Origin: an uncultured Eubacteriales bacterium
GTDB taxonomy: Bacteria > Bacillota > Clostridia > Christensenellales > Aristaeellaceae
Direction: 5' to 3'
Length of the DNA stretch: 64,000 bases
NCBI GenBank assembly: GCA_944349855.1
Contig: CALVNS010000003.1
Coordinates: forward strand, 1-64,000
In this document: positions 1 through 64,000 of the stretch, piece by piece
How positions within the stretch are numbered: the first letter of the stretch is position 1
Layout of the letters: each line of letters starts with the position of its first letter
Notes under the pieces: generated by a model
Database searches by the model: none
The model's input: the letters and a program-made list of their open reading frames with translations, nothing else
What the model was told of the DNA's origin: nothing
Program-made: the position numbers and the translations under genes

Positions 1-1093
1 GCGCGGCGCGCAGCTGCGCGTCCATCGCCTCGCGCGTGAACAGCCCCTTGCGCGCACAGGCCTCCAGCCGCCGCTCCAGGTCCGCCAGGGTGCTGTCGCC
101 CTTGCGGCGGGCGGCCTTGGCCGCGGTCTCGATCGCCTCCAGCTCAAAGCCGCGCGCCAGCCACCCGGCGACGGTCCGCTCGTCCTCCTCGGTGGGCGCG
201 GTGTTCACGCGCCGCAGCGCCGAGAGCACCCGGCGCGCGTCCGCCGTGCGGGTGCGCTCCTGCGCCAGGCGCTCCGCCACGCGCGCGCCGCCCGCGCTGC
301 GCTGGCGGGCGAGGATCGCATCCAGATAGGCCATGCTGGGGCTGGCGCTCTTGGTCGTCTCGGCGCAGGCGTCCTGCACGTCCTGCGCGCTGAACCCCCA
401 CTGCTTCACCCACTTCTCGTAGAGCTTCTCCTCGTCCTGCGTCGGGTTGCGCCGCTGGCCCAGCCTGCGCAGCACGCGCAGCAGCCCCTGGCGCATCTCC
501 TTGGACGAGCGCGTCATCTCCTCCACATCCTCGATCGTCGTCACGCCGCTGCGCGCCCACTCCTGGGCGATGGCGTCGGCCTTCTCAAACGAGAAGCGCA
601 CGCCCAGCACGTCGATGCAGTGGCGGATGAGCATGAGCACGACCTCCTGGGGCAGCTGCAGCGTCTCAATCCAGTCGTAGACGCGCTGATAGTCCTGCTC
701 GTACAGGCGGCGCTTCTTGTCAAAGAGGCTGCGCAGCTCCTCGTTGAACTCGCGGTAGCGGTACACGTCCTGCGAGGGATCCGCGCTGGTGAGCTGTGCC
801 TGCTTGAGGTTTTTGTAGGCGTAGCGCACGGGGTTGTCGCCCACGCGGCGCACCGCGCCCTGGCGCTCCCAGTACTGGAACGCGCGGAACACCGTATCCT
901 CGTCCACGCCCAGGTCCTTGGCCATGGTCGCCAGGCTCATCCGCTCGGCGGGATGATAGCACTGCATCAGGCCGTAGATGTAGACCTTGACGAAATCGCC
1001 CGGCGCGCGCAGCATATACTCCTGAATGAACAGGTTCTCCAGCGGCGTGCAGTCAAACAGCGCATAGGCGTCCTGAAACGTGCAAAAGGACAT
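1..1093 (-). CDS. DnaD-like replication initiation protein (3' end outside window)
   Basis: The frame is open from an ATG at 1093 to the window edge (364 codons visible), so the C-terminus is missing. Residues 45-95 look like a winged helix. A DnaD/DnaB_2-type helical segment follows at about 125-200, and a second copy at 223-262 carries the family signature YEKWVKQWGFSAQDVQDAC followed by a proline-tyrosine block. DnaD proteins remodel DNA with DnaA and help load the replicative helicase in Bacillota. The start has GGGAGAG seven bases upstream, and a TATGAT -10 box lies at 1132-1137 with a poor -35. The gene is divergent from the phosphate symporter. Family assignment is firm, but chromosomal versus element-borne origin cannot be told. 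Confidence 0.85.
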   Translation of the reverse strand, partial: MSFCTFQDAYALFDCTPLENLFIQEYMLRAPGDFVKVYIYGLMQCYHPAERMSLATMAKDLGVDEDTVFRAFQYWERQGAVRRVGDNPVRYAYKNLKQAQLTSADPSQDVYRYREFNEELRSLFDKKRRLYEQDYQRVYDWIETLQLPQEVVLMLIRHCIDVLGVRFSFEKADAIAQEWARSGVTTIEDVEEMTRSSKEMRQGLLRVLRRLGQRRNPTQDEEKLYEKWVKQWGFSAQDVQDACAETTKSASPSMAYLDAILARQRSAGGARVAERLAQERTRTADARRVLSALRRVNTAPTEEDERTVAGWLARGFELEAIETAAKAARRKGDSTLADLERRLEACARKGLFTREAMDAQLRAA

Positions 1094-1217
1094 GGATCAC
1101 TCTCTCCCGTATCTCGTATGTGGATAGCGTTATCATAACACAAACGCGCGCGCAGCGCCATAGCCACTTGCAGGGGCGCGGCAAACGTAAAGCCTGTGTA
1201 AAATCGTCGAAATGGAA

Positions 1218-1247
1218 TTGAAAAAACGATTCGGGCCATGTTATACT
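1218..1247 (+). promoter_or_regulatory. Sigma-A promoter of the Na+/Pi symporter gene
   Basis: TTGAAA at 1218-1223 and TATACT at 1242-1247 are separated by 18 bp. The predicted start near 1254 leaves a leader of about 145 nt before the symporter ATG at 1401. Confidence 0.8.
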
Positions 1248-1293
1248 GAGTTTGACTGCGATTTGTATGGAATGCGAAAGGAAGGTGTCGTCG

Positions 1294-1398
1294 ATGCGCA
1301 ACGGACCTGCGGCAGACGCCTTCACCTGCGAAGACGGGGCTTTCCCTCCGGCCCGGCCGGAGGGAGGGCCTTTTGTTTCGCGAGTCAAAGGAGGATGA
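1294..1398 (+). CDS. Candidate 34-codon leader ORF upstream of the symporter
   Basis: An ATG at 1294 has AAAGGAAGG eight bases upstream. The frame runs to a TGA at 1396-1398, which overlaps the symporter ribosome-binding site. The ORF reads straight through the GC hairpin at 1343-1364, so translation would melt that hairpin. No homology is recognised. It may be a regulatory uORF rather than a protein-coding gene. Confidence 0.4.
   Translation: MRNGPAADAFTCEDGAFPPARPEGGPFVSRVKGG
1343..1376 (+). terminator. Terminator-like hairpin inside the symporter leader
   Basis: CCCTCCGGC (1344-1352) pairs with GCCGGAGGG (1356-1364), and a T-rich stretch follows at 1371-1377. It lies after the promoter and before the symporter start, so it could act as an attenuator. 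It could also be the terminator of a short RNA. Confidence 0.55.
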
Positions 1399-1400
1399 CG

Positions 1401-3044
1401 ATGGGGTTTGAGATGGCGCTTTCCCTGCTGGGCGGCCTGGCGCTGTTCCTGTACGGCATGCAGATGATGTCGGCCAACCTGGAGACGGTGGCCGGCGGGC
1501 GCATGAAGGAGATCCTGGAAAAGCTGACGGCCAGCCGCCTGCGCGCCGTGCTGGTGGGTTTGGTGATCACGGCGGTCATTCAGTCCTCGTCCGCCACGAC
1601 GGTCATGGTGGTCGGGTTCGTCAACGCGGGGCTGATGACGCTCGGCGGCGCGGTGGGCGTCATCATGGGCGCCAACATCGGCACGACGATCACCGGCCAG
1701 CTCGTCGCGCTGGACATCGGCGCGCTCGCGCCGCTGCTGGCGTTTGCGGGCGTGGCGCCGTGCCTGTTCATCAAGAACCGGCGCATCCAGAGCATCTGCG
1801 GCATCGTGACGGGGCTGGGCCTGCTGTTCATCGGCATGAACATGATGTCCTCGGCGCTCACGCCGCTGCGCGACAACGAGGCGTTCGTCGGGCTGATGAC
1901 GCGCTTCTCCAACCCGCTGCTGGGCATCGCCGTGGGCGCGCTGTTCACGGCGGTCATCCAGTCGTCGTCGGCCTCCGTGGGCATCCTGCAGGCGCTGGCC
2001 ATGGGCGGGCTGATCGACCTTGGCAGCGCGGTGTACGTGCTCTTCGGCCAGAACATCGGCACGTGCATCACCGCCGTGCTGGCCTCCGTGGGCACCAGCC
2101 GCAACGCCAAGCGCACGACGCTGATCCACCTGCTGTTCAACATCATCGGCACGGTCTTCTTCACCGTGCTGTGCCTGACCACCCCCTTCACGGAGCTGAT
2201 GGTGCGCCTCACGCCCGACAATGCCGCCGCGCAGATCGCCAACACGCACACGCTCTTCAACGTGACCACGACGTTGCTGCTGCTGCCCTTCGCGGGCGCG
2301 CTGGCCAAGCTGTCCACGATCCTCCTGCCGGAGCGCCAGCAGGAGGAGTCGGACGTGGACCGTTGGTTCGACGCCTTCTTCAAGAACAACCGTCTGGGCG
2401 CCTCGACCATGGCGGTGGAGAGCCTCTCGCGCGACGTGCAGACGATGCTGCACATGGCCTCGCTCAACGTGAGCGCGGCGTTCGAGGCCGTGCGCAACGG
2501 CTGCCGCGAGGGCATCGACGCGATCGAGCGGCGCGAGGAGGAGATCGACCTGTACAACCGCCACCTCTCGCAGAAGGCCTCGCGCGTGCTCGCCCTGGAG
2601 CTGGACGCCAAGGACGTCAACAGCGTCCAGCAGATCTACACGATCACGGGCAACGTCGAGCGCATCGGCGACCACGCGATGAACATCGCCCAGTACGCGC
2701 AGCACCTGCGCGACAAGAACCTCAAGCTCTCCGACGCGGTGCTGCACGAGGTGGCCGAGATGGAGGACATCTGCCGCCAGGCGCTGGACGCGCTCAGCGG
2801 CGACACGCGCAAGCAGTCCGAGCGCATTCTGGGCGAGGAGACGGTCTTCGAACAGCGCATGGACGACACGAACCGCGCCTTCCGCGACAAGCAGCTGCAG
2901 CGGCTGGCCAGCGGCTCCTGCAGCCCGGAGAGCGCCATCCTCTACTCGGAGATGCTCACCGACTACGAGCGCATCGGCGACCACATCCTGAACATCGCGG
3001 AGGCCTACGCGAAGATGAGCGCGGGCCCGCAGCCGCTCGCGTGA
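1401..3044 (+). CDS. Na+/phosphate symporter family protein with C-terminal PhoU-like domain
   Basis: 547 residues, PF02690 Na/Pi cotransporter family, expected in the cytoplasmic membrane. The two inverted transport repeats each carry the diagnostic motif: QSSSATT at 61-67 and QSSSAS at 187-192. Hydrophobic segments fill residues 1-330. The remainder is a PhoU-like helical domain with paired ERIGDHAMNI (about 420) and ERIGDHILNI (about 528) motifs. The start is set by AAAGGAGG seven bases before ATG 1401; the frame stays open upstream but has no better site. It stands alone between its own promoter and a strong terminator. It probably imports phosphate, though bacterial members may export or regulate it. 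Confidence 0.92.
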   Translation: MGFEMALSLLGGLALFLYGMQMMSANLETVAGGRMKEILEKLTASRLRAVLVGLVITAVIQSSSATTVMVVGFVNAGLMTLGGAVGVIMGANIGTTITGQLVALDIGALAPLLAFAGVAPCLFIKNRRIQSICGIVTGLGLLFIGMNMMSSALTPLRDNEAFVGLMTRFSNPLLGIAVGALFTAVIQSSSASVGILQALAMGGLIDLGSAVYVLFGQNIGTCITAVLASVGTSRNAKRTTLIHLLFNIIGTVFFTVLCLTTPFTELMVRLTPDNAAAQIANTHTLFNVTTTLLLLPFAGALAKLSTILLPERQQEESDVDRWFDAFFKNNRLGASTMAVESLSRDVQTMLHMASLNVSAAFEAVRNGCREGIDAIERREEEIDLYNRHLSQKASRVLALELDAKDVNSVQQIYTITGNVERIGDHAMNIAQYAQHLRDKNLKLSDAVLHEVAEMEDICRQALDALSGDTRKQSERILGEETVFEQRMDDTNRAFRDKQLQRLASGSCSPESAILYSEMLTDYERIGDHILNIAEAYAKMSAGPQPLA

Positions 3045-3049
3045 CGCAA

Positions 3050-3089
3050 GCGCCGCCCTGCCGGGCTTCCGGCGGGCGGCGCTTTTTTT
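3050..3089 (+). terminator. Rho-independent terminator of the symporter gene
   Basis: GCGCCGCCCTGCCGG pairs with CCGGCGGGCGGCGC, followed by seven T. The T run also covers the stop codon of the convergent HAD gene. Confidence 0.9.
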
Positions 3090-3874
3090 CAGATCAGGCC
3101 GAAGTGCTCCAGCGCGCGGTACACGCCGTCCTGCGCAAGCGGCGCGGTGACGTAGGCGCAGTAGGGGAAGATCGCGCGCACGCCGTCGCCCATCGCGATG
3201 CTGCCCGGCACGTGGCGCAGCATGGACAGGTCGTTCGTGCTGTCGCCCAGCGCGTAGCAGTCCGCCAGCGGCACGCCCAGGTACGCCCGTACCGCCTCGA
3301 TGCCCGACGCCTTGGAAAAGCCCGCGGGCACGACCTCGCGCTCGCCCCGGCCGCGGTCGATCGCCTCCAGCCCCCAGCGCTTCAGCAGCGCGCCAAACGC
3401 CGCCGCGTCGCTGTCCGCGCCCAGAAAAGCGTAGAACTTGTCGAACGTAAAGTCCGCATCCGCCTCGTCCACCGACGCGCAGATGCCCAGCGCCTCAAAC
3501 CCCGCCCGCGCGCGGGAGAGCGCGGCGCAGTCCGCGCCCTGGCCGTCAAAATAGACGTGGCGCTGCCCCTCCAGAAACGCCGGCACCCGCGCCTCGCGCA
3601 GCGCGCGCGCCAGCTCCACGGACTGCGCGTGCGTCAGCGAGCGGCGCAGCAGCGTCTGTCCGCGCAGCTCCACCGTCGTGCCGCAGCCGCATATGTAGCC
3701 GTCAAAGTTCATCTCGCGCACCGCCGGGTCAATGTTGCACGGCACGCGCCCGGTGTTCACAAACAGCAGGTGCCCCTTTTGCTGCGCGCGGCGCAGCGCC
3801 TCGCGCGTGCTGTCCGGCGCGCGGAACGCGCCGTCCAGCAGCGTCCCGTCCACGTCGAAGAAGATCAGTCCCAT
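3089..3874 (-). CDS. HAD-superfamily (Cof-type) phosphatase
   Basis: 261 residues. HAD motif I DVDGT is at 7-11 with both aspartates; motif II Thr lies in VNTGR near 40; the motif III lysine is in GFSKASG near 190; motif [12 protein letters not shown] is near 215. A C2-type cap sits between motifs II and III, as in the Cof/YidA group that dephosphorylates sugar phosphates and nucleotides. The start has AGGAGG seven bases upstream of ATG 3874. It is the second gene of a unit with the permease, 38 bp downstream of it. The substrate is unknown. Confidence 0.88.
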
Positions 3875-3912
3875 GCGTTTCCTCCTCTTTCGTTCCTTCC
3901 CGGCCCCACGCG

Positions 3913-5025
3913 TCACAGCGCGCCCAGCGCCAGCGCAAAGAGCAGCAACAGCGCCAGCAGCAGCACGTTCACCGCCGTGAAGCGCAGGAAGTACGCGCGC
4001 TTTTGCTCCGGGCAGGCCTGCGCAATCTGCTTGTAGGAGATCAGGCTCGCCATCGAGGCGATCAGCGTGCCCAGGCCGCCCAGGTTGCACCCGACGATCA
4101 GCGCCTCCCAGCGCGAGGTGAAGCCCGAGAGCAGCAGCGCGCAGGGCACGTTGCTGATGACCTGGCTGATCAGCACGGCCGCCAGCGTCTCCCTGCCCGC
4201 AAGCATCGACTCGATCAGCGCGCGGAAGGCCGGCACGCGCCCCATGTTCCCGATGAACACGAAGAATGCCGCAAACGTCAGCAGCAGCCCGTAGTCCACG
4301 CTGCGCAGCACCGGCCGGTCAAACAGCAGCAGGAATGCGGCCGTCACCGCGGCGGCCAGCGCGGGCGGCAGCACGCCCGCCACGCACAGAAGGCACATTG
4401 CAAACCCCGCCGTGCAGCAAAGCAGCGCGCGACGGCTGCCCAGCGGGGCCCTGACCGTCATCCGCCGCACGGGCGCGGACGCGACGCGCACGGCCAGCAG
4501 GCACACCAGCGCGCACGACAGCGCCGCATAGGGCAGCATCAGCCCCACGAACGCGCCCAGCCCCATGCCCGAGCGCGCATAGAGATAGAGGTTTTGCGGG
4601 TTGCCCACGGGCGTGAGCATGCTGCCCAGGTTGGCCGCCACGGTCTGCAGCGCGACCACCGGCACGAGCAGCCGCTCCTGCCCGGCCAGGCGCAGCACCG
4701 TCACCGCAAACGGCACGAACGTGATGAGCGCCACGTCGTTGGTGATCAGCATGCTCAGCGCAAAGGGAAGCAACACCAGCGCCAGCGAAAGCCGGCGCGT
4801 GGTGGCCGTATAGCGCAGCATCCGTCCGCCCAGCGCGGCGAACGCGCCCTGCTGCTGAAAGCCGGCCATGACGGCCATCAGGCTGAACAGCAGCAGCAGC
4901 GTGTCCCAGTCGATGTAGCCGGCATACTGTGCGTCGGGCGGCACGACGAACGCCGACAGCAGCGCCAGCGCCGCCGCGACCGTGAGCACGGCCTCCCGGC
5001 GCGCAAACTCGAGGCATCTTTTCAA
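3913..5025 (-). CDS. ArsB/NhaD-type (ion transporter superfamily) permease
   Basis: 370 residues with about ten hydrophobic segments. The motif [10 protein letters not shown] near residues 137-146 is typical of the ArsB/NhaD/SLC13-like ion transporter superfamily, and a second half-repeat contains [14 protein letters not shown] is the likely start (5023-5025), with GGAGAAGGG six bases upstream. Members move Na+, arsenite or dicarboxylates. No arsR, arsC or arsA is nearby, so arsenite is not supported. First gene of an operon with the HAD phosphatase. Confidence 0.85.
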
Positions 5026-5084
5026 CGTGATCCCTTCTCCCTCCGCGCCGCGGCGCGGACCGTTTGTCCTTTGAAAGCGGGTCT

Positions 5085-5113
5085 ATTGTAGCAGAAAACC
5101 GCGAAGAGCGCAA
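5085..5113 (-). promoter_or_regulatory. Promoter of the permease-phosphatase operon
   Basis: On the minus strand TTGCGC (5108-5113) and TACAAT (5085-5090) are spaced 17 bp apart. Confidence 0.65.
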
Positions 5114-5120
5114 TTCCCCG

Positions 5121-5939
5121 TCACGCGCCGGGCGCAGCCAGCGCCGACACCTGCGCCTGCAGCGCCCGCAGCAGCGCCACCGCGCGTTCGGGCGGCGCCG
5201 TGAAGACCGCCTGCACCCGCGCGGCATAGTCCGCGGGCGCGATCGGCAGGCCGCCGGCGCGCTGCACGGCCTTCTTCTCGTTGAGCAGCCACGCCCCATT
5301 GAGCGCAAACAGCACCTGATTGAGCGCCGACACCGCCCGAAACAGCTGCCCGGCCAGGTAATATGCGTCCGCGCCCGCAGCGTACTTTTCTGCCAGCCCA
5401 CAGGAGAAGCCCGCCTCAAAGAGAAAAAAGTCCATCAGGGCGCGCCGGAGCGCGGGCGGATAGACCTCCGCGCGGCGCTTCACCGCCTCGAACGCGCCGG
5501 AGCGCGCATACAGCGTCCGGCAGCAGGCCAGCTCGCCCCGGTATGCCGCGTCCACGAACGCATGCGGGTGCCCCGGCTGATAGTGGCACGCGAACACGCC
5601 CCGATCCGTCGCCCGCACGACGTCCTTCACGCGCTGCCAGTCGCGAAGGATTACGTCCACGGGCCGTCCGCCCACGGTCAGCCAGCCTCCGCAGTTGACC
5701 CAGCCGCCCCAGCCGCCCTCCCGGCAGATCAGCCCCTCCCGGTGCGCGTCGTCCAGGCGCCGCGCGGCCTCGTTGAGCGCGCCGTAGTCGAGCCGCTCGC
5801 GGTCATAGTACAGGCCGATGTCCACATCCGACGCGTCCGTCGCCGTCCCGGTTGCGCGCGATCCGCCCAGCACCACCGCACGCACGCATGGACAGGCCCG
5901 GTATGCCTCCACCGCCGCGTCCAGGATCTGCCGTATCAT
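5121..5939 (-). CDS. Nucleotidyltransferase domain protein
   Basis: 272 residues. The N-terminus has the polymerase-beta-like nucleotidyltransferase signature: GGSRATG at about 24-30 followed by DVDIGLYYD, giving the GS and DxD elements. A third acidic segment, VDVILRDW, follows near 93. The C-terminal half is helical and resembles the substrate-binding part of aminoglycoside- and lincosamide-type nucleotidyltransferases. ATG 5939 is preceded by GGAGGG. The flavodoxin gene ends 52 bp upstream, so the two may be co-transcribed. A drug-modifying role is possible but unproven. Confidence 0.8.
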   Translation of the reverse strand: MIRQILDAAVEAYRACPCVRAVVLGGSRATGTATDASDVDIGLYYDRERLDYGALNEAARRLDDAHREGLICREGGWGGWVNCGGWLTVGGRPVDVILRDWQRVKDVVRATDRGVFACHYQPGHPHAFVDAAYRGELACCRTLYARSGAFEAVKRRAEVYPPALRRALMDFFLFEAGFSCGLAEKYAAGADAYYLAGQLFRAVSALNQVLFALNGAWLLNEKKAVQRAGGLPIAPADYAARVQAVFTAPPERAVALLRALQAQVSALAAPGA

Positions 5940-5991
5940 GGCGTTCCCTCCATTCCCGAGGCGTTCGGGGGCACGCGCCACCCTTGCGCGC

Positions 5992-6465
5992 TCATTCGCC
6001 CTTTGACCGCTTCCCCGCGCATGCGGCGCACACATCCCCAACAAACGCCCTGGCGCGCTGCAGGTCCGCCTCATCGGGCAGGCCCTTGCCGCTGCCGCCG
6101 AACCAGGCGAAGGGGCCGAACGTGTTGTAGCCCCGGCAGCCGAACGAGCCCAGCACCGGGCAGTGCCGCTCGCGGGCGATCCGGGCGACCGCGCGCGCCC
6201 CCGTCCCCTTCGCGCCGCCGTAGGTGCAGGCAAAGAACACCGGCTTGCCCTCGGGCAGGCGCCGGCGGGCAAAGTCCACCACCGACGGATCGAACGCGAA
6301 GGCGTAGATGCCCGACGCCAGGCCGATCAGGTCGTAGCCGTCCAGGCGGACGTCCGGCGTCTCGCACAGGTCAAACACGTCCGCGCCGCATGCCTCGGCC
6401 ATGGCCTGGACCACCTTGCGGGTGTTGCCATGGTGGCGCGAGCAGTAACAGATTGCGATCTTCAT
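5992..6465 (-). CDS. Flavodoxin-family protein
   Basis: 157 residues, short-chain flavodoxin fold. The N-terminal strand and phosphate-binding loop CYCSRHHGNTRKV (about 6-18) matches the FMN phosphate loop. A second FMN loop, ACTYGGAKGTGA, lies near 82-93. ATG 6465 was chosen because AAGGGAG precedes it; an in-frame ATG 84 bases upstream lacks a site. It probably acts as an electron carrier or in an FMN-dependent reductase system. The partner is not evident. Confidence 0.82.
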   Translation of the reverse strand: MKIAICYCSRHHGNTRKVVQAMAEACGADVFDLCETPDVRLDGYDLIGLASGIYAFAFDPSVVDFARRRLPEGKPVFFACTYGGAKGTGARAVARIARERHCPVLGSFGCRGYNTFGPFAWFGGSGKGLPDEADLQRARAFVGDVCAACAGKRSKGE

Positions 6466-6544
6466 ATGCCAAACTCCCTTCCGCGTCGGATTCCCGACGT
6501 CCATATATGCCCATATCCAGTCCGCCGCGTCCTCTTCCCTGGCA

Positions 6545-6580
6545 CGCAAAACGACCGTTGACCTGGCCTGTCAACGGTCT
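6545..6580 (-). terminator. Terminator of the zinc-knuckle secreted protein gene
   Basis: GACCGTTGAC and GTCAACGGTC form a perfect 10-bp stem (6553-6579), followed on the minus strand by GTTTTGCG. Confidence 0.7.
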
Positions 6581-6594
6581 GCATGCCGACCGGC

Positions 6595-7299
6595 TCACTT
6601 GCGGCCGTCGCCGCCGCAGTTCCAGCACCTGCCCGTCCCGTTGCAGGAGGTGCAGTTCTGCTCCACCCGCTCGGTGGTGCCAGCCAGAATCTTGTATACC
6701 CTGCCGCTTCCGCCGCACGCGCTGCACCGGCCGCTGCCGCTGCAACTGATGCACTGGTTCGAGGAAGACGAACCGCTGCTCGAGGCGCTGCCATTGCTGC
6801 TGCCCGTCGCCTGATCCCGAAGCGCCTCTCCCTCGTCAAAATCCAGCGCCTTGACGCTGCGCGAGGCGGTGCTGCCGCAGTCCTGCCAGAGGACATCCTC
6901 CCCGTCCTGCGTCGCGCATCTGATCGCCACGCGGGTCATATCCACCGGCTCAAAGTAGGCCCACGCGCAAATGATGTTTTCATCCGCCCGCGCCGGATGG
7001 CAGAAGGTGTAATTCACGCTCGTCGAATCCCCCAGCTGCAGCGTGATGGGATCGACCTTCATCTCATATCCGTAGGGCTCCTCCAGCATCAGCTCCGCGT
7101 ACTCGCAAAGGACATCCGTGGCATCCCCCTCCAGATGGAAGACCAGCATGCCGTCCTCCCACTGTGCCTGCTCCTCCTCCATTTCGAAAAAGGCCGTCGG
7201 GTCCGGCATGGCAAGGCCGTCCCCGGCAGCGCAGGCCAGGCCGAACGAGGCGACGGCGAGCAGGCAGGCGGTCAGCGCGGACAGCAGTTTCTTCATCAT
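6595..7299 (-). CDS. Secreted protein with DnaJ-type CxxCxGxG zinc knuckles
   Basis: 234 residues. A basic start and hydrophobic stretch ending near CAAGDG (about 25) form a signal peptide. The middle, with many acidic and aromatic residues, resembles no family I know. A serine/glycine linker at about 160-185 leads to four Cys motifs: CISCSGSG, CSACGGSG, CTSCNGTG and CWNCGGDG. These have the CxxCxGxG spacing of the DnaJ cysteine-rich domain, with two pairs that could each bind Zn2+. There is no J-domain. The double ATG at 7294-7299 follows AAGGGGAAA. Function is unknown; a role on unfolded secreted proteins would be inference. Confidence 0.7.
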   Translation of the reverse strand: MMKKLLSALTACLLAVASFGLACAAGDGLAMPDPTAFFEMEEEQAQWEDGMLVFHLEGDATDVLCEYAELMLEEPYGYEMKVDPITLQLGDSTSVNYTFCHPARADENIICAWAYFEPVDMTRVAIRCATQDGEDVLWQDCGSTASRSVKALDFDEGEALRDQATGSSNGSASSSGSSSSNQCISCSGSGRCSACGGSGRVYKILAGTTERVEQNCTSCNGTGRCWNCGGDGRK

Positions 7300-7462
7300 T
7301 GCAAGTTTCCCCTTTCTCACAGATCCGGCGCGTCCGTCCAGAATGATTTCTATTTATTATATCACACGCGCCAGGGTCTGGCAAATCAGGGGGATGAGCA
7401 TTCGCAGCCCAGCCGCATGAGTCCGCCGGCACCGTCGGCGCTCGTTTTATCGTCAACGCAAA

Positions 7463-7503
7463 AACACCCTGCGCAGAGGATTGCATATCCTCTGCGCAGG
7501 GCG
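7463..7503 (-). terminator. Terminator of the DUF2798 gene
   Basis: A perfect 15-bp stem (7467-7481 with 7487-7501) with a 5-nt loop is followed on the minus strand by GTGTTTTTG. Confidence 0.85.
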
Positions 7504-7516
7504 TTTGATGTCCGTC

Positions 7517-7990
7517 CTACCTTTGGGCCGCATCCGCCGCCAGCTGGTTGCGAAACAGCGCCCGAAAAATCACCCGGGTCAGCGGACCGCTGAACAGCAG
7601 CTGCCAAATCAGCGCCATCGGCATATTCAATCCCCAGGTCTGCACCCAGGTTCCGAAGCTGGGCTCCTTGAACAGCAGGGTGGCGATCAAGCTCATGGTC
7701 GGGCACATGATGCACACAATCATGGTGGAAATGGCATAGGTGATGACCTGTGGCCGATCGGTGGGCCGCACGACCGTGAAGGCCAGCTTCGTGGCCAGCT
7801 TTTCCACCACAAAAAACTCCAGCAACGCGGCAATGGGCATCATGATGGGCAGCTCATGCAGGGCCATGCCAAAGGTCGCATTGGTAACGCCGCCGGTGTT
7901 GAGCGCTACATTGTACACGATCATGCCATACACCATGATCAGCGCCATGATGATGGTATAGACGACATTCTGCAATCTGGTTTTGGGCAT
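7517..7990 (-). CDS. DUF2798 family membrane protein
   Basis: 157 residues with four predicted membrane helices arranged as two similar halves. Both halves show the DUF2798 pattern of a polar segment between two hydrophobic stretches (LQNVVYTIIMALIMVYGM and AISTMIVCIMCPTMSLIATL). ATG 7990 is preferred because GAGGAG lies 10 bases upstream; the alternative ATG 7999 abuts the GAGGAG. The gene has its own promoter and a terminator-bearing leader. The family has no defined biochemical function. Confidence 0.78.
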   Translation of the reverse strand: MPKTRLQNVVYTIIMALIMVYGMIVYNVALNTGGVTNATFGMALHELPIMMPIAALLEFFVVEKLATKLAFTVVRPTDRPQVITYAISTMIVCIMCPTMSLIATLLFKEPSFGTWVQTWGLNMPMALIWQLLFSGPLTRVIFRALFRNQLAADAAQR

Positions 7991-8046
7991 TGATTCCATT
8001 CTCCTCTTCCGTTTCAAAGCTGTGTTGGGCTGGCCAAAGCGCAAAA

Positions 8047-8080
8047 AAAGTAGCGAGAACTCTTTGTCTCGCTACTTTCT
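8047..8080 (-). terminator. Terminator-like hairpin in the DUF2798 leader
   Basis: On the minus strand AAAGTAGCGAGA pairs with TCTCGCTACTTT and runs into seven T. It sits between the promoter (8109-8137) and the gene start at 7990, so it would terminate early unless bypassed. A nine-codon ORF starting at 8101 has its TAG stop (8072-8074) inside the 5' arm. Confidence 0.7.
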
Positions 8081-8108
8081 TTCACTGCGACTACCAGTCA
8101 TTGCATAT

Positions 8109-8137
8109 AATATAGCATATTTCCAGCCCATTGTCAA
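8109..8137 (-). promoter_or_regulatory. Strong promoter of the DUF2798 leader
   Basis: Minus-strand TTGACA (8132-8137) and TATATT (8109-8114) are exactly 17 bp apart. Confidence 0.85.
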
Positions 8138-8237
8138 CCTCTTTCATCGCGGCGCGTATCCTCCCCCTTGATACGCAACCATTCATGCTCTCCCTTGTCT
8201 TCGCTGGCGCTTTCATTTTGCAACAGGCCACTTCCCT

Positions 8238-8276
8238 GCCGCCATCCGGCTCTCTTGAGCGCCGGATCAGCGGCGG
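8238..8276. other. Long imperfect inverted repeat
   Basis: ATCCGGC (8244-8250) pairs with GCCGGAT (8261-8267). Flanking GCCGCC and GGCGGC extend the stem. No T-tract follows directly. A weaker stem with a T run lies at 8321-8346. The rest of 8140-8392 shows no gene. Confidence 0.45.
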
Positions 8277-8392
8277 CTAATGGCAAAGAAGAGCCCTTGG
8301 TAGGAAACGTTGAGCTTTAAGCGGCGTACGCAGCCGCCTCTTTTTTGAGCGCGGTGGCAGGCAGCAGGAAACGCCGAGGTTGAGGAGGTAAT

Positions 8393-8533
8393 ATGAGCCA
8401 ATATGAAGGGAGGAAAGGGCCCATCGGAGAAAACATAAGAGACATTTTGCCGGGATCGCGTATGCCTGCAGCGGATTCAACCCTTGTTTTTTTGTTGAAG
8501 CGATATGCGAACGGCGCGCAGGCACTTCCTTGA
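8393..8533 (+). CDS. Small ORF, 46 residues, function unknown
   Basis: ATG 8393 follows a near-perfect GAGGAGG with a 4-base spacer, the strongest translation signal in this stretch. The product begins MSQYEGRKGPIGENIRDI and ends in YANGAQALP. It has no membrane segment and is moderately basic. The stop codon overlaps the -35 box of the AraC-gene promoter. The layout resembles short conserved ORFs found in integrative elements, but I cannot name a family. It was too short for ordinary gene calling, and expression is inferred from the ribosome-binding site only. Confidence 0.5.
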   Translation: MSQYEGRKGPIGENIRDILPGSRMPAADSTLVFLLKRYANGAQALP

Positions 8534-8558
8534 AAAATTTCACGTATTCAAATACAAT
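8530..8558 (+). promoter_or_regulatory. Promoter of the AraC-family regulator
   Basis: TTGAAA (8530-8535) and TACAAT (8553-8558) are 17 bp apart, 93 bp before the regulator start. Confidence 0.75.
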
Positions 8559-8651
8559 AGAGTTCACAGCGCTGGGTTGAACCCAAAGATTGTCGGAGGG
8601 AGACGATGGGTAGACTGCCGAAAGACCGTTGCCCATGAGGAAAGAATCAAT

Positions 8652-9533
8652 ATGCCTATATTAGTTGATCATCAATTGCAAGAACAGATACCCCGCGACA
8701 TCTTGGCTTTTCCCATTTCGTTTTATTCTGATGAACTTGCCGATTTGCCAAACCGTGCGGGGCCCATGCACTGGCATCCCTACTTTGAGATCGCCACAGC
8801 GCAAAGCAGTGTCCTGGACTGCCAGGTGGGACAAGCCCACACGATGCTGGAGCCGGGGGACAGTATCTTCATCACCCCAAATATGCTCCACGGAATTCGG
8901 CAGGTGTCCGGCGTGGAGCCAGATCCCTTGCCGATTATGATTTTCTCTGGCACAGTGATTGCCCCGGAGAACAGCGCCATTTATCAGAAATACATCCAGC
9001 CGATTCTCGCTCTGCCCTTTGTGGTGTTCCGGCACGATAGCGACCTTTGGAAAGATGTTCGTCAACAGATCCACGCTATGCATTGCGCTATGCGGGAACA
9101 GCCCGATTGTTACGAGCTGATGGTTCAGCGCAATATCTGCCATGTGTTGGAAGCAATCTTTCGCAATTTTGATGCCCTGCCAAAAACGGAAGCGTCACGG
9201 GTACAGCTGAACGTTCAAGTGCGGCTTCAAAAAATGCTATCCTATATTTATGAGCATTACGCCCAAACGGTCACTCTGGCAGATATCGCCGGCGCAGCCA
9301 ACATCAGCCGAAGCGAAGCGGGGCGGTGTTTTCAATCCTACCTGGGGTATTCTCCAGTGGAGGCGCTCATTCAGTATCGCCTTCAAACGGCGCAGCGTCT
9401 GCTGCAGCAGACCACGCTGACTCTGCAGGAGGTCAGTTCCGCCTGCGGATTTCATTCTGTGAATTACTTCAGCCGTCAATTTCGCACAAGGTACGGATAT
9501 TCGCCTGGGAAAAGGCGAGAGTTGGGTAAATAA
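8652..9533 (+). CDS. AraC-family transcriptional regulator with cupin sensor domain
   Basis: 293 residues. The N-terminal half is a cupin-like effector domain with MHWHPYFE near 38-45 and EPGDSIFITPNMLHGI near 72-87. The C-terminal hundred residues hold the two helix-turn-helix motifs of the AraC/XylS family, ending in ACGFHSVNYFSRQFRTRYGYSPGKRR, which matches the family signature. GAGGAAAG seven bases before ATG 8652 fixes the start. It is followed by DUF1349 and MFS genes whose promoter has a poor -35, as expected for activation by this regulator. The sugar or glycoside effector is unknown. Confidence 0.9.
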   Translation: MPILVDHQLQEQIPRDILAFPISFYSDELADLPNRAGPMHWHPYFEIATAQSSVLDCQVGQAHTMLEPGDSIFITPNMLHGIRQVSGVEPDPLPIMIFSGTVIAPENSAIYQKYIQPILALPFVVFRHDSDLWKDVRQQIHAMHCAMREQPDCYELMVQRNICHVLEAIFRNFDALPKTEASRVQLNVQVRLQKMLSYIYEHYAQTVTLADIAGAANISRSEAGRCFQSYLGYSPVEALIQYRLQTAQRLLQQTTLTLQEVSSACGFHSVNYFSRQFRTRYGYSPGKRRELGK

Positions 9534-9558
9534 TGCTTTTGTTTGAGGCCATAGTGCC

Positions 9559-9587
9559 TTTCGCTCCGAGTATTTTGAGTATATAAT
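9559..9587 (+). promoter_or_regulatory. Weak, probably activator-dependent promoter of the DUF1349-MFS pair
   Basis: A perfect TATAAT lies at 9582-9587 with only TTTCGC at the -35 position (9559-9564). This fits control by the adjacent AraC regulator. Confidence 0.5.
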
Positions 9588-9620
9588 ACGCTTGAATTCA
9601 AATGTGAAAGGAGATCCATT

Positions 9621-10208
9621 ATGGAATTTAAGTGGCTAAACAAAAGCTTCATCAAGCAGACGCAGGACAGGATCGAGATCATGGCGCCGGCCCAGACCGA
9701 TTTCTTCTGCGGCAACAGCGACGCGTGTCAGGAGGGGATTCTTCCAGAGTCTCTTTGCAACGCCCCCTATTACTATACTGAAGTGGAGGGAGACTTTGTC
9801 CTCAAGGTGAAAGTCTCTCATGCCTTTCAAGACACTTACGATTCCGCATCTGTAATGATCATGAAAGACCAGAACTGCTGGGCGAAATGCTGTTTTGAAC
9901 TTACTGACTTTGGCACGCATGCCGCAGTAAGCGTGGTGACAAAGGGAGATTCCGACGATGCAAACGGATGCAATCTGCAGGGCAACACCGCTTGGTTGCA
10001 GGTTTGTCGGGTCGGCAACAACTTCGGGTTTCACTACTCTGTGGATGGCATTCATTTTTATATGATGCGATATTTTCATCTCCCTGCAAATCCCGTCATC
10101 AAAGTGGGGCTCTTAGCGCAGGCGCCGGTGGGCAACGGCGGCATCCGAGTGTATGAACATCTCAGCATTGAGAAAAAAACCGTGAAAAACATTCGGGCGG
10201 GCAAGTGA
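9621..10208 (+). CDS. DUF1349 domain protein (concanavalin-like fold)
   Basis: 195 residues, about the usual length of DUF1349 proteins, a jelly-roll family related to yeast Ree1. Family hallmarks visible are GDFVLKVKVSHAF, the SASVMIMKDQNCWAKCCFEL strand pair, and the late GLLAQAPVGNG segment. There is no signal peptide, so it is cytoplasmic. AAAGGAG precedes ATG 9621. The MFS gene follows after one base, so they are translationally linked. Carbohydrate binding is inferred from fold and context. Confidence 0.82.
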   Translation: MEFKWLNKSFIKQTQDRIEIMAPAQTDFFCGNSDACQEGILPESLCNAPYYYTEVEGDFVLKVKVSHAFQDTYDSASVMIMKDQNCWAKCCFELTDFGTHAAVSVVTKGDSDDANGCNLQGNTAWLQVCRVGNNFGFHYSVDGIHFYMMRYFHLPANPVIKVGLLAQAPVGNGGIRVYEHLSIEKKTVKNIRAGK

Positions 10209-10209
10209 T

Positions 10210-11406
10210 ATGACCGAAAATCGAAAGTATCAAAAAACATTGTTGGCCTGCTATCTGGGATTTGTCACGCAGGCCATCTCCGCCAACTTTGCGCCCCTTC
10301 TGTTTTTGACCTTTCAAGACATCTACGAGATCTCGTTGGACAAGATCGCCCTGATCCCCGTTGTGTTTTATCTGACCCAGCTGCTGATCGACCTTGGGGC
10401 AACCAAGTTTGCGGACAAAATCGGTTACCGCATCTGCGTGGTGATCTCTCAGGTGCTTTCGGCAGTGGGGCTTGTGCTGCTGACGGTTCTCCCGGAAATG
10501 CTCCCCGTTCCCTTTCTGGGGATTCTCATGGCCGTGGTATTTTACGCCATCGGCAGCGGTCTTGTGGAAGTGCTGGTTAGCCCCATTGTAGAAGCCTGCC
10601 CCTTTGAAAACAAGGATGGCAGAATGAGTTTACTGCACTCATTCTACTGTTGGGGTGCGGTAGGCGTGATCTTAGGTTCCACGCTCTTTTTTGCGGTATT
10701 TGGCACCAAAAATTGGAAAATACTCGCGCTCATCTGGGCGCTGGTGCCGCTGGTGAATGTCTTTCAGTTTCTCACCTGCCCCATAGAGAGACTGGTAGAA
10801 GACGGCGAAGGTTTGCCCCTTCGCAAGTTGCTCCGACTGCCGCTGCTGTGGATGATGATTTTACTCATGATTTGCTCCGGCGCATCCGAAGCGACCATGG
10901 CACAGTGGGCGTCCGCCTTTACAGAGTCGGCCCTGGGCGTGTCTAAAACGGTTGGGGATTTGGCCGGCCCCTGTCTGTTTGCCGTCTTCATGGGGATCTC
11001 TCGCATATTGTACGGAAAGATGAGCGCGAAACTGAACCTGTCTAAGACCATGCTGCTGAGTGGCTTGCTGTGCGTAGCATGCTATTTACTGGCCTCCCTT
11101 TCCCCCTTGCCGGTTCTTGGCCTGGCTGGGTGCGCCCTTTGCGGCTTCAGCGTGGGCATTATGTGGCCGGGTACCATCAGCCTTTCCTCCCAAAAGTGTC
11201 CAAAGGGGGGTACCGCTATGTTCGCTTTTTTGGCGTTAGCAGGGGATTTCGGCGGTACCGTCAGCCCGGCCATGGTGGGCAGCTTTTCGGAAATGGCTGG
11301 CGGCAATCTGAAAATGGGTCTGCTGGCCGCCACAATCTTTCCGATCCTTTTGGTGGCGGGTTTGCTTGCTTTGAACCGAAGGACAAATTGCGCCATTCAA
11401 AAGTGA
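10210..11406 (+). CDS. MFS transporter, probable sugar or glycoside permease
   Basis: 398 residues with about 12 hydrophobic segments in two halves. The cytoplasmic loop after the second helix reads TKFADKIGYR, the MFS motif A position. A large central loop (about 195-215) separates the halves. The overall pattern matches the FucP/GlpT-distant sugar MFS group. It starts one base after the DUF1349 stop. With AraC and DUF1349 it forms a regulated uptake module; the substrate is not determinable. GC content near 50% is well below the surrounding chromosome, suggesting transfer. Confidence 0.85.
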   Translation: MTENRKYQKTLLACYLGFVTQAISANFAPLLFLTFQDIYEISLDKIALIPVVFYLTQLLIDLGATKFADKIGYRICVVISQVLSAVGLVLLTVLPEMLPVPFLGILMAVVFYAIGSGLVEVLVSPIVEACPFENKDGRMSLLHSFYCWGAVGVILGSTLFFAVFGTKNWKILALIWALVPLVNVFQFLTCPIERLVEDGEGLPLRKLLRLPLLWMMILLMICSGASEATMAQWASAFTESALGVSKTVGDLAGPCLFAVFMGISRILYGKMSAKLNLSKTMLLSGLLCVACYLLASLSPLPVLGLAGCALCGFSVGIMWPGTISLSSQKCPKGGTAMFAFLALAGDFGGTVSPAMVGSFSEMAGGNLKMGLLAATIFPILLVAGLLALNRRTNCAIQK

Positions 11407-12027
11407 CCGGATGGCACAAGGCAAAAAAGATGCGTACGTTCCATTTGGGGCTGGCGCGTTTGCCTATGCTGCGGGAACAGAAGAAGTTATCTTTGCGGAT
11501 GAGAAAATGCGTGCTGTTTGGAAGTTGTGAAATGTAAAAAAACGCTATTGATTGTAAACTCATCGTTCAAAACGCATGATGGGCTTGGAATGGTGTTGTT
11601 TTCATGAATGATCGCCTGCCGCCACCCCTTGCCGTTGAAGGCTGAGCTGGCAGCAGGCCATCGTTTTATCCGATGGCTGCCGGCACGTCAAAAACCCAAA
11701 AGCCCTTGAAATCAGGGCTTTCTGGCAAAAAGAAAGCACCGCAACCCCGATACGCCCTGTATCAGCATTGCGGCGCTTCTTTGGCAATGACCCTGATTGT
11801 GATACAAATGAACCCCCTTTTTGCGTGAGGGGGTTCACTTTGCGCAGAGATTGGTCACTTTGAATAACTACTATTTGTTTTCCAACGGCAATATTTTATC
11901 TGCACACTTCAATCACGCATATAGGCTTTCCTCACAAAAAACAATCCTCTTGTTGTAGATTAAGCACGATATGGAAAGAACGCCAGGCTGCCTATCCGGT
12001 GTTCCTGTACATTCTAACGCACCTATG
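11407..12027. other. Hairpin-rich stretch without a convincing gene
   Basis: No convincing coding frame is seen. A 39-codon frame at 11411-11530 lacks a ribosome site and may be a gene remnant. Four hairpins follow. 11648-11684 is an imperfect stem around CCATCG/CGATGG. 11699-11721 pairs AAAGCCCT with AGGGCTTT and may end the MFS transcript. 11728-11783 is a long imperfect cruciform with inner GATAC/GTATC. 11809-11837 pairs TGAACCCCCT with AGGGGGTTCA. Confidence 0.6.
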
Positions 12028-12543
12028 TTATAATACAATTTCGTATTTATAATCTTTCATAATTATATCTGTTCCCTTTTTCTTGTATGTGCTCTCACCG
12101 ACAATTTTCCCGCCACATTTCTGGGCAACACGATTTGAAGCGGCATTTTCCTGACCCACATAAATCGTTACTTTCTCAGCTCCTTGACCACGAGCATAAT
12201 CGATCATTCCCTGAGCGATTTCAGTTGCATAGCCTTGACGCCAAAAATTCTTATGTACGCAATAAGCAATATCATATACTTTCTTTTCATCACTTATCAT
12301 GAAACTGCATGTCCCTACCCGCTCTAATGAATTCTTAAAAACAGGAATCAGATAACAACATTCCTCATCTTCGCCTAAGCCTTCTAACATTTTCAAATAT
12401 TCATCATCTATTTCTTCTTTTGCTTCATCTGGCAAATATTGTCCCATCTCTGGATTGTTCCAGATACTATATGCCCACAAAGCATCTTCTTTCGTGAATC
12501 CTCTTAATAAAAGTCTTGAAGTTTCAATATCATTTATCTTCAT
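12028..12543 (-). CDS. GNAT-family N-acetyltransferase (RimJ-like)
   Basis: 171 residues. It opens with the RimJ/RimL-type ETSRLLLRGFTKEDA and has the acetyl-CoA loop NFWRQGYATE (Q/RxxGxG/A pattern) at about 108-117. ENAASNRVAQKCGGK near 138-152 is the C-terminal GNAT motif. ATG 12543 follows GGAGGATTTT. GC content is about 38-40%, well below the chromosome. It may modify an amine of a drug, a peptide N-terminus or a small molecule; the substrate is unknown. Confidence 0.85.
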   Translation of the reverse strand: MKINDIETSRLLLRGFTKEDALWAYSIWNNPEMGQYLPDEAKEEIDDEYLKMLEGLGEDEECCYLIPVFKNSLERVGTCSFMISDEKKVYDIAYCVHKNFWRQGYATEIAQGMIDYARGQGAEKVTIYVGQENAASNRVAQKCGGKIVGESTYKKKGTDIIMKDYKYEIVL

Positions 12544-12757
12544 AAAATCCTCCGCCAAATTCAACTTTTCGCTGTTGCTTACTGACGCTTCCATCTACCA
12601 CGCTGATTGCTTTTGTCAGGACGATCCGGCGGTTCTGATTGAGCCATTCCATGTAGACCAATTTGGGAGCAGCATTTTCGCCATCTGATACGGTGTAAAC
12701 GACCCGCTGTTCTGTTTCGGCCTGATTGATTGCATTGATCATATCAGGCGAAAGCAT
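12530..12757 (-). pseudogene. Probable remnant or small hypothetical ORF (75 codons)
   Basis: The frame from ATG 12757 encodes a polar, plausibly folded sequence (MINAINQAETEQRVVYTVSDG...) that overlaps the start of the acetyltransferase by 14 bases. There is no clear ribosome site. Upstream, 12758-12927, no intact frame is seen. I read this as a fragment of an older mobile or accessory gene, with low confidence; a short genuine gene remains possible. Confidence 0.3.
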
Positions 12758-12930
12758 CTAGCTCTCCAGGTTGTTGGAATAACTTGGAATTTAAAACCGT
12801 AGGTCGGTCACCACCAAAAAAGTCCGCTGTTGTGACCCATCTCTGAGATGTGATTGCAATATAGTTTGGGGATTCTTGAGGGCGGATTTGAACTCTTGCA
12901 GCAGTTGTTACGATTCAGAGTCCGCTGAAT

Positions 12931-13479
12931 TTATAAATTCTTCTTCATCCTGTGTTCCATCCATTCTTCTTTCAAAATAGAATAACACAAGGTATCTCCT
13001 CGATCCCTGGCATGTTTTCGAAGAGTGCCTTCATAAGTAAAAAGACATTTTTCCAACACACGTACAGATTCTTTATTAAATGACCGAACCCAAGCTGCAG
13101 CTACTTCAGTATCCCGTTCGGAAAACATATATTCAAGCATCGCCATAAGTGCTTCCGTTGCATACCCGTTATTTCGACGGTTGGCTGCGACAGCATATTC
13201 TAATTCTTTGTATTGAGCATATCGGTTCATATCTCCAAATAAAACAAAACCGATCAAGCACTGCTCGTCTTTGTGGATAATGGCGCGCATTTCCGGATTC
13301 TTTTTCCAACTGCAAATGACACTTCGGGCTTCTTCGATATTCCTGTATGAACTCACTCCGGAAAACCGCAATCTGGGGTCGAGACAAATTTTGTAAAGCT
13401 CTTCCGCATCATCCTCTTGCCAACAACGAAGAAGCAATCGTTTCGTTTCAATTGATTCGGCCACTTTCCCCTCTCCCAT
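12931..13479 (-). CDS. GNAT-family N-acetyltransferase (RimJ-like)
   Basis: 182 residues from ATG 13479, or 177 from GTG 13464, which has the better site (GGAGAGGGGAAA). The N-terminus ESIETKRLLLRCWQEDDAEEL is typical of RimJ/RimL-type acetyltransferases. The acetyl-CoA loop is NRRNNGYATEAL near 98-109, and NKESVRVLEKCLF follows near 136-148. It is AT-rich compared with the chromosome. It has its own promoter and is not closely related in sequence to its neighbour at 12 kb. Confidence 0.83.
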   Translation of the reverse strand: MGEGKVAESIETKRLLLRCWQEDDAEELYKICLDPRLRFSGVSSYRNIEEARSVICSWKKNPEMRAIIHKDEQCLIGFVLFGDMNRYAQYKELEYAVAANRRNNGYATEALMAMLEYMFSERDTEVAAAWVRSFNKESVRVLEKCLFTYEGTLRKHARDRGDTLCYSILKEEWMEHRMKKNL

Positions 13480-13498
13480 GAACCCTCATTTTGAAAAA

Positions 13499-13527
13499 AT
13501 TATATTATATAGAATCAAAAAGCACAA
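13499..13527 (-). promoter_or_regulatory. Promoter of the 12.9-13.5 kb acetyltransferase
   Basis: Minus-strand TTGTGC (13522-13527) and TATAAT (13499-13504) are 17 bp apart. The AT-rich stretch 13528-13727 shows no gene. Confidence 0.6.
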
Positions 13528-13727
13528 CACGAGACAAGACAACTGCAAAGGACAAGACGGACAACACCAGTAAATAGTACTTTGGAGAATATCTGAAATT
13601 GAACAAAGGGGTTCAGATTGCACCGTTTTTCCATTTTCGTTTTCTATTTTAAACTTTTTTAGTTTTCTTGTCCAGTTTAATTTTGAAAACGGATAGCTCG
13701 CCCACCCGCATAAGTACTGGGTTTTAT

Positions 13728-13782
13728 AATAAAAACACCATCGAGTCCGAACTCAAGGGTTCAGATTTCAATGGTGTTTTCA
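13728..13782 (-). terminator. Terminator of ssrA
   Basis: On the minus strand AAAACACCATTGA pairs with TCGATGGTGTTTTT across a loop that contains a smaller hairpin. It starts two bases past the CCA end of tmRNA. Confidence 0.85.
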
Positions 13783-13784
13783 TA

Positions 13785-14127
13785 TGGTGGAGGTGAGGAG
13801 AATCGAACTCCTGTCCGAAAACCCGTCAAAGGGGGTTTCTCCGAGCGCAGCCTACGATTTGGGATTCCCCCCGCCGCACGCCCATAGGCGGGCTTGCGGC
13901 CTCGGTAGCTTCATGATGTGAACGCCGCCGCAAAGCTTAGGCGGGTTCATTGCCCGTCAATTGACGCCGGGTTCCGGGAGGACGGGGCCCCCGGGCCGAC
14001 GCGCGGCATTACGCCGCGAAAGCGTATTCGCTATTGTCAGTTCGTTTTATTTCCCCGTTTTTACGTGGCCAGGGTCCACGGCTCGCTTGCCCAATCTCAG
14101 GATCCCCGTCGAAACCAGTACACCCCC
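13785..14127 (-). ncRNA. ssrA: Transfer-messenger RNA (tmRNA)
   Basis: 343 nt. The 5' end GGGGGTG pairs with CACCTCC before ACCA at the 3' end. The T-arm GGAGTTCGATTCTCC and the 5' tail ACTGGTTTCGACGGGG are diagnostic. The tag frame ends ...TDNSEYAFAA then TAA at 14009-14011. The resume codon is either ACT (14039-14041) or the CGA before it. tmRNA rescues stalled ribosomes with SmpB, whose gene lies immediately upstream. The 3' end borders a low-GC island, a common integration position. Confidence 0.96.
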
Positions 14128-14132
14128 ATGCA

Positions 14133-14606
14133 TTACGCCTCGCGCGTGCGGGATTTCATCGCGCGGTCGATGTCGCGCCGGGCGTCGCGCTCGGCCATGT
14201 CGTCGCGCTTGTCGTGCAGCTTCTTGCCCCGGCACAGGCCCAGCTCCAGCTTCATCCGCCCGTTCTTGAGATAGACCGATAGCGGCACCAGCGTGTAGCC
14301 CTGGCGCTGCACCAGCGCCTCCAGGCGGCGGATCTCCCGCCTGTGCATCAGCAGGCGCTTGGGACGCAGCGGGTCGGTGTTGAAGATGTTGCCCTGCTCG
14401 TAGGGGCTGATGTGCATGCCGCTGACGATCATCTCGCCGTTCTTGACCGCGGCGTAGCTCTCCTTGAGGTTGACGCGCCCCTGCCGCATGGACTTGACCT
14501 CCGTGCCGCGCAGCTCAATGCCGCACTCGAAGGCCTCCTCCACGAAGTAGTCGTGGCGCGCCTTGCGGTTGCTCGCGACGGGCTTTACGCCCTGCTGACG
14601 TGCCAC
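14133..14606 (-). CDS. smpB: SsrA-binding protein SmpB
   Basis: 157 residues, the normal length. Conserved blocks are [27 protein letters not shown] near 10-36, [11 protein letters not shown] near 55-65 and the basic tail (KKLHDKRDD...RAMK) that enters the ribosomal decoding centre. GTG 14606 is chosen because GGGGAGG lies seven bases upstream. A TATAAT (14640-14645) upstream gives a promoter with a poor -35. It ends six bases before the tmRNA 5' end. Confidence 0.96.
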
Positions 14607-14746
14607 GAAAACGCCTCCCCTCTGTGAAATCCGTTCTCTATTATAGCACACCGCGCGTGGAAAATGCACCCCCTTTTTTTGCACGCCGCGCGCGCGTCTT
14701 TACAGGATCTGTAGGGGCCTGCAGGGAAGTTTTTGCGCGGAGGTAC

Positions 14747-14775
14747 TTGCCTTTTGGCACAGGAACGCATAAAAT
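14747..14775 (+). promoter_or_regulatory. Promoter of the potassium transporter operon
   Basis: TTGCCT (14747-14752) and TAAAAT (14770-14775) are 17 bp apart. The leader of about 60 nt contains a short CCGG stem but no riboswitch that I could recognise. Confidence 0.65.
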
Positions 14776-14841
14776 AGTGAAACTGACATTTCTCTCGTGC
14801 CGGTGACATCCCGGACGACGTGGCCGAAAGGAAGTGAAGCG

Positions 14842-16191
14842 ATGTTTCGAGTCAAGCGTCTGCAACTGAGCTATCAGCGTGCGATCGCGCTGGGGTTTGT
14901 GTTGCTCATCCTGCTGGGCACGCTGCTGCTCATGCTGCCCATCTCCTCCGTCGACCGGGTATGGACCGATCCGCTCAGCGCGCTGTTCACGGCCACGAGC
15001 GCCGTGTGCGTGACCGGCCTGGTCGTGGTGGATACGGCGACGTACTGGTCGCTGTTCGGGCAATTGGTGCTGCTCTTGCTGATCCAGACCGGCGGCCTGG
15101 GCCTGATGACGGTGGCGACGCTCTTCTCGCTGGCCACGCGCCGGCGCATCGGCCTGGCCGAGCGCAGCCTGCTGCAGGAGAGCGTGGCCAGCATGAGCAT
15201 CGGCGGTGTGGTGCGCCTGACGCGGCGCATCCTGCTGGGCACGCTGCTCTTTGAGGGGGCGGGCGCGCTGCTGCTCGCCACGCGCTTCGTGCCGCGTTAC
15301 GGCCTGGCGCGCGGCCTGTACATGGGCGTGTTCCACTCCGTGTCGGCTTTTTGCAACGCGGGCTTTGACCTCATGGGCCGCCCCGACGCGATGTATATCT
15401 CGCTGACGGAATACGTCGCCGATCCGGTGGTCAGCCTGACGATCTGCGGCCTGATCGTCATCGGCGGCCTGGGCTTTGTCGTCTGGGACGACCTGGTGCG
15501 CAACCGCCTGCACTGGCGGCGCTATCTGCTGCACACCAAGCTCGTGCTGGCGACGACCGCGGTGCTGATTGCGGTGCCGACGCTGCTCTTTCTCGGCCTG
15601 GAGCACACGCACACCCTGCAGGGCATGGGCCCGGGCGAGCGCGTGCTGGCCTGCGTCTTTTCGGCGGTCACGCCGCGCACCGCGGGCTTCAACACCGTGG
15701 ATACGGCGGCGCTGGGCGACGGCTCCAAGCTGCTGACGATGCTGCTCATGCTCATCGGCGGCAGCCCCGGATCGACCGCCGGCGGCATCAAGACGACGAC
15801 GCTGGCCGTGCTGCTGCTCTCCGCGGCGGCCAGCCTGCTGCATACGCATGAGACGACGGTGCTGGGCCGGCGGCTGGAGCAGGAGGCCGTCCACCGCGCC
15901 TCGTCCGTGCTGACCGTCTACCTGACCATGGCGATGTCGGCGACGATCTTCATCTGCATGGTGCAGCCCCACCTGGCGCTGACAGACGTGTTGTTTGAGG
16001 TCTTCTCCGCCATGGACACGGTGGGCATGTCCACGGGCGTGACGCGCGATCTGTCCTCCGCCTCGCGCCTGGTGATCACGGCGCTGATGTACTGCGGACG
16101 CGTCGGCAGCCTGACGTTCGCGCTGATGTTCACCGAGCGCAGACGGCCGCCCGCCGTGCAGCAGCCGGTGGAAAAGATTCTGGTCGGATGA
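14842..16191 (+). CDS. trkH: TrkH/KtrB-type potassium channel subunit
   Basis: 449 residues, membrane protein with four M1-P-M2 units. The four selectivity-filter segments are visible: SAVCVTGL, SAFCNAGFD, TPRTAGFNT and SAMDTVGMSTG. These are the conserved glycine positions of the Trk/Ktr family. ATG 14842 follows AAAGGAAG. The regulatory RCK subunit starts 22 bp downstream, so the pair makes a complete K+ uptake system. Size and lack of long N-terminal helices favour the KtrB/TrkG-like branch of Gram-positives. Confidence 0.93.
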   Translation: MFRVKRLQLSYQRAIALGFVLLILLGTLLLMLPISSVDRVWTDPLSALFTATSAVCVTGLVVVDTATYWSLFGQLVLLLLIQTGGLGLMTVATLFSLATRRRIGLAERSLLQESVASMSIGGVVRLTRRILLGTLLFEGAGALLLATRFVPRYGLARGLYMGVFHSVSAFCNAGFDLMGRPDAMYISLTEYVADPVVSLTICGLIVIGGLGFVVWDDLVRNRLHWRRYLLHTKLVLATTAVLIAVPTLLFLGLEHTHTLQGMGPGERVLACVFSAVTPRTAGFNTVDTAALGDGSKLLTMLLMLIGGSPGSTAGGIKTTTLAVLLLSAAASLLHTHETTVLGRRLEQEAVHRASSVLTVYLTMAMSATIFICMVQPHLALTDVLFEVFSAMDTVGMSTGVTRDLSSASRLVITALMYCGRVGSLTFALMFTERRRPPAVQQPVEKILVG

Positions 16192-16213
16192 AAAGGGAAA
16201 GGATGAAGTCGGC

Positions 16214-16864
16214 ATGAAGTCGATTCTGGTCATCGGCATGGGGCGCTTTGGCCGCCACCTGAGCCGCAAGCTGACGGAGCTGGGCAACGAGGTCATGGTC
16301 GTGGACGAGCGCGAGGAGGCGATCTCCGAGCTGGTTGGCGACGTCACCAGCGCACAGATCGGCGACTGCACGCGCGAGGACGTGCTGCGCTCGCTGGGCG
16401 TGACCAACTTTGACGTGTGCTTTGTGTGCGTGGGCTCGGACTTTCAGGCGAGCCTTGAGATCACCGCGCTGCTCAAGGACCTGGGCGCGCGCCGCGTCAT
16501 CTCCAAGGCCAGCCGCGATATCCACGCCAAGTTCCTGCTGCGCAACGGCGCGGACGAGGTCGTCTACCCCGAGCGCGACACCGCCGAGCGCATCGCCGTG
16601 CGCGCCAGCGCGAACAACGTGTTCGACTACATCGAGCTGACGCCCGAGTTTTCCATCTACGAGATCCCGCCGATGGAGGCCTGGCTGGGCAAGACGATCG
16701 CCCAGTGCAACGTGCGCACGAAGTACCACATCTCCATTCTGGCCACCAAGCAAAACGGCGTCACCTCGCTGCTGCCGCCGGCGGACCACCTGTTCGTCCC
16801 CAGCGAGCACCTGATGGTCATCGGCCGCCACGAGGACATCCAGCGCGTGCTCAAGCGGATCTGA
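16214..16864 (+). CDS. trkA: TrkA/KtrA regulatory subunit (RCK domain)
   Basis: 216 residues, the single-RCK size of KtrA rather than the duplicated TrkA of enterics. The nucleotide-binding fold opens ILVIGMGRFGRHL (GxGxxG) with the ribose-binding acid in VVDE near 33. The C-terminal RCK_C subdomain covers about 135-216. It forms a cytosolic ring that gates the TrkH/KtrB subunit in response to ATP/ADP or NAD(H), and KtrC-like relatives bind c-di-AMP in this domain. Confidence 0.93.
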   Translation: MKSILVIGMGRFGRHLSRKLTELGNEVMVVDEREEAISELVGDVTSAQIGDCTREDVLRSLGVTNFDVCFVCVGSDFQASLEITALLKDLGARRVISKASRDIHAKFLLRNGADEVVYPERDTAERIAVRASANNVFDYIELTPEFSIYEIPPMEAWLGKTIAQCNVRTKYHISILATKQNGVTSLLPPADHLFVPSEHLMVIGRHEDIQRVLKRI

Positions 16865-16871
16865 CGCCGCT

Positions 16872-17369
16872 TCATGACGGCCTGTCCGCCATCTCCACGT
16901 TCTGTAGCGGTGTGCGCCGCCGCTCCATCAGCCAGACCTCTACGGTGAAATCTTCGTTGCCTGGCATGCGGCCCCGAACCGTTTCCACCGTCTCAAAGCC
17001 CAAGGAGACGTACAGGCTCCGGGCCGGCTCGTTTCCGGTCAGCACCTCAATGGAGTGGATATGCGGAAACTGACGCAGGGCAAACCGTGCCAGCTGTCTC
17101 CCAATCCCCTTTCTCCTGCGCGCCGGATCGACATACAGCCAGGCCAGCTCTTCAGACGTGCAGGCGACAAATCCGGCGACCACGCCGTCCTCCACAAAGA
17201 CATAGAGTCCGGGATAGTCCAAAAGGCCCTCCCGCTCCGCTGCAACGTGCAGCGGCACAAATGCGTCCTCCAGGCCTGCCAGCTTCAGCTCGACAAGTCT
17301 GGAGGCGTCGTGTATCCGGCAGATTGCATCCCAGTCGGATGCCCGATAAGCCCGAATGTCTACCGCCAT
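16872..17369 (-). CDS. GNAT-family N-acetyltransferase
   Basis: 165 residues. Acetyl-CoA loop ARRRKGIGRQLARFAL near 95-110 follows the strand ELAWLYVDP. GNEPARSLYVSLGFETVE near 126-143 is the C-terminal GNAT motif. ATG 17369 has GGAGGGGAG upstream. It is convergent with trkA. The substrate is unknown. Confidence 0.87.
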   Translation of the reverse strand: MAVDIRAYRASDWDAICRIHDASRLVELKLAGLEDAFVPLHVAAEREGLLDYPGLYVFVEDGVVAGFVACTSEELAWLYVDPARRRKGIGRQLARFALRQFPHIHSIEVLTGNEPARSLYVSLGFETVETVRGRMPGNEDFTVEVWLMERRRTPLQNVEMADRPS

Positions 17370-17448
17370 ATGCTCCCCTCCCAAATTTTTTGAAGAAATA
17401 CACTTCGGACGGCCTCCCGTCCATCTTCCACGTCCTTGCGCGCAGCCT

Positions 17449-18090
17449 TTACACTCCTCGCCTCCAGAGCGCAAACGAATACGCGCACGAGGCCAGCAGC
17501 ACCGCCATGAGCAGCGCCAGCCCCAGCCAGGCCGCGCGCGGCAGCGCCCATGCCAGCGCCAGCATGACCAGCCCGCTCGCCACGATCCCAACGCCCGCCG
17601 CGCGGTTCGTCCTGCGCCAGTTCTCCTCGCTGCACAGCGTCCAGGGCAGGCGCACGCCCGCCAGCCAGCTGCGGCGCGTCTTGGGCAGATAGTTGCCGGT
17701 CACGGCCAGCAGCAGGCCGCATGCCGCCGGCGCAAGCCGCTCCACCGGCGGATCGACGCCCAGCGCGCACGCCAGCATCAGCGGCACGCACAGCAGGCTC
17801 GCGCCCGGCGCCGTCCACTGGACGATCACTCGCAGCGGGCGCGCAATGCCCGCGCGTCGCGGATCCAGCCGAAGCGCCGCGTGCGCCAGCAGGTTCAGCC
17901 CCGCCAGCAACGCAGGAATGCCCAGCCCTGCAAACGCCCGCGACGCCCACCCGTCCACCTCGCCGGCGAAGTTCCAGTGCACCGGCACCCGCTCCGGCAG
18001 CCGCCCGTACAGCGCCGCCGCGAGCAGCATTGGCGCCAGGCACAGCGCCGTCGTGAGCAGCAGCGCGCGGTCAATGCGCTTCATCGCCAT
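17449..18090 (-). CDS. sdpI: SdpI-like membrane protein (DUF1648/SdpI)
   Basis: 213 residues with six hydrophobic segments. The N-terminal DUF1648 motif LPERVPVHWNFAGEVDGW (about 31-48) is followed by the SdpI-type segment NYLPKTRRSWLAGVRLPWTL near 133-152. In Bacillus subtilis SdpI gives immunity to the SdpC toxin and sequesters SdpR at the membrane. Here it overlaps the ArsR-type gene by 20 bases. No sdpC-like toxin gene is in the window, so only the regulatory or signalling half is present. Confidence 0.86.
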   Translation of the reverse strand: MAMKRIDRALLLTTALCLAPMLLAAALYGRLPERVPVHWNFAGEVDGWASRAFAGLGIPALLAGLNLLAHAALRLDPRRAGIARPLRVIVQWTAPGASLLCVPLMLACALGVDPPVERLAPAACGLLLAVTGNYLPKTRRSWLAGVRLPWTLCSEENWRRTNRAAGVGIVASGLVMLALAWALPRAAWLGLALLMAVLLASCAYSFALWRRGV

Positions 18091-18352
18091 CGCCTCCCAT
18101 GAACTGCGAGAGCCAGAGCATCAGCTCTTCAAACACCGACGCGTTCAGCGCGTAGAACACGTAGTTTTTCTCCCGCGTCTCATACACCAGCCCCGCCTTC
18201 TTCAGCTGCGAGAGGTGATAGGACACCGTCGCCGCCGTCATGTCAAAGCGCGCGGCGATCTCCCCCGCCGGCATGCGCCCTGCGCGCAGCATCAGCAGGA
18301 TCTCGCGCCGCGCCGGGTCGGCCAGCGCCTTGAACGTATCGGCAAAGGCCAC
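18071..18352 (-). CDS. sdpR: ArsR-family repressor (SdpR-like)
   Basis: 93 residues. A single winged helix-turn-helix covers most of the protein: ALADPARREILLMLRAG, then EIAARFDMTAATVSYHLSQLKKAGLV with the recognition helix. It lacks the CxC metal-site cysteines of metal-sensing ArsR proteins. GTG 18352 is the start, close behind GGGAGG. It overlaps sdpI and probably represses the pair through the dyad at 18369-18398. Confidence 0.88.
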   Translation of the reverse strand: MAFADTFKALADPARREILLMLRAGRMPAGEIAARFDMTAATVSYHLSQLKKAGLVYETREKNYVFYALNASVFEELMLWLSQFMGGDGDEAH

Positions 18353-18368
18353 GGCCTCCCGCCCCCTT

Positions 18369-18398
18369 CTGGTATTTAGAGAATGATCTAATCACCAG
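18369..18398 (-). promoter_or_regulatory. Operator dyad of sdpR-sdpI
   Basis: Two 12-base arms match at 10 positions across a 6-base centre, with the core TTAGA-N6-TCTAA. It abuts the -10 box and covers the transcription start, so bound SdpR would block initiation. Confidence 0.75.
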
Positions 18399-18425
18399 TA
18401 TACGCAAAGGCCCGCCCCGCGTCAA
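18397..18425 (-). promoter_or_regulatory. sdpR-sdpI promoter
   Basis: Minus-strand TTGACG (18420-18425) and TATACT (18397-18402) are 17 bp apart. The -35 box falls in the loop and 3' arm of the dgoD terminator hairpin. Confidence 0.8.
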
Positions 18426-18438
18426 GCGGGACGGGCCT
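18407..18438 (-). terminator. Terminator of dgoD
   Basis: AGGCCCGTCCCGC pairs with GCGGGGCGGGCCT around a TTGAC loop and is followed by TTTGCG. The same bases carry the sdpR -35 element. Confidence 0.75.
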
Positions 18439-18443
18439 GCATC

Positions 18444-19592
18444 TTACCATTCGGCGATGGTGCCGTCGGCATTGCGCCAGACGGGGTTCTTCCAGTTGTG
18501 CCCCTGCGCGGCCATGGCGGAGAGCTTCTCCTCGTCGACCTCCACGCCCAGGCCGGGACCGGTGGGCGGCGCGATGCATCCCTGATGATAGCGGAAGGGC
18601 GAGGCGTCCTTGAGGTAGGTGAGCAGGTCGCCGCCGCGGTTGTAGTGGATGCCCAGGCTCTGCTCCTGGATGAACGCATTGGGCGTGACCATGTCCAGCT
18701 GCACGCACGCCGCCAGCGCCACGGGGCCCAGCGGGCAGTGCGGCGCGACGGCCACGTCGAAGGCCTCGGCCATGGCGGCGATCTTGCGGCACTCGGAGAT
18801 GCCGCCCGCGTGCGACAGATCCGGCTGCACGACGTCCGCATAGCCGGCCACGAGCAGGCGCTTGAAGTCCCAGCGGCTGAACATGCGCTCGCCCGTGGCG
18901 ATGGGCACGCTGGTGTGCGCGGCGATCTCGCGCAGGGCCTCGATGTTCTCGGCGAGCACCGGCTCCTCGATGAACATGGGCTTGAACGCCTCCAGCTCGC
19001 GCGCGAGCACCTTGGCCATGGGCTTGTGCACGCGGCCGTGGAAATCCAGCGCGAAGTCCACGTCGTAGCCGACTGCGTCGCGCAGCGCGGCACAGCGATC
19101 GAGCACCTGCTGGACTTTCTTGTAGGAGTCGACGTAGTGCAGCTCCTCCGTGGCGTTCATCTTCACGGCCGTATAGCCCTGGTCGCGCTTCTCGCGCACG
19201 GCCGCGGCCACGTCGTCGGGGCGGTCGCCGCCGATCCAGCAGTACACGCGCAGGCTGTCGCGGCACAGCCCGCCCAGCAGCTCATACACCGGCACGCCCA
19301 GCGCGCGTCCCTTGATGTCCCACAGGGCCTGGTCGATGCCCGAGATGGCGCTCATGACCTCCGGCCCGCCACGGTAAAAGCCTGCGCGATACATCGTCTG
19401 CCACAGGTCCTCAATGCGCCGCGGGTCTTTGCCCAGGAAGTAATAGCTCAGCTCCTCCACAGCAGCCGCGACGGTGTGCGCGCGTCCTTCGACGATCGGC
19501 TCGCCCCAACCGCAGAGGCCCTCGTCCGTCTCCAGCTTCAAAAACAGCCAGCGCGGCGGCGCCGGATAGAGCCGGAAGCCCGTGATCTTCAT
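18444..19592 (-). CDS. dgoD: D-galactonate dehydratase
   Basis: 382 residues, the exact family length. It belongs to the enolase superfamily and converts D-galactonate to 2-dehydro-3-deoxy-D-galactonate. The Mg2+ and base residues sit in LDFHGRVHKPMAKVL (about 182-196), FIEEPVLAEN (about 210-219), GERMFSRWDF and APHCPLGPVAL (about 284-294), which closely follow E. coli DgoD as I recall it. ATG 19592 follows GGGGAGG. It is transcribed alone. dgoA and dgoK, which take the next steps, lie 18 kb away. Confidence 0.93.
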   Translation of the reverse strand: MKITGFRLYPAPPRWLFLKLETDEGLCGWGEPIVEGRAHTVAAAVEELSYYFLGKDPRRIEDLWQTMYRAGFYRGGPEVMSAISGIDQALWDIKGRALGVPVYELLGGLCRDSLRVYCWIGGDRPDDVAAAVREKRDQGYTAVKMNATEELHYVDSYKKVQQVLDRCAALRDAVGYDVDFALDFHGRVHKPMAKVLARELEAFKPMFIEEPVLAENIEALREIAAHTSVPIATGERMFSRWDFKRLLVAGYADVVQPDLSHAGGISECRKIAAMAEAFDVAVAPHCPLGPVALAACVQLDMVTPNAFIQEQSLGIHYNRGGDLLTYLKDASPFRYHQGCIAPPTGPGLGVEVDEEKLSAMAAQGHNWKNPVWRNADGTIAEW

Positions 19593-19696
19593 GATTCCAT
19601 CCTCCCCGTGTGTATTTTTTCTTCATTATAGCACACAGGCGCGCTGCGCGCACGCCTCTCGCGCGGGGGAACGCGCTTTTTTTGCGGCCCACCCTG

Positions 19697-19725
19697 TTGT
19701 CTAATGCTTCCACATATGCTAAAAT
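19697..19725 (+). promoter_or_regulatory. Promoter of the diguanylate cyclase gene
   Basis: TTGTCT (19697-19702) and TAAAAT (19720-19725) are 17 bp apart. Confidence 0.7.
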
Positions 19726-19749
19726 AGGGAAAAAGGAAGGGGATGCGCC

Positions 19750-20928
19750 ATGGACAGACTGAGACGGCTGCTGGGCCATGTCAAGGGGACGGAGCCGGAC
19801 ATCACGCGCCTGGTGGAGGAGTCCGACATGCGCGACGTGCGTGCGACGTTCTATGTGGCGCTTCCCTTCATCGCAGTTGCCGAGCTGATCAACGCCGTGC
19901 TGCTGCTCACCGCGCTGGGCGGCCTGAGCACCACCGCGCGCAGGGTCTACTTCGCGCTGTACGTCTCGCTGTTCGCGGCCTCGGTCGCCTGTCTGCTGTA
20001 CCTGCTGCTGCACCGCCGCGACGTCGAGCGCCCGCGGCGCATCCTGAACGCACACCTGCTGTATGTGCTGTTTCTGTGCCTGTGGGGCACGTTCCTGACG
20101 ATCTACGACCAGCGTGCATCGGAAAACGTCAGCGTCTACGTCACGCTCGTGATGGCCGCCTCGGTCATCGCGCGCATGACCCCGCTGCAGACCGTATGCG
20201 TGCTGGGCGTCAGCCAGGCGCTGCTGCTGGCGTTCTTCCGCACGTTTCAGCCCGAGCCGGTCAACAACCTGGGCAACTACATGAACACGTCGTTCATGTG
20301 CCTGACGGCCATCCTCATCTCCTGCTCGCGCTACGCCTCCAAGGTGGACGAGATCCGCTCGCTGCAGGTCATGACGCGCCAGAAGGAGGAGATCGAGCGC
20401 ATCAACGCGCGGCTGCGCTACCTGGTGGACACCGACGAGCTGACGGGCCTGTCCAACCGGCGCGTGCTCGACGCCGAACTGCCCGCGCTCTTCGAGCGCT
20501 GCCGCGAGCAGCGACGTCCCTTCGCCGTGCTGATGGCCGACATCGACGACTTCAAGGCCTTCAACGACACCTACGGCCACCAGGTGGGCGACCGCTGCAT
20601 TCACGAGGTCGCGGAGGTGCTGCGCCGCGCCGCGCAGGAATTCGAGGAGCGGCTGCTCGTGCGCTACGGCGGGGAGGAGTTTGCCGTGTTCGTCTCGGGC
20701 GTCTCCCGCGACCGCATCGCCGTGCTCGCCGACGACCTGTGCCGCCGCGTGCGCGCGCTGTGCCTGCAGACCGAGCAGGGCACCTGCTATGACGCGGTGC
20801 GCATGAGCATCGGCTGGAGCTGGTGCATCCCCGGCCCGGACGCGCGCGTGAGCGACATCATCTCCAGCGCGGACCGCGCGCTCTACCGCGCCAAGCGCGA
20901 GGGCAAGGACCGCGCGGTGGCCTCCTGA
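19750..20928 (+). CDS. Membrane diguanylate cyclase (GGDEF)
   Basis: 392 residues. Residues 35-205 contain five or six hydrophobic helices without a recognised sensor domain. A short coiled coil at about 206-225 leads to the GGDEF domain, which starts DTDELTGLSNRRVLD. The active site RYGGEEFAVF (near 305-314) is intact, so c-di-GMP synthesis is expected. No RxxD inhibitory site precedes it. AAAGGAAGG precedes ATG 19750. It is paired in the window with a phosphodiesterase at 28.7 kb. The membrane signal is unknown. Confidence 0.92.
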   Translation: MDRLRRLLGHVKGTEPDITRLVEESDMRDVRATFYVALPFIAVAELINAVLLLTALGGLSTTARRVYFALYVSLFAASVACLLYLLLHRRDVERPRRILNAHLLYVLFLCLWGTFLTIYDQRASENVSVYVTLVMAASVIARMTPLQTVCVLGVSQALLLAFFRTFQPEPVNNLGNYMNTSFMCLTAILISCSRYASKVDEIRSLQVMTRQKEEIERINARLRYLVDTDELTGLSNRRVLDAELPALFERCREQRRPFAVLMADIDDFKAFNDTYGHQVGDRCIHEVAEVLRRAAQEFEERLLVRYGGEEFAVFVSGVSRDRIAVLADDLCRRVRALCLQTEQGTCYDAVRMSIGWSWCIPGPDARVSDIISSADRALYRAKREGKDRAVAS

Positions 20929-20968
20929 GGGAGGCGCCCGCATCGCTTGCGCCCTGCAAAGCCACAGA

Positions 20969-20996
20969 AAAAGGCCGCCCGTACAGGCGGCCTTTT
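20969..20996. terminator. Bidirectional terminator between the cyclase gene and tRNA-Val
   Basis: AAAAGGCCGCC (20969-20979) pairs with GGCGGCCTTTT (20986-20996), giving T runs on both strands. Confidence 0.85.
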
Positions 20997-20997
20997 A

Positions 20998-21074
20998 TGG
21001 TGGGGTCGATAGGGCTCGAACCTACGACCTCTACGATGTCAACGTAGCGCTCTGACCAGCTGAGCTACGACCCC
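20998..21074 (-). tRNA. tRNA-Val (GAC)
   Basis: 77 nt including an encoded CCA. Acceptor GGGGTCG/CGACCCC closes the cloverleaf. The anticodon stem CTACG/CGTAG encloses TTGACAT, so the anticodon is GAC. The T-loop GGTTCGAGCC is canonical. Confidence 0.97.
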
Positions 21075-21233
21075 ATGGCAACGATAAATATTATACACGC
21101 CATTCGCTCAAAAATCAAGGGGGTTTTTCCGTTTTTTTTCGTTTCCCGCTTGGTGAGGATGCGAAGAGCGGCAGAAAGTTCTTTGTATATAAAGATGATT
21201 TTTGAGCGAAATTCCGATTTGTGCATAATTTGC

Positions 21234-21262
21234 TTGCATTTTCCGCCGCGTGACGCTATAAT
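21234..21262 (+). promoter_or_regulatory. Promoter of the HPr-like gene
   Basis: TTGCAT (21234-21239) and TATAAT (21257-21262) are 17 bp apart. The AT-rich 21075-21233 shows no gene. Confidence 0.75.
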
Positions 21263-21294
21263 AATATCGTGCTCAAGAGAGGAGGCATATATCA

Positions 21295-21522
21295 ATGAAA
21301 TCTGTTGTGATTAAGCTGTCGCTTGCCGAGAACGTCAAGCAGTTTGTCAACGTCGTGAGCGCCTATCCCTATGACATGGATCTGCGCGCGGGCCGTCACG
21401 TGGTCGATGCCAAGTCCATCCTGGGCATCTTCAGCCTGGACCTGTCCAAGCCCATCACGCTGGAGATCTACGCCGACAACTGCGACGACCTGCTCGAGCA
21501 GATCAAGCCCTTCGCGGTCTGA
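21295..21522 (+). CDS. HPr-family protein lacking the phospho-histidine
   Basis: 75 residues, slightly shorter than HPr. The regulatory region is retained: VDAKSILGIFSLDL at about 37-50 keeps the serine that HPr kinase phosphorylates. The usual GLHARP segment around His15 is absent; the region reads AENVKQFVNVV, with no histidine. It cannot accept phosphate from PEP-dependent EI and is probably regulatory, resembling Crh in logic. GAGGAGG precedes ATG 21295. It is a single gene between its own promoter and terminator. Confidence 0.85.
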   Translation: MKSVVIKLSLAENVKQFVNVVSAYPYDMDLRAGRHVVDAKSILGIFSLDLSKPITLEIYADNCDDLLEQIKPFAV

Positions 21523-21561
21523 CGGCTCCGGCCGCAGGCCCCCTTTACATCCGTACAAAGC

Positions 21562-21599
21562 CGCTCTCAAACGCCCCTGTTTGAGAGCGTTTCTTTTTC
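21562..21599 (+). terminator. Terminator of the HPr-like gene
   Basis: CGCTCTCAAAC (21562-21572) pairs with GTTTGAGAGCG (21579-21589), followed by TTTCTTTTT. Confidence 0.9.
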
Positions 21600-21635
21600 T
21601 GCCATCTTTCCCGCCGCACGCCAGGAGGTCTCCAT

Positions 21636-22187
21636 ATGAACGCATCCCACCGCCCCACGCTGGCCGAAAACCGCCTCGTCCTGCTCCTGCTGCTGGACAG
21701 GCTCGGCCCGTGCAGCGAGGAGCAGCTGCTCGCCCTCGTCTCAGAGGACGGCCTGCTCGACTACATCGACCTGCGCCTGGGCCTGGCCGACCTGACCGAC
21801 GCCGGCCTGCTGCGCACGCGCGAACATGAGATCGGCCGCCTCTACGTCCTCACCCAACAGGGCCGCGACACGCTGGGCATGTTCCCCGGCCACATCCCCC
21901 CCTCCCGCCGCGCCCGCGTCGAAGCCCTCTGCGCCCGCTGGAAGGACCGCGTGCGCATGGAAAAGCACGTGCTCGCCGACTGGCAGGAGCGCCCCGACGG
22001 CTTCATCGTGCGCCTGCGCCTGCTGGAGCAGGACATGGCCCTGCTCGACCTGCAGCTCAACGTCCCCACCCGCGCCCAGGCCGGCCTCATGTGCCGGCGC
22101 TGGCCCGAGCGCGCCGGCGAGCTGTACGCCCACCTCATGCGCTCCCTGGGCGAGGATGACGCCCCAGCCGGTGAAGTTGGGAATTGA
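21636..22187 (+). CDS. DUF4364 family protein (winged-helix)
   Basis: 183 residues. The N-terminal 70 residues form a winged helix: NRLVLLLLLDRLG, then DLRLGLADLTDAGLL, then a wing with RLYVLTQQG. DUF4364 is a Clostridia-specific family of unknown role that often lies near recA/rny-type housekeeping genes, and the whole length fits it. AGGAGG precedes ATG 21636. It may be a DNA-binding regulator. The promoter of the rimO operon overlaps its last codons. Confidence 0.84.
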   Translation: MNASHRPTLAENRLVLLLLLDRLGPCSEEQLLALVSEDGLLDYIDLRLGLADLTDAGLLRTREHEIGRLYVLTQQGRDTLGMFPGHIPPSRRARVEALCARWKDRVRMEKHVLADWQERPDGFIVRLRLLEQDMALLDLQLNVPTRAQAGLMCRRWPERAGELYAHLMRSLGEDDAPAGEVGN

Positions 22188-22212
22188 TTTTTTCCATCGG
22201 GAATGGTACAAT
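22184..22212 (+). promoter_or_regulatory. Promoter of rimO-pgsA-cinA-recA
   Basis: TTGATT (22184-22189) and TACAAT (22207-22212) are 17 bp apart. The -35 box begins within the end of the DUF4364 gene. Confidence 0.75.
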
Positions 22213-22269
22213 AGGACAGCGAAACACTTGTTCGCCTTTATGCGAACGAAATGAGGCGGTGAACGGATC

Positions 22270-23583
22270 ATGAAAGCGACCGTTGGCGTGGTCTCGCTGG
22301 GATGCAGCAAGAACCGCGTGGATACAGAGCAGATGCTGGGGCTGTTGCGGGCGGCGGGGTATGAGATCGTCTCCGACCCGGCGCAGGCGCAGGTGCTGAT
22401 CGTCAACACCTGCGGCTTCATCGGCCCGGCGAAGGAGGAGTCGATCGAGACGCTCTTTGAGATGGCGCAGTACAAGCAGACGGGGCGGTGCGAGCTGCTG
22501 GTGGCCACGGGCTGCTTTGCGCAGCGCTATCCGCAGGCCGTGCGCGAAGAGATGCCCGAGGTGGACGCGATCCTGGGCGTGGGCCAGTACGACAGGCTGA
22601 TCGCAGCGCTGGACGAGGCGTCGCGCCATCTGCGGCCCGTGTATGTGGAGTCGTCGTCGGGCTTTCTGGAGTGCGGGCGTGTGCTGACGACGCCGCCCTA
22701 CAGCGCCTACGTGAAGATCGGCGACGGGTGCGACAACCGGTGCAGCTACTGCGCGATCCCGCTGATCCGCGGGCGCTACCGCTCGCGGCCGCAGGCAGAC
22801 GTGGTGCGCGAGGCGCGCGAGCTGGCGGCGCAGGGCGTGAGCGAGATCACGCTCGTGGCGCAGGACACGACGCGCTACGGCACGGACCTGACGGGCGGCA
22901 GGAGCCTGTTGCCCGAGCTGATGGAGGCGGTCTCGCAGGTGGAGGGCGTGCGCTTCCTGCGCACGCTGTACAGCTACCCCGACCTGGTCGACGCGCGGCT
23001 GCTGGACACGCTGGAGCGCCTGCCCAACGCATGCCGCTACATCGACCTGCCGATCCAGCACATCTCCCAGGAACTGCTCACGCGCATGAACCGGCGCGGC
23101 ACGTCCGAGCACATCCGCCGGATCGTCGCCGAGATCCGCCGGCGCGGCATGGCGCTGCGCACGACGGTGATGGTCGGCTTCCCGGGCGAGACGCAGGCGC
23201 AGTTTGACGAGCTGCTGGACTTCCTGCGCGAGGCGCAGTTCGACCGCCTGGGCGCATTCGCCTTCTCGCCCGAGGACGACACGCCCGCCGCGCTCATGCC
23301 GGACCAGGTGCCCGAGGAGGTCAAGCAGGAGCGGCTGGACCGCGTGATGCGCCTGCAGCAGGGCATCTCCCTGGCGCGGGGCCAGCTGCGCGTGGGCACG
23401 ACCTGCGCCGTGCTCGTCGAGGGCCGCGACGCGCAGGGCTACTTCGGTCGCTCGCAGTTCGAGGCGCCCGAGACCGACGGTCTGATCCGCTTCTCCTGCC
23501 CGCGCGAGCTTGCGCCCGGCAGCTACGTCGACGTGCGCATCACCCGCGCCCTCGAATATGATCTGATAGGAGCATGCGTATGA
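22270..23583 (+). CDS. rimO: Ribosomal protein S12 methylthiotransferase RimO
   Basis: 437 residues. The N-terminal UPF0004 domain holds three cluster cysteines (SLGCSKNRVDTE near 11, NTCGF near 46, ATGCFAQRYP near 79). The radical SAM domain has CDNRCSYC near 154-161 (CxxxCxxC). A TRAM domain ends the protein. SLGCSKNRVD rather than the MiaB variant, and the length, support RimO, which adds a methylthio group to Asp of S12 using two [4Fe-4S] clusters. GAGGCGG precedes ATG 22270. It overlaps pgsA by four bases. Confidence 0.94.
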   Translation: MKATVGVVSLGCSKNRVDTEQMLGLLRAAGYEIVSDPAQAQVLIVNTCGFIGPAKEESIETLFEMAQYKQTGRCELLVATGCFAQRYPQAVREEMPEVDAILGVGQYDRLIAALDEASRHLRPVYVESSSGFLECGRVLTTPPYSAYVKIGDGCDNRCSYCAIPLIRGRYRSRPQADVVREARELAAQGVSEITLVAQDTTRYGTDLTGGRSLLPELMEAVSQVEGVRFLRTLYSYPDLVDARLLDTLERLPNACRYIDLPIQHISQELLTRMNRRGTSEHIRRIVAEIRRRGMALRTTVMVGFPGETQAQFDELLDFLREAQFDRLGAFAFSPEDDTPAALMPDQVPEEVKQERLDRVMRLQQGISLARGQLRVGTTCAVLVEGRDAQGYFGRSQFEAPETDGLIRFSCPRELAPGSYVDVRITRALEYDLIGACV

Positions 23584-24128
23584 ACCTGCCCAACAAGCTG
23601 ACGCTGCTGCGCATTGCGCTGGTGCCCGTCTACCTGCTGCTCATGTGGCTGGGGCAGGGCGCGTTCGCCGCGAACGTCGCGGCGCTGGCGGTCTTCGCCT
23701 GCGCGTCGCTGACCGACCTGTTCGACGGGCGCATCGCCCGCAGCCGCGGCCTGGTGACCAACTTCGGCAAATTCATGGATCCCATCGCCGACAAGCTGCT
23801 GACCGTCACCGCGTTCATCGTCATGGTTGACATGGAGCGCATGTCCGCGTGGATGTGCGTGGTGTTCGTCGCGCGCGAGTTCGTCGTCAGCGGCTTGCGC
23901 CTGGTCGCCGTGGAGCAGGGCCGCGTCATCGCCGCGGGCCTGTCGGGCAAGGTCAAGACCGTGCTGCAGATGGCCGCCGTCATGCTGCTCACGCTCGACC
24001 TGCCCGCCCTGTCCGCCGTGACGGCGCTCGTCCTCTGGGCCGCCGTGGCGATGACCGTCTATTCGATGGCGGTATACCTATGGCAAAACCGCGCCGTGTT
24101 CCACGAGCGCGACGCTTCCCACGCCTGA
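23580..24128 (+). CDS. pgsA: CDP-diacylglycerol-glycerol-3-phosphate 3-phosphatidyltransferase
   Basis: 182 residues, integral membrane. The CDP-alcohol phosphotransferase signature DGx2ARx8Gx3Dx3D is complete, running from DGRIAR near 49 to FMDPIAD near 66-72. It makes phosphatidylglycerol phosphate, the first step to PG and cardiolipin. The ATG at 23580 overlaps the rimO stop (ATGA) and has AGGAG eight bases upstream; an ATG six bases earlier is less well placed. Gene order rimO-pgsA-cinA-recA is widespread in Bacillota. Confidence 0.94.
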   Translation: MNLPNKLTLLRIALVPVYLLLMWLGQGAFAANVAALAVFACASLTDLFDGRIARSRGLVTNFGKFMDPIADKLLTVTAFIVMVDMERMSAWMCVVFVAREFVVSGLRLVAVEQGRVIAAGLSGKVKTVLQMAAVMLLTLDLPALSAVTALVLWAAVAMTVYSMAVYLWQNRAVFHERDASHA

Positions 24129-24147
24129 CCACAAAGGAGTCTTCGCC

Positions 24148-25398
24148 TTGATCGCAGAAATCGTATCCATCGGCACGGAGCTGCTCATGGGCCAGATCGT
24201 CAACACCGACGCGCAGTACCTCTCGCGCCGGCTGAACGCGCTGGGCATCTCCGTATTCTACCACACGACCGTGGGCGACAACCCCGGCCGCATGGAGCAG
24301 ACGCTGCGCCTGGCGCTCTCGCGCAGCGACGTGGTGATCACCACCGGCGGCCTGGGCCCCACCGGCGACGACCTGAGCAAGGAGATCGTCGCGCGCATGC
24401 TGCATCTGCCCATGGAGCGCGACGAGGAGAGCATGCGCCGCATCGAGGGCTACTTCAGCGCGATGCACCGCGACATGACCCACAACAACGAGCGCCAGGC
24501 GATGTTCGCCCGCGGGGCGATCATCCTGCAAAACGACCGCGGCACCGCGCCCGGCTGCATCGTCGAGCAGGACGGCAAGGCCGTCATCCAGCTGCCCGGC
24601 CCGCCCTATGAGCTGACCGACATGTTCGAAAAGCGCGTGCTGCCCTACCTGGCCCGCCGAACGGGCGGCGCCATCGCCTCGCGCTACATCCGCATCTTCG
24701 GCGTGGGCGAGAGCGACGCCGAGACGCGCGTGAAGGACCTGATCGACGCGCAGACCGACGTCACCATCGCCCCCTATTGCTCGCTGGGCGAGGTGCAGCT
24801 GCGCGTGAGCGCCCGCGGGGGAAGCGAGGAGGAGGCGCTCGAGCGCATCCGGCCCACGGTCGAGGCCATCGCCGCGCGGCTGGGCGACGCCGTCTACGCC
24901 GTCAGCGCCGACCCCGCCGACAGCATGGAGCACTACGCCGTGGACGCGCTCACGCGCGCCGGGCGCACCGTCGCCGTGGCCGAGTCGTGCACGGGCGGAC
25001 TCGTCGCCGCGCGGCTGGTCGCCATCCCCGGCGCGTCGGCCGTGCTGCATGAGGCGCACGTCGTCTACGCCAACGAGGCCAAGGAGCGCTACCTGGGCGT
25101 GCGTCCCGAGACGCTCGAGGCCTTCGGCGCGGTCAGCGAGGCCTGCGCACGCGAGATGGCCGAGGGCCTGTGCGCCCGCAGCGGCGCGGACGTCGCCGTC
25201 TCGACCACCGGCGTGGCCGGCCCCGGCGGCGGCACCCCGCAAAAGCCCGTCGGCCTGGTGTATGTCGCCGCCGCATGCCCCGAGGGCACGTTCGTGCGCG
25301 AGCTGCGCCTGAACGGCGACCGCCAGCGCGTGCGCACGCTCGCCTCGCTGCATGCGCTGAACATGATCCGCCTGGCGGCCCTGCGCGCGCTGCGCTGA
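24148..25398 (+). CDS. cinA: CinA family protein (competence/damage inducible)
   Basis: 416 residues in two parts. The N-terminal molybdopterin-binding-like domain begins EIVSIGTELLMGQIVNTDA and contains TTGGLGPTGDDLSKE near 68-82. The C-terminal amidohydrolase domain carries ESCTGG near 277-282 and GVAGPGGGTP near 354-363. Known activities are nicotinamide mononucleotide deamidase and ADP-ribose pyrophosphatase. The start is TTG 24148 with AAAGGAG upstream. It lies 63 bp ahead of recA, as in many Bacillota. Confidence 0.93.
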   Translation: MIAEIVSIGTELLMGQIVNTDAQYLSRRLNALGISVFYHTTVGDNPGRMEQTLRLALSRSDVVITTGGLGPTGDDLSKEIVARMLHLPMERDEESMRRIEGYFSAMHRDMTHNNERQAMFARGAIILQNDRGTAPGCIVEQDGKAVIQLPGPPYELTDMFEKRVLPYLARRTGGAIASRYIRIFGVGESDAETRVKDLIDAQTDVTIAPYCSLGEVQLRVSARGGSEEEALERIRPTVEAIAARLGDAVYAVSADPADSMEHYAVDALTRAGRTVAVAESCTGGLVAARLVAIPGASAVLHEAHVVYANEAKERYLGVRPETLEAFGAVSEACAREMAEGLCARSGADVAVSTTGVAGPGGGTPQKPVGLVYVAAACPEGTFVRELRLNGDRQRVRTLASLHALNMIRLAALRALR

Positions 25399-25461
25399 GG
25401 CCGGGCGTTCACACAAGGGTTGTTACAGGGGCCGCGCCCCTGCAGGAAAGGAGAAGACACG

Positions 25462-26571
<1,110 letters not shown>

Positions 26572-26582
26572 GCCGCGCCTTC

Positions 26583-26610
26583 CCTCCCCCGCCCGCCGGC
26601 GGGGGATTTT
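26583..26610 (+). terminator. Terminator of the rimO-recA operon
   Basis: CCCCCGCC pairs with GGCGGGGG around CGCC and is followed by ATTTTG. Confidence 0.75.
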
Positions 26611-26660
26611 GCGTCCGTTCAAAAAAAGCGCCCATCCGTCGCGGAAAAACCTGCTTCCGC

Positions 26661-26689
26661 TTGACAGACGTGCAACAAATCGGTACAAT
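26661..26689 (+). promoter_or_regulatory. Near-consensus promoter upstream of the structured RNA and rny
   Basis: TTGACA (26661-26666) and TACAAT (26684-26689) are 17 bp apart. Confidence 0.9.
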
Positions 26690-26696
26690 AAAACTG

Positions 26697-26972
26697 TAAA
26701 GTTGTAAGTGCCCCTGTGGGATGGGTTCTTGCGGGCGTTTGATGTCTTCTGCTTACAGGCGGGTTTTCGCCTTGAAATTCGATAAACGGCGATTGGGCGC
26801 GCGCCCTCTCGCTTTTATGGACATGGGCAAAACACGACGTATAGATGAGACAACATGCCGTCGGTTACCGGACGGCCTCTTTGCGCGTGCCGCGCAAAGG
26901 CGCCGGTCTTGCGCTACCGACCAGGAATCCCCTATCCGCTGCCGAGCGCTGACGCGTCTCGGCCCTATTTTT
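26697..26972 (+). ncRNA. Candidate structured RNA or rny leader, class unassigned
   Basis: About 275 nt lie between a near-consensus promoter and a terminator-like hairpin, with no coding frame of its own. Visible helices include TGTAAG/CTTACA enclosing GCCC/GGGC, GGCG/CGCC (26759-26772), GCCGTC/GACGGC, CTTTGCGCG/CGCGCAAAG and GGTC/GACC. AT-rich single-strand blocks such as TTGAAATTCGATAAA stand out in a GC-rich genome and suggest conserved unpaired sequence. It could be a stand-alone RNA (raiA-motif or 6S were considered) or a regulated leader of rny. No known riboswitch core is recognised. Confidence 0.55.
26941..26972 (+). terminator. Terminator-like hairpin just before rny
   Basis: GCCGAG (26941-26946) pairs with CTCGGC (26958-26963), with GCG/CGC inside, followed by CCTATTTTTT. 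The rny ribosome site begins eight bases later. Confidence 0.7.
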
Positions 26973-26995
26973 TGAAGCGAGGAGTGAAGAAGACC

Positions 26996-28537
<1,542 letters not shown>

Positions 28538-28562
28538 GCCGGTCGCCCTTTCACAGCCCTTG

Positions 28563-28597
28563 GGGCGCGCGCAGGATTTGCCCTGCGCGCGCCCTTT
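28563..28597 (+). terminator. Terminator of rny
   Basis: GGGCGCGCGCAGG (28563-28575) pairs with CCTGCGCGCGCCC (28582-28594), followed by TTTG. Confidence 0.85.
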
Positions 28598-28611
28598 GCC
28601 TTGCCCCCACG

Positions 28612-28642
28612 CGAAAACCCCCGGCCTGCCTGGCCGGGGGTT
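28612..28642 (-). terminator. Terminator of the EAL-domain gene
   Basis: AACCCCCGGCC and GGCCGGGGGTT form a perfect 11-bp stem (28616-28642), followed on the minus strand by TTCGCG. Confidence 0.75.
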
Positions 28643-28675
28643 CTTGTCTGTCGCGCGCCGGATGGCCGCGCCTTG

Positions 28676-30622
28676 TCACTCCACTGCACGCACGTCCGCG
28701 CCCTTTTGGCCGGCAAATGCCTCTACCAGCCCGCTGTACGACATCGGCCGCGCATAATAGAAGCCCTGCAGCCAGTCCGCGCCCAGCCTGAGCAGCGCCT
28801 GGGCCTGCGCCTGCGTCTCTACGCCCTCGGCCACCACATCGCAGCCGATGACGTGGAACAGATCCACCATCGCGCCGATGATGATGCCCGTGCGCTCGCT
28901 TCCCGGCAGCTGCCGGATCAGCGAATGGTCCAGCTTGATGCAGTCGAAGGGCAGCTCCATCACCGTGGACACGTTGGAATAGCCCGTGCCGAAGTCGTCC
29001 AGGTAGAAGCGCACGCCCTGCTCGGACAGCAGCGACATCACCTGGCACGCGCGGTCGAGATCCGCCAGCAGCACGCGCTCGGTGATCTCCAGCTTCAGCC
29101 GGTGCGCGGGCACGTTGTAGCGCTGCAACGCCGCGCTGATGTGCGTCACCAGGTCGTCGGACATGAACTGCTGCATCGACAGGTTGACCGACACCGAGTC
29201 CAGCTGCGGCACGCGGCCGCCGCCCAGCAGGCGGCACACCCGATCGAACACAAACCAGGTCAGCTCTTCCACCATGCCGCTCTCCTCCGCCAGGGAGATG
29301 AACATCGACGTGGGAACCAGCTGCCCGTCGTCATCCCGCAGGCGAAGCAGCGCCTCCGCCGAGTCGAACCGGCCCTGCGCGCTGCTGAAGATCGGCTGAT
29401 ACCACACCTCAAACCGGTCCTCCGCCAGCGCGCGCTCCATCAGGTTCATCACGTGCTTGCGCTGGGACAGCTGCGTGAAGATCTCCTCGTCAAAGCGCAG
29501 CAGGCGGCACCCCCGCTCGCGGGCGATCTCCAGCGCGTAGCGCAGATACTCCACCACGTCGTTGGCGCGCCACGGTTGCCCGACGCGGATCAGCTCGACC
29601 ATGCGCGTGTTGAGCGTGAACTGCTGGCCTTCGATCTGCCAGCTGCGGTTGAAGCGGTCGCGCACCTTCGTCAGCAGCGTCTGCGCATCCGCTTCGCCGC
29701 CGCACAGCGCCAGCAGCGCAAAGTTCATGTTGCCAATGCGAAACGCATGCCCCTGTTCGTGCGCCGTTTCCATCCAGCCGGCCACCTCGCACAGCAGCTC
29801 GTCGCCGGCCTGATAGCCGTAGTGCTGGTTCACCGTCTCAAACTGCCGGATCGACACCAGCACCACCTGGAAGGCCTTCGAGCCGCGCAACAGCTGTGCG
29901 ACCTCCTGATAGAACGCAGTGCGGTTGCCCACCAGCGTCAGCGGGTCGCTCTCCAGCCCGCGGCTTTGGAAGTACAGCAGCAGAATCAGATCCGTTGCGA
30001 CGATCAGGCTGCCGTTGAGCAGCAGGTTCGGATAGATGAGCTGATACCCGATCAGCAGCAGCAACGTCGGCAGCAGCATCGCCAGCAGGCGGCGCAGCGT
30101 GCGGCCGATGCGCGCGCGGTTGAACGCCGCCGCGGCCAGCAGCATCGCCATCTCGACCGCCATGAGCGCATAGCCCACGTTGATCAGCGGCCCGCGCACA
30201 TAGCGCATCCCCGCCTCCAGGCGGAACATCCAGCCCGTCCATGGGTTGATCGCCAGCAATGCCGCATAGCCGCCCACCATGCACCTGAGCGCCGCCTGTA
30301 CGCACGAAAAGCGGCGCGGGTGGTAGACCTGCCCCAGCACCAGGTGAAACAGATACGACGTCAGCAGCGCCGACAGGCCCACCGTCGTCAGAAAGTACAG
30401 GCTATTGAGCGCATAATGAATCCAGATCGGTATGCCGCGCGCCAGGCGCAGCGTGAACACGCACAGGATATTCAGCAGAATCGAGGCGGCCGAAAGCCAC
30501 AGGCAGCGCCGGTAGCGGCGTCCCTGCGCGGACAAAAACCAGCGCGTCTCGTGAAAACTGACCGCCAAAATGAGCACGACGCCCAAGGAGAAGCACTCGA
30601 CGGAAACATTCCACTGGTTCAC
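28676..30622 (-). CDS. Membrane c-di-GMP phosphodiesterase (degenerate GGDEF plus EAL)
   Basis: 648 residues. Six or seven hydrophobic helices fill residues 5-220. The GGDEF domain (about 225-380) is degenerate: the active-site position reads GNMNF, so no cyclase activity is expected. The EAL domain (about 395-640) looks catalytic, with SAEALLRLR, VNLSMQQF, LEITER, DDFGTGYSN, IKLDHSL and AEGVETQAQAQ. It would hydrolyse c-di-GMP to pGpG at the membrane. The start is GTG 30622. Its ribosome site is a run of ten G nine bases upstream, which may slip and vary expression. Confidence 0.9.
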   Translation of the reverse strand: MNQWNVSVECFSLGVVLILAVSFHETRWFLSAQGRRYRRCLWLSAASILLNILCVFTLRLARGIPIWIHYALNSLYFLTTVGLSALLTSYLFHLVLGQVYHPRRFSCVQAALRCMVGGYAALLAINPWTGWMFRLEAGMRYVRGPLINVGYALMAVEMAMLLAAAAFNRARIGRTLRRLLAMLLPTLLLLIGYQLIYPNLLLNGSLIVATDLILLLYFQSRGLESDPLTLVGNRTAFYQEVAQLLRGSKAFQVVLVSIRQFETVNQHYGYQAGDELLCEVAGWMETAHEQGHAFRIGNMNFALLALCGGEADAQTLLTKVRDRFNRSWQIEGQQFTLNTRMVELIRVGQPWRANDVVEYLRYALEIARERGCRLLRFDEEIFTQLSQRKHVMNLMERALAEDRFEVWYQPIFSSAQGRFDSAEALLRLRDDDGQLVPTSMFISLAEESGMVEELTWFVFDRVCRLLGGGRVPQLDSVSVNLSMQQFMSDDLVTHISAALQRYNVPAHRLKLEITERVLLADLDRACQVMSLLSEQGVRFYLDDFGTGYSNVSTVMELPFDCIKLDHSLIRQLPGSERTGIIIGAMVDLFHVIGCDVVAEGVETQAQAQALLRLGADWLQGFYYARPMSYSGLVEAFAGQKGADVRAVE

Positions 30623-30631
30623 TGGCTTCTA

Positions 30632-30641
30632 CCCCCCCCCC
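30632..30641 (-). repeat. Ten-base G homopolymer serving as ribosome-binding site
   Basis: On the minus strand G10 is followed by TAGAAGCCA and the GTG start of the EAL gene, an optimal 9-base spacing. No other purine-rich site is present. A change in tract length would alter the spacing and strength of the site. Confidence 0.8.
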
Positions 30642-30878
30642 GCCATTATTTTCCATATTCTGAATGCCGGGCATATCGGGAAAAAGAGCGCAAAAGCCGC
30701 ACTGTCCCACCCCGGCATGCGACAGTCGCAAGCAGGTCATGCCGGTGGACGCGCGGCCAAAAAAAACAGCATCAAGCCTCATATTTGATTCTCCCGCCAC
30801 AGGGCCCACATGTTGCGTCATGCGCCAGATGAAGTAAAGAGCCCCAGCCCGTTGTCGAGCAACGTGCTGAGACTCTGT

Positions 30879-30963
30879 TGGTGCGGTCGACGGGACTTGA
30901 ACCCGTACCCATTGCTGGACACGCCCCTCAAACGTGCGCGTATGCCAATTCCGCCACGACCGC
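30879..30963 (-). tRNA. tRNA-Leu (GAG)
   Basis: 85 nt with an encoded CCA. Acceptor GCGGTCG/CGACCGC, D-arm region GTGGCGGAATTGGC, anticodon arm CACGT-TTGAGGG-GCGTG giving GAG, a long variable arm typical of Leu, and T-loop GGTTCAAGTCC. Confidence 0.96.
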
Positions 30964-31074
30964 ATGTGGCTCACTACAACGGTAAGTATTATACGCGAGA
31001 AAGGCGTTTTTGTCAACCGAAAAAGCAAAAATAGAACGAACGAGGCGCGAGGGCCCTGCCCCCGCGCCCGAGCG

Positions 31075-32346
31075 CTAAAATTCCGAATAGCCGGGCGCGC
31101 TTTCGCACACCCTGTTGATGTCGGCGCCGACCGCGCGCAGCTTCTCCTCGATGCGCTCATAGCCGCGGTCGATGTGCCCGCCGTCATCCTCCACCAGGGT
31201 CTCGCCGCGCGCGCACAGGCCCGCCAGCAACAGCGCCGCCCCCGCGCGCAGATCCGTCGCGCGCACCGCCGCGCCGGTCAGTTCCCGCACGCCCTCAACG
31301 ATGGCGACGCGATCCTCCACGCGAATGCGCGCGCCCATGCGTGCCAACTCGGCGGCGTGCATGTAGCGGTTTTCAAAGATCGTCTCCAGAAAGACCGACG
31401 TGCCCGGCGTGCGGCAGCACAGCACCATCAGCGGCGCCTGCAGGTCCGTTGGGAACCCCGGATACGCCATCGTGCGCACCTCCATCGCGCGCCCCGCGCG
31501 CCCGCTCACGCGCAGGCCCTGCGGCGTATCCGCCGCGTGCACGCCCGCCTCCGTCAGCTTGAACAGCAGCGAGCGCAGGTGGTCGCTGCGCGCGCCGGCC
31601 AACAGCAGGTCGCCGCCGGTCAGCGCCGCGGCGCAGGCCATCGTGCCCGCCTCAATGCGGTCGGTGATCGGCGTGTACTGCGCGCCGTGCAGGCGCTTGA
31701 CGCCCTCGATCGTCACCGTGGAGGTGCCCGCGCCCGCAATCCGCGCGCCCATGCTGCTAAGGCACGCCGCCAGGTCGACGATCTCCGGCTCCTTGGCCGC
31801 GTTTTCGATGCGCGTCGTGCCCTCGGCCAGGCACGCCGCCATCATCAGATTCTCCGTCGCGCCCACGCTGGGCATATCCAGATAGATCGCCGCCCCGCGC
31901 AGCCGCCCCTGCAGCACCACGCCGCCATGGTCCATGGAGATCCGCGCGCCCAGCGCCTCCATGCCCTTGAGGTGCTGGTCGATCGGCCGTTGCCCGATCG
32001 CGCAGCCCCCCGGCATCGACACGCGCGCCTGCCCCTCCCGCGCCAGTAGCGGGCCCATCACCAGCACGCTGGCCCGCATGCGCCGCATGCGCTCGCAGCT
32101 CTCCGGGCTGCGCACGTGGCCCGCGCGCAGGCGCAGCTCCCCTTCCTCCAGGTCCGACTCGCACCCGCACTCCTGCAGCACCTGCAGCAGCGTGCGCACG
32201 TCGCTCAGGCGCGGCGGACTCTTGATGCGCACCTCCTCCTGTGTGAGCAGCGCCGCCGCCATGATCGGCAGGACGGCGTTCTTCGACGTCCCGATGCGCA
32301 CCGTCCCGCGCAGCGGCGGGCTCTCGCGCACCGTAAATCGTGCCAA
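31075..32346 (-). CDS. murA: UDP-N-acetylglucosamine 1-carboxyvinyltransferase
   Basis: 423 residues, EPSP-synthase fold. Lys22 lies in TSKNAVLP. The catalytic loop [15 protein letters not shown] places Cys115 exactly as in the E. coli enzyme, so fosfomycin sensitivity at this site is expected. It transfers enolpyruvate from PEP to UDP-GlcNAc, the first committed step of peptidoglycan synthesis. TTG 32346 is the likely start, with GGAGGGG five bases upstream; the frame is open further up but overprints ywmB. The ywmB-murA order is conserved in Bacillota. Confidence 0.95.
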
Positions 32347-32372
32347 AAAGACCCCTCCATTCCCGTATTGCG

Positions 32373-32936
32373 TCAGTATTCGATGGGGATGTGTGGACGG
32401 CCGATGTACACCCGCGCGCCCTCTCCATCCAGGCGCAGCGCCACCTGCGCGCGCGCCCCCGTGAGCGAGACGAGCGACTCCTGCACGAGCGCCTCCTGCG
32501 CCTCGTCCCCCAGCGCGGCCAGGATGTCGCGCGCGGCCTGTTCCAGATCCGTGCGCTGCGTCCGCCCGGTCAGGCAGATCGCGGCCTCGCGCATGCCCAG
32601 CGCGCTGCGCATGCGGCGGATGACCGCCTGCAGCGTCCACAGATCCGGCGCGCAGGCGCTTGTGAGCGCCACGCGCGTGCGCCGCGGACTCTCCAGCACG
32701 GTCACGCTGCCGGACGGCAGCGTCTGTGCCGCCCGCTGCGCCGCCGTCAGCGTCGGCACGGCGCCCCACGCGCTGACCTCGTGCTCCATGCGCACGTAAA
32801 ACGCATACGGCTCGACCTGTTGCGCCCGGGCCGCCGCCACGAGGCTGCGCGTGTCCGTCAGCGCAAAGTCGAAATACAGCGCGAGAAACGCCGCCGCCAC
32901 CGTCGCACAGATCGCCACGATCGCCTTGCGTCGCAT
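32373..32936 (-). CDS. ywmB: YwmB family protein
   Basis: 187 residues. An N-terminal hydrophobic segment (about 3-22) forms a signal or anchor sequence. The rest has alternating strands and helices with little sequence conservation, as in the YwmB family, whose structure resembles the TATA-box-binding-protein fold. Assignment rests mainly on size, signal and position 26 bp upstream of murA, as in B. subtilis. ATG 32936 has GGGAGG seven bases upstream. Function is unknown, and the region 32937-33208 upstream shows no gene. Confidence 0.72.
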   Translation of the reverse strand: MRRKAIVAICATVAAAFLALYFDFALTDTRSLVAAARAQQVEPYAFYVRMEHEVSAWGAVPTLTAAQRAAQTLPSGSVTVLESPRRTRVALTSACAPDLWTLQAVIRRMRSALGMREAAICLTGRTQRTDLEQAARDILAALGDEAQEALVQESLVSLTGARAQVALRLDGEGARVYIGRPHIPIEY

Positions 32937-33208
32937 GCCGATGCCTCCCTTCGTCCACGGCATCATTGTGCCCGCCGTCCCGGCCTTTATGCGACCGCGC
33001 CCGGACCGCAAAACCCGCGATTTTGCGCGCTTTTCGCCCTGCGTCTGCCAATGCGCCGCCCGAAAACCCCGACGCCGCCGCGCCCGCGCCGGGAGATTTT
33101 TGCATCGCCCTCCTCTCCCTTTTTTGACAAGCCTTTCCATTTCTATGCGCCGCCGCGCGCGCCAATGTCCCAGCTTTCCCCGCGCGATTTACGCGTATGT
33201 GCGCGCGC

Positions 33209-33237
33209 AAAAAAAAGGCCGGCGTCGCACGCCGGCC
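33209..33237 (-). terminator. Terminator of the acetyltransferase gene
   Basis: GGCCGGCGT and ACGCCGGCC form a 9-bp stem with a 3-nt loop, followed by eight T on the minus strand. Confidence 0.9.
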
Positions 33238-33258
33238 CGCAGATCTGCCGCTGGATTT

Positions 33259-33795
33259 TTATGGATTCCATCGCTTTTGCATGTGCAGCACCAGGTCGTC
33301 GTCGTTGACACAGGGCGCATACTGCGCCAGCTGCGCGCCGCGGTACCACGCGCCGGTACCATCGGGCACGTATCCGCGCTTGACATACATGCGCTGCGCG
33401 CTGCCATAGCCGCTGTGCAGGCCCACCGCCAGGCAGACCGCATCCGCGCGCCCCGCAGCCAGACGCTCCGCCACGTCCATCAGCCGCGTGCCGATGCCGC
33501 GGCGGCGGTACTTCTCCAGCACTGCAAAGTCGACGATCTGCGGCAGGCCCGCGCCCGCATACGGTCCGTCGTCCGCGCCGTCGTACAGGTTGACGTATCC
33601 CGCAGGCTCGCCATGCCACAGCGCGCACAGCGCCACGCAGCGTCCCTGCGCCATGTCCTGCAGGCGGCCGCGGTAGCAGGCGTCGCGCACAGGCCAGCCC
33701 TGCAGCGCCTCCTCGCGGCACAGGGGTTCGATGTCCTGTTCCATCAGCGTGCGGACCGTCACGTCCCCGTCCTGGTAAAAGATGCGCGCGTCCAT
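33259..33795 (-). CDS. GNAT-family N-acetyltransferase
   Basis: 178 residues. The motif A segment is IVDFAVLEKYRRRGIGTRLMDVAERLA near 84-110, with the Q/RxxGxG/A pyrophosphate loop RRRGIG. GSAQRMYVKRGYVPDG near 131-146 follows. The short C-terminal part contains several aromatic residues and ends near the terminator. ATG 33795 follows GGAGGG. It is divergent from the hydrolase operon. The substrate is unknown. Confidence 0.87.
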   Translation of the reverse strand: MDARIFYQDGDVTVRTLMEQDIEPLCREEALQGWPVRDACYRGRLQDMAQGRCVALCALWHGEPAGYVNLYDGADDGPYAGAGLPQIVDFAVLEKYRRRGIGTRLMDVAERLAAGRADAVCLAVGLHSGYGSAQRMYVKRGYVPDGTGAWYRGAQLAQYAPCVNDDDLVLHMQKRWNP

Positions 33796-33910
33796 GTCGC
33801 GCCCTCCCTTCGCCGCGTCTGTCTGCAAGCAGGATACCATCCGTTTCGGGCCAAGTCAAGCGCCTGGCGGATTTGCAGCGGGATGCCGCGCTTTTTTTCG
33901 CGCGCCCCCG

Positions 33911-33939
33911 TTGCGCCCCGCGCCGGATGCTGTTACAAT
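33911..33939 (+). promoter_or_regulatory. Promoter of the hydrolase/acyltransferase/dgo operon
   Basis: TTGCGC (33911-33916) and TACAAT (33934-33939) are 17 bp apart. A leader hairpin follows, with AACGCCCG/CGGGCGTT arms around the palindrome GTCTGCAGAC, at 33950-33991. Confidence 0.7.
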
Positions 33940-34024
33940 AGACGTAAGCAACGCCCGTCCGCTCGCGTCTGCAGACCGACGGCGGGCGTTATGTGCATGT
34001 AAAGGCGATGTGGGAGGGATGTCC

Positions 34025-34963
34025 TTGGCGCTCAACGAGGCCCTGCGCGCCGCGCTGCGCGCGCTGTCCTTTCCCGACGTCGACCTGCCGAAAAACTACC
34101 GGCGCATCCGCGCGCTTCAGGACGCCGCGCCCTCGCTGCGCTCGCGCATCGTGCAGGATGCGCGCGAAGCGCAGATCGCGGGGGTGCCAGTGCGCATCTA
34201 TGAGCCCGAGCCGGACGCGCGCCAGCCGGGCGCGCTGCTGTTCTTTCATGGCGGCGGCTGGGTGACCGGCTCGCTTGCCAGCTATCATGCCGCGTGCACC
34301 CACCTGTGCGAGCGCACGGGCCGGCCGGTGTGCTCGGTGGGCTACCGGCTGGCGCCGGAGCACCGCTTCCCGGACGGCCTGCACGACTGCCACGCGGTGC
34401 TGCAGGCGGTGCTCGCCGGCGATCCGGCATTCCCGTGCGCGCGGGAGGAGCTGACGCTTGTGGGCGACAGCGCGGGGGGCAATCTTGCGGCCGCGGCCCT
34501 GCTGCTCGCGCGCGACCGTGCGCAGCCCCTGCCCGCCGGACAGATTCTGCTCTATCCGGTCGTCCAGTCCGACTTTACCGACGGCTCGCCCTTCCCCTCC
34601 GTGCACGAAAACGGGCAGGACTACCTGCTGACCGCGCGCATGATGCGCGAATACCTGTCCCTGTACGTGCGCGGCGAAACGGACGAACGCAACCCCTATC
34701 TCGCGCCGCTGTATGCGCCCTCGCTTGCCGGCCTGCCGCGCGCGCTCGTCGTGACCGCGCAGTACGATCCCCTGCGCGACGAGGGCGAGGCGTTTGCGGC
34801 GCGGCTCGCGCGCGAGGGCGTGCCCGCCGCCTGCGTGCGCGTCGAGGGCGCGCTGCACGGCTTCTTCTCCCTGCCCCCGCGCTTTGCGCACGCCGCGCGC
34901 GCGCTCGAGCTGATTGGCGACTTTCTCGACGGGCGTCCCGCTGCGCCGGACGATGCGAGGTGA
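34025..34963 (+). CDS. Alpha/beta hydrolase (hormone-sensitive-lipase family)
   Basis: 312 residues. The oxyanion motif FFHGGGWVTG is near 74-83, the nucleophile GDSAGGNLAAAALLLA near 147-162, the acid in AQYDPLRDEG near 246-255 and the histidine in GALHGFF near 276. This is the HSL/acetyl-esterase group. TTG 34025 is favoured by GGGAGGG at six bases; ATG 34019 directly abuts that site. The next gene starts five bases after the stop. In Clostridia such a hydrolase commonly precedes an acyltransferase and DUF6320, which suggests joint action on an acylated metabolite. Confidence 0.88.
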   Translation: MALNEALRAALRALSFPDVDLPKNYRRIRALQDAAPSLRSRIVQDAREAQIAGVPVRIYEPEPDARQPGALLFFHGGGWVTGSLASYHAACTHLCERTGRPVCSVGYRLAPEHRFPDGLHDCHAVLQAVLAGDPAFPCAREELTLVGDSAGGNLAAAALLLARDRAQPLPAGQILLYPVVQSDFTDGSPFPSVHENGQDYLLTARMMREYLSLYVRGETDERNPYLAPLYAPSLAGLPRALVVTAQYDPLRDEGEAFAARLAREGVPAACVRVEGALHGFFSLPPRFAHAARALELIGDFLDGRPAAPDDAR

Positions 34964-34968
34964 TTCCA

Positions 34969-36222
34969 TTGGCCAAGAACTGGAGCCGCCTGGACAATGC
35001 GGCCAAGATCTTCCCGCCCACGAGCGGCAAGGCCGACACGCGCGTGTTCCGCTTCTCCTGCACGCTGACCGAGCCGGTCGATCCCGAGCCGCTCGCCCGC
35101 GCGCTTTCGGATGCGATGGTCGACTTTCCCTCGTTCCGCTACGTGCTCAAGCGCGGCCTGTTCTGGTATTATTTAGAGGAAGGAGACTTCCCCGCGACGG
35201 TCTGCGAGGAGGATGCGCCGCCCTGCGCCGCCCTCTACCACGGCTTTGCCGCGCCGCTATTTGCGGTCACGTACTACGGCGCGCGTGTCAACCTGGAGGT
35301 CTACCACGCGCTCACGGACGCGACCGGCGCGCTGCAGTTTCTGCGCACGCTGATCTACCGCTACCTGCTGCTGCGCCACCCCGAGCTGGCCCGGGACGGC
35401 GTGCCCGCGCTGGACTACGACGCCTCGCGCGGACAGCGCATGGACGACAGCTTCGACCGCTACTACAGCGGCAAGCGCCGCCGCATGGCGCCGGGGCCCG
35501 TGGCCTACCAGCTGCGCGGCCTGCGCCCCCCGCAGTGGCGCCAGCAGGTCATCGTCGGCACGGCGAGCGCGTCGGGCCTGCTGCAGCGCGCCCGCGCGAT
35601 GGGCGCGACGATCACGGAGCTACTGGCGGCGATTCTGCTGCTGTGCATCGACGCGGAGCGCCCGCTGCGCGCCCGGCGCAGGCCCGTGGTCGTGACGATT
35701 CCGGTCAACCTGCGCAAGTACTTCGACTCGGCCTCCGCGCGCAACTTCTTCAGCGTGGTCAACATCGGGTACGACTTTCGCGCCCACCCCGCGACGCTGG
35801 AGGCGGTCGTCGCCTCGGTGCGCGAATCCCTGCGCCGGGCGCTGACGCCCGAGGCGCTGGAAAACCGCCTCAACGCCCTGGGCGCGCTGGAGCGCAACCC
35901 GTTCATGCGCGCCGTCCCGCTGTTTTTGAAGGATCCGGTCATGCGCCTGTCCTGCGACATCGCCGAGCGCGACTTCACCGCGTCGCTTTCCAACGTCGGG
36001 CGCATCACCATGCCCGAGGCGCTCATGCCCTTTCTGGAGCGCTTTGACGTCTACTGCGCCACGCGCAAGATGCAGCTGTGCGTCTGCACGCTGGGCGACA
36101 CGCTGTCCATGGGATTTACCACCTCCCTCATCTCCACCGACGTGCAGCGCCGCTTCTTCCGCGCGCTGACCGCCATGGACCTGGACGTGACGATCTACGC
36201 CAACCATCCCGAAAGCAGGTGA
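34969..36222 (+). CDS. Condensation-fold acyltransferase (alcohol acetyltransferase-like)
   Basis: 417 residues. The family core is chloramphenicol-acetyltransferase/condensation-like: VYHALTDATGALQFL (about 112-126) supplies the HxxxD catalytic motif. A DFG-type structural segment is replaced by TASLSNVGRITMPEAL near 338-353. TTG 34969 is the start, with GAGG eight bases upstream. It would move an acyl group to an alcohol or amine. The donor and acceptor are unknown. The tight linkage with hydrolase and DUF6320 genes is seen elsewhere in Clostridia. Confidence 0.75.
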   Translation: MAKNWSRLDNAAKIFPPTSGKADTRVFRFSCTLTEPVDPEPLARALSDAMVDFPSFRYVLKRGLFWYYLEEGDFPATVCEEDAPPCAALYHGFAAPLFAVTYYGARVNLEVYHALTDATGALQFLRTLIYRYLLLRHPELARDGVPALDYDASRGQRMDDSFDRYYSGKRRRMAPGPVAYQLRGLRPPQWRQQVIVGTASASGLLQRARAMGATITELLAAILLLCIDAERPLRARRRPVVVTIPVNLRKYFDSASARNFFSVVNIGYDFRAHPATLEAVVASVRESLRRALTPEALENRLNALGALERNPFMRAVPLFLKDPVMRLSCDIAERDFTASLSNVGRITMPEALMPFLERFDVYCATRKMQLCVCTLGDTLSMGFTTSLISTDVQRRFFRALTAMDLDVTIYANHPESR

Positions 36223-36225
36223 ACC

Positions 36226-36888
36226 ATGCGCTACTGTGACAAATGCGGCGTGACCATCGCCGGCGAGGAGGCGCGCTGCCCGCTGTGCCAGAGCATGACC
36301 CTGCCCCGCGGCGGCGACTCCCGCCCGCCCTTCCCCGACGTGCCCACCCTCTACGCGCGCCACGGCCTGTTCTTTCGCATCCTGCTGCTGTGCACCGTGG
36401 GCGGCGCCATCGCCTGCCTGGGCGTGGACTGGGCGCTGGGCTTTCACGGCTGGTCGCTGTTCGTCGCGGGCGGCGTCGCCTGTCTGTGGCTGCTGCTGTA
36501 TATCTCCATCGCCCGCAGGCGCAACGTGCTCAAGGCGCTCACCCAACAGGTCGTCGTCGTGTGCGCGCTGGGCGTGCTGTGGGATCTGTGCACCGGCTGG
36601 CGCGCCTGGTCCATCGACTACCTGCTGCCCGCCGCGTTCATGAGCGTGATGCTGGCGATGTTCATCCTCACGCTCGTGCTGCGCATGCCCAGCGAAGCCT
36701 TCCTGATCTATCTGCTGCTGGACATGCTCTTCGGCCTGCTGCCCGCCGCGCTGCTCGCCGCCGGGCTGTGCCGCAACGCCTATCCCTCCATCGCCTGCGT
36801 GTGCGTGAGCGTCATCGCGTTCGTCGCGCTGCTCGTCTTCAAGGGCGGCGCCGTCGCCCAGGAGCTCAAGCGCAGGCTGCACCTGTGA
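36226..36888 (+). CDS. DUF6320 zinc-ribbon membrane protein
   Basis: 220 residues. The N-terminal zinc ribbon has CDKCGVTIAGEEARCPLC (CxxC...CxxC, residues 4-21). Six hydrophobic helices fill about 48-205, and the C-terminus is basic. This matches DUF6320, a clostridial family that accompanies alpha/beta hydrolase and acetyltransferase genes. It starts four bases after the acyltransferase stop. The role is unknown. It may anchor the partner enzymes at the membrane, but that is inference. Confidence 0.8.
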   Translation: MRYCDKCGVTIAGEEARCPLCQSMTLPRGGDSRPPFPDVPTLYARHGLFFRILLLCTVGGAIACLGVDWALGFHGWSLFVAGGVACLWLLLYISIARRRNVLKALTQQVVVVCALGVLWDLCTGWRAWSIDYLLPAAFMSVMLAMFILTLVLRMPSEAFLIYLLLDMLFGLLPAALLAAGLCRNAYPSIACVCVSVIAFVALLVFKGGAVAQELKRRLHL

Positions 36889-36909
36889 CCGTCCAAGGAG
36901 GTATGCGCC

Positions 36910-37578
36910 ATGTCCCACGATGATGCCGTCGCCCTGCTGCGCAGCGAGCGCCTCGTCGCCATCCTGCGCCGCGTGCCCGCGCAGCGCCTGCTGCCCGTCG
37001 CCCATGCCCTGTATGACGGCGGCGTGCGCGCCGTCGAGTGCACGTTCGACCACGACGCCCCCGGCTTTGTCGAGGACGCCTGCGCCAAGATCGCCGCGCT
37101 GCGCGACGCGTTCGGCGACAGCCTGCTCGTCGGCTGCGGCACGGCCATGACCTGCGAGGAGGTCGATGCCGCCGTTGGGGCCGGCGCGGGCATGGTCGTC
37201 TCCCCGCACGCCGACCCCGCAGTCATCGCCCACACCCGCGCGCTGGGGGCCGTCTCGCTGCCCGGTGCGCTCACGCCCACCGAGATCGCCGCCGCTCACC
37301 GCGCCGGCGCCGACTTCGTCAAGCTCTTCCCCGCCGGGGAGATGGGCCTGGGCTACGTGCGCGCCGTGCGCGCGCCGCTTGCGCACATCCCGCTGTTTGC
37401 GGTGGGCGGCGTGCAGCCCAAAGACGTCGCCGGCTTCCTCGACGCGGGCGTCGCCGGCTTTGGCGTCGGCGGCCCGCTCGTGCCCGCCGCGGCCGTGCAG
37501 GCCGGGGATTACGACGCCATCCGCGCCCGGGCGGAGGCGTTCACCGGCGCGATCCGCGCCTGGGAGGCGGCGCGATGA
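36910..37578 (+). CDS. dgoA: 2-dehydro-3-deoxy-(6-phospho)galactonate aldolase, KDPG aldolase family
   Basis: 222 residues, class I aldolase barrel. The Schiff-base lysine is in GADFVKLFPAGE near 135-146, and the catalytic glutamate in VRAVECTFDHD near 39-49. AVGGVQPKDVAGFLDAGVAGFGVGG closes the phosphate-binding site. The family cleaves KDPG or KDPGal to pyruvate and glyceraldehyde 3-phosphate. dgoK overlaps it and dgoD is in the window, so galactonate catabolism is favoured over glucose KDPG. AAGGAGG precedes ATG 36910. Confidence 0.87.
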   Translation: MSHDDAVALLRSERLVAILRRVPAQRLLPVAHALYDGGVRAVECTFDHDAPGFVEDACAKIAALRDAFGDSLLVGCGTAMTCEEVDAAVGAGAGMVVSPHADPAVIAHTRALGAVSLPGALTPTEIAAAHRAGADFVKLFPAGEMGLGYVRAVRAPLAHIPLFAVGGVQPKDVAGFLDAGVAGFGVGGPLVPAAAVQAGDYDAIRARAEAFTGAIRAWEAAR

Positions 37579-38543
37579 ACGGCCTGATCATCGACGCGGG
37601 CACGACCAACGCCCGCGTGACGCTCATTGACGCCGAGGGCCGCATCCGCCTGCAGGAGCGCCGCGCCGCGGGCGCGCGCGACGCCGCGGTATCGGGCGGT
37701 CCGGCTGCGCTGGCCGGGGCGCTGCGCGATGCGATCGGCGCGATCCTTGCGCGCGCCGGGCTGACCGCCGCGGACGTGGACGCCTGCGCCTCCTACGGCA
37801 TGATCACCTCAAACGTCGGCCTGTGCGAGGTGCCGCACGTCACGGCGCCCGCAGGACCGGACGCGCTGCGCGCGGGCATCGTGCGCCGCACGCTGCCGCA
37901 GGTCGCGCCGTTTCCGATCGACTTCCTGCCCGGCGTGCGCAACGCGCCCGGCGGCGACATGGACATGATGCGCGGCGAGGAGACCGAGGCCGTGGGCCTG
38001 TACAGCCTGCTGCGCCCCGGCCGGCGCTGCGTGTTCGTGCTGCCGGGCTCGCACGACAAGTTCGTCGCGATGGGCGCGCAGGGCGAGATCCTGGGCTGCA
38101 TGACGGCGCTGACCGGCGAGCTGCTCGACGCGCTGACGCACCACACGATCCTGGCCGACGCGGTCGGCGGCCGCTTCGTGCCGGCGGACGGCTACGACCC
38201 CGCGCGCGTGCGTCAGGGGCTGGAGGCCGCGCTCGCCGCCGGTCTGGGCCGCGCGGCGTTTGCCGGGCGCACGCTGCGCACGCTCGGCGGCCTGAGCGCC
38301 GCGGACGCGGCCAACTACCTGCTGGGCGCGGCGCTCTCGCAGGACGTGCTGGCGCTGCGCGCATTTTCCCTGTACCATCCGGGCGATCCGCTGTACGTGT
38401 GCGGCAAGCCGCCCGTACAGCAGGCGCTGTGCGACGCGCTGCGCGCGGCCGGCCTGGACGCGGTGCAGGGCGTGGACGGCGCGCTCGGGCGCGAAATGGG
38501 CGTGCGGGGCGCGCGCATCATACACGGGGGGATGAGCCGATGA
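37575..38543 (+). CDS. dgoK: 2-dehydro-3-deoxygalactonokinase
   Basis: 322 residues. The N-terminal phosphate loop is IIDAGTTNARVTLID (DxGTTxxR). GVRNAPGGDMDMMRGEETEAVGL near 119-141 and LPGSHDKFVAMG near 156-167 are DgoK-specific blocks. It phosphorylates 2-dehydro-3-deoxygalactonate before aldol cleavage by DgoA. Its ATG overlaps the dgoA stop by four bases, and its stop overlaps the nitroreductase start. This gives strict translational coupling across three genes. Confidence 0.92.
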   Translation: MNGLIIDAGTTNARVTLIDAEGRIRLQERRAAGARDAAVSGGPAALAGALRDAIGAILARAGLTAADVDACASYGMITSNVGLCEVPHVTAPAGPDALRAGIVRRTLPQVAPFPIDFLPGVRNAPGGDMDMMRGEETEAVGLYSLLRPGRRCVFVLPGSHDKFVAMGAQGEILGCMTALTGELLDALTHHTILADAVGGRFVPADGYDPARVRQGLEAALAAGLGRAAFAGRTLRTLGGLSAADAANYLLGAALSQDVLALRAFSLYHPGDPLYVCGKPPVQQALCDALRAAGLDAVQGVDGALGREMGVRGARIIHGGMSR

Positions 38544-39301
38544 ACCTGATCCAGCGAAGCCTTTGGGACCGCAAGAGCGTGCGCGCCTTCCAGGAGCGGC
38601 TGATCGACGCGCAGGACAAGCGCGCCATCCTGCTCTCGGCGCTGCAGGCGCCCTCGGCGGGCAACCAGCTGCTCTACACGATCCTGGACATCACCGACGA
38701 GGCGCTCAAGGCGCGGCTGGCCGACCTGTGCGACCACCAGCCGTTCATCGCGCGCGCGCCGATGGTGCTGATCTTCGTGGCCGACTGCCAGCGCTGGCAG
38801 GACGCCTACGAGATCGCGGGCTGCGACCCGCGCCCGCCGATGGCCGGCGACCTGATGCTGGCCGTGGTCGACGCCGCCGTCGCCGCGCAGAACACCGTCG
38901 TGTGCGCGCACTCGCTGGGCATCGGCTCGTGCTACATCGGCGACATCCTGGAAAACTGCGAGCAGGTGCGCGAGCTGCTCGACCTGCCGCTGTACGCGAT
39001 GCCCGCGGTGATGGTCGTCTACGGCCACCCGACCGACCAGCAGCGCCTGCGCGAAAAGCCGCCGCGCTTTGACCCGCGCTTCATCGTGCAGGAGAACGCC
39101 TACCGCCGCCTGAGCCCGGAGGAGCACCGCGAGATGTACCTGGAACGCGAGCGCGCCATGGGCCGCGAGCACACCGACTACGACGCCTCGGTACAGGCGT
39201 TCTACCGGCGCAAGTACGAGGCCGCCTTCTCGCGCGAGATGTCGCGCTCCGTCCAGGCCTATCTGGAGGGCTTCTACCCCGACGACGACGGCCGCTTCTG
39301 A
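38540..39301 (+). CDS. Nitroreductase family oxidoreductase
   Basis: 253 residues. The FMN-binding N-terminus RKSVRAFQE (about 11-19) and ALQAPSAGNQLLYTILDI near 34-51 are typical. HSLGIGSCYIGDI near 125-137 is the dimer-interface block. An extended C-terminus of about 60 residues is rich in Glu, Arg and Tyr, as in NfsA/Frp-type enzymes. The start overlaps the dgoK stop (ATGA). It reduces a flavin-accessible substrate with NAD(P)H. A link to galactonate metabolism is not established. Confidence 0.86.
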   Translation: MNLIQRSLWDRKSVRAFQERLIDAQDKRAILLSALQAPSAGNQLLYTILDITDEALKARLADLCDHQPFIARAPMVLIFVADCQRWQDAYEIAGCDPRPPMAGDLMLAVVDAAVAAQNTVVCAHSLGIGSCYIGDILENCEQVRELLDLPLYAMPAVMVVYGHPTDQQRLREKPPRFDPRFIVQENAYRRLSPEEHREMYLERERAMGREHTDYDASVQAFYRRKYEAAFSREMSRSVQAYLEGFYPDDDGRF

Positions 39302-39319
39302 CAGAAAGGGGGCGCGCGC

Positions 39320-40270
39320 ATGCCGCTCATGGATCTGACGACCCCGGTGGAACTGTACGCAGTGGAGGTGCTGCGCGACTCCAACGGCCGCGCGCAGGCA
39401 TACTTCACGTTCCTCAACTGCGCCGCGCAGCCGATCGCGTCGCTGTATGCGACGCTGACGCTGCTGGACGACGCCGGCGCCGGCCTGGGCTCCCTGCCCC
39501 TGCGCTGCGAGGGCCTGTCCGCGCCCGGGCACAGCCGCTTCACCGTCTGCCGCGCGATGGACGACGCCCCGCCCTTTGCCGGCGCGCGCGCTCTCGTGCG
39601 CGAGGCCGTCTTTGCCGACGGCACCGTCTGGCGCATCGACGAGAACGCCGTGCTCGACTGCGCGCCGCCAGCGCGCCTGTCCGACCCCGACCGCGTGGCG
39701 CTCGTGGCCGTCGCAGGCCCCGACGCCGTGTGCTTTCCCCAGCGCCGGGGCAACGTGTGGGTCTGCGTGTGCGGCCGCTTCAACCGCATGGAGTGGACCA
39801 CCTGCCGCCGCTGCCAGCGCGAACGCGACGACACGCTGCGCCGCTTCACGCCCGAGCGCACGCACGCCGCCTATGAGCAGAAGCTGGCGCGTGAGCTGGC
39901 CGCCGAGCGAGCGCACCGCGCCGCCAGCCGCCTGCACGTGCAGCAGGAGCACACCGCGCGCATTGAGCGCATCGACCGCGAGCTGCGCCGCCAAAAGCGC
40001 CGGCGCATACTGCTCGCGCTGCTCGTGCTGCTGGCCGTGTCGCTGTGCGTGCTGCTGGTGCTGCTGCCCGACCTGTACGCCTCGCAGCCGGTATCGGTTT
40101 CGACATCCATCCCCACCATATCTCCATTGGATGCGGAAATTTCCGATCCTTCCGGCATTTCTTCTCCATCGGAGGCCGAAGATGACGGCATATGGCCGCC
40201 CGTTTCCTCCACTACGCCGTCTCCCGCGCCCACACTCGAGCCGCAGAAGACCGGCAACGCATTCGGCTAA
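39320..40270 (+). CDS. Zinc-ribbon, coiled-coil, single-pass membrane protein of unknown function
   Basis: 316 residues. Residues 1-125 form a beta-rich domain. VCVCGRFNRMEWTTCRRC near 144-161 is a CxC...CxxC zinc ribbon. A charged helical segment (about 165-225) precedes one membrane helix (about 230-250) and an extracellular Ser/Thr/Pro-rich tail. The beta domain resembles the extended-signal domains seen upstream of zinc ribbons in clostridial proteins, but I cannot name a family. ATG 39320 is preceded by AAAGGGGG. It is the last gene of the run from 34 kb. Confidence 0.7.
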   Translation: MPLMDLTTPVELYAVEVLRDSNGRAQAYFTFLNCAAQPIASLYATLTLLDDAGAGLGSLPLRCEGLSAPGHSRFTVCRAMDDAPPFAGARALVREAVFADGTVWRIDENAVLDCAPPARLSDPDRVALVAVAGPDAVCFPQRRGNVWVCVCGRFNRMEWTTCRRCQRERDDTLRRFTPERTHAAYEQKLARELAAERAHRAASRLHVQQEHTARIERIDRELRRQKRRRILLALLVLLAVSLCVLLVLLPDLYASQPVSVSTSIPTISPLDAEISDPSGISSPSEAEDDGIWPPVSSTTPSPAPTLEPQKTGNAFG

Positions 40271-40349
40271 GCGACCAAGAAAGGCCGCCGAAGGAGATCC
40301 TCAGGAAATCCTTCGTAAGGAAGTTGCTTAGAAAATGCATGAATCAACG

Positions 40350-40380
40350 AAGTCCGCACCCTGAAAAGGGTGCGGACTTC
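40350..40380. terminator. Long stem-loop between convergent genes
   Basis: AAGTCCGCACCCT (40350-40362) and AGGGTGCGGACTT (40367-40379) form a perfect 13-bp stem with a 4-nt loop. T-richness is modest on both sides. Confidence 0.65.
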
Positions 40381-40485
40381 TACTTTGGATTGCGGTACCG
40401 CAATCCGATGCTCGTTATACCTGCGGACACGGTCACACTAGCATGGTCCCCTTATGCTGAGTTTTTTGATAAACGGAAAATTATC

Positions 40486-40923
40486 CTATTCAAGCCATTG
40501 AATAAAAGCAGTTTTATCATTACTGTTATAGCCTGCGTTTCTATAGAATTTAAGTATTGCATCGTTCTTTGAACCGGAGAGCAACATCATTTTATAGCAA
40601 TTTTCCATTTTGGCAATTTCTTTAGCATAATTCAAACATTCTGTTGCATACCCCTTGCCGCGGTAGTCTTTTAGGGTAACAACATTTTCTATAAAGGCGT
40701 ACGGCCGAACATTCCTTGTTAAATTAGGGATAATTACGCAAACACAAGAGGACACTATTTTATTATCAACCACATTAACAATAATGTGATGATTTTTATC
40801 TTTTATAATCGTTTCCCATGTTGTTTTCAAATGTTCTGTCATTTCCGGCACAGACTTCTCATGTAAACATAAATACAAATTTAACAATTTGCTCAGCTCG
40901 TTTTCGTCAATTTCTCTAACCAT
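40486..40923 (-). CDS. GNAT-family N-acetyltransferase, low GC
   Basis: 145 residues. The acetyl-CoA loop is NVVTLKDYRGKGYATECLNYA near 79-99, with the RGKGYA pyrophosphate motif. GSKNDAILKFYRNAGY near 116-131 is the C-terminal signature. Codon use is AT-rich (about 33% GC), in strong contrast to both flanks, so recent transfer is likely. ATG 40923 follows AGAGGTGCT. No mobility gene is adjacent. The substrate is unknown. Confidence 0.87.
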   Translation of the reverse strand: MVREIDENELSKLLNLYLCLHEKSVPEMTEHLKTTWETIIKDKNHHIIVNVVDNKIVSSCVCVIIPNLTRNVRPYAFIENVVTLKDYRGKGYATECLNYAKEIAKMENCYKMMLLSGSKNDAILKFYRNAGYNSNDKTAFIQWLE

Positions 40924-41042
40924 ATAGCACCTCTATAAAGTTTATTTCACCACCATTTAGTATAACACATAACTAGGTTTGATGATATACGACTTTCTGC
41001 AAGTTATCATATTTGCTAAATTTACTAACAACTCAAAAGATA

Positions 41043-41075
41043 ATAAAAGGGACACTTCCTTGCGAAGTATCCCTT
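41043..41075 (-). terminator. Terminator of the aromatic amino-acid operon
   Basis: On the minus strand AAAGGGATACTTC pairs with GAAGTGTCCCTTT and runs into TATTATC, 24 bases past the nitroreductase stop. Confidence 0.8.
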
Positions 41076-41098
41076 TCCGGCGGCCTTTTTGCGTTCCC

Positions 41099-41671
41099 TC
41101 AGACGATCAGGTCGTCCAGGGAGCGCTTGGGCACGTAGTGCACGCCCTGCGCGTCGCGCCAGTAGCGCGTGGAGCCGTCCGCGGGCAGTCCGGTGAGGCG
41201 CACGTCCTCCACGGGCCTGCCCAGCGCGACGACCAGCTCGACCGCGTAGCGCGCCGGGTCCAGCCCCAGCGCCGCCAGCAGCTCCTCGCGGCGCACGCTG
41301 CCCAGCATGCATCCGCCCAGGCCCCGCTCGACCGCGCCCAGCAGCATCGTCTGCGCGGCGATGGCCGCGTCGGGCCGCTTGCCGCTGCCGCAGTCCAGGT
41401 CGCACAGCACGACCACATACGCCGCCGGCCGCTCGCCCTGCGCCGGGCCCGGCCAGTCGGGCAGCGCCGCCGCCCAGCCCAGCGTCGCAAACACGCGCGC
41501 GCACATCTCCGGCTCCGTCACCGGCCGGAAGCGCAGCGGCTGCGCGTTGCCCGCCGTGGGCGCCAGGCGCGCCAGCTCGATCAGCTCGCGCAGCGTCTGC
41601 TCCGTCACGCGCGCCGACTCGTCAAATCGCCGGTAGCTGCGGCTCTTCGTCGCCAGTTCCAGCATCGTCAT
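41099..41671 (-). CDS. Nitroreductase family protein
   Basis: 190 residues. SRSYRRFDE (about 10-18) and LARLAPTAGNAQPLRF near 33-48 form the FMN site. ERGLGGCMLGSVRREELL near 110-127 is the conserved dimer block. It is the smaller, SagB/NfnB-like type and unlike the 253-residue enzyme at 38.5 kb. ATG 41671 follows GAGGAGG. It lies 30 bp after aroK and appears to be the last gene of the aromatic operon. It may use an aromatic-derived substrate, but nothing shows this directly. Confidence 0.85.
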   Translation of the reverse strand: MTMLELATKSRSYRRFDESARVTEQTLRELIELARLAPTAGNAQPLRFRPVTEPEMCARVFATLGWAAALPDWPGPAQGERPAAYVVVLCDLDCGSGKRPDAAIAAQTMLLGAVERGLGGCMLGSVRREELLAALGLDPARYAVELVVALGRPVEDVRLTGLPADGSTRYWRDAQGVHYVPKRSLDDLIV

Positions 41672-41701
41672 GTTGCGTTCCCTCCTCGCTCTTCTGCCAT
41701 C

Positions 41702-42214
41702 TCACAGCGCCCCGTACAGGCGCAGCGTCTCCACCAGGCGGCGCGTCGCATCAAACGGGCTGCCGCCGTTGTCAAAGGCGATGTCGCACGCCTCGTGATA
41801 GCGCGCGCTGCGCGCGGCGTGCAGCGTGCGCATGCGCTCTTCCTTGTCCCCGGCCAGGTTGGGCCGCTCCTCCTGGCTGACGTCGTGCAGCATGTCCGCA
41901 AGGCTGCGGTCCAGCAGCACGACGACGCCGCTTTTTCGCATCAGCGCGACGTTCTCCTCGCGCAGCACCGCGCCGCCGCCCGTGGCCACGACGCCGGGCC
42001 GGCCCGCGGCGATCTCGCGCAGCGCGCGCGTCTCCCAATCCCGAAAGCCCGCCTCGCCCTCCTGCGCAAAGATCTGCGGGATCGTGCGTCCGGCCGCCCG
42101 CTCCACGTACTCGTCCGCATCGACGAACGGGCAGCCCAGCCGCTGGGCGAGCATCCGGCCGATCGTCGTCTTGCCCGAGCCCATCATGCCCGTCAGATAG
42201 ATGTGCTTACGCAT
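41702..42214 (-). CDS. aroK: Shikimate kinase
   Basis: 170 residues. Walker A is GMMGSGKTTIGR at 9-20. The shikimate-binding DADEYVE (about 32-38) and GGGAVLREEN near 80-89 are present, and the lid holds RPNLAGD near 118-124. It phosphorylates shikimate with ATP. It overlaps pheA by eight bases within the Phe/Tyr operon. Confidence 0.95.
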   Translation of the reverse strand: MRKHIYLTGMMGSGKTTIGRMLAQRLGCPFVDADEYVERAAGRTIPQIFAQEGEAGFRDWETRALREIAAGRPGVVATGGGAVLREENVALMRKSGVVVLLDRSLADMLHDVSQEERPNLAGDKEERMRTLHAARSARYHEACDIAFDNGGSPFDATRRLVETLRLYGAL

Positions 42215-43316
42215 GGCGCCCCCTCGCCGAGCGGTATACGCCCAGCACCCGGCACTCCACGCAGTCCGCCGACAGCGCCTCGCGCAGCACGTCCATGTGC
42301 CGCTCGCTCACGCTGCCCTCCACGTCCACATAGAAGCGGTACTCCCAGTTCATGCCCGGAATGGGCCGCGACTCGATGTGCGTCAGGTTCATGCCCAGCG
42401 CCACGAAGCACGCCAGCGCGCGGTGCAGCGTGCCGCGCTCATGGCGCAGCGTGAACGTGAGCGTCGCCTTGTCCGCATCCGGCGCGAACGGCTCGCGCGC
42501 GCCCGCGACGATCGCAAAGCGCGTGGTGTTCCCATCGAACGTATGGATGTCCGCCGCGAGCACCTCCAGCCCATACCGCTGCGCTGCCAGGCGGCTGGCG
42601 ATGGCCGCGCTGTGCACGTCGCCCTCCTCGCGCACGCGCTGGGCGCTGCCCGCCGTGTTGTACTGCGCCGCGCGCTCCCAGGACGGATGCGCGTCCAGGA
42701 ACGCCGCGCACTGCATCAGCGCCTGCGCGTGCGAGTACACGCGCCGCACATCCTCCAGGCGCGCGCCCGGCAGGCCCAGCAGGCAGTGGCGCACCTGCAC
42801 CATCTGCTCGCCGACGATGCGCAGGCTGTAGCGGCCCAGCAGATCGTACACATCGTACACCGACCCGGCGGACGAGTTCTCCAGCGGCGCGACGCCATAG
42901 CGCGCACGGCCCGACGCCACCGCCTCGAACACCTGCTCAAACCCGCGGCAGGCGATGCGCTCGCGCGCCTCGCCGAAGTAGGCGATCAGCGCCTCCTCGG
43001 CAAACGCGCCCGGCACGCCCGAATAGGCCGCGCCCTGCGGCCCCGCCTGCAGCATCAGCGCCTGCTGGCGCGCGCGGCTGAGCGCCATGATCTGCCGGTA
43101 CAGCGCGCGCACGTCCTCCCCATTGTCCGCCTGCGCCAGCGCGGCGCGCGCATCCAGCACCTGTTCCTCCCGCGCCGCGTCCAGCACCGGCAGGCCGCGC
43201 TCCAGCTTATAGGCCGCCACCTGCTCGCTCACGCCCATGCGCGTCTCAAACAGGCGCACCATGTCCCGATCGATTGCGTCGATCTGCGCCCGAAGCGCCT
43301 GCAAGTCCTCGCTCAT
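42207..43316 (-). CDS. pheA: Bifunctional chorismate mutase/prephenate dehydratase (P-protein)
   Basis: 369 residues in three domains. AroQ chorismate mutase covers about 1-85 (LRAQIDAIDRDMVRLFETR). Prephenate dehydratase covers about 95-275, with PLENSSAGSVYDVYDLL and NTTRFAIVA. The ACT domain covers about 285-360, with HERGTLHRALACF and GMNLTHIESRPI, the Phe-binding ESRP motif. Feedback inhibition by Phe is therefore expected. ATG 43316 overlaps the aroC stop and has GGAGGAG upstream. Confidence 0.95.
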   Translation of the reverse strand: MSEDLQALRAQIDAIDRDMVRLFETRMGVSEQVAAYKLERGLPVLDAAREEQVLDARAALAQADNGEDVRALYRQIMALSRARQQALMLQAGPQGAAYSGVPGAFAEEALIAYFGEARERIACRGFEQVFEAVASGRARYGVAPLENSSAGSVYDVYDLLGRYSLRIVGEQMVQVRHCLLGLPGARLEDVRRVYSHAQALMQCAAFLDAHPSWERAAQYNTAGSAQRVREEGDVHSAAIASRLAAQRYGLEVLAADIHTFDGNTTRFAIVAGAREPFAPDADKATLTFTLRHERGTLHRALACFVALGMNLTHIESRPIPGMNWEYRFYVDVEGSVSERHMDVLREALSADCVECRVLGVYRSARGRHA

Positions 43317-44404
43317 CCCCGCGTCTCCTCCTCCAGCAAAAGGTCCGTCAGCGCCAGCAGCATCGCGCTCTCCACGACCGGCACTGCCCGCGGCACGATG
43401 CACGGGTCGTGCCGGCCGCGGATCTCAATCTGCGCGTCCGCCATGCACGAGACGTCCACCGTGCGCTGCGGCTGCGCGATCGACGGCGTCGGCTTGACCG
43501 CCACGCGGCAGACCACCGGCATGCCGTTGGTGATGCCGCCCGTCACGCCGCCGTTGTGGTTCGTCTCGCACGTCACGCGGCCATCCTGCACGCGCATCGC
43601 GTCGTTGGCCCCGCTGCCGCGCATTGCGCACAGCCCGAAGCCGTCGCCGAACGCCACGCCCTTGACCGCCGGGATCGAGAAGAGCAGGTGCGCGAGCGTC
43701 GACTCCAGCGAGTCGAAGAACGGCGCGCCCAGGCCCGCCGGCACGCCCACCGCCGCGACCTCGATCGAGCCGCCCACGCTGTCGCCCGCCAGGCGCGCCT
43801 CCTCCACGCGCGCGCGCATCGCCGCCTCGCGCGCGGGATCCAGCAGCGCAAAGCGCGCATCCCGCAGCGCCCGCAGCGTCTGCGCGTCCACGCCCACGGG
43901 ATCCATCGGCGCGTCCTCGACCCCCGCGATGGAGGCGATGTGCGCGCCGACCTCGATGCCCCGCGCCGCCAGCGCCTGCCGGCACAGCGCGCCCGCGAAC
44001 ACCAACGGCGCCGTCAGCCGTCCGGAGAAGTGCCCGCCGCCGCGCGGGTCGTTCATGCCGCGGTACTTGACGTAGCCCGCGTAGTCCGCGTGGCCCGGGC
44101 GCATCAGCCGCTGCATCGCCTCGTAGTCGCCGGAGCGCACGTTCGTATTCTCGATCAGGCCGCACAGCGGCGCGCCGGTCGTATGCCCGCGGTACAGCCC
44201 CGACACGATGCGCACGCGGTCGGCCTCGCGCCGCGCCGTCGCCGTCGGGTCCTGGCCTGGCGCGCGGCGCGCCATGTCGCGCGCGACCGCCTCCTCATCG
44301 ACCGAAAGGCCGATGGGCAGGCCGTCCACGACCACGCCGATCGCCGGCCCGTGCGACTCGCCGAAGATCGTCAGTTGCAGGTTATTCCCCCACGTCGAGC
44401 GCAT
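43313..44404 (-). CDS. aroC: Chorismate synthase
   Basis: 363 residues. The signatures GESHGPAIGVVVDGLP (about 14-29), RPGHADYAGYVKY near 100-112, GGGHFSGRLTAPLVFAGAL near 121-139 and RHDPC near 340 are complete. It makes chorismate from EPSP and needs reduced FMN. It overlaps aroA by 23 bases. Confidence 0.97.
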   Translation of the reverse strand: MRSTWGNNLQLTIFGESHGPAIGVVVDGLPIGLSVDEEAVARDMARRAPGQDPTATARREADRVRIVSGLYRGHTTGAPLCGLIENTNVRSGDYEAMQRLMRPGHADYAGYVKYRGMNDPRGGGHFSGRLTAPLVFAGALCRQALAARGIEVGAHIASIAGVEDAPMDPVGVDAQTLRALRDARFALLDPAREAAMRARVEEARLAGDSVGGSIEVAAVGVPAGLGAPFFDSLESTLAHLLFSIPAVKGVAFGDGFGLCAMRGSGANDAMRVQDGRVTCETNHNGGVTGGITNGMPVVCRVAVKPTPSIAQPQRTVDVSCMADAQIEIRGRHDPCIVPRAVPVVESAMLLALTDLLLEEETRG

Positions 44405-45710
44405 GCGTCATTCCTCCCAGCGATGCGTATTCCCGATAGAATGCGGGCGCGCTCTTGCGCACCGACTCCGCGCCCGAGAGCGCCGTCCCGCCCTCGCACG
44501 ACGCGGCCGCCACGCACAGCGCCATGGCGATGCGGTGGTCGTTCCACGCGTCCACCGCCGCCCCGTGCAGGCGCGCGCCGCCCTGCACCGTCAGCCCGTC
44601 CGGCGTCTCGCGCACGTCCGCGCCCATCCGGCACAGCCCCTCGCGCATCGCCGCCAGCCGGTCGCACTCCTTGATGCGCAGCCGCCCCGCGTTCACGATC
44701 CGCGTGACGCCCTGCGCGGCGCACGCGGCCACGCACAGCGCCGGCACCAGGTCCGGGATCTGCGCGGCGTCGATCGTCGTGCCCGTCAGGCGCGACGGGT
44801 ACGCGCACAGCGCCGGGCCGTCCGGACTGTCCGCCCAGCGGATGTCCGCGCCCATCGCGCGCAGCACCTGCACGACCGCGCGGTCGCCCTGCGTGGAATC
44901 GGGCAGCAGGCCCGTCAGGCGCACGCCCTGCGGCGCGCCGGCCGTCGCGCCCGCCACCAGGTAAAACGCCGCGTGCGACCAGTCGCCCTCGACCTGCACG
45001 CGCCCCGGCGAGCGATAGCGCTGCCCGCCCGGCACGAAGAGCGTGCGCTCATCCCGCCACGCGGAGCGCACGCCAAAGCGCGCGAGCATCTCCCGCGTGA
45101 GCGCCACATACGCGCCCGACTCCAGCGGCGTGGTCAGCGTCAGCGTCGAGTCCTGCGCGCACAGCGGCAGCGCGTACAGCAGTCCCGTCACGAACTGGCT
45201 GGACACGTCGCCGCGCAGGCGCATCCGACCGCCCTGCAGCCGTCCGTCCAGCGTCAGGCTGCCCGGGCCGTCTTCCCAGCGCGCGCCCATCGCGGCAAAC
45301 AGCGCGCGGTATACGTCCTGCGGGCGCTCCATCAGCCGCCCATGGCCGATAAAGCGCACCGGCCCGCGCCCGTCCAGCGCCAGCGGCATGAAGAAGCGCA
45401 GCGTCGAGCCCGACTCGCCGCAGTCGGCCTCGCGCAGCCCAGGCGAGGCCGGAATGCCGCCGCCGCGCAGGCGCGCGCGCACAAATCCCTCCTGCGCGCC
45501 GGAGAGCGGCTCCAGCGCGCAGTCCGCCAGCAGGCCCAGCGCGCGGGCGCAGCGCAGCGTGGCCTCGACATCGGCCGACAGCTGCAGCGGCGCGACCTCG
45601 CACGGCTCGGGCGCGAGCGCGGCGGCCAGCACCGCGCGGTGCGAGGCGGACTTGCTGGGCATCACGCGCAGCGTGCCGCCCAGCGCAGCGGGGCGAATGA
45701 TGCGGATCAT
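44382..45710 (-). CDS. aroA: 3-phosphoshikimate 1-carboxyvinyltransferase (EPSP synthase)
   Basis: 442 residues. PSKSASHRAVLAAAL (about 18-32) supplies the shikimate-3-phosphate lysine and serine. ADCGESGSTLRFFMPLA near 94-110 is the PEP loop, with ESGST in place of the NAGTA of E. coli; this position influences glyphosate tolerance. RIKECDRLAAMREGL near 352-366 and WNDHRIAMAL near 395-404 complete the site. ATG 45710 was chosen because the longer frame runs into aroB. It is the sixth step of the shikimate pathway. Confidence 0.95.
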   Translation of the reverse strand: MIRIIRPAALGGTLRVMPSKSASHRAVLAAALAPEPCEVAPLQLSADVEATLRCARALGLLADCALEPLSGAQEGFVRARLRGGGIPASPGLREADCGESGSTLRFFMPLALDGRGPVRFIGHGRLMERPQDVYRALFAAMGARWEDGPGSLTLDGRLQGGRMRLRGDVSSQFVTGLLYALPLCAQDSTLTLTTPLESGAYVALTREMLARFGVRSAWRDERTLFVPGGQRYRSPGRVQVEGDWSHAAFYLVAGATAGAPQGVRLTGLLPDSTQGDRAVVQVLRAMGADIRWADSPDGPALCAYPSRLTGTTIDAAQIPDLVPALCVAACAAQGVTRIVNAGRLRIKECDRLAAMREGLCRMGADVRETPDGLTVQGGARLHGAAVDAWNDHRIAMALCVAAASCEGGTALSGAESVRKSAPAFYREYASLGGMTHALDVGE

Positions 45711-45744
45711 GGGGCCACCTCCCGTTCTTGCTTGTTCAGGCCCG

Positions 45745-46803
45745 TCAGAGCAGGGCCTCCAGCGCGGCCTGATCGACCTCGTGCGTCGCCGCGCGGCCGA
45801 TGCGCTCGAGCACGACGACCTGCACGCGCCCGCCGGACGCCTTCTTGTCCAGGCGCATGGCGCGCGCGAGCGCCTCGCGCGGCAGGTTCGGGGCCTGCGT
45901 GGGCAGCCCATAGGCGCGCAGCACGCGCTCGATGCGCGCGGCCGTGCCCGGCTCCGTCACGCCCCAGCCCTCGCCCCAGCGCGCCGCCGCGACCATGCCC
46001 ATGCACACGCCCTCGCCGTGCAGCACCTGGCCGTAGCCCGCGGCGTTCTCCACCGCGTGGCCCAGCGTATGCCCGAAGTTCAGCTGCGCGCGCACGCCCT
46101 TATCCAGCGGATCGCGGCGCACGTAGTCCGCCTTGAGCGCACAGCAGCGTGCGATCACCCCGTCGATGTGCGCCCACAGCGCCGCCCGGCCGCCCGCCTG
46201 CTCGATGCGCGCAAAGAGCGCCTCGTCGGCGATGCAGCCGTACTTGATCACCTCGCCCAGGCCCGCGCCAACCTGGCGCGCGTCCAGCGTATCCAGCGTA
46301 TCCACGTCGATGAGCACGCGCTCGGGCTGATAGAACGCGCCGACCAGGTTCTTGCCGCGCGGCAGGTTCACGGCCGTCTTGCCGCCCACGGACGAATCCA
46401 CCTGCGAGAGCAGCGTCGTCGGGACCTGGATCAGCCGCACGCCGCGCAGAAAGCTCGCCGCCGCATAGCCCGCCAGGTCGCCCACGACGCCGCCGCCCAG
46501 CGCGACGACGAAGTCCCGCCGCGACAGGCCCGCATCCAAAAACGCGTCGTACAGCGCGGCCAGCTGCGCAAGGCTCTTGCTCTCCTCGCCCGCCGGCACC
46601 GTGTACAGCGACGCCCGCGCGCCCGCCAGCCCCAGCGCGCGCAGCATCGCCTGCCCATAGAGCGGGGCCGTGTTCGTATCGGCCACGACGAGCGCGCGCC
46701 GCCCCGCGCACATCGAAAGCGCCTGCTCTGCCTGCGCAAGCAGCCCGCGCCCGATCAGGATGTCATAGCTGCCGTTCTGCGCCTCAACGCGTACGGTTTG
46801 CAC
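45745..46803 (-). CDS. aroB: 3-dehydroquinate synthase
   Basis: 352 residues. ALGGGVVGDLAGYAAASFLRG near 101-121 is the NAD+-binding block, and VPTTLLSQVDSSVGGKTAVNL near 126-146 is the catalytic block. Zn2+ ligands are Glu in GLGEVIKYG near 179, His in NFGHTLGHAVE near 242 and a later His. GTG 46803 follows AAGGAGG nine bases upstream. It overlaps tyrA by 20 bases. It converts DAHP to 3-dehydroquinate. Confidence 0.96.
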   Translation of the reverse strand: MQTVRVEAQNGSYDILIGRGLLAQAEQALSMCAGRRALVVADTNTAPLYGQAMLRALGLAGARASLYTVPAGEESKSLAQLAALYDAFLDAGLSRRDFVVALGGGVVGDLAGYAAASFLRGVRLIQVPTTLLSQVDSSVGGKTAVNLPRGKNLVGAFYQPERVLIDVDTLDTLDARQVGAGLGEVIKYGCIADEALFARIEQAGGRAALWAHIDGVIARCCALKADYVRRDPLDKGVRAQLNFGHTLGHAVENAAGYGQVLHGEGVCMGMVAAARWGEGWGVTEPGTAARIERVLRAYGLPTQAPNLPREALARAMRLDKKASGGRVQVVVLERIGRAATHEVDQAALEALL

Positions 46804-47635
46804 GGTTGTACGCCTCCTTTCTTGAAGAGGCCGCCGCCAGGCGCGCGCGCAGCGCCTCGCGCTCCCCGCCGCGCAGCAGCGCCACGTAGTCCTCCAGCTT
46901 GCCGATCAGCTCCTCCGTCTCCTGCGCCAGCGCGTCCCGGTTTTGCCAGAACAGCTCCGTCCACAGGTCCGGGTCCAGCGCCGCCACGCGCGTCGTGCCG
47001 CGGAATGACCCGCCCTCGAACCCGTAGCTGTCCGCCAGCGCGTCCTGCTCGCAGATCGCCACCGCCAGCACGTGCATCATCTGGCTGGTGTAGGCCACGC
47101 GCAGGTCATGCGTGAGCGGATCCGTGCGGATGACATCCGCGCAGCCCATGGCGCGGGCCATGCGCTCCACGCGCGCGACCGCCTGCGCGTCCTCGCCGCC
47201 CGAGAGCACCAGGATGTAGTGCGCGCCCACGAACAGCGAGCCCGTCGCGTTTTCGTAGCCGCCGTGCTCCTTGCCCGCCATCGGGTGCCCGCCCACGAAG
47301 TGCGCGCCCGGCGTCAGGTACGCGCGCGCGGCCTCAAACACCGGCCGCTTCACGCCGCACACATCCGTCACCAGCGCGCCCGGTCGCACGCGCGCGCCAT
47401 GCGCGCGCAGGAAGTCCACGCATCCCTGCGGATGCAGGCACAGCACGATCACGTCCGCGCGCTCGACCGGCGCCTGCGCGGCATCCGCATAGGCCGCCTC
47501 GACCACGCCCTCGCACAGCGCCGCCGCGCGCGTGTCCGGGTCCCTGTCCACGCACAGGGCCCGCATGCCCTCGAACCCGCGCAGCGCCTTGGCCATGCTG
47601 CCGCCGATCAGCCCCAGGCCGACGAAGAGGATCAC
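46784..47635 (-). CDS. tyrA: Prephenate dehydrogenase
   Basis: 283 residues. The Rossmann motif VGLGLIGGSMAKAL is at 5-18. HPMAGKEHGGYENA near 122-135 is the prephenate-binding block, and LTHDLRVAYTSQMMHVLA near 178-195 holds conserved residues. There is no C-terminal ACT domain, so feedback control is probably at transcription. GTG 47635 overlaps the aroF stop by four bases (GTGA), which suggests translational coupling. Confidence 0.93.
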   Translation of the reverse strand: MILFVGLGLIGGSMAKALRGFEGMRALCVDRDPDTRAAALCEGVVEAAYADAAQAPVERADVIVLCLHPQGCVDFLRAHGARVRPGALVTDVCGVKRPVFEAARAYLTPGAHFVGGHPMAGKEHGGYENATGSLFVGAHYILVLSGGEDAQAVARVERMARAMGCADVIRTDPLTHDLRVAYTSQMMHVLAVAICEQDALADSYGFEGGSFRGTTRVAALDPDLWTELFWQNRDALAQETEELIGKLEDYVALLRGGEREALRARLAAASSRKEAYNRANRTR

Positions 47636-48645
47636 AGCGTGCGCTCCACGATCGGGGCCAAGGCGTGAATCTTGGCCACCAGCTGCGCAAACTGCGGCGG
47701 CGTCAGCGACTGCGCGCCGTCGCACAGCGCGCGCGCCGGGTCGTTGTGCACCTCGATGATCAGGCCGTCCGCGCCCGCGGCGATCGCCGCCAGCGACATG
47801 CGCTCCACCATCCACGCCTGGCCCGTCGCGTGGCTGGGATCGACCAGCACCGGCAGGTGCGACAGGCGCTTGACCGCCAGCACCGCCGACAGATCCAGGG
47901 TATTGCGCGTATACGTCTCAAACGTGTGGATGCCCCGCTCGCACAGGATCACGTTCTCATTGCCCGCGGCCATGATGTACTCCGCGCTCATGAGCCACTC
48001 CTCGATCGTGGCGGACAGGCCGCGCTTGAGCAGCACGGGCTTGCGCGTCTTGCCCAGCTCGCGCAGCAGGTCGAAGTTTTGCATGTTGCGCGCGCCCACC
48101 TGGATGACGTCCACGCGCCGGTCGAACTCCTCCACCAGCGCGGGGCTCATGATCTCCGTGACGATGGGCAGGCCGCTCTCCGCGCGCGCCTCCTCCAGCA
48201 TCGCCAGTCCCTCCAGCTTCAGCCCCTGGAATGCGTAGGGCGACGTGCGCGGCTTGAACGCCCCGCCCCGCAGCATCGACGCGCCGCTGGCCCGCACCGC
48301 CAGCGCGATGCCCGTCACCTGGTCGATCGACTCCACCGAGCACGGGCCCGCCACCAGCGCCAGCTGCCGACCGCCCACGCGCACGCCGCTGCAGTCGATG
48401 ACGCTCTGCTCCGGGTGGAACTTGCGGTTCGCCTTCTTGAACGGCTCCGACACCGGCATGACGCGCTCCACGCCCTCGCGCATCAGGAAATCCGTCGGGT
48501 CCAGGCTCGCCACGTCCCCGATCACGCCCAGCACCGTGCAGTCCACGCCGCTGTTGCGCTGCACCTGCATGCCGCGCCCTTCCAGCTCCGAAATCAGCGA
48601 GTCGATGCTCTCCTCGCGCGCCTTGGGCTTCATGATGATGATCAT
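47632..48645 (-). CDS. aroF: DAHP synthase (3-deoxy-7-phosphoheptulonate synthase)
   Basis: 337 residues, AroAbeta type with an N-terminal ferredoxin-like regulatory domain (about 1-70), as in Thermotoga. The barrel contains LVAGPCSVES near 96-105, RGGAFKPRTSPYAFQG near 126-141, QVGARNMQNFDLL near 178-190 and PVLVDPSHATG near 266-276. The regulatory domain suggests Tyr or Phe inhibition. ATG 48645 follows AGAGAGGGTG. It is the first structural gene of the operon, downstream of the leader peptide and attenuator. Confidence 0.95.
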   Translation of the reverse strand: MIIIMKPKAREESIDSLISELEGRGMQVQRNSGVDCTVLGVIGDVASLDPTDFLMREGVERVMPVSEPFKKANRKFHPEQSVIDCSGVRVGGRQLALVAGPCSVESIDQVTGIALAVRASGASMLRGGAFKPRTSPYAFQGLKLEGLAMLEEARAESGLPIVTEIMSPALVEEFDRRVDVIQVGARNMQNFDLLRELGKTRKPVLLKRGLSATIEEWLMSAEYIMAAGNENVILCERGIHTFETYTRNTLDLSAVLAVKRLSHLPVLVDPSHATGQAWMVERMSLAAIAAGADGLIIEVHNDPARALCDGAQSLTPPQFAQLVAKIHALAPIVERTL

Positions 48646-48702
48646 ATCCGCACCCTCTCTTCGTTTCCTTCGCTACGGCATGCGCCGCGCCCTTCGATCA
48701 CG

Positions 48703-48740
48703 AAAAAAGAGGCCCCCGCCGCGCTGCGGCGAAAGCCCCT
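48703..48740 (-). terminator. Attenuator terminator of the aromatic operon
   Basis: CGCCGC and GCGGCG pair around AGC, extended by G-T and G-C pairs to about 14 bp, and run into six T on the minus strand. It lies between the leader peptide and aroF. Confidence 0.85.
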
Positions 48741-48775
48741 GCATTCCGTGCGTATACATGCCCGGAACGGCTGCT

Positions 48776-48871
48776 TTACGCGCTGCGGCCGCTTTTTTGT
48801 GCGCCGAAAAAGCCGTAGCCAAAATAGCTATAGCTGTTAAATCGCACAAAATTGCGGCGCATGCCGTGCAT
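48776..48871 (-). CDS. Aromatic leader peptide (31 codons), Phe/Tyr attenuator
   Basis: ATG 48871 follows AGGAGG with an 8-base spacer. The peptide contains the block FVRFNSYSYFGYGFF at residues 8-22: five Phe and three Tyr codons in fifteen. It then ends after a short basic tail at TAA 48776-48778. A promoter lies 30 bp upstream and a strong terminator 36 bp downstream. Ribosome stalling at Phe or Tyr codons should favour an antiterminator and expression of aroF-tyrA-aroB-aroA-aroC-pheA-aroK. The layout matches the pheA/trp attenuation logic. It was too short for routine calling. Confidence 0.87.
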   Translation of the reverse strand: MHGMRRNFVRFNSYSYFGYGFFGAQKSGRSA

Positions 48872-48900
48872 CGTCCGTTCCTCCTGCATGTATTGGCATT

Positions 48901-48929
48901 AGTATAGCACCCGCGCGCGCCGATGGCAA
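48901..48929 (-). promoter_or_regulatory. Promoter of the aromatic amino-acid operon
   Basis: Minus-strand TTGCCA (48924-48929) and TATACT (48901-48906) are 17 bp apart. Confidence 0.85.
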
Positions 48930-48968
48930 GCGAAAAATTTTTTCTGCGCAAACGGAAAAAAAAGGGGC

Positions 48969-48997
48969 TTGACAGATGCGCCGCCGGGCTGTATAAT
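48969..48997 (+). promoter_or_regulatory. Promoter of the T-box and aspS2-gatCAB operon
   Basis: TTGACA (48969-48974) and TATAAT (48992-48997), both perfect consensus, are 17 bp apart. Confidence 0.95.
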
Positions 48998-49003
48998 GCC
49001 CAC

Positions 49004-49301
49004 AACCTCATAGCAACGGCGTCGAAGGAGACGAGTACCTCGCGCATTTCATCAGGGAGGCCGGGCCATGGACTGAGAGCCCGGCTGAAATCCCCGCCCG
49101 GGAAAGAACGCTCCTGAGCCGGCCTGCCGACCGCGCAAGCATAGGCATGTCCGTTTCCCGCGTTAAGGGTTCACGAGGCCGCCCGGCCTCATTAAGTGGG
49201 CGATGACGCATGTTGGTGCCGCTCTCGCCAAATTGGGTGGTACCGCGGGGTATTTGTATTCCCGTCCCGAGTTGATGTGTTTCAACTCGGGATTTTTGTT
49301 T
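49004..49301 (+). ncRNA. T-box riboswitch, specifier GAAC (Asn, possibly also Glu)
   Basis: The T-box AATTGGGTGGTACCGCGG (49231-49248) is diagnostic. Stem I shows the AGTA region (49035-49038), an apical GAGAGCC segment and the 3' CTCCTGAG that follows the specifier loop. The loop reads GGAAAGAACG. AAC at 49107-49109 fits tRNA-Asn, and an overlapping GAA at 49106-49108 fits tRNA-Glu. A terminator with 11-bp arms (49265-49275, 49282-49292) and T5 ends the leader. Uncharged tRNA should stabilise the antiterminator and turn on aspS2-gatCAB. Confidence 0.93.
49265..49301 (+). terminator. T-box-controlled terminator
   Basis: TCCCGAGTTGA pairs with TCAACTCGGGA around a 6-nt loop, then TTTTTGTTTTT. 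Confidence 0.93.
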
Positions 49302-49338
49302 TTCCCGCGCCGCCCGCATGATGAAGGAGGCTTCCCTG

Positions 49339-50646
49339 ATGAAGACGATGACCCCTGCCGACAGACCCTTCACCCTCTTGGACGTGCTCGCCGCGCCCGA
49401 GGGCGCGACCGTCTCCTTTCACGGCATGGCGCACGCCGTGCGCGACCTGGGCGACGTGTGCTTCGTGCTGCTGCGCACCGCGCAGGGCGCGCTGCAGTGC
49501 GTGGTGTGCCCCCCGCTGACCCCGCCCCGCCCCGGCGACGCCCTGCGCGTGCAGGGCACGGTCTGCCGCGACGCACGCGCCCCCGGCGGCGTGGAGCTGC
49601 GCCTGAGCGCGCTGCAGGTGCTCACCTCGCCCGAGGCGCCCATGCCCGCGCCCATCGACAAGTTCCGCATGCGCCTGTCGCAGGACACGGACCTCGCCCT
49701 TCGCCCCGTGACGCTGCGCAACCTGCAAAAGCGCGCCGTGTTCAAGGTGCAGGAGGGCGTGGTGCGCGGCTTCCGCGAGTGCCTGCAGGACGAGGGCTTC
49801 ACCGAGATCCACACGCCCAAGCTGGGCGCCAACACCGCCGAGGGCGGGGCCAACGTCTTTCGCCTGGACTACTTCGGCCGCAGGGCCGCGCTGGCGCAGA
49901 GCCCGCAGTTTTACAAGCAGACGATGGTCGGCGTGTTCGAGCGCGTGTTCGAGGTCGGGCCGGTCTTCCGCGCGGAGAAGCACAACACCGCCCGCCACCT
50001 GAACGAGTACACCTCGCTGGACCTGGAGATGGGCTTCATCGACTCGTTCGAGGACGTGATGCGCATGGAGGTCAAGGTGCTCGCGCGCATCATGGAGGTG
50101 CTGCGGCGCGACTACGCCCCGCAGCTGCAGGCGCTGGACGTGCGCCTGCCCGCCTGCGACGCGATCCCGGCGGTGCGCTTTGACGAGGCCAAGCGCATGG
50201 CCGCCGAGCGCTACGGCCGCCCGATCCGCGACCCGTTCGACCTGGAGCCGGAGGAGGAGCAGCTGATCTCCCGGCTGTTTGAGGAGGAGTACGGCTCGCA
50301 GTTCGTGTTCGTGACGCACTATCCGAGCAAGAAGCGCCCCTTCTACGCCAAGGACGACCCGGCCGACCCGCGCTACACGCTCTCGTTCGACCTGCTGCTG
50401 CGCGGCATGGAGATCACCACCGGCGGCGAGCGCATCAGCGGCTACAGCGAGCAGGTGGAGAAGATGCGCCGCAAGGGTCTGGACCCCGCGGACTTTGGCT
50501 CCTACCTGATGATCCACCGGCACGGCATGCCACCGCACGGCGGGCTGGGCATCGGCCTGGAGCGGCTGACCGCGCGGCTCGTCGGCGCGCAGAACGTGCG
50601 CGAGGCGTGCCTGTTCCCCCGCGACACCCTGCGCCTGGACCCGTGA
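49339..50646 (+). CDS. aspS2: Archaeal-type aspartyl-tRNA synthetase, probably non-discriminating
   Basis: 435 residues, shorter than bacterial AspRS and without its insertion domain. An OB-fold anticodon domain covers about 18-110. Class II motif 2 is VFRAEKHNTARHLNEYTSLD near 213-232, and motif 3 is GGLGIGLERL near 402-411. Such enzymes charge tRNA-Asp and tRNA-Asn with Asp. GatCAB, encoded directly downstream, then amidates Asp-tRNA-Asn. ATG 49339 follows AAGGAGG. An AsnRS identity is possible by sequence class, but the operon context favours AspRS. Confidence 0.85.
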   Translation: MKTMTPADRPFTLLDVLAAPEGATVSFHGMAHAVRDLGDVCFVLLRTAQGALQCVVCPPLTPPRPGDALRVQGTVCRDARAPGGVELRLSALQVLTSPEAPMPAPIDKFRMRLSQDTDLALRPVTLRNLQKRAVFKVQEGVVRGFRECLQDEGFTEIHTPKLGANTAEGGANVFRLDYFGRRAALAQSPQFYKQTMVGVFERVFEVGPVFRAEKHNTARHLNEYTSLDLEMGFIDSFEDVMRMEVKVLARIMEVLRRDYAPQLQALDVRLPACDAIPAVRFDEAKRMAAERYGRPIRDPFDLEPEEEQLISRLFEEEYGSQFVFVTHYPSKKRPFYAKDDPADPRYTLSFDLLLRGMEITTGGERISGYSEQVEKMRRKGLDPADFGSYLMIHRHGMPPHGGLGIGLERLTARLVGAQNVREACLFPRDTLRLDP

Positions 50647-50665
50647 GCGAAAGGAGGACCCCTGC

Positions 50666-50953
50666 ATGAAGGTCACAAGGGAATTGGTCGACTCCGTCGC
50701 GCATCTGGCGCGGCTGGATCTGGATGCGGCCGAGCGCGAGGCCGCGCTGCGCGACCTGACGCGCATCCTGGACTACGTGGACGCGCTCTCGGCGCTGGAT
50801 ACGGACGGCGTGCAGCCCATGAGCCACGCGCTGCGCCTGCAAAACGTCCTGCGCGCGGACGAGCCCGCGCCCTCCATGGCCGCGCAGGACGTGCTGCAAA
50901 ACGCGCCGGAGCGCAAGGACGGCTGTTTCCTCGCGCCCCGCGCCGTCGAGTGA
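50666..50953 (+). CDS. gatC: Asp-tRNA(Asn)/Glu-tRNA(Gln) amidotransferase subunit C
   Basis: 95 residues. The typical VTRELVDSVAHLARLDLDAAE start and LTRILDYVDALSALDTDGVQPMSHAL middle are intact, followed by the LRADEP block. It is the small scaffolding subunit between GatA and GatB. AAAGGAGG precedes ATG 50666. Confidence 0.95.
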   Translation: MKVTRELVDSVAHLARLDLDAAEREAALRDLTRILDYVDALSALDTDGVQPMSHALRLQNVLRADEPAPSMAAQDVLQNAPERKDGCFLAPRAVE

Positions 50954-50967
50954 AGGGAGGAGCGCAC

Positions 50968-52440
50968 ATGCAACTGACGGATCTGACCGCCCTGGAGCTG
51001 GGCGCCGCCATCAAGAGCCGCGCCTGCAGCGTGGAGGAGGCCGTGCGCGCCTCGCTTGCGCGCATCGCCGCGCTGGATGGGCGCATCGGCGCGTTCATCA
51101 CGGTGTGCGAGCAGGAGGCGCTGCAGGAGGCCCGCCGCGTGCAGCGCGGCATCGACGACGGCTCGCTGACCCATCCGCTGGCCGGCGTGCCCATGGCGCT
51201 CAAGGACAACCTGTCCACGCGCGGCGTGCGCACCACCTGCGGCTCGCGCATGCTGGAAGGCTACGTGCCCACGTTCGACGCGACGGTGGTGGAGCGCCTG
51301 CGCGCGCTGGGCGCGGTGTGCGTGGGCAAGACGAACATGGACGAATTCGCGATGGGCTCCTCGACGGAGACGTCGTACTTCCACCCCACGCGCAACCCCT
51401 TTGATCCCGCGCGCGTGCCGGGCGGCTCCTCCGGAGGCAGCGCCGCGGCCGTCGCCGCGCGCGAGGTGCCCTACGCGCTGGGCTCGGACACCGGCGGCTC
51501 CATCCGCCAGCCCGCGTCCTTCTGCGGCGTGACCGGCCTCAAGCCCACCTACGGCGCGGTCTCGCGCTACGGCCTGATCGCCTACGCCTCCTCGCTGGAC
51601 CAGATCGGCCCCCTGTGCCGCGACGCGCTGGACGCCGCCGCCGTCCATGCCGCCATCGCCGGCGCGGACGCGCGCGACGCCACCAGCGTGCAGGCCCCGC
51701 CGCTGCCGCCCCTGGGCGCGCCGGACCTTGCCGGCCTTTGCGTGGGCATCCCCGAGGAATACCTGGGCGAGGGCCTGGACCCCCAGGTGCGCGCGCGCGT
51801 GCTGGACTGCGCGCAGACGCTGCGCGAGCTGGGCGCGCAGGTCGAGCGCTGCTCCATGCCCGCGCTGCGCGCCGCCATCCCCGCCTATTACGTGCTCGCC
51901 TCCGCAGAGGCCAGCTCTAACCTCTCGCGCTACGACGGGATCAAGTACGGCTACCGCGCCGCCCCGCGCCCGGACGGCGAGGAGGACCTGACCGGCCTGT
52001 ACGCGCGCACGCGCAGCGAGGGCTTCGGCCGCGAGGTCAAGCGCCGCGTGCTGCTGGGCACGTTCGCGCTGTGCAGCGGCTACTACGACGCCTACTATGC
52101 CAAGGCGCAGCGGGCGCGCGCGCTCATCCGCGCGTCGTTTGACGAGGCGCTGGCCCGCTTTGACGCGCTGCTGGGCCCCACCGCGCCCACGACCGCCTTC
52201 CCGCTGGGCGAGCGCCTGGACGATCCGCTGCAGATGTACCTGGGCGACATCTACACCGTGTCGGTCAATCTGGCCGGCCTGCCGGGGCTTTCGATCCCCT
52301 GCGGCGCGGATGCGCAGGGCCTGCCCGTGGGCGCGCAGCTGATCGCCGCGCCCTTTGGCGAGGGCACGCTGCTGCGCATCGCCGCCGCCTACCAGGCCGC
52401 CACCGGCCACCACAGACGCGCTCCAAAGGAGGTGGGCTGA
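50968..52440 (+). CDS. gatA: Asp-tRNA(Asn)/Glu-tRNA(Gln) amidotransferase subunit A
   Basis: 490 residues, amidase-signature family. The catalytic Ser-cisSer-Lys triad is present: Lys in PMALKDNLS near 78, and the two Ser in GGSSGGSAAAVAA near 152-164. GSDTGGSIRQPASFCG near 172-187 completes the glycine-rich signature. It releases ammonia from Gln for transfer through the channel to GatB. ATG 50968 follows GGGAGG. The stop codon is immediately followed by the gatB ATG. Confidence 0.97.
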   Translation: MQLTDLTALELGAAIKSRACSVEEAVRASLARIAALDGRIGAFITVCEQEALQEARRVQRGIDDGSLTHPLAGVPMALKDNLSTRGVRTTCGSRMLEGYVPTFDATVVERLRALGAVCVGKTNMDEFAMGSSTETSYFHPTRNPFDPARVPGGSSGGSAAAVAAREVPYALGSDTGGSIRQPASFCGVTGLKPTYGAVSRYGLIAYASSLDQIGPLCRDALDAAAVHAAIAGADARDATSVQAPPLPPLGAPDLAGLCVGIPEEYLGEGLDPQVRARVLDCAQTLRELGAQVERCSMPALRAAIPAYYVLASAEASSNLSRYDGIKYGYRAAPRPDGEEDLTGLYARTRSEGFGREVKRRVLLGTFALCSGYYDAYYAKAQRARALIRASFDEALARFDALLGPTAPTTAFPLGERLDDPLQMYLGDIYTVSVNLAGLPGLSIPCGADAQGLPVGAQLIAAPFGEGTLLRIAAAYQAATGHHRRAPKEVG

Positions 52441-53895
52441 ATGACCGCCTATGAGATGGTCGTCGGGCTGGAGGTGCACGTGGAGCTGGCCACGCGCACC
52501 AAGCTCTTCTGCGCCTGCTCCGCCGCGTTCGGCGGCGCGCCCAACACCCACTGCTGCCCCGTGTGCTCGGGCATGCCCGGCGCGCTGCCCGTGCTCAACC
52601 GCCGCGTGGTCGACCTGGCCATTGCCACCGGCCTGGCGCTGGGCTGCCGCATCACGCGCCACACCCAGTTTGACCGCAAGAACTACTTCTATCCCGACCT
52701 GCCCAAGGCCTACCAGATCTCGCAGCTGTACATGCCCATCTGCCGCGGCGGCAGCGTCCAGATCGACGTGGGCGGCGCCAGGAAGGACGTGCGCATCCAC
52801 GAGATCCACATGGAGGAGGACGCGGGCAAGCTCGTGCACGACCCATGGACCGACCGGACAATGGCCGACTACAACCGCTGCGGCGTGCCGCTGCTGGAGA
52901 TCGTCTCCGAGCCGGACATGCGCTCGCCCGAGGAGGTCGTCGCCTACCTGGAGAAGCTGCGCGCCACGCTGCAATACCTGGGCGTGTCGGACTGCAAGAT
53001 GCAGGAGGGCTCGCTGCGCGCGGACGTGAACCTGTCCGTGCGCCCCGTGGGCAGCGAGGCGCTGGGCACCCGCACCGAGATGAAGAACCTGAACAGCTTC
53101 AAGGCCATCGCGCGCGCGGTGGCGGGCGAGTTCCGCCGCCAGGTGGAGCTGCTCCAGGACGGCCGCGCCGTGCGCCAGGAGACGCGCCGCTGGGACGACA
53201 ACAAGGACACGTCCTTTGCGATGCGCTCCAAGGAGGACGCGCAGGACTACCGCTACTTCCCCGAGCCCGACCTGCCGCCGCTGGTCATCGACGAGGCATG
53301 GATCGAGCGCGTGCGCGCATCGCTGCCCGAGCTGGCGGAGGCGAAGATCGCCCGCTTCCAGCGCGACATGGGCCTGAGCGAGCGCGACGCGCGCGCCCTG
53401 ACCGCCGAAAAGCCGCTGTGCGACCTGTTCGAGCAGACCGCCGCGTGCTGCGCCCGGCCCAAGGACGCGGCCAACTGGGTCATGGGCGAGGTGCGCGCCG
53501 CGCTCAAGGCGCGCGGCCTGGCCCCCGACGCGCTGACGCTCGCGCCCGAGGCGCTTGCGCGTATCGTACTGCTCACCGCACAGGGCAGCCTCGCCCGCGA
53601 CGGCGCGCGCGAGGCGCTGCAGGCCGCCATGGACGCATCGCCGGACGCGCCGTTGGACGTGGACGCCTTTGCGCGCGCGCATGGCCTGCTGCTCGCGCGG
53701 GACGACGGCGCCTGCGAGCGCGCGGTGCGCGAGGCGCTGCAGGCCTTCCCCGCGGAGGTTGCGCGCTGCCGCGCGGGCGAGGAGAAGCTGGTGGGCTTCC
53801 TCGTGGGCCAGGCGATGAAGCGCATGCCGGGCCGCGGCGACCCGCGGCGCGTGAGCGAGCTGCTGCGCGAGGCGCTGCGCGCGCCGGACGCATAA
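52441..53895 (+). CDS. gatB: Asp-tRNA(Asn)/Glu-tRNA(Gln) amidotransferase subunit B
   Basis: 484 residues. The cradle domain opens MVVGLEVHVELATRTKLFC. HCCPVCSGMPGALPVLNRRVV near 37-57 holds Zn-binding cysteines, and DYNRCGVPLLEIVSEPDMRSP near 141-161 is family-specific. The helical and tail (YqeY-like) domains follow to about 475. It activates the aspartyl or glutamyl residue with ATP and amidates it. It begins directly at the gatA stop with AAAGGAGG upstream. A bidirectional terminator follows. Confidence 0.97.
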   Translation: MTAYEMVVGLEVHVELATRTKLFCACSAAFGGAPNTHCCPVCSGMPGALPVLNRRVVDLAIATGLALGCRITRHTQFDRKNYFYPDLPKAYQISQLYMPICRGGSVQIDVGGARKDVRIHEIHMEEDAGKLVHDPWTDRTMADYNRCGVPLLEIVSEPDMRSPEEVVAYLEKLRATLQYLGVSDCKMQEGSLRADVNLSVRPVGSEALGTRTEMKNLNSFKAIARAVAGEFRRQVELLQDGRAVRQETRRWDDNKDTSFAMRSKEDAQDYRYFPEPDLPPLVIDEAWIERVRASLPELAEAKIARFQRDMGLSERDARALTAEKPLCDLFEQTAACCARPKDAANWVMGEVRAALKARGLAPDALTLAPEALARIVLLTAQGSLARDGAREALQAAMDASPDAPLDVDAFARAHGLLLARDDGACERAVREALQAFPAEVARCRAGEEKLVGFLVGQAMKRMPGRGDPRRVSELLREALRAPDA

Positions 53896-53896
53896 G

Positions 53897-53939
53897 AAAA
53901 AGGGGCCGGACCTCCCGATGGAGGCCCGGCCCCTTTTTT
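53897..53939. terminator. Bidirectional terminator between gatB and the DegT gene
   Basis: AGGGGCCGGaCCTC pairs with GAGGcCCGGCCCCT with a 6-nt loop and six T on the plus strand; A-richness on the other side serves the minus strand. Confidence 0.9.
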
Positions 53940-53946
53940 CATTTCT

Positions 53947-55119
53947 TCAGCGCTTGAATTTCTGCACGATGTCCAGCACCGCCTCGGCCACATAGGCCGC
54001 GTCCTCCACGGACAGGCGCGAGTACATCGGCAGCGAAATCTCCGTATCCGAGAACCGCTCGGCCCGGGGGAAGTCGCCCGGCGCGAACCCGAAGCGCGCC
54101 CGGTAGGCGCTCATCAGATGCACGGGCAGGAAGTGCACGCTCGTGCCCACGTTGCGCTCGGCCAGCTCCGCCACAAAGCGGTCGCGGTCGATCGTCAGCG
54201 CCTCGGGCCGGATGCGCAGCACGTACAGGTGGCGGCTGTGCACGGTGTTCTCAGGCGTCTGCTGCAGCACCAGCGCCTCGCACGGCGCAAACGCGCGCTC
54301 GTATACCTCCACCGCCTGCATGCGCGCCGCCTGCATCTGCGGCATGCGCTCCAATTGCGTCAGGCCCAGCGCCGCCTGCAGGTCGAACATGTTGTACTTG
54401 TAGCCGAACTCCGTCACGTCGTAGCGGAACGAGCCGCCCTTGCCGTAGCGCTTCCACGCGTTGCGGCTCATGCCGTGGCAGGAGAGCACGCCCGCGCGCT
54501 CGGCAATGCCGTCGTCGTCGGTGACGAGCATGCCGCCCTCGCCCGTGGCCAGGTTCTTCGTCGCGTAGAAGCTGAACGACGCCGCGCCCATCGGATGGCA
54601 GCCGATGGGTTCGCCGTGGTAGCGCGTCTCCACGGCGTGGGCGGCGTCCTCGCTCAGGAACAGCCCATGCGCCCGGCACAGCGCGCGCACGGCGTCCAGG
54701 TCGCAGGCGACGCCCGAGTAGTGCACGGGCACGACGGCCCTGGTGCGCTTCGTGATCCTGCGCTCGATCTGCTCGGGGTCGATGCAGCCGGTGCGCTCGT
54801 CGATGTCGGCAAAGACCGGCGTCGCGCCCGTGTGCACGATGGTGCTGGCCGTGGACGCGAACGTCAGCGGCGAGGTGATGACCTCGTCTCCCGGCCCGAT
54901 GCCCTGCGAGAGCAGCGCCAGGTGCAGCGCCGCCGTGCACGAGTTGACCGCGATGGCGTGCTTGGCGCCCACGTACTGCGCAAAGCGCTTTTCAAACTCG
55001 ACGGTCAGCGGGCCCTTGGCCCACCAGCCGGAGCGGATCGCCCCGGCGACCGCGTCGACCTCCCGCTCGGACACATCCGGGATGCAGAAGGGGATGAACG
55101 TCTCTCGTACCTTGAACAT
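53947..55119 (-). CDS. DegT/DnrJ/EryC1/StrS-family PLP aminotransferase
   Basis: 390 residues. The PLP lysine is in FSFYATKNLATGEGG near 181-195. The cofactor and substrate loops are VNSCTAALHLALLS near 57-70 and SEDAAHAVETRYHG near 155-168. FGYKYNMFDLQAALGLTQLE near 236-255 is the family signature. Such enzymes aminate nucleotide-linked keto sugars (perosamine, UDP-4-amino sugars). It starts 30 bp after mgtE and may share its transcript. No partner dehydratase is in the window, so the sugar is unknown. Confidence 0.87.
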   Translation of the reverse strand: MFKVRETFIPFCIPDVSEREVDAVAGAIRSGWWAKGPLTVEFEKRFAQYVGAKHAIAVNSCTAALHLALLSQGIGPGDEVITSPLTFASTASTIVHTGATPVFADIDERTGCIDPEQIERRITKRTRAVVPVHYSGVACDLDAVRALCRAHGLFLSEDAAHAVETRYHGEPIGCHPMGAASFSFYATKNLATGEGGMLVTDDDGIAERAGVLSCHGMSRNAWKRYGKGGSFRYDVTEFGYKYNMFDLQAALGLTQLERMPQMQAARMQAVEVYERAFAPCEALVLQQTPENTVHSRHLYVLRIRPEALTIDRDRFVAELAERNVGTSVHFLPVHLMSAYRARFGFAPGDFPRAERFSDTEISLPMYSRLSVEDAAYVAEAVLDIVQKFKR

Positions 55120-55149
55120 GGCAGTCTCCTTTTGTCGTAGGTTGGGGCG

Positions 55150-56499
55150 TCACAGCCCCAGCAGCTGGATCGCCAGCAGGAAATAGATGCCCAGCGCGCA
55201 GGCATCGACGATCGTGGTGATCATCGGCGAGGCCATGATCGCCGGGTCCAGGCCCAGCTTCTTGGCGCCCATGGGCAGCAGGCAGCCCACGCCCTTGGCG
55301 ATGATGACCGTGCACAGGATCGACAGGCTCACCGTCAGGGAGACGAGCACGTCCACGCGCACGAACAGCAGCATGCGCACGAAGTTCACCGCCGCCAGGA
55401 TCGCGCCGCAGATCACCGCCACGCGCAGCTCCTTCCACAGCACGCGCCACACGTCGCGCGTCTCCACCTCGCCCAGCGCCAGGTTGCGGATGACCATGAC
55501 CGACGTCTGCGAGCCGGAGTTGCCGCCCGTATCCATGAGCATGGGGATGAACGAGGTGAGCACCACCATGCTGGACAGCACGCTTTCAAACCGCGCGATG
55601 ATCGCGCCCGTGAACGTGGCCGAGATCATGAGCAGCAGCAGCCACGGCACGCGGTGCTTGGCCAGCGTCCACACGCTCGAGCGCAGGTATTCCTCGTCCG
55701 AGGGCGTCATGGCCGCCATCTTCTCGAAGTCCTCGGTGTTCTCCTCCTGAATGACGTCGACGATGTCGTCGACCGTGATGATGCCCACCAGCCGCTCCTC
55801 CGCGTCGACGACCGGGATGGACATCAGGTCATAGCGGCGGAAGTTGCGCGCGACGGCCTCCTGATCGTCCGTCGTGTGCGCAAAGACCGGATCCGCCTCC
55901 ATGATCTCGCGCATCGTCTGCGTCTCGGGCGCGACGATCAGCTTGCGCAGCGAGACCGTGCCCAGCAGCTTGCGCTGCTGGTCGATCACGTAGCAGGTGT
56001 AGACCGTCTCCTTGTCCACGCCCGTGCGGCGGATGTGGTCCATCGCCTTGCGCACGGTGTAGTAGTCGTGCAGGTCGACAAACTCCGTGGTCATCAGGCT
56101 GCCGGCGCTGTTCTCCGGATAGCGCAGCAGCTGGTTGATCTGGCTGCGCGTCTGCTGATCCGCGTTTTGCAGCACCTTCTTGACCACGCCCGCGGGCATC
56201 TCCTCCAGAAAGTCGACCGTGTCGTCCATGAACATCTCGTCCATCAGGTGGCGGACCTCCAGGCCCGACATCGACTCCACGATCGCGCGCTGCTCCTCCG
56301 CGGACATATAGGAGAACACGTCCGCGGAGATGTCCTTGGGCAACAGGCGGAACAGGCGCACGACCAGATCCTTGTCCTGCTCCTCCATCGCCTCGGCGAT
56401 GTCGACCGGCGGGATGTGCGACACGCGCTCCTTGAAGCGCTGAATCTCGCCCGCCTGCACCAGCTGGGTCAATTCCAGCAGGATTTCCTTCTCTTCCAT
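55150..56499 (-). CDS. mgtE: Mg2+ transporter MgtE
   Basis: 449 residues, the expected size. The N-domain of charged helical repeats covers about 1-130, two CBS domains cover about 135-255 (SAGSLMTTEFVDL and DLMSIPVVDAEERLVGIITVDDIVDV) and five membrane helices cover about 275-449. TSFIPMLMDTGGNSGSQTSVMVIR near 319-342 contains the conserved pore segment. The CBS/N-domain closes the channel when Mg2+ is high. A 34-codon proline-rich leader ORF precedes it. The DegT gene follows. Confidence 0.95.
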   Translation of the reverse strand: MEEKEILLELTQLVQAGEIQRFKERVSHIPPVDIAEAMEEQDKDLVVRLFRLLPKDISADVFSYMSAEEQRAIVESMSGLEVRHLMDEMFMDDTVDFLEEMPAGVVKKVLQNADQQTRSQINQLLRYPENSAGSLMTTEFVDLHDYYTVRKAMDHIRRTGVDKETVYTCYVIDQQRKLLGTVSLRKLIVAPETQTMREIMEADPVFAHTTDDQEAVARNFRRYDLMSIPVVDAEERLVGIITVDDIVDVIQEENTEDFEKMAAMTPSDEEYLRSSVWTLAKHRVPWLLLLMISATFTGAIIARFESVLSSMVVLTSFIPMLMDTGGNSGSQTSVMVIRNLALGEVETRDVWRVLWKELRVAVICGAILAAVNFVRMLLFVRVDVLVSLTVSLSILCTVIIAKGVGCLLPMGAKKLGLDPAIMASPMITTIVDACALGIYFLLAIQLLGL

Positions 56500-56555
56500 G
56501 TTCTATCGCTCCTCTCGTTCTGATTCGGGGTGGATCAGGACGCGAGGCCCTCCCT

Positions 56556-56660
56556 TTACGCCGGCAGGCCGGGCGGGGGCGCGCCGAAAAGCGGGCAGCG
56601 CGCTCCGTTCGTCGCCGGCGGCCTTGGGGGAACGCCCGCGTCGTGACCATGATCGTCCAC
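56556..56660 (-). CDS. Candidate proline-rich mgtE leader ORF (34 codons)
   Basis: GTG 56660 has GGAGAGG eight bases upstream. The peptide begins VDDHGHDAGVPPRPP and ends in APPPGLPA. Ten of its 34 residues are proline, and the first seven include three Asp. It lies after a sigma-A-like promoter (56710-56738) and ends 56 bases before the mgtE start. In enterics, proline-rich mgtL/mgtP ORFs sense Mg2+ and proline. The similarity here is in layout and composition, not sequence. Confidence 0.5.
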   Translation of the reverse strand: MDDHGHDAGVPPRPPATNGARCPLFGAPPPGLPA

Positions 56661-56709
56661 GCTGCTCACCTCTCCTTCCTCTTGCGCAAATCGGGGGGAC
56701 GCCCCGTAT

Positions 56710-56738
56710 AGGGTAACGCCGCCCCCGCAAAAAGTCAA
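56710..56738 (-). promoter_or_regulatory. Promoter of the mgtE leader
   Basis: Minus-strand TTGACT (56733-56738) and TACCCT (56710-56715) are 17 bp apart; the -10 is weak. Confidence 0.55.
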
Positions 56739-56752
56739 GCCCTTTCGCACGC

Positions 56753-57685
56753 CTATAGCGTGTTCCCCTCGTGCTCGATGTATTCCTCCAGGCACCAGCC
56801 GTTGTATTCCATGACCGTGGCCACCTCCAGCCCCACATAGCGGATGTGCCACGCCTCGGGCAGGTAGCCCGTGATCTCCTGCTTGCCCTCCGGATAGCGC
56901 ACGACGAACCCGTACGCATAGCAGTTGGCGTGCAGCCACTTCTGCTGCTGCGTGCCCTTGAACGACACGCCGGGCACCGTGATGTCAAACGCCAGGCCCG
57001 TCTGGTGCTCGCTCGCGCCCGCCGGCGCCACCAGCTGATAGGTCGCCTGCAGCGCCTTCTGCGCCGACAGGCCGTTCTCCGTCCGATAGATGTAGGCCTG
57101 CTCGTCCACCAGCGACTGCTGGTAGTCGTACGTGCGGTAGCCCGCGCTCACCTGCCAGTTGTCCACGCCCTGCGCCACCGCGTCGCGGATCATCACGATC
57201 AGCGCCTCCACGGCCGTGCGGTCGCCCTGGATGTCCGCGCCCTTGACCTTGAGCAGCCCCTCGGGCACCACGTCGCGCAGGTACACCAGATCGTCCGGCA
57301 CGAAGTCCGCGCCGAGCGTATGCTCGCGGTTGACCAGCAGGATCGTCGCGCGCGGCGCGGGCGCGGCCGTGGGGGCCGGCGTGGGCGCAGGCGTCGGCGC
57401 AGGCGTAGGGGTCGGCGTCGGGGTCGGCGTCGGGGTCGGCGTGGGTGTGGGCGTAGGCGTGGGCGTGGGCGTCGCCGTCGGGATTGGCGTGGGCACGGGC
57501 GTGGGCGTCACGCCCAGCAGCGGCCCGGCGACGGCGTAATACGCCGCGTCGACAAACGGCCTGTAGCCATAGACGAGCAGCAGATCCGCCAGGATGACCG
57601 ACAGCAGCACGCACAGCGCGATCAGCAGCCGCTTGAACGGATTGGGCGGCCGCCTGCGGCGCGCGCGTTTCCCGCCTCGGGCCAT
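56753..57685 (-). CDS. D-alanyl-D-alanine carboxypeptidase (VanY, M15B) with Thr-Pro stalk
   Basis: 310 residues. A basic N-terminus ([11 protein letters not shown]) and one membrane helix (about 22-42) anchor the protein. A Thr-Pro/Ala-Pro stalk of about 50 residues (about 58-110) follows. The M15 peptidase domain carries [11 protein letters not shown] near 224-234 and EAWHIRYVG near 281-289, with the Zn2+ ligands His, Asp and His. It would trim D-Ala from peptidoglycan precursors or stems outside the membrane. ATG 57685 has GAGGGAC upstream. It lies 14 bp after the SGNH gene. Confidence 0.9.
57361..57510. repeat. Hexanucleotide-rich tract encoding the Thr-Pro stalk
   Basis: About 150 bp of GGCGTC/GGCGTG/GGGGTC units (plus strand) encode alternating Thr-Pro and Ala-Pro. 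Such tracts change length by slippage. It is in frame, so length changes in multiples of six keep the VanY frame open. Confidence 0.85.
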
Positions 57686-57699
57686 GATCCTGTCCCTCC

Positions 57700-58746
57700 T
57701 CACGGCCGGCCGCCCTCTGAGACGATGTCGACCCAGTCGTAGATCTGCTCGTCGTGCTCGTACACGTCGTAGATGTCGTGCACGCGGCCCTCGTCCGCGG
57801 CCAGGGCATATGCGATGGCGTCGTTGATCTCGGGCGAGTGGTGCGTGGTGTCCTTGTAGTTGTTCAGATCCAGCACCCAGTCCGCGCGCGTCTGGAAGTC
57901 GTAGAGCTTCACGTTCTCATACGGCAGCAGGCGCTCGGTGATCAGATCCTTCATGTTGAGCACGAAGTCCAGGTGCCCCTTCTGGCGCATGAGCACGTAT
58001 TCCATGACGCTGTAGGGCGGGAAGTAGATCAGGAACTCCGTCTCCGGGTGCTGCTCGATGAACGGCAGCAAATTGTACTCCAGGTTGTCGTTCATCTGCC
58101 GGTCGTAGATGCTGATGTCCCACTGGTCGGGCGCGCCGGCCGTCGGGTTCACGCCCTTGAGCACCTCCGCCTCGGAGAACTCGTAGTTGCCGCCCCAGTA
58201 GTACATGCTGTCGCGCGTCAGGTAGGTCAGGCCCTCGGCGTTGTACTGGTACGTCTCGTAGAGCCTGTCAAAGAGGATGTCCTTATTGAGCAGGTAGTAC
58301 ACGTCATTGAAGGGGTTGTCGTCGTACAGGTACATGGGCACGTACTGCGCGGTCTCGTCCTTCTCGGCGATGAACGAGTAGATGTCCAGCCCGTAGACGA
58401 TGCGCTTCATCTCGCGCGTGCGGAAGGCCACGTCCATCAGGATCGCGTGGTTGTGCGCGGTGCCGCCGCTGGTCACCAGCTTGATCCACTCGCCGCCGAA
58501 CAGCTCGTCGTACAGCGAGGGCGCGCTGTTCTCCGTCAGCGACGTGCCCACGATCGCGCTGTCGTAGCTGTAGTGCTTGGCGATGCCCGCGTTGGTATAC
58601 ACCTGCGTGGCGTAGTCGATCAGCGGCGTGTACCACGTCGCCTGCCGGTAGATCTGGAGCGGATCGACGACGAACACCGTGCCCGCGCACAGCAGCAGCG
58701 CCGCCAGCAGCGCCGAAAGCACGCCGATGCAGAATTTCTTGCTCAT
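57700..58746 (-). CDS. SGNH/AlgX-like membrane-anchored protein, MBOAT partner
   Basis: 348 residues. One N-terminal membrane helix (about 6-27) precedes an extracytoplasmic domain. [14 protein letters not shown] near 65-78 has the Ser of a GxS-type SGNH block I, and [11 protein letters not shown] near 305-315 supplies an Asp/His pair as in block V. This is the AlgX/DltD-like group that takes acyl groups from MBOAT proteins. ATG 58746 is preferred because GGAGGG lies nine bases upstream; ATG 58755 abuts it. The MBOAT gene ends 9-18 bp upstream. Confidence 0.78.
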
Positions 58747-58764
58747 GCCGTTCATCCCTCCCGA

Positions 58765-60198
58765 TCAGAAGTTGTAGTACAGGAACACGCTCACGCCCGA
58801 CAGCGAGAGCACGCACGCCACCAGCAGCACGACCGTCAGCGCCGCGCGGCCCAGCGTCGGCCTAAAGCGGTCGGTCAGCTCGTACGTGTTGGGCAGGCCC
58901 AGCACGCCCACGAGCGCCAGCACATACCACAGCTGCATCATGATGGCGTTGTAGCCGGGGTGCAGGTTGAGCGGCGTTTTGAACACGCCCGTGACGGAGC
59001 TGCTGATGGCGCCAAAGTCCATGGAGAACATCGCGCGCAGCACGGTCATGGCGCTGTCCATCGTCTCAGCGCGGAAGAAGACCCACGCCACCGTCACGAA
59101 CAGGAACGTGATCAGCCAGCGCAGCGCCGGGTGCAGCCGGTCGTAGGGCCTGCGAAAGAGGCGGTAGAGCACGCTCATCAGCCCGTGCAGCCCGCCCCAG
59201 AGCACGAACAGCCAGCCCGCGCCGTGCCACAGGCCGCTGACGAGGAAGACGACCATCAGGTTGACGCACGTGCGCGCCAGGCCCCTGCGGCTGCCGCCCA
59301 GCGGGAAGTAGACGTACGTGGTGAAGAAGCGGCTGAGCGTCATGTGCCAGCGCTGCCAGAACTCCTTGATGCTCAGGGATTTATAGGGCGAGTTGAAGTT
59401 CTGCGTGATGCGGATGTTGAACATCTTGCCCAGGCCCAGGGCCATGTCGCAGTAGCCGGAGAAGTCAAAGTAGAGCTGGAACGTATAGCCCAGCGCGACC
59501 AGCCAGGCCTCGGGCGTGTTGAGCGCCTGCCCCGCCGCAAAGCCCCACTCGGCCACCTGCGCGAACGTATCCGCGACGATGACCTTCTTGAACAGGCCCA
59601 GCGCGAACGCGTACAGGCCGGGCGCGAAGTTGTCAAAGCGGAAGTGGCGGTTTTCCGGGTCGGCGAACTGGGGCACGATCTCGCTGTGCAGCACGATGGG
59701 GCCCGCGATCAGCTGCGGGAAGAACGTGACGAACAGCGCGTAGTCCAGGATGTTGTAGCGCGGCACCGTGCGCTTATAGCTGTCGATGACATAGGAGAGC
59801 TGCTGGAATGTGAAGAAGCTGATGCCCAGCGGCAGCACCAGGTGGTGCAGCACAAACGACGTGCCCGCCAGGGCGTTGAGGTTCTCCACGAAGAAGTCGT
59901 AATACTTATAGTAGCCCAGCACGCCCAGGTTGCCCGCCAGGCCCAGACCCAGCAACAGCCGGCGCACGCCCTGGCTGCGCACCGTCAGCATGCCCTGGCT
60001 GAGCGCGTAGTTGACGAGGATGCTCAGCACGATGATGGGCAGGTAGCGCACGTTGAAGTAGGCGTAGAACACGAGCGAACAGCCCACCAGCCACACCTTG
60101 TTCAGCGGCAGCCGCTTGCACAGCCGGCCCAGGCCGAAATAGCCCACCAGCGTGACGGGCAGGAAGGCGAGGATGAAGACGTAGGAATTGAACAGCAT
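58765..60198 (-). CDS. MBOAT family O-acyltransferase (AlgI/DltB type)
   Basis: 477 residues with about eleven membrane segments. The catalytic histidine lies in GLWHGAGWLFVLWGGLHG near 316-333, and YWFDFS-like YFDFSGYCDMALG near 233-245 is the conserved MBOAT segment. AlgI-type members acetylate surface polysaccharide, working with an SGNH protein such as the next gene. ATG 60198 follows GGAGAGAG. With SGNH and VanY it forms an envelope-modification operon. The acceptor polymer is unknown. Confidence 0.93.
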   Translation of the reverse strand: MLFNSYVFILAFLPVTLVGYFGLGRLCKRLPLNKVWLVGCSLVFYAYFNVRYLPIIVLSILVNYALSQGMLTVRSQGVRRLLLGLGLAGNLGVLGYYKYYDFFVENLNALAGTSFVLHHLVLPLGISFFTFQQLSYVIDSYKRTVPRYNILDYALFVTFFPQLIAGPIVLHSEIVPQFADPENRHFRFDNFAPGLYAFALGLFKKVIVADTFAQVAEWGFAAGQALNTPEAWLVALGYTFQLYFDFSGYCDMALGLGKMFNIRITQNFNSPYKSLSIKEFWQRWHMTLSRFFTTYVYFPLGGSRRGLARTCVNLMVVFLVSGLWHGAGWLFVLWGGLHGLMSVLYRLFRRPYDRLHPALRWLITFLFVTVAWVFFRAETMDSAMTVLRAMFSMDFGAISSSVTGVFKTPLNLHPGYNAIMMQLWYVLALVGVLGLPNTYELTDRFRPTLGRAALTVVLLVACVLSLSGVSVFLYYNF

Positions 60199-60245
60199 CT
60201 GTCAGGCTCTCTCCTTTTGCGCGAAATCCGGGCATAATCAAGGTC

Positions 60246-60274
60246 ATTATACACGAAAGCCGCCCCCTCGTAAA
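60246..60274 (-). promoter_or_regulatory. Promoter of the MBOAT-SGNH-VanY operon
   Basis: Minus-strand TTTACG (60269-60274) and TATAAT (60246-60251) are 17 bp apart. Confidence 0.65.
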
Positions 60275-60297
60275 GAAGGTACGGCCGGAAAAAGGGC

Positions 60298-61155
60298 TCA
60301 TTCGCCGCCCAGCGCGGCGGTTTTGTTCGGCGTGGCGCGGCCCTCCAGGTTCGGCAGGCGCCGCTCGAGCGCCGCCATGGCGATCTCCACGTCCTCGTGC
60401 ACCTCCTCGGGCGTGAACGCGCCGACCGTCACCATGTCGCACGGGCGGATCGTCGCGTAGGAGAACGTCAGCCCCACGTAGGGCGACACGCGCCCCGCCG
60501 CCATGGCCTTGATCGTCATGACCGGCTTTTTCGCCTCGTGGATGATCCGGGCGACCGCCTCGATCTCCACCTGCATCAGAAAGCCCGCGCAGTTGTAGAT
60601 CTGGATGTACGTCTGCACGTCGTAGCCGTTGCGGTCGGAGTAGACGATCAGCTCCGGCATGTGCGCCGACAGGCCCGGCACCAGCCCCGCCTGGCGGATC
60701 ATGTCCAGATAGTCCGGCAGGCGCTCGATCGTGCCCCTGTGCTTGTTCACCAGCTGCTCCACGCACGAGTGGTGCAGCAGGCAGATCGACGCGCCCATCT
60801 TCGCCGAGCGCTCGATGCGCGCGCGCGCCGCGGCGCGCCCGGCCGCGCTGTCCGTCACGTCGACGATGGGCGTGTCAATGATCGTCATCGGCCGGCCCGC
60901 GCGCTCGCCCGCCATCCCCACGCCCAGGAGCAGCGCGCCGTCCGGCTCAAACGGGCCCATGACCGCGTCGATCCCGTGGGCGAGGTAGGCCTCCATCAGG
61001 CGCGCGACGTCCTGCGCCTGCGCGTAGCGGCGGCGGATCAGCGCATCCGCCGCGGGGCTCGTGTGGCTGTAGCCGAGCACCCAGTTGGTGCCCGCGATCA
61101 TGCGGGGCAGGGAGATCCCTTCGACCTGCGTGCGGGGAAAGGTTTGCACCGTCAT
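60298..61155 (-). CDS. Conserved protein of unknown function, barrel-like
   Basis: 285 residues, no signal and no membrane helix. Alternating strand-helix units such as GIDAVMGPFEPDG, MTIIDTPIVDVTD, ASICLLHHSCVEQLV, GLVPGLSAHMPELIVYSD and PVMTIKAMAAGRVSPYVGLTFSYATI look like a TIM barrel, and the His-His and Ser-x-His segments could bind a metal. The last strands resemble aldo/keto-reductase or dihydropteroate-like barrels. I cannot assign a family. GTG 61149 is better spaced from AGGAGG than ATG 61155. The MATE gene ends 122 bp upstream with its own terminator. Confidence 0.6.
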   Translation of the reverse strand: MTVQTFPRTQVEGISLPRMIAGTNWVLGYSHTSPAADALIRRRYAQAQDVARLMEAYLAHGIDAVMGPFEPDGALLLGVGMAGERAGRPMTIIDTPIVDVTDSAAGRAAARARIERSAKMGASICLLHHSCVEQLVNKHRGTIERLPDYLDMIRQAGLVPGLSAHMPELIVYSDRNGYDVQTYIQIYNCAGFLMQVEIEAVARIIHEAKKPVMTIKAMAAGRVSPYVGLTFSYATIRPCDMVTVGAFTPEEVHEDVEIAMAALERRLPNLEGRATPNKTAALGGE

Positions 61156-61235
61156 TCCTCCTTTTGTGGGGTTCTTCGATGCGTTTGGAGTTCGCCCGCC
61201 GGGCGCGCATCTCCTGCCTGCGCGCCAAAAGGCGC

Positions 61236-61265
61236 AAAAAAAAAAGGGCCCCTGAGGGGGCCCTG
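61236..61265 (-). terminator. Terminator of the MATE gene
   Basis: GGGCCCC and GGGGCCC pair around a short loop and run into ten T on the minus strand. Confidence 0.9.
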
Positions 61266-61277
61266 AAAGGACGGCTC

Positions 61278-62639
61278 TTATCTTGGGTCCGCCGCGGGGC
61301 TTACCGGATACCTGCGCCCCAGCTGGCGCAGGCGCACGCACATCATCGGCACCAGCAGGATGCACGCGAACAGCCAGGCCAGCGGGTTGGCGTAGCACAC
61401 CGCGGCGTAGCCCAGCGCGCCCACAAACGCAAACGCGACCAGCGCGCGCGCGACCATCTCGAAGATGCCCGCCAGCATCGCCGACATGCTGTAGCCCAGG
61501 CCCTGCAGGCTGTTGCGCAGCACCAGCAGCGTCATGAGCAGCACGAAGCCCATCGCATTGCCGCGCAGGAACTGGTCGATGTTTTGCAGGATCTGCACCT
61601 CTTCGGGCTTGATGAACAGCAGCGCGATCGTCGTGCCGAGGGTCATGGTCACCAGCATCGCCAGCGCCGTATAGGCCGCGCCCAGCAGCAGGCTCGTGCG
61701 CAGGCCCCAGCGGATGCGGTCCACGCGCTGCGCGCCCAGGTTCTGCCCGCAGTAGGTGGCCATGGTCGCGCCCAGCGCCTCCATCGGCTGGGTGACGATC
61801 ATCTGTACCTTTGAGCCGGAGGTGACCGACGCCACGGCGTCCGAGCCGAGCGTGTTGACCGCACTTTGCAGCACGACCGAGCCCACGGCCGTCAGCGAGA
61901 ACTGCAGGCCCATCGGCAGCCCGATGGCCAGGCCCACGCGCGCGCTCTGCGGATCGAACTTCCACTCGTCGCGCTGCGGGCGCAGCACCGGGAAGTGGCG
62001 CGCGATGTAGCGCACGCACAGCAGCCCCGACACCGCCTGCGCGATGACCGTCGCCCACGCGGCGCCCTCCACGCCCATGCCGAAGGCGAGGATGAACAGC
62101 AGGTCCAGCACGATGTTGAGCAGCGACGCCACGATCAGAAACAGCAGCGGCGTCTTGCTGTCGCCCAGCGCGCGCAGCAGGCCCGCCGGCAGGTTGTACA
62201 GCAGCGTGGCGAACGTGCCGCCGAAGATGACGATGATGTAGTCGTAGCTCTGCTCGAAGATGTCCTCCGGCGTGCGCATGAGGCGCAGCATCGGCCGGGT
62301 GAACACGAGCATCGCCGCGGTGACGACCACCGTCACGCCCAGCGTGATGTAGATCGCGCTGACCAGCGCGCGGCGCATGCCGTACATGTCGCCCGCGCCG
62401 AAGCGCTGCGACACGGGGATGCACAGCCCGCCGCACAGCCCCAGCGCAAAGCCCAGCACCAGGAAGTTGAACGAGCCCGTCGCGCCCACCGCCGCCAGCG
62501 CGCCCTTGCCGATGAACTGCCCGACGATGATGCTGTCGGCCATGTTGTACATCTGCTGAAAGAGATTGCCGATCAGCAGCGGGAAGAAAAAGGACAGGAT
62601 CAGTTTCAGCGGCCTGCCCTCCGTCATGTCTCTGACCAT
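61278..62639 (-). CDS. MATE-family multidrug/Na+ efflux transporter
   Basis: 453 residues with twelve membrane helices in two bundles. Each half starts with a helix-loop containing the MATE signature: FPLLIGNLFQQMYNMADSIIVGQFIG near 19-44 and IGLPMGLQFSLTAVGSVVLQSAVN near 235-258. The DinF/NorM-like branch with FGGTFATLLYNLPAGLLRALGDSKTP fits. The proton or sodium gradient drives export; the substrate is unknown. ATG 62639 follows GGAGAAGG. Confidence 0.92.
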   Translation of the reverse strand: MVRDMTEGRPLKLILSFFFPLLIGNLFQQMYNMADSIIVGQFIGKGALAAVGATGSFNFLVLGFALGLCGGLCIPVSQRFGAGDMYGMRRALVSAIYITLGVTVVVTAAMLVFTRPMLRLMRTPEDIFEQSYDYIIVIFGGTFATLLYNLPAGLLRALGDSKTPLLFLIVASLLNIVLDLLFILAFGMGVEGAAWATVIAQAVSGLLCVRYIARHFPVLRPQRDEWKFDPQSARVGLAIGLPMGLQFSLTAVGSVVLQSAVNTLGSDAVASVTSGSKVQMIVTQPMEALGATMATYCGQNLGAQRVDRIRWGLRTSLLLGAAYTALAMLVTMTLGTTIALLFIKPEEVQILQNIDQFLRGNAMGFVLLMTLLVLRNSLQGLGYSMSAMLAGIFEMVARALVAFAFVGALGYAAVCYANPLAWLFACILLVPMMCVRLRQLGRRYPVSPAADPR

Positions 62640-62721
62640 AGCGAAATTCCTTCTCCATTCGGCCCGTGTCTCAGCCGCGTCTGCGGCCGCGTCTTCACCC
62701 GGGCGGCATTTGATTCGCCCT

Positions 62722-62750
62722 ATTGTAGCGCAAAACCCCGCGCTTGGCTA
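62722..62750 (-). promoter_or_regulatory. Probable promoter of the MATE gene
   Basis: Minus-strand TAGCCA (62745-62750) and TACAAT (62722-62727) are 17 bp apart; the -35 is poor. Confidence 0.45.
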
Positions 62751-62832
62751 GAGGGATTCCGAAAAAAAGGATTTTCACCAAATTGACCCGCCGGCGTTTG
62801 CGCAGGCGGTCAAAAAGCGGCGGGACCCGGCC

Positions 62833-63237
62833 CTAGCCCTCCTCGAAAAACACGCGCACGTCCGCATGCGGCAGGCGGCTGCGCAGCTGGTCGGCGAAGT
62901 CCTGCGCGCCGCGCCCCCGCGCCGCGCCCAGCACCAGACAGTCCACGTCGTTTTGCTGCGCCAGGTCGACCAGCGCGTCCACGGCGCTGTCCGCGCGCTC
63001 CACGACCATCTCCGCCCCGCAGGCCTGCGCGCAGCGGAACAGATACTCCAGCGCCTCGGCCTCCTGGCGCGCGCTCACGCCCATGAACGGCGCGCCGCCG
63101 GTGGCCACGTGCACCACCTTCATCTCGCCGTCCACCTGCCCCGCGATGCGCGCCCCCTCGCGGATGAGCCGCTCGCAGGTCTTCTGGCCCGTCACGCAGA
63201 CCATGACCTTCAGCGCGTCGTTCCCGATCCGATCCAT
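62833..63237 (-). CDS. Universal stress protein, KdpD-Usp-like
   Basis: 134 residues, one Usp domain. KVMVCVTGQKTCERLIREGARIA (about 10-32) is closer to the Usp module of KdpD than to free UspA. The ATP motif GxxGxGxS is degenerate: the segment reads LVLGAARGRGAQDF near 101-114. It has no kinase domain. It starts 22 bp after the neighbouring 158-residue membrane-protein gene and may be co-transcribed. The window also encodes a TrkH/TrkA potassium system, but no kdp genes. Confidence 0.82.
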   Translation of the reverse strand: MDRIGNDALKVMVCVTGQKTCERLIREGARIAGQVDGEMKVVHVATGGAPFMGVSARQEAEALEYLFRCAQACGAEMVVERADSAVDALVDLAQQNDVDCLVLGAARGRGAQDFADQLRSRLPHADVRVFFEEG

Positions 63238-63259
63238 CGGCTTTCCGTCCTTCCTCCCC

Positions 63260-63736
63260 TCACGCGCGCGTGAGGCCGATCACAAAGTTGCTATGGCTGG
63301 TCACGCACACGCGCTCCCCCGCCGACAGCTCCGGCTGGGGCTTGCAGTGGTCGTAGTAGAACATGCGGTCGTCCTCCTCGTCGCCCTTCTGGCCGACGTT
63401 GACCACCAGCACGTGAAACTGCACGCCTTCCTTGAACGTCAGGTCCTGCGCGTAGGAGACCACCACGCCCTCCGTGCGCCGCGACAAGCCCGTCGTCACC
63501 TCGCGCAGGTAGCGCCGGTATGCGTACACCGGCCCCAGGCGCAGGCTGCACAGGAAGATCAGCAGCGCGCCCCACACAATGGTAACGACGATCGTGACGA
63601 CTTCCATGCGCCGCACGAGCGAAAAAATCAGCAGCGCCAGCAGCGGCGCGGAATACAGCGCGATGCGCAGCCACTCCGACTTGAGCTGGCGCGCGTTCTC
63701 CTCCAGGTCCTTGGGGGTATACAGCTTTTCATCCAT
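63260..63736 (-). CDS. Two-helix membrane protein of unknown function
   Basis: 158 residues. Two hydrophobic helices (about 25-41 and 47-66) are followed by a soluble beta-rich domain with RTEGVVVSYAQDLTFKEGVQFHVLVVN near 87-113, a short strand-rich fold that resembles membrane-anchored SH3-like or OB-like domains. ATG 63736 is chosen because AGAGG lies nine bases upstream; two earlier ATGs overlap the site. It is the first gene of a unit with the Usp gene. No family is recognised. Confidence 0.7.
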   Translation of the reverse strand: MDEKLYTPKDLEENARQLKSEWLRIALYSAPLLALLIFSLVRRMEVVTIVVTIVWGALLIFLCSLRLGPVYAYRRYLREVTTGLSRRTEGVVVSYAQDLTFKEGVQFHVLVVNVGQKGDEEDDRMFYYDHCKPQPELSAGERVCVTSHSNFVIGLTRA

Positions 63737-63785
63737 GGTCATCATCCTCTTTCGCGCCGCCTGGCGCGGCCTGCTTTCACTCAAG

Positions 63786-63814
63786 ATTATGCCGCCTGGC
63801 GCTCCGTTTGTAAA
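63786..63814 (-). promoter_or_regulatory. Promoter of the 158-residue membrane protein and Usp genes
   Basis: Minus-strand TTTACA (63809-63814) and CATAAT (63786-63791) are 17 bp apart. Confidence 0.65.
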
Positions 63815-63842
63815 GGGGGCTTTTCGCTTTTTCGCGCGCCGG

Positions 63843-64000
63843 TCAATCGCGCCGCGGCTCGAACCCGACCTGCCGCCCGTCCCACGTCAGCGCGCCCGTG
63901 CTGCCCGCCAGCCGCCCCTTCTCCATCACGGCCCGCAGCAGCTTCTCCGTCAGCTCCGGCCCGCCCGCGCGCCGGCAGCAGTCCTTCCACACCGTGAACG
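63843..64000 (-). CDS. C-terminal part of an unidentified protein (5' end outside window)
   Basis: The minus frame is open from the window edge to TGA at 63843-63845, 52 codons. It reads FTVWKDCCRRAGGPELTEKLL and ends GRQVGFEPRRD. Two adjacent cysteines and an alternating helix-strand pattern are visible, but no family can be named from this fragment. The promoter of the next gene lies 29 bp past the stop. Confidence 0.5.
   Translation of the reverse strand, partial: FTVWKDCCRRAGGPELTEKLLRAVMEKGRLAGSTGALTWDGRQVGFEPRRD

Follow-up and report, generated by a model that had tools for sequence, protein, structure and literature searches.

The window, by which we mean the whole stretch of 64,000 nucleotides analysed here, carries on its minus strand a run of eight genes that begins with aroF, the gene for DAHP synthase, and ends with a gene of the nitroreductase family (Table 1). 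The Pfam assignments agree with the identities proposed in the preliminary description of this DNA for all of them, from the DAHP synthase to aroK and the nitroreductase, and the solved relatives of the aroF product include 4grs, 1rzm and 3pg9. Since the genes overlap or sit at most 34 nt apart (with three of the starts chosen by us), judging from their spacing they are likely to form one transcript. The order aroF-tyrA-aroB-aroA-aroC is found in 8 of 10 relatives' stretches, and pheA in 7 of those 8; the exceptions are L226, which reads aroF-aroA-tyrA, and L223, where none of these genes adjoins aroF in the stretch examined. As for the final gene of the run, a nitroreductase-family gene stands in the same place only in G001, which is of the same genus, among these ten stretches, some of the other nine being cut by contig or stretch ends.

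Table 1. Features of the aromatic operon and its leader, with the second DAHP synthase of the same genome
Feature	Position	Strand	Basis or remark
Promoter TTGCCA-17-TATACT, TG ahead of the -10 box	48901..48929	-	by sequence
AGGAGG Shine-Dalgarno (48885-48880), spacer and leader start codon	48869..48885	-	
Leader peptide ORF MHGMRRNFVRFNSYSYFGYGFFGAQKSGRSA, 5 Phe and 3 Tyr	48776..48871	-	conservation, chance test
Hairpin 1:2, AATTTTGTGCG (48853-48843) with CGCACAAAA (48803-48795)	48795..48853	-	
Segment 2, GCGCGTAAAGC, overlapping the leader stop codon; antiterminator 5' strand	48773..48783	-	
Helper hairpin within the antiterminator, CGTTCCG (48769-48763) with CGGAATG (48748-48742)	48742..48769	-	
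Segment 3, AGGGGCTTTCGCCGC, terminator 5' arm and antiterminator 3' strand	48726..48740	-	
Segment 4, terminator 3' arm and U-run	48701..48722	-	
aroF, DAHP synthase with N-terminal ferredoxin-like domain	47632..48645	-	Pfam
tyrA, prephenate dehydrogenase	46784..47626	-	Pfam; start chosen inside longer ORF
aroB, 3-dehydroquinate synthase	45745..46803	-	Pfam
aroA, EPSP synthase	44382..45710	-	Pfam; start chosen inside longer ORF
aroC, chorismate synthase	43313..44404	-	Pfam
pheA, chorismate mutase / prephenate dehydratase	42207..43322	-	Pfam; start chosen inside longer ORF
aroK, shikimate kinase	41702..42214	-	Pfam
Nitroreductase-family protein, final gene of the run	41099..41671	-	Pfam
Second DAHP synthase, same genome	L219 (G000:C20), about 10171-11202	-	leader in L112

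In front of aroF, the promoter, the AGGAGG and the 31-codon ORF of the preliminary description are all present on the minus strand where it had placed them, and the -10 box TATACT recurs in L002-L005 and L113. The region between promoter and aroF thus holds an apparently translatable short ORF with its own ribosome-binding site, as an attenuator of the leader-peptide type should. The ORF runs from an ATG at 48871 to a TAA stop at 48778-48776, and its translation bears out the five Phe (residues 8, 11, 17, 21 and 22) and three Tyr (residues 14, 16 and 19) that had been counted within residues 8-22. The leader takes the minority codons TTT and TAT for 6 of these 8, whereas the operon uses them in 40 of 120 cases (Fisher p 0.025). 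Most of the control codons fall inside hairpin 1:2, which in the folding model would be the protector form adopted in the absence of a ribosome on the leader. Moreover, an intrinsic terminator does lie between the leader ORF and aroF, followed by a U-run as had been described, while its stem (48740-48708, with a 3-nt loop) has 15 pairs instead of the 14 first given.

From the sequence and the modelled folds we read this leader, with considerable confidence, as a transcription attenuator of the classical ribosome-mediated type that senses Phe and Tyr; attenuation is very probably the mechanism, and the mixed sensing of both amino acids, which is drawn from codon statistics, is likely. A ribosome would translate the 31-codon ORF while RNA polymerase transcribes the leader. 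When charged tRNA-Phe and tRNA-Tyr are both plentiful, the ribosome would arrive at the stop codon and cover segment 2, segment 3 would pair with segment 4, and the resulting terminator would keep the operon off. When either tRNA is uncharged, we infer that the ribosome would stall within codons 8-22 and leave segment 2 free to pair with segment 3, whereupon the polymerase would read through aroF-tyrA-aroB-aroA-aroC-pheA-aroK-nitroreductase as a single transcript responsive to both amino acids. Without any ribosome, segment 2 would be held upstream and the terminator would form. The same Phe/Tyr attenuator had been proposed in the preliminary description, and it finds support in the conserved aromatic codons, the terminator and the folding, which are taken up in turn below.

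Conservation was surveyed by a simple rule, a leader being a short ORF with at least 6 Phe or Tyr codons in 12 within the 300 nt before a DAHP synthase gene. Across the order of the window's genome, such a leader is present in 77 of 109 upstreams and absent by this rule from the other 32; shuffles give 22 of 2180 and the reverse strands 7 of 109. The 109 include the second copy of the window's genome, and L027 and L044, with upstreams shorter than 150 nt, were dropped. Among the named and class-wide loci a leader is found in 59 of 104, these being the best 80 of 593 loci from one scan of public genomes together with 26 class-wide loci, of which, once L169 and L207 are removed, 104 have enough upstream. 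The survey is an incomplete one, made of the best-listed loci plus 59 further places picked by hand. Carriers include Clostridium ganghwense (L125), Papillibacter cinnamivorans (L120), Bittarella massiliensis (L136) and Angelakisella massiliensis (L185), and in the densest example (L140) as many as ten Phe/Tyr codons occur in 12. Of the records that bear a genus name, Candidatus Ventricola gallistercoris (L114) comes closest, at 83% by aroF (the records of the window's own genome being perhaps excluded), and a clostridial bin, L113, reaches 84% by aroF; the leaders of both have 5 in 12, below the threshold. Between L001 and L003, aligned by eye, Phe and Tyr are swapped for each other at some positions. 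A lack of aromatic codons in relatives had been named beforehand as one result that would overturn the attenuator; in fact a cluster of end-product codons, as expected of an attenuator, is conserved across the order and also elsewhere in Clostridia. In many Clostridia, some of them gut species, entry into aromatic biosynthesis is apparently governed by a simple peptide that reads two amino acids. In nine sister-genus leaders the third codon positions are no more variable than the others, which gives no coding signature there. After the control codons the wording GKxCLG or TGCLRCA recurs in L063, L087, L094, L097, L112, L288 and others, perhaps reflecting an RNA-level constraint from the antiterminator strand.

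Leaders with related function are known elsewhere. In E. coli, pheL-pheA, pheST and trpL combine control codons with an alternation of antiterminator and terminator. For Corynebacterium glutamicum, an aroR leader before aroF was reportedly described by Neshat et al. in 2014. The three E. coli leaders, which are named in the accessible part of PMC11802643, differ from the present one in serving one amino acid each, and the same text places E. coli aroF itself under TyrR/TrpR repression. AroR (PMC11802643; also PMC4046766, each as far as the accessible text goes) is a close likeness, with a peptide that has both Phe and Tyr codons, precedes the gene of a DAHP synthase and acts by ribosome-mediated attenuation; however, it comes from an actinobacterium, contains only Phe-Tyr-Phe and is reported to respond to Phe limitation and not to Tyr, whereas the clostridial leaders have up to ten Phe/Tyr codons in 12 and often head a pathway operon. 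Another likeness is the uORFC-13-1 motif. According to the accessible portion of PMC8632094, this uORF with a Phe-coding U-run and a terminator behind it is found exclusively before aroF; its 24 representatives come from Acholeplasma and from environmental sequences, and a minimum of one Phe codon is noted. Because the leader of Acholeplasma oculi (L186) reads SYYYFY, with 5 in 12 just below our threshold, this motif may represent the margin of a wider group to which the present leaders also belong. A Phe/Tyr leader before aroF, which had been put forward as notable, thus has precedents in these two systems.

Firmicutes, too, have leader-peptide attenuation that serves other amino acids and genes. 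As given in the accessible parts of the respective papers, His leaders stand before hisS/hisZ in bacilli (a 2010 survey, PMC2965389), Staphylococcus aureus has a Leu-rich attenuator peptide (PMC5794164), and attenuation of the ribosome-mediated kind occurs in Listeria (PMC5864092). According to the same part of the 2010 survey, its authors knew of no leader outside Proteobacteria and Actinobacteria, ermC aside, and the corresponding portion of a 2005 Actinobacteria study (PMC1262725) describes the regions upstream of Phe or Tyr operons as showing no conserved structure. Among the matches listed in the open-access literature, which is without the survey of Lopatovskaya et al. 2010 (cited in PMC4833913), no report of a Phe/Tyr leader in Clostridia was found. 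As far as these searches show, the spread in Clostridia and the division between paralogues described below are new, in a kind of system that is already known.

To which amino acids the leaders are addressed can be judged by testing the 20 amino acids singly, without preselection, over 213 upstreams, that is, the order set (109) and the named and class-wide set (104). Two are far ahead, Tyr (t 15.6) and Phe (t 15.0), followed by Ala (t 6.3) and Met (t 5.9); as the sets overlap, the 213 are not all distinct, and four or more of the named loci seem to share their genomes with loci that carry G handles (L114/L234, L118/L037, L149/L061 and L153/L107). Trp as a third sensed amino acid in general gains no support here (t -2.6). 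Trp codons are mixed with Phe and Tyr in the leaders of L115, L117, L125, L205 and L206, for example RFFYFWSWGYFF, so that in these Clostridium and Pelosinus records and two other genomes a single leader might sense every one of the three aromatic amino acids.

It might still be that the attenuator answers to Phe alone and the Tyr codons are passengers. AroR offers the model, its Phe-Tyr-Phe leader being reported, in the accessible text of PMC11802643, as responsive to Phe limitation and not to Tyr availability. In the window's leader Phe (5) outnumbers Tyr (3), and the genome's other DAHP synthase, with none of the other aro genes of the window's operon nearby, has a Tyr-rich leader of its own (MTYASRYAYVYLYCFGSTGCLRCA, with five Tyr, one Phe and a terminator-like hairpin). 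Against it, the Tyr codons are as strongly enriched as the Phe codons over the 213 upstreams, at least two of each occur in 66 of the 68 order leaders outside the list of paired copies treated next (mean Phe fraction 0.50), and some second-copy leaders contain Tyr without Phe in the counted stretch (L259, L263 and L266). On this balance we consider a sensor of Phe alone unlikely, though of all the alternatives it deserves the most attention, and the reading with both amino acids is kept in what follows.

The second copy leads to a comparison within genomes. For 41 two-copy genomes picked from the search lists, with a leader now taken as at least 5 Phe plus Tyr in 14, both leaders were recognised in 18, and in 18 of 18 the copy closer to the window's aroF has the more Phe-rich leader (sign p 7.6e-6, a value that ignores kinship); with a cut of 4 this holds for 23 of 26, three being contrary. 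The nearer copy is defined by its closeness to the window's aroF, and its operon was examined in few genomes. The 18 pairs are spread over six genera. Four of these (g1, g32, g25 and g33) contribute 14 pairs with a clear shift, the second copies of g32 having mixed instead of Tyr-only leaders; in the other four pairs, three of g65 and one of g11, the shift is slight, and in g65 the second-copy ORFs are Phe-rich too and perhaps not leaders at all. Counted by locus, the Phe fraction is 0.52 where there is a single copy (leader in 72 of 85 loci), 0.70 for first copies (36 of 48) and 0.34 for second copies (23 of 35), and some of the single and double calls may be wrong since they are read from draft genomes. 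The differences persist in genus means, where they are modest (p 0.041 and 0.032), and of eight genera with both kinds, seven lean alike, three of them slightly, and g56 leans the opposite way.

In a tree of 93 DAHP synthases, the Tyr-rich second copies are split over at least two groups that stand apart, and one of these lies within a clade of good support that also contains single-copy relatives with mixed leaders. Judged from these sequences, the division between the copies may be taken as a lead with real but limited independence. A broader proposal, to which we give somewhat less than even confidence, is that Clostridia keep an either-or sensor of Phe and Tyr before DAHP synthase whose codon mix tracks the copy number, mixed where there is one copy, and with two copies shifted to Phe at one and Tyr-rich, sometimes without Phe, at the other. 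In E. coli the isozymes are divided by allostery and repressors; if the proposal is true, the division here would be written in the leader codons, and more than once. If the codon mix does follow isozyme and end product, such leaders would provide a readable record of regulation dividing between two copies.

Behind the leader a terminator is found in 72 of 77 order upstreams versus 19 of 231 shuffles; the corresponding counts are 45 of 60 for the named and class-wide set and 10 of 14 for the family and paralogue sets. This recount used 320 instead of 300 nt and left out L203 and L250, where the gene start lies off the match, which is why it has 103 rows and 60 leaders against the 104 and 59 above. 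The same counts bear on whether the leader could act on translation, with ribosome movement exposing or hiding the aroF start, or protecting the mRNA. Translational control by a leader ORF is known elsewhere, and a purine-rich possible ribosome-binding region of aroF follows shortly past the terminator; but a terminator with U-run between leader and gene, in such a proportion of loci, is directly explained by transcription control, and we regard action on translation as very unlikely compared with attenuation of transcription.

As for the alternative pairing, folding was computed at equilibrium, which ignores kinetics, for an RNA that stops where the terminator 5' arm ends, with the leading edge of the ribosome 12 nt past the A site. 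In the window the helix between segments 2 and 3 has a probability of 0.27-0.87 with the A site at the Phe/Tyr codons and 0.52 at codon 27, and falls to 0.01 or less from codon 28 onward. Without a ribosome this pairing is 0.00, segment 2 is held upstream at 0.57, and segment 3 is largely free, being paired upstream at 0.13. The helix forms also with the ribosome at codons 1-7, before the Phe/Tyr cluster, and hence the fold tells where release ends, near the stop, and not which codons are specific. In L003, from a second species of the genus, the leader is much changed and segments 2 and 3 are kept with one base different; there the helix reaches 0.19-0.85 at the Phe/Tyr codons and 0.00 from codon 32, and one pair of the helper hairpin is changed on both sides in a compensatory way, as read by eye. 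Without a ribosome its segment 3 is paired upstream at 0.75, unlike that of the window. The 195-nt leader of the window as a whole folds with a z of -6.9 against its own shuffles.

Over the group, the stretch behind the control codons forms a better duplex with the terminator 5' arm than expected from shuffles (p ≤ 0.05) in 39 of 72 order leaders (40 of 73 in an earlier run) and in 65 of 127 over all sets, with a mean z of -1.96. A ddG version of the shuffle test gives a weaker trend (13 of 73 at ≤ 0.05, mean z -0.77, p 3e-5), in our view because ddG charges for the structures that the pairing replaces. The sample came from the 77 leaders, reduced to 74 by three without a fitting terminator and to 73 by one with a distant terminator. 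Controls in which arms were swapped between species are weak, with 5 of 73 (ddG) and 15 of 73 (duplex) at ≤ 0.05. The window's own antiterminator duplex is no better than its GC-rich shuffles (z +0.4 and +0.6; ddG percentile 0.35). Since the group shows the duplex trend and yet the pairing in the window does not exceed its shuffles, the modelled antiterminator may be called supported for the group and plausible only for this member. The mutually exclusive antiterminator that had been anticipated is thus seen by folding and in the group trend, but at the window itself it does not rise above shuffles.

It is highly improbable that a T-box, TRAP or another known RNA element is in control and the ORF incidental. 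T-boxes are common in this phylum, and one does lie on the opposite strand of the same intergenic stretch; however, on the minus-strand leader Rfam returned no matching family, with ctRNA_p42d (E 3.8, 15.8 bits versus a cut-off of 50) as the only hit and no T-box at E ≤ 5, so that a T-box on the leader, for which stem I with a specifier and GGGUGGUACCGCG would be the marks, was rejected. A TRAP site consists of about 11 (G/U)AG repeats, and the 154-nt leader with its 2 GAG/TAG triplets is far from one. The conservation of the leader ORF also speaks against an incidental role. As to the further statement that clostridial aromatic operons more often go with T-boxes or TRAP-like control, T-boxes do not seem to be what usually governs aroF in these loci. 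Among 20 loci, chosen from 77 with fewer than 6 Phe/Tyr codons in 12, one has a T-box at the Rfam cut-off, a strict one below which even the plus-strand T-box of the window scores. This one is at 192-446 of L090, before its DAHP synthase, with 108.8 bits. T-boxes, expected before DAHP synthase, are therefore rarely seen there in the loci scanned.

Finally, a chance ORF before an ordinary terminator is rejected as next to impossible, for although about 1% of shuffled upstreams reach 6 Phe/Tyr in 12 codons, the best count of the present leader, 7 in 12, was reached by none of 4000 dinucleotide shuffles of the 300-nt upstream, and leaders are conserved in the order and beyond. Over both strands of the window, 5 of 2548 overlapping 300-nt stretches reach 7, and all 5 overlap the leader ORF.

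The plus-strand T-box next to the attenuator merits a description of its own. It extends over 49013-49272 with 82.1 bits (E 5.3e-18, Rfam cut-off 93), contains GGGUGGUACCGCG, and has AAC (Asn) as its specifier by our reading of the alignment. It is preceded by a perfect TTGACA-17-TATAAT promoter at 48969-48997 and followed by genes for aspartate-tRNA(Asn) ligase and gatC. One divergent intergenic stretch therefore holds a T-box on one side and the leader-peptide attenuator on the other.
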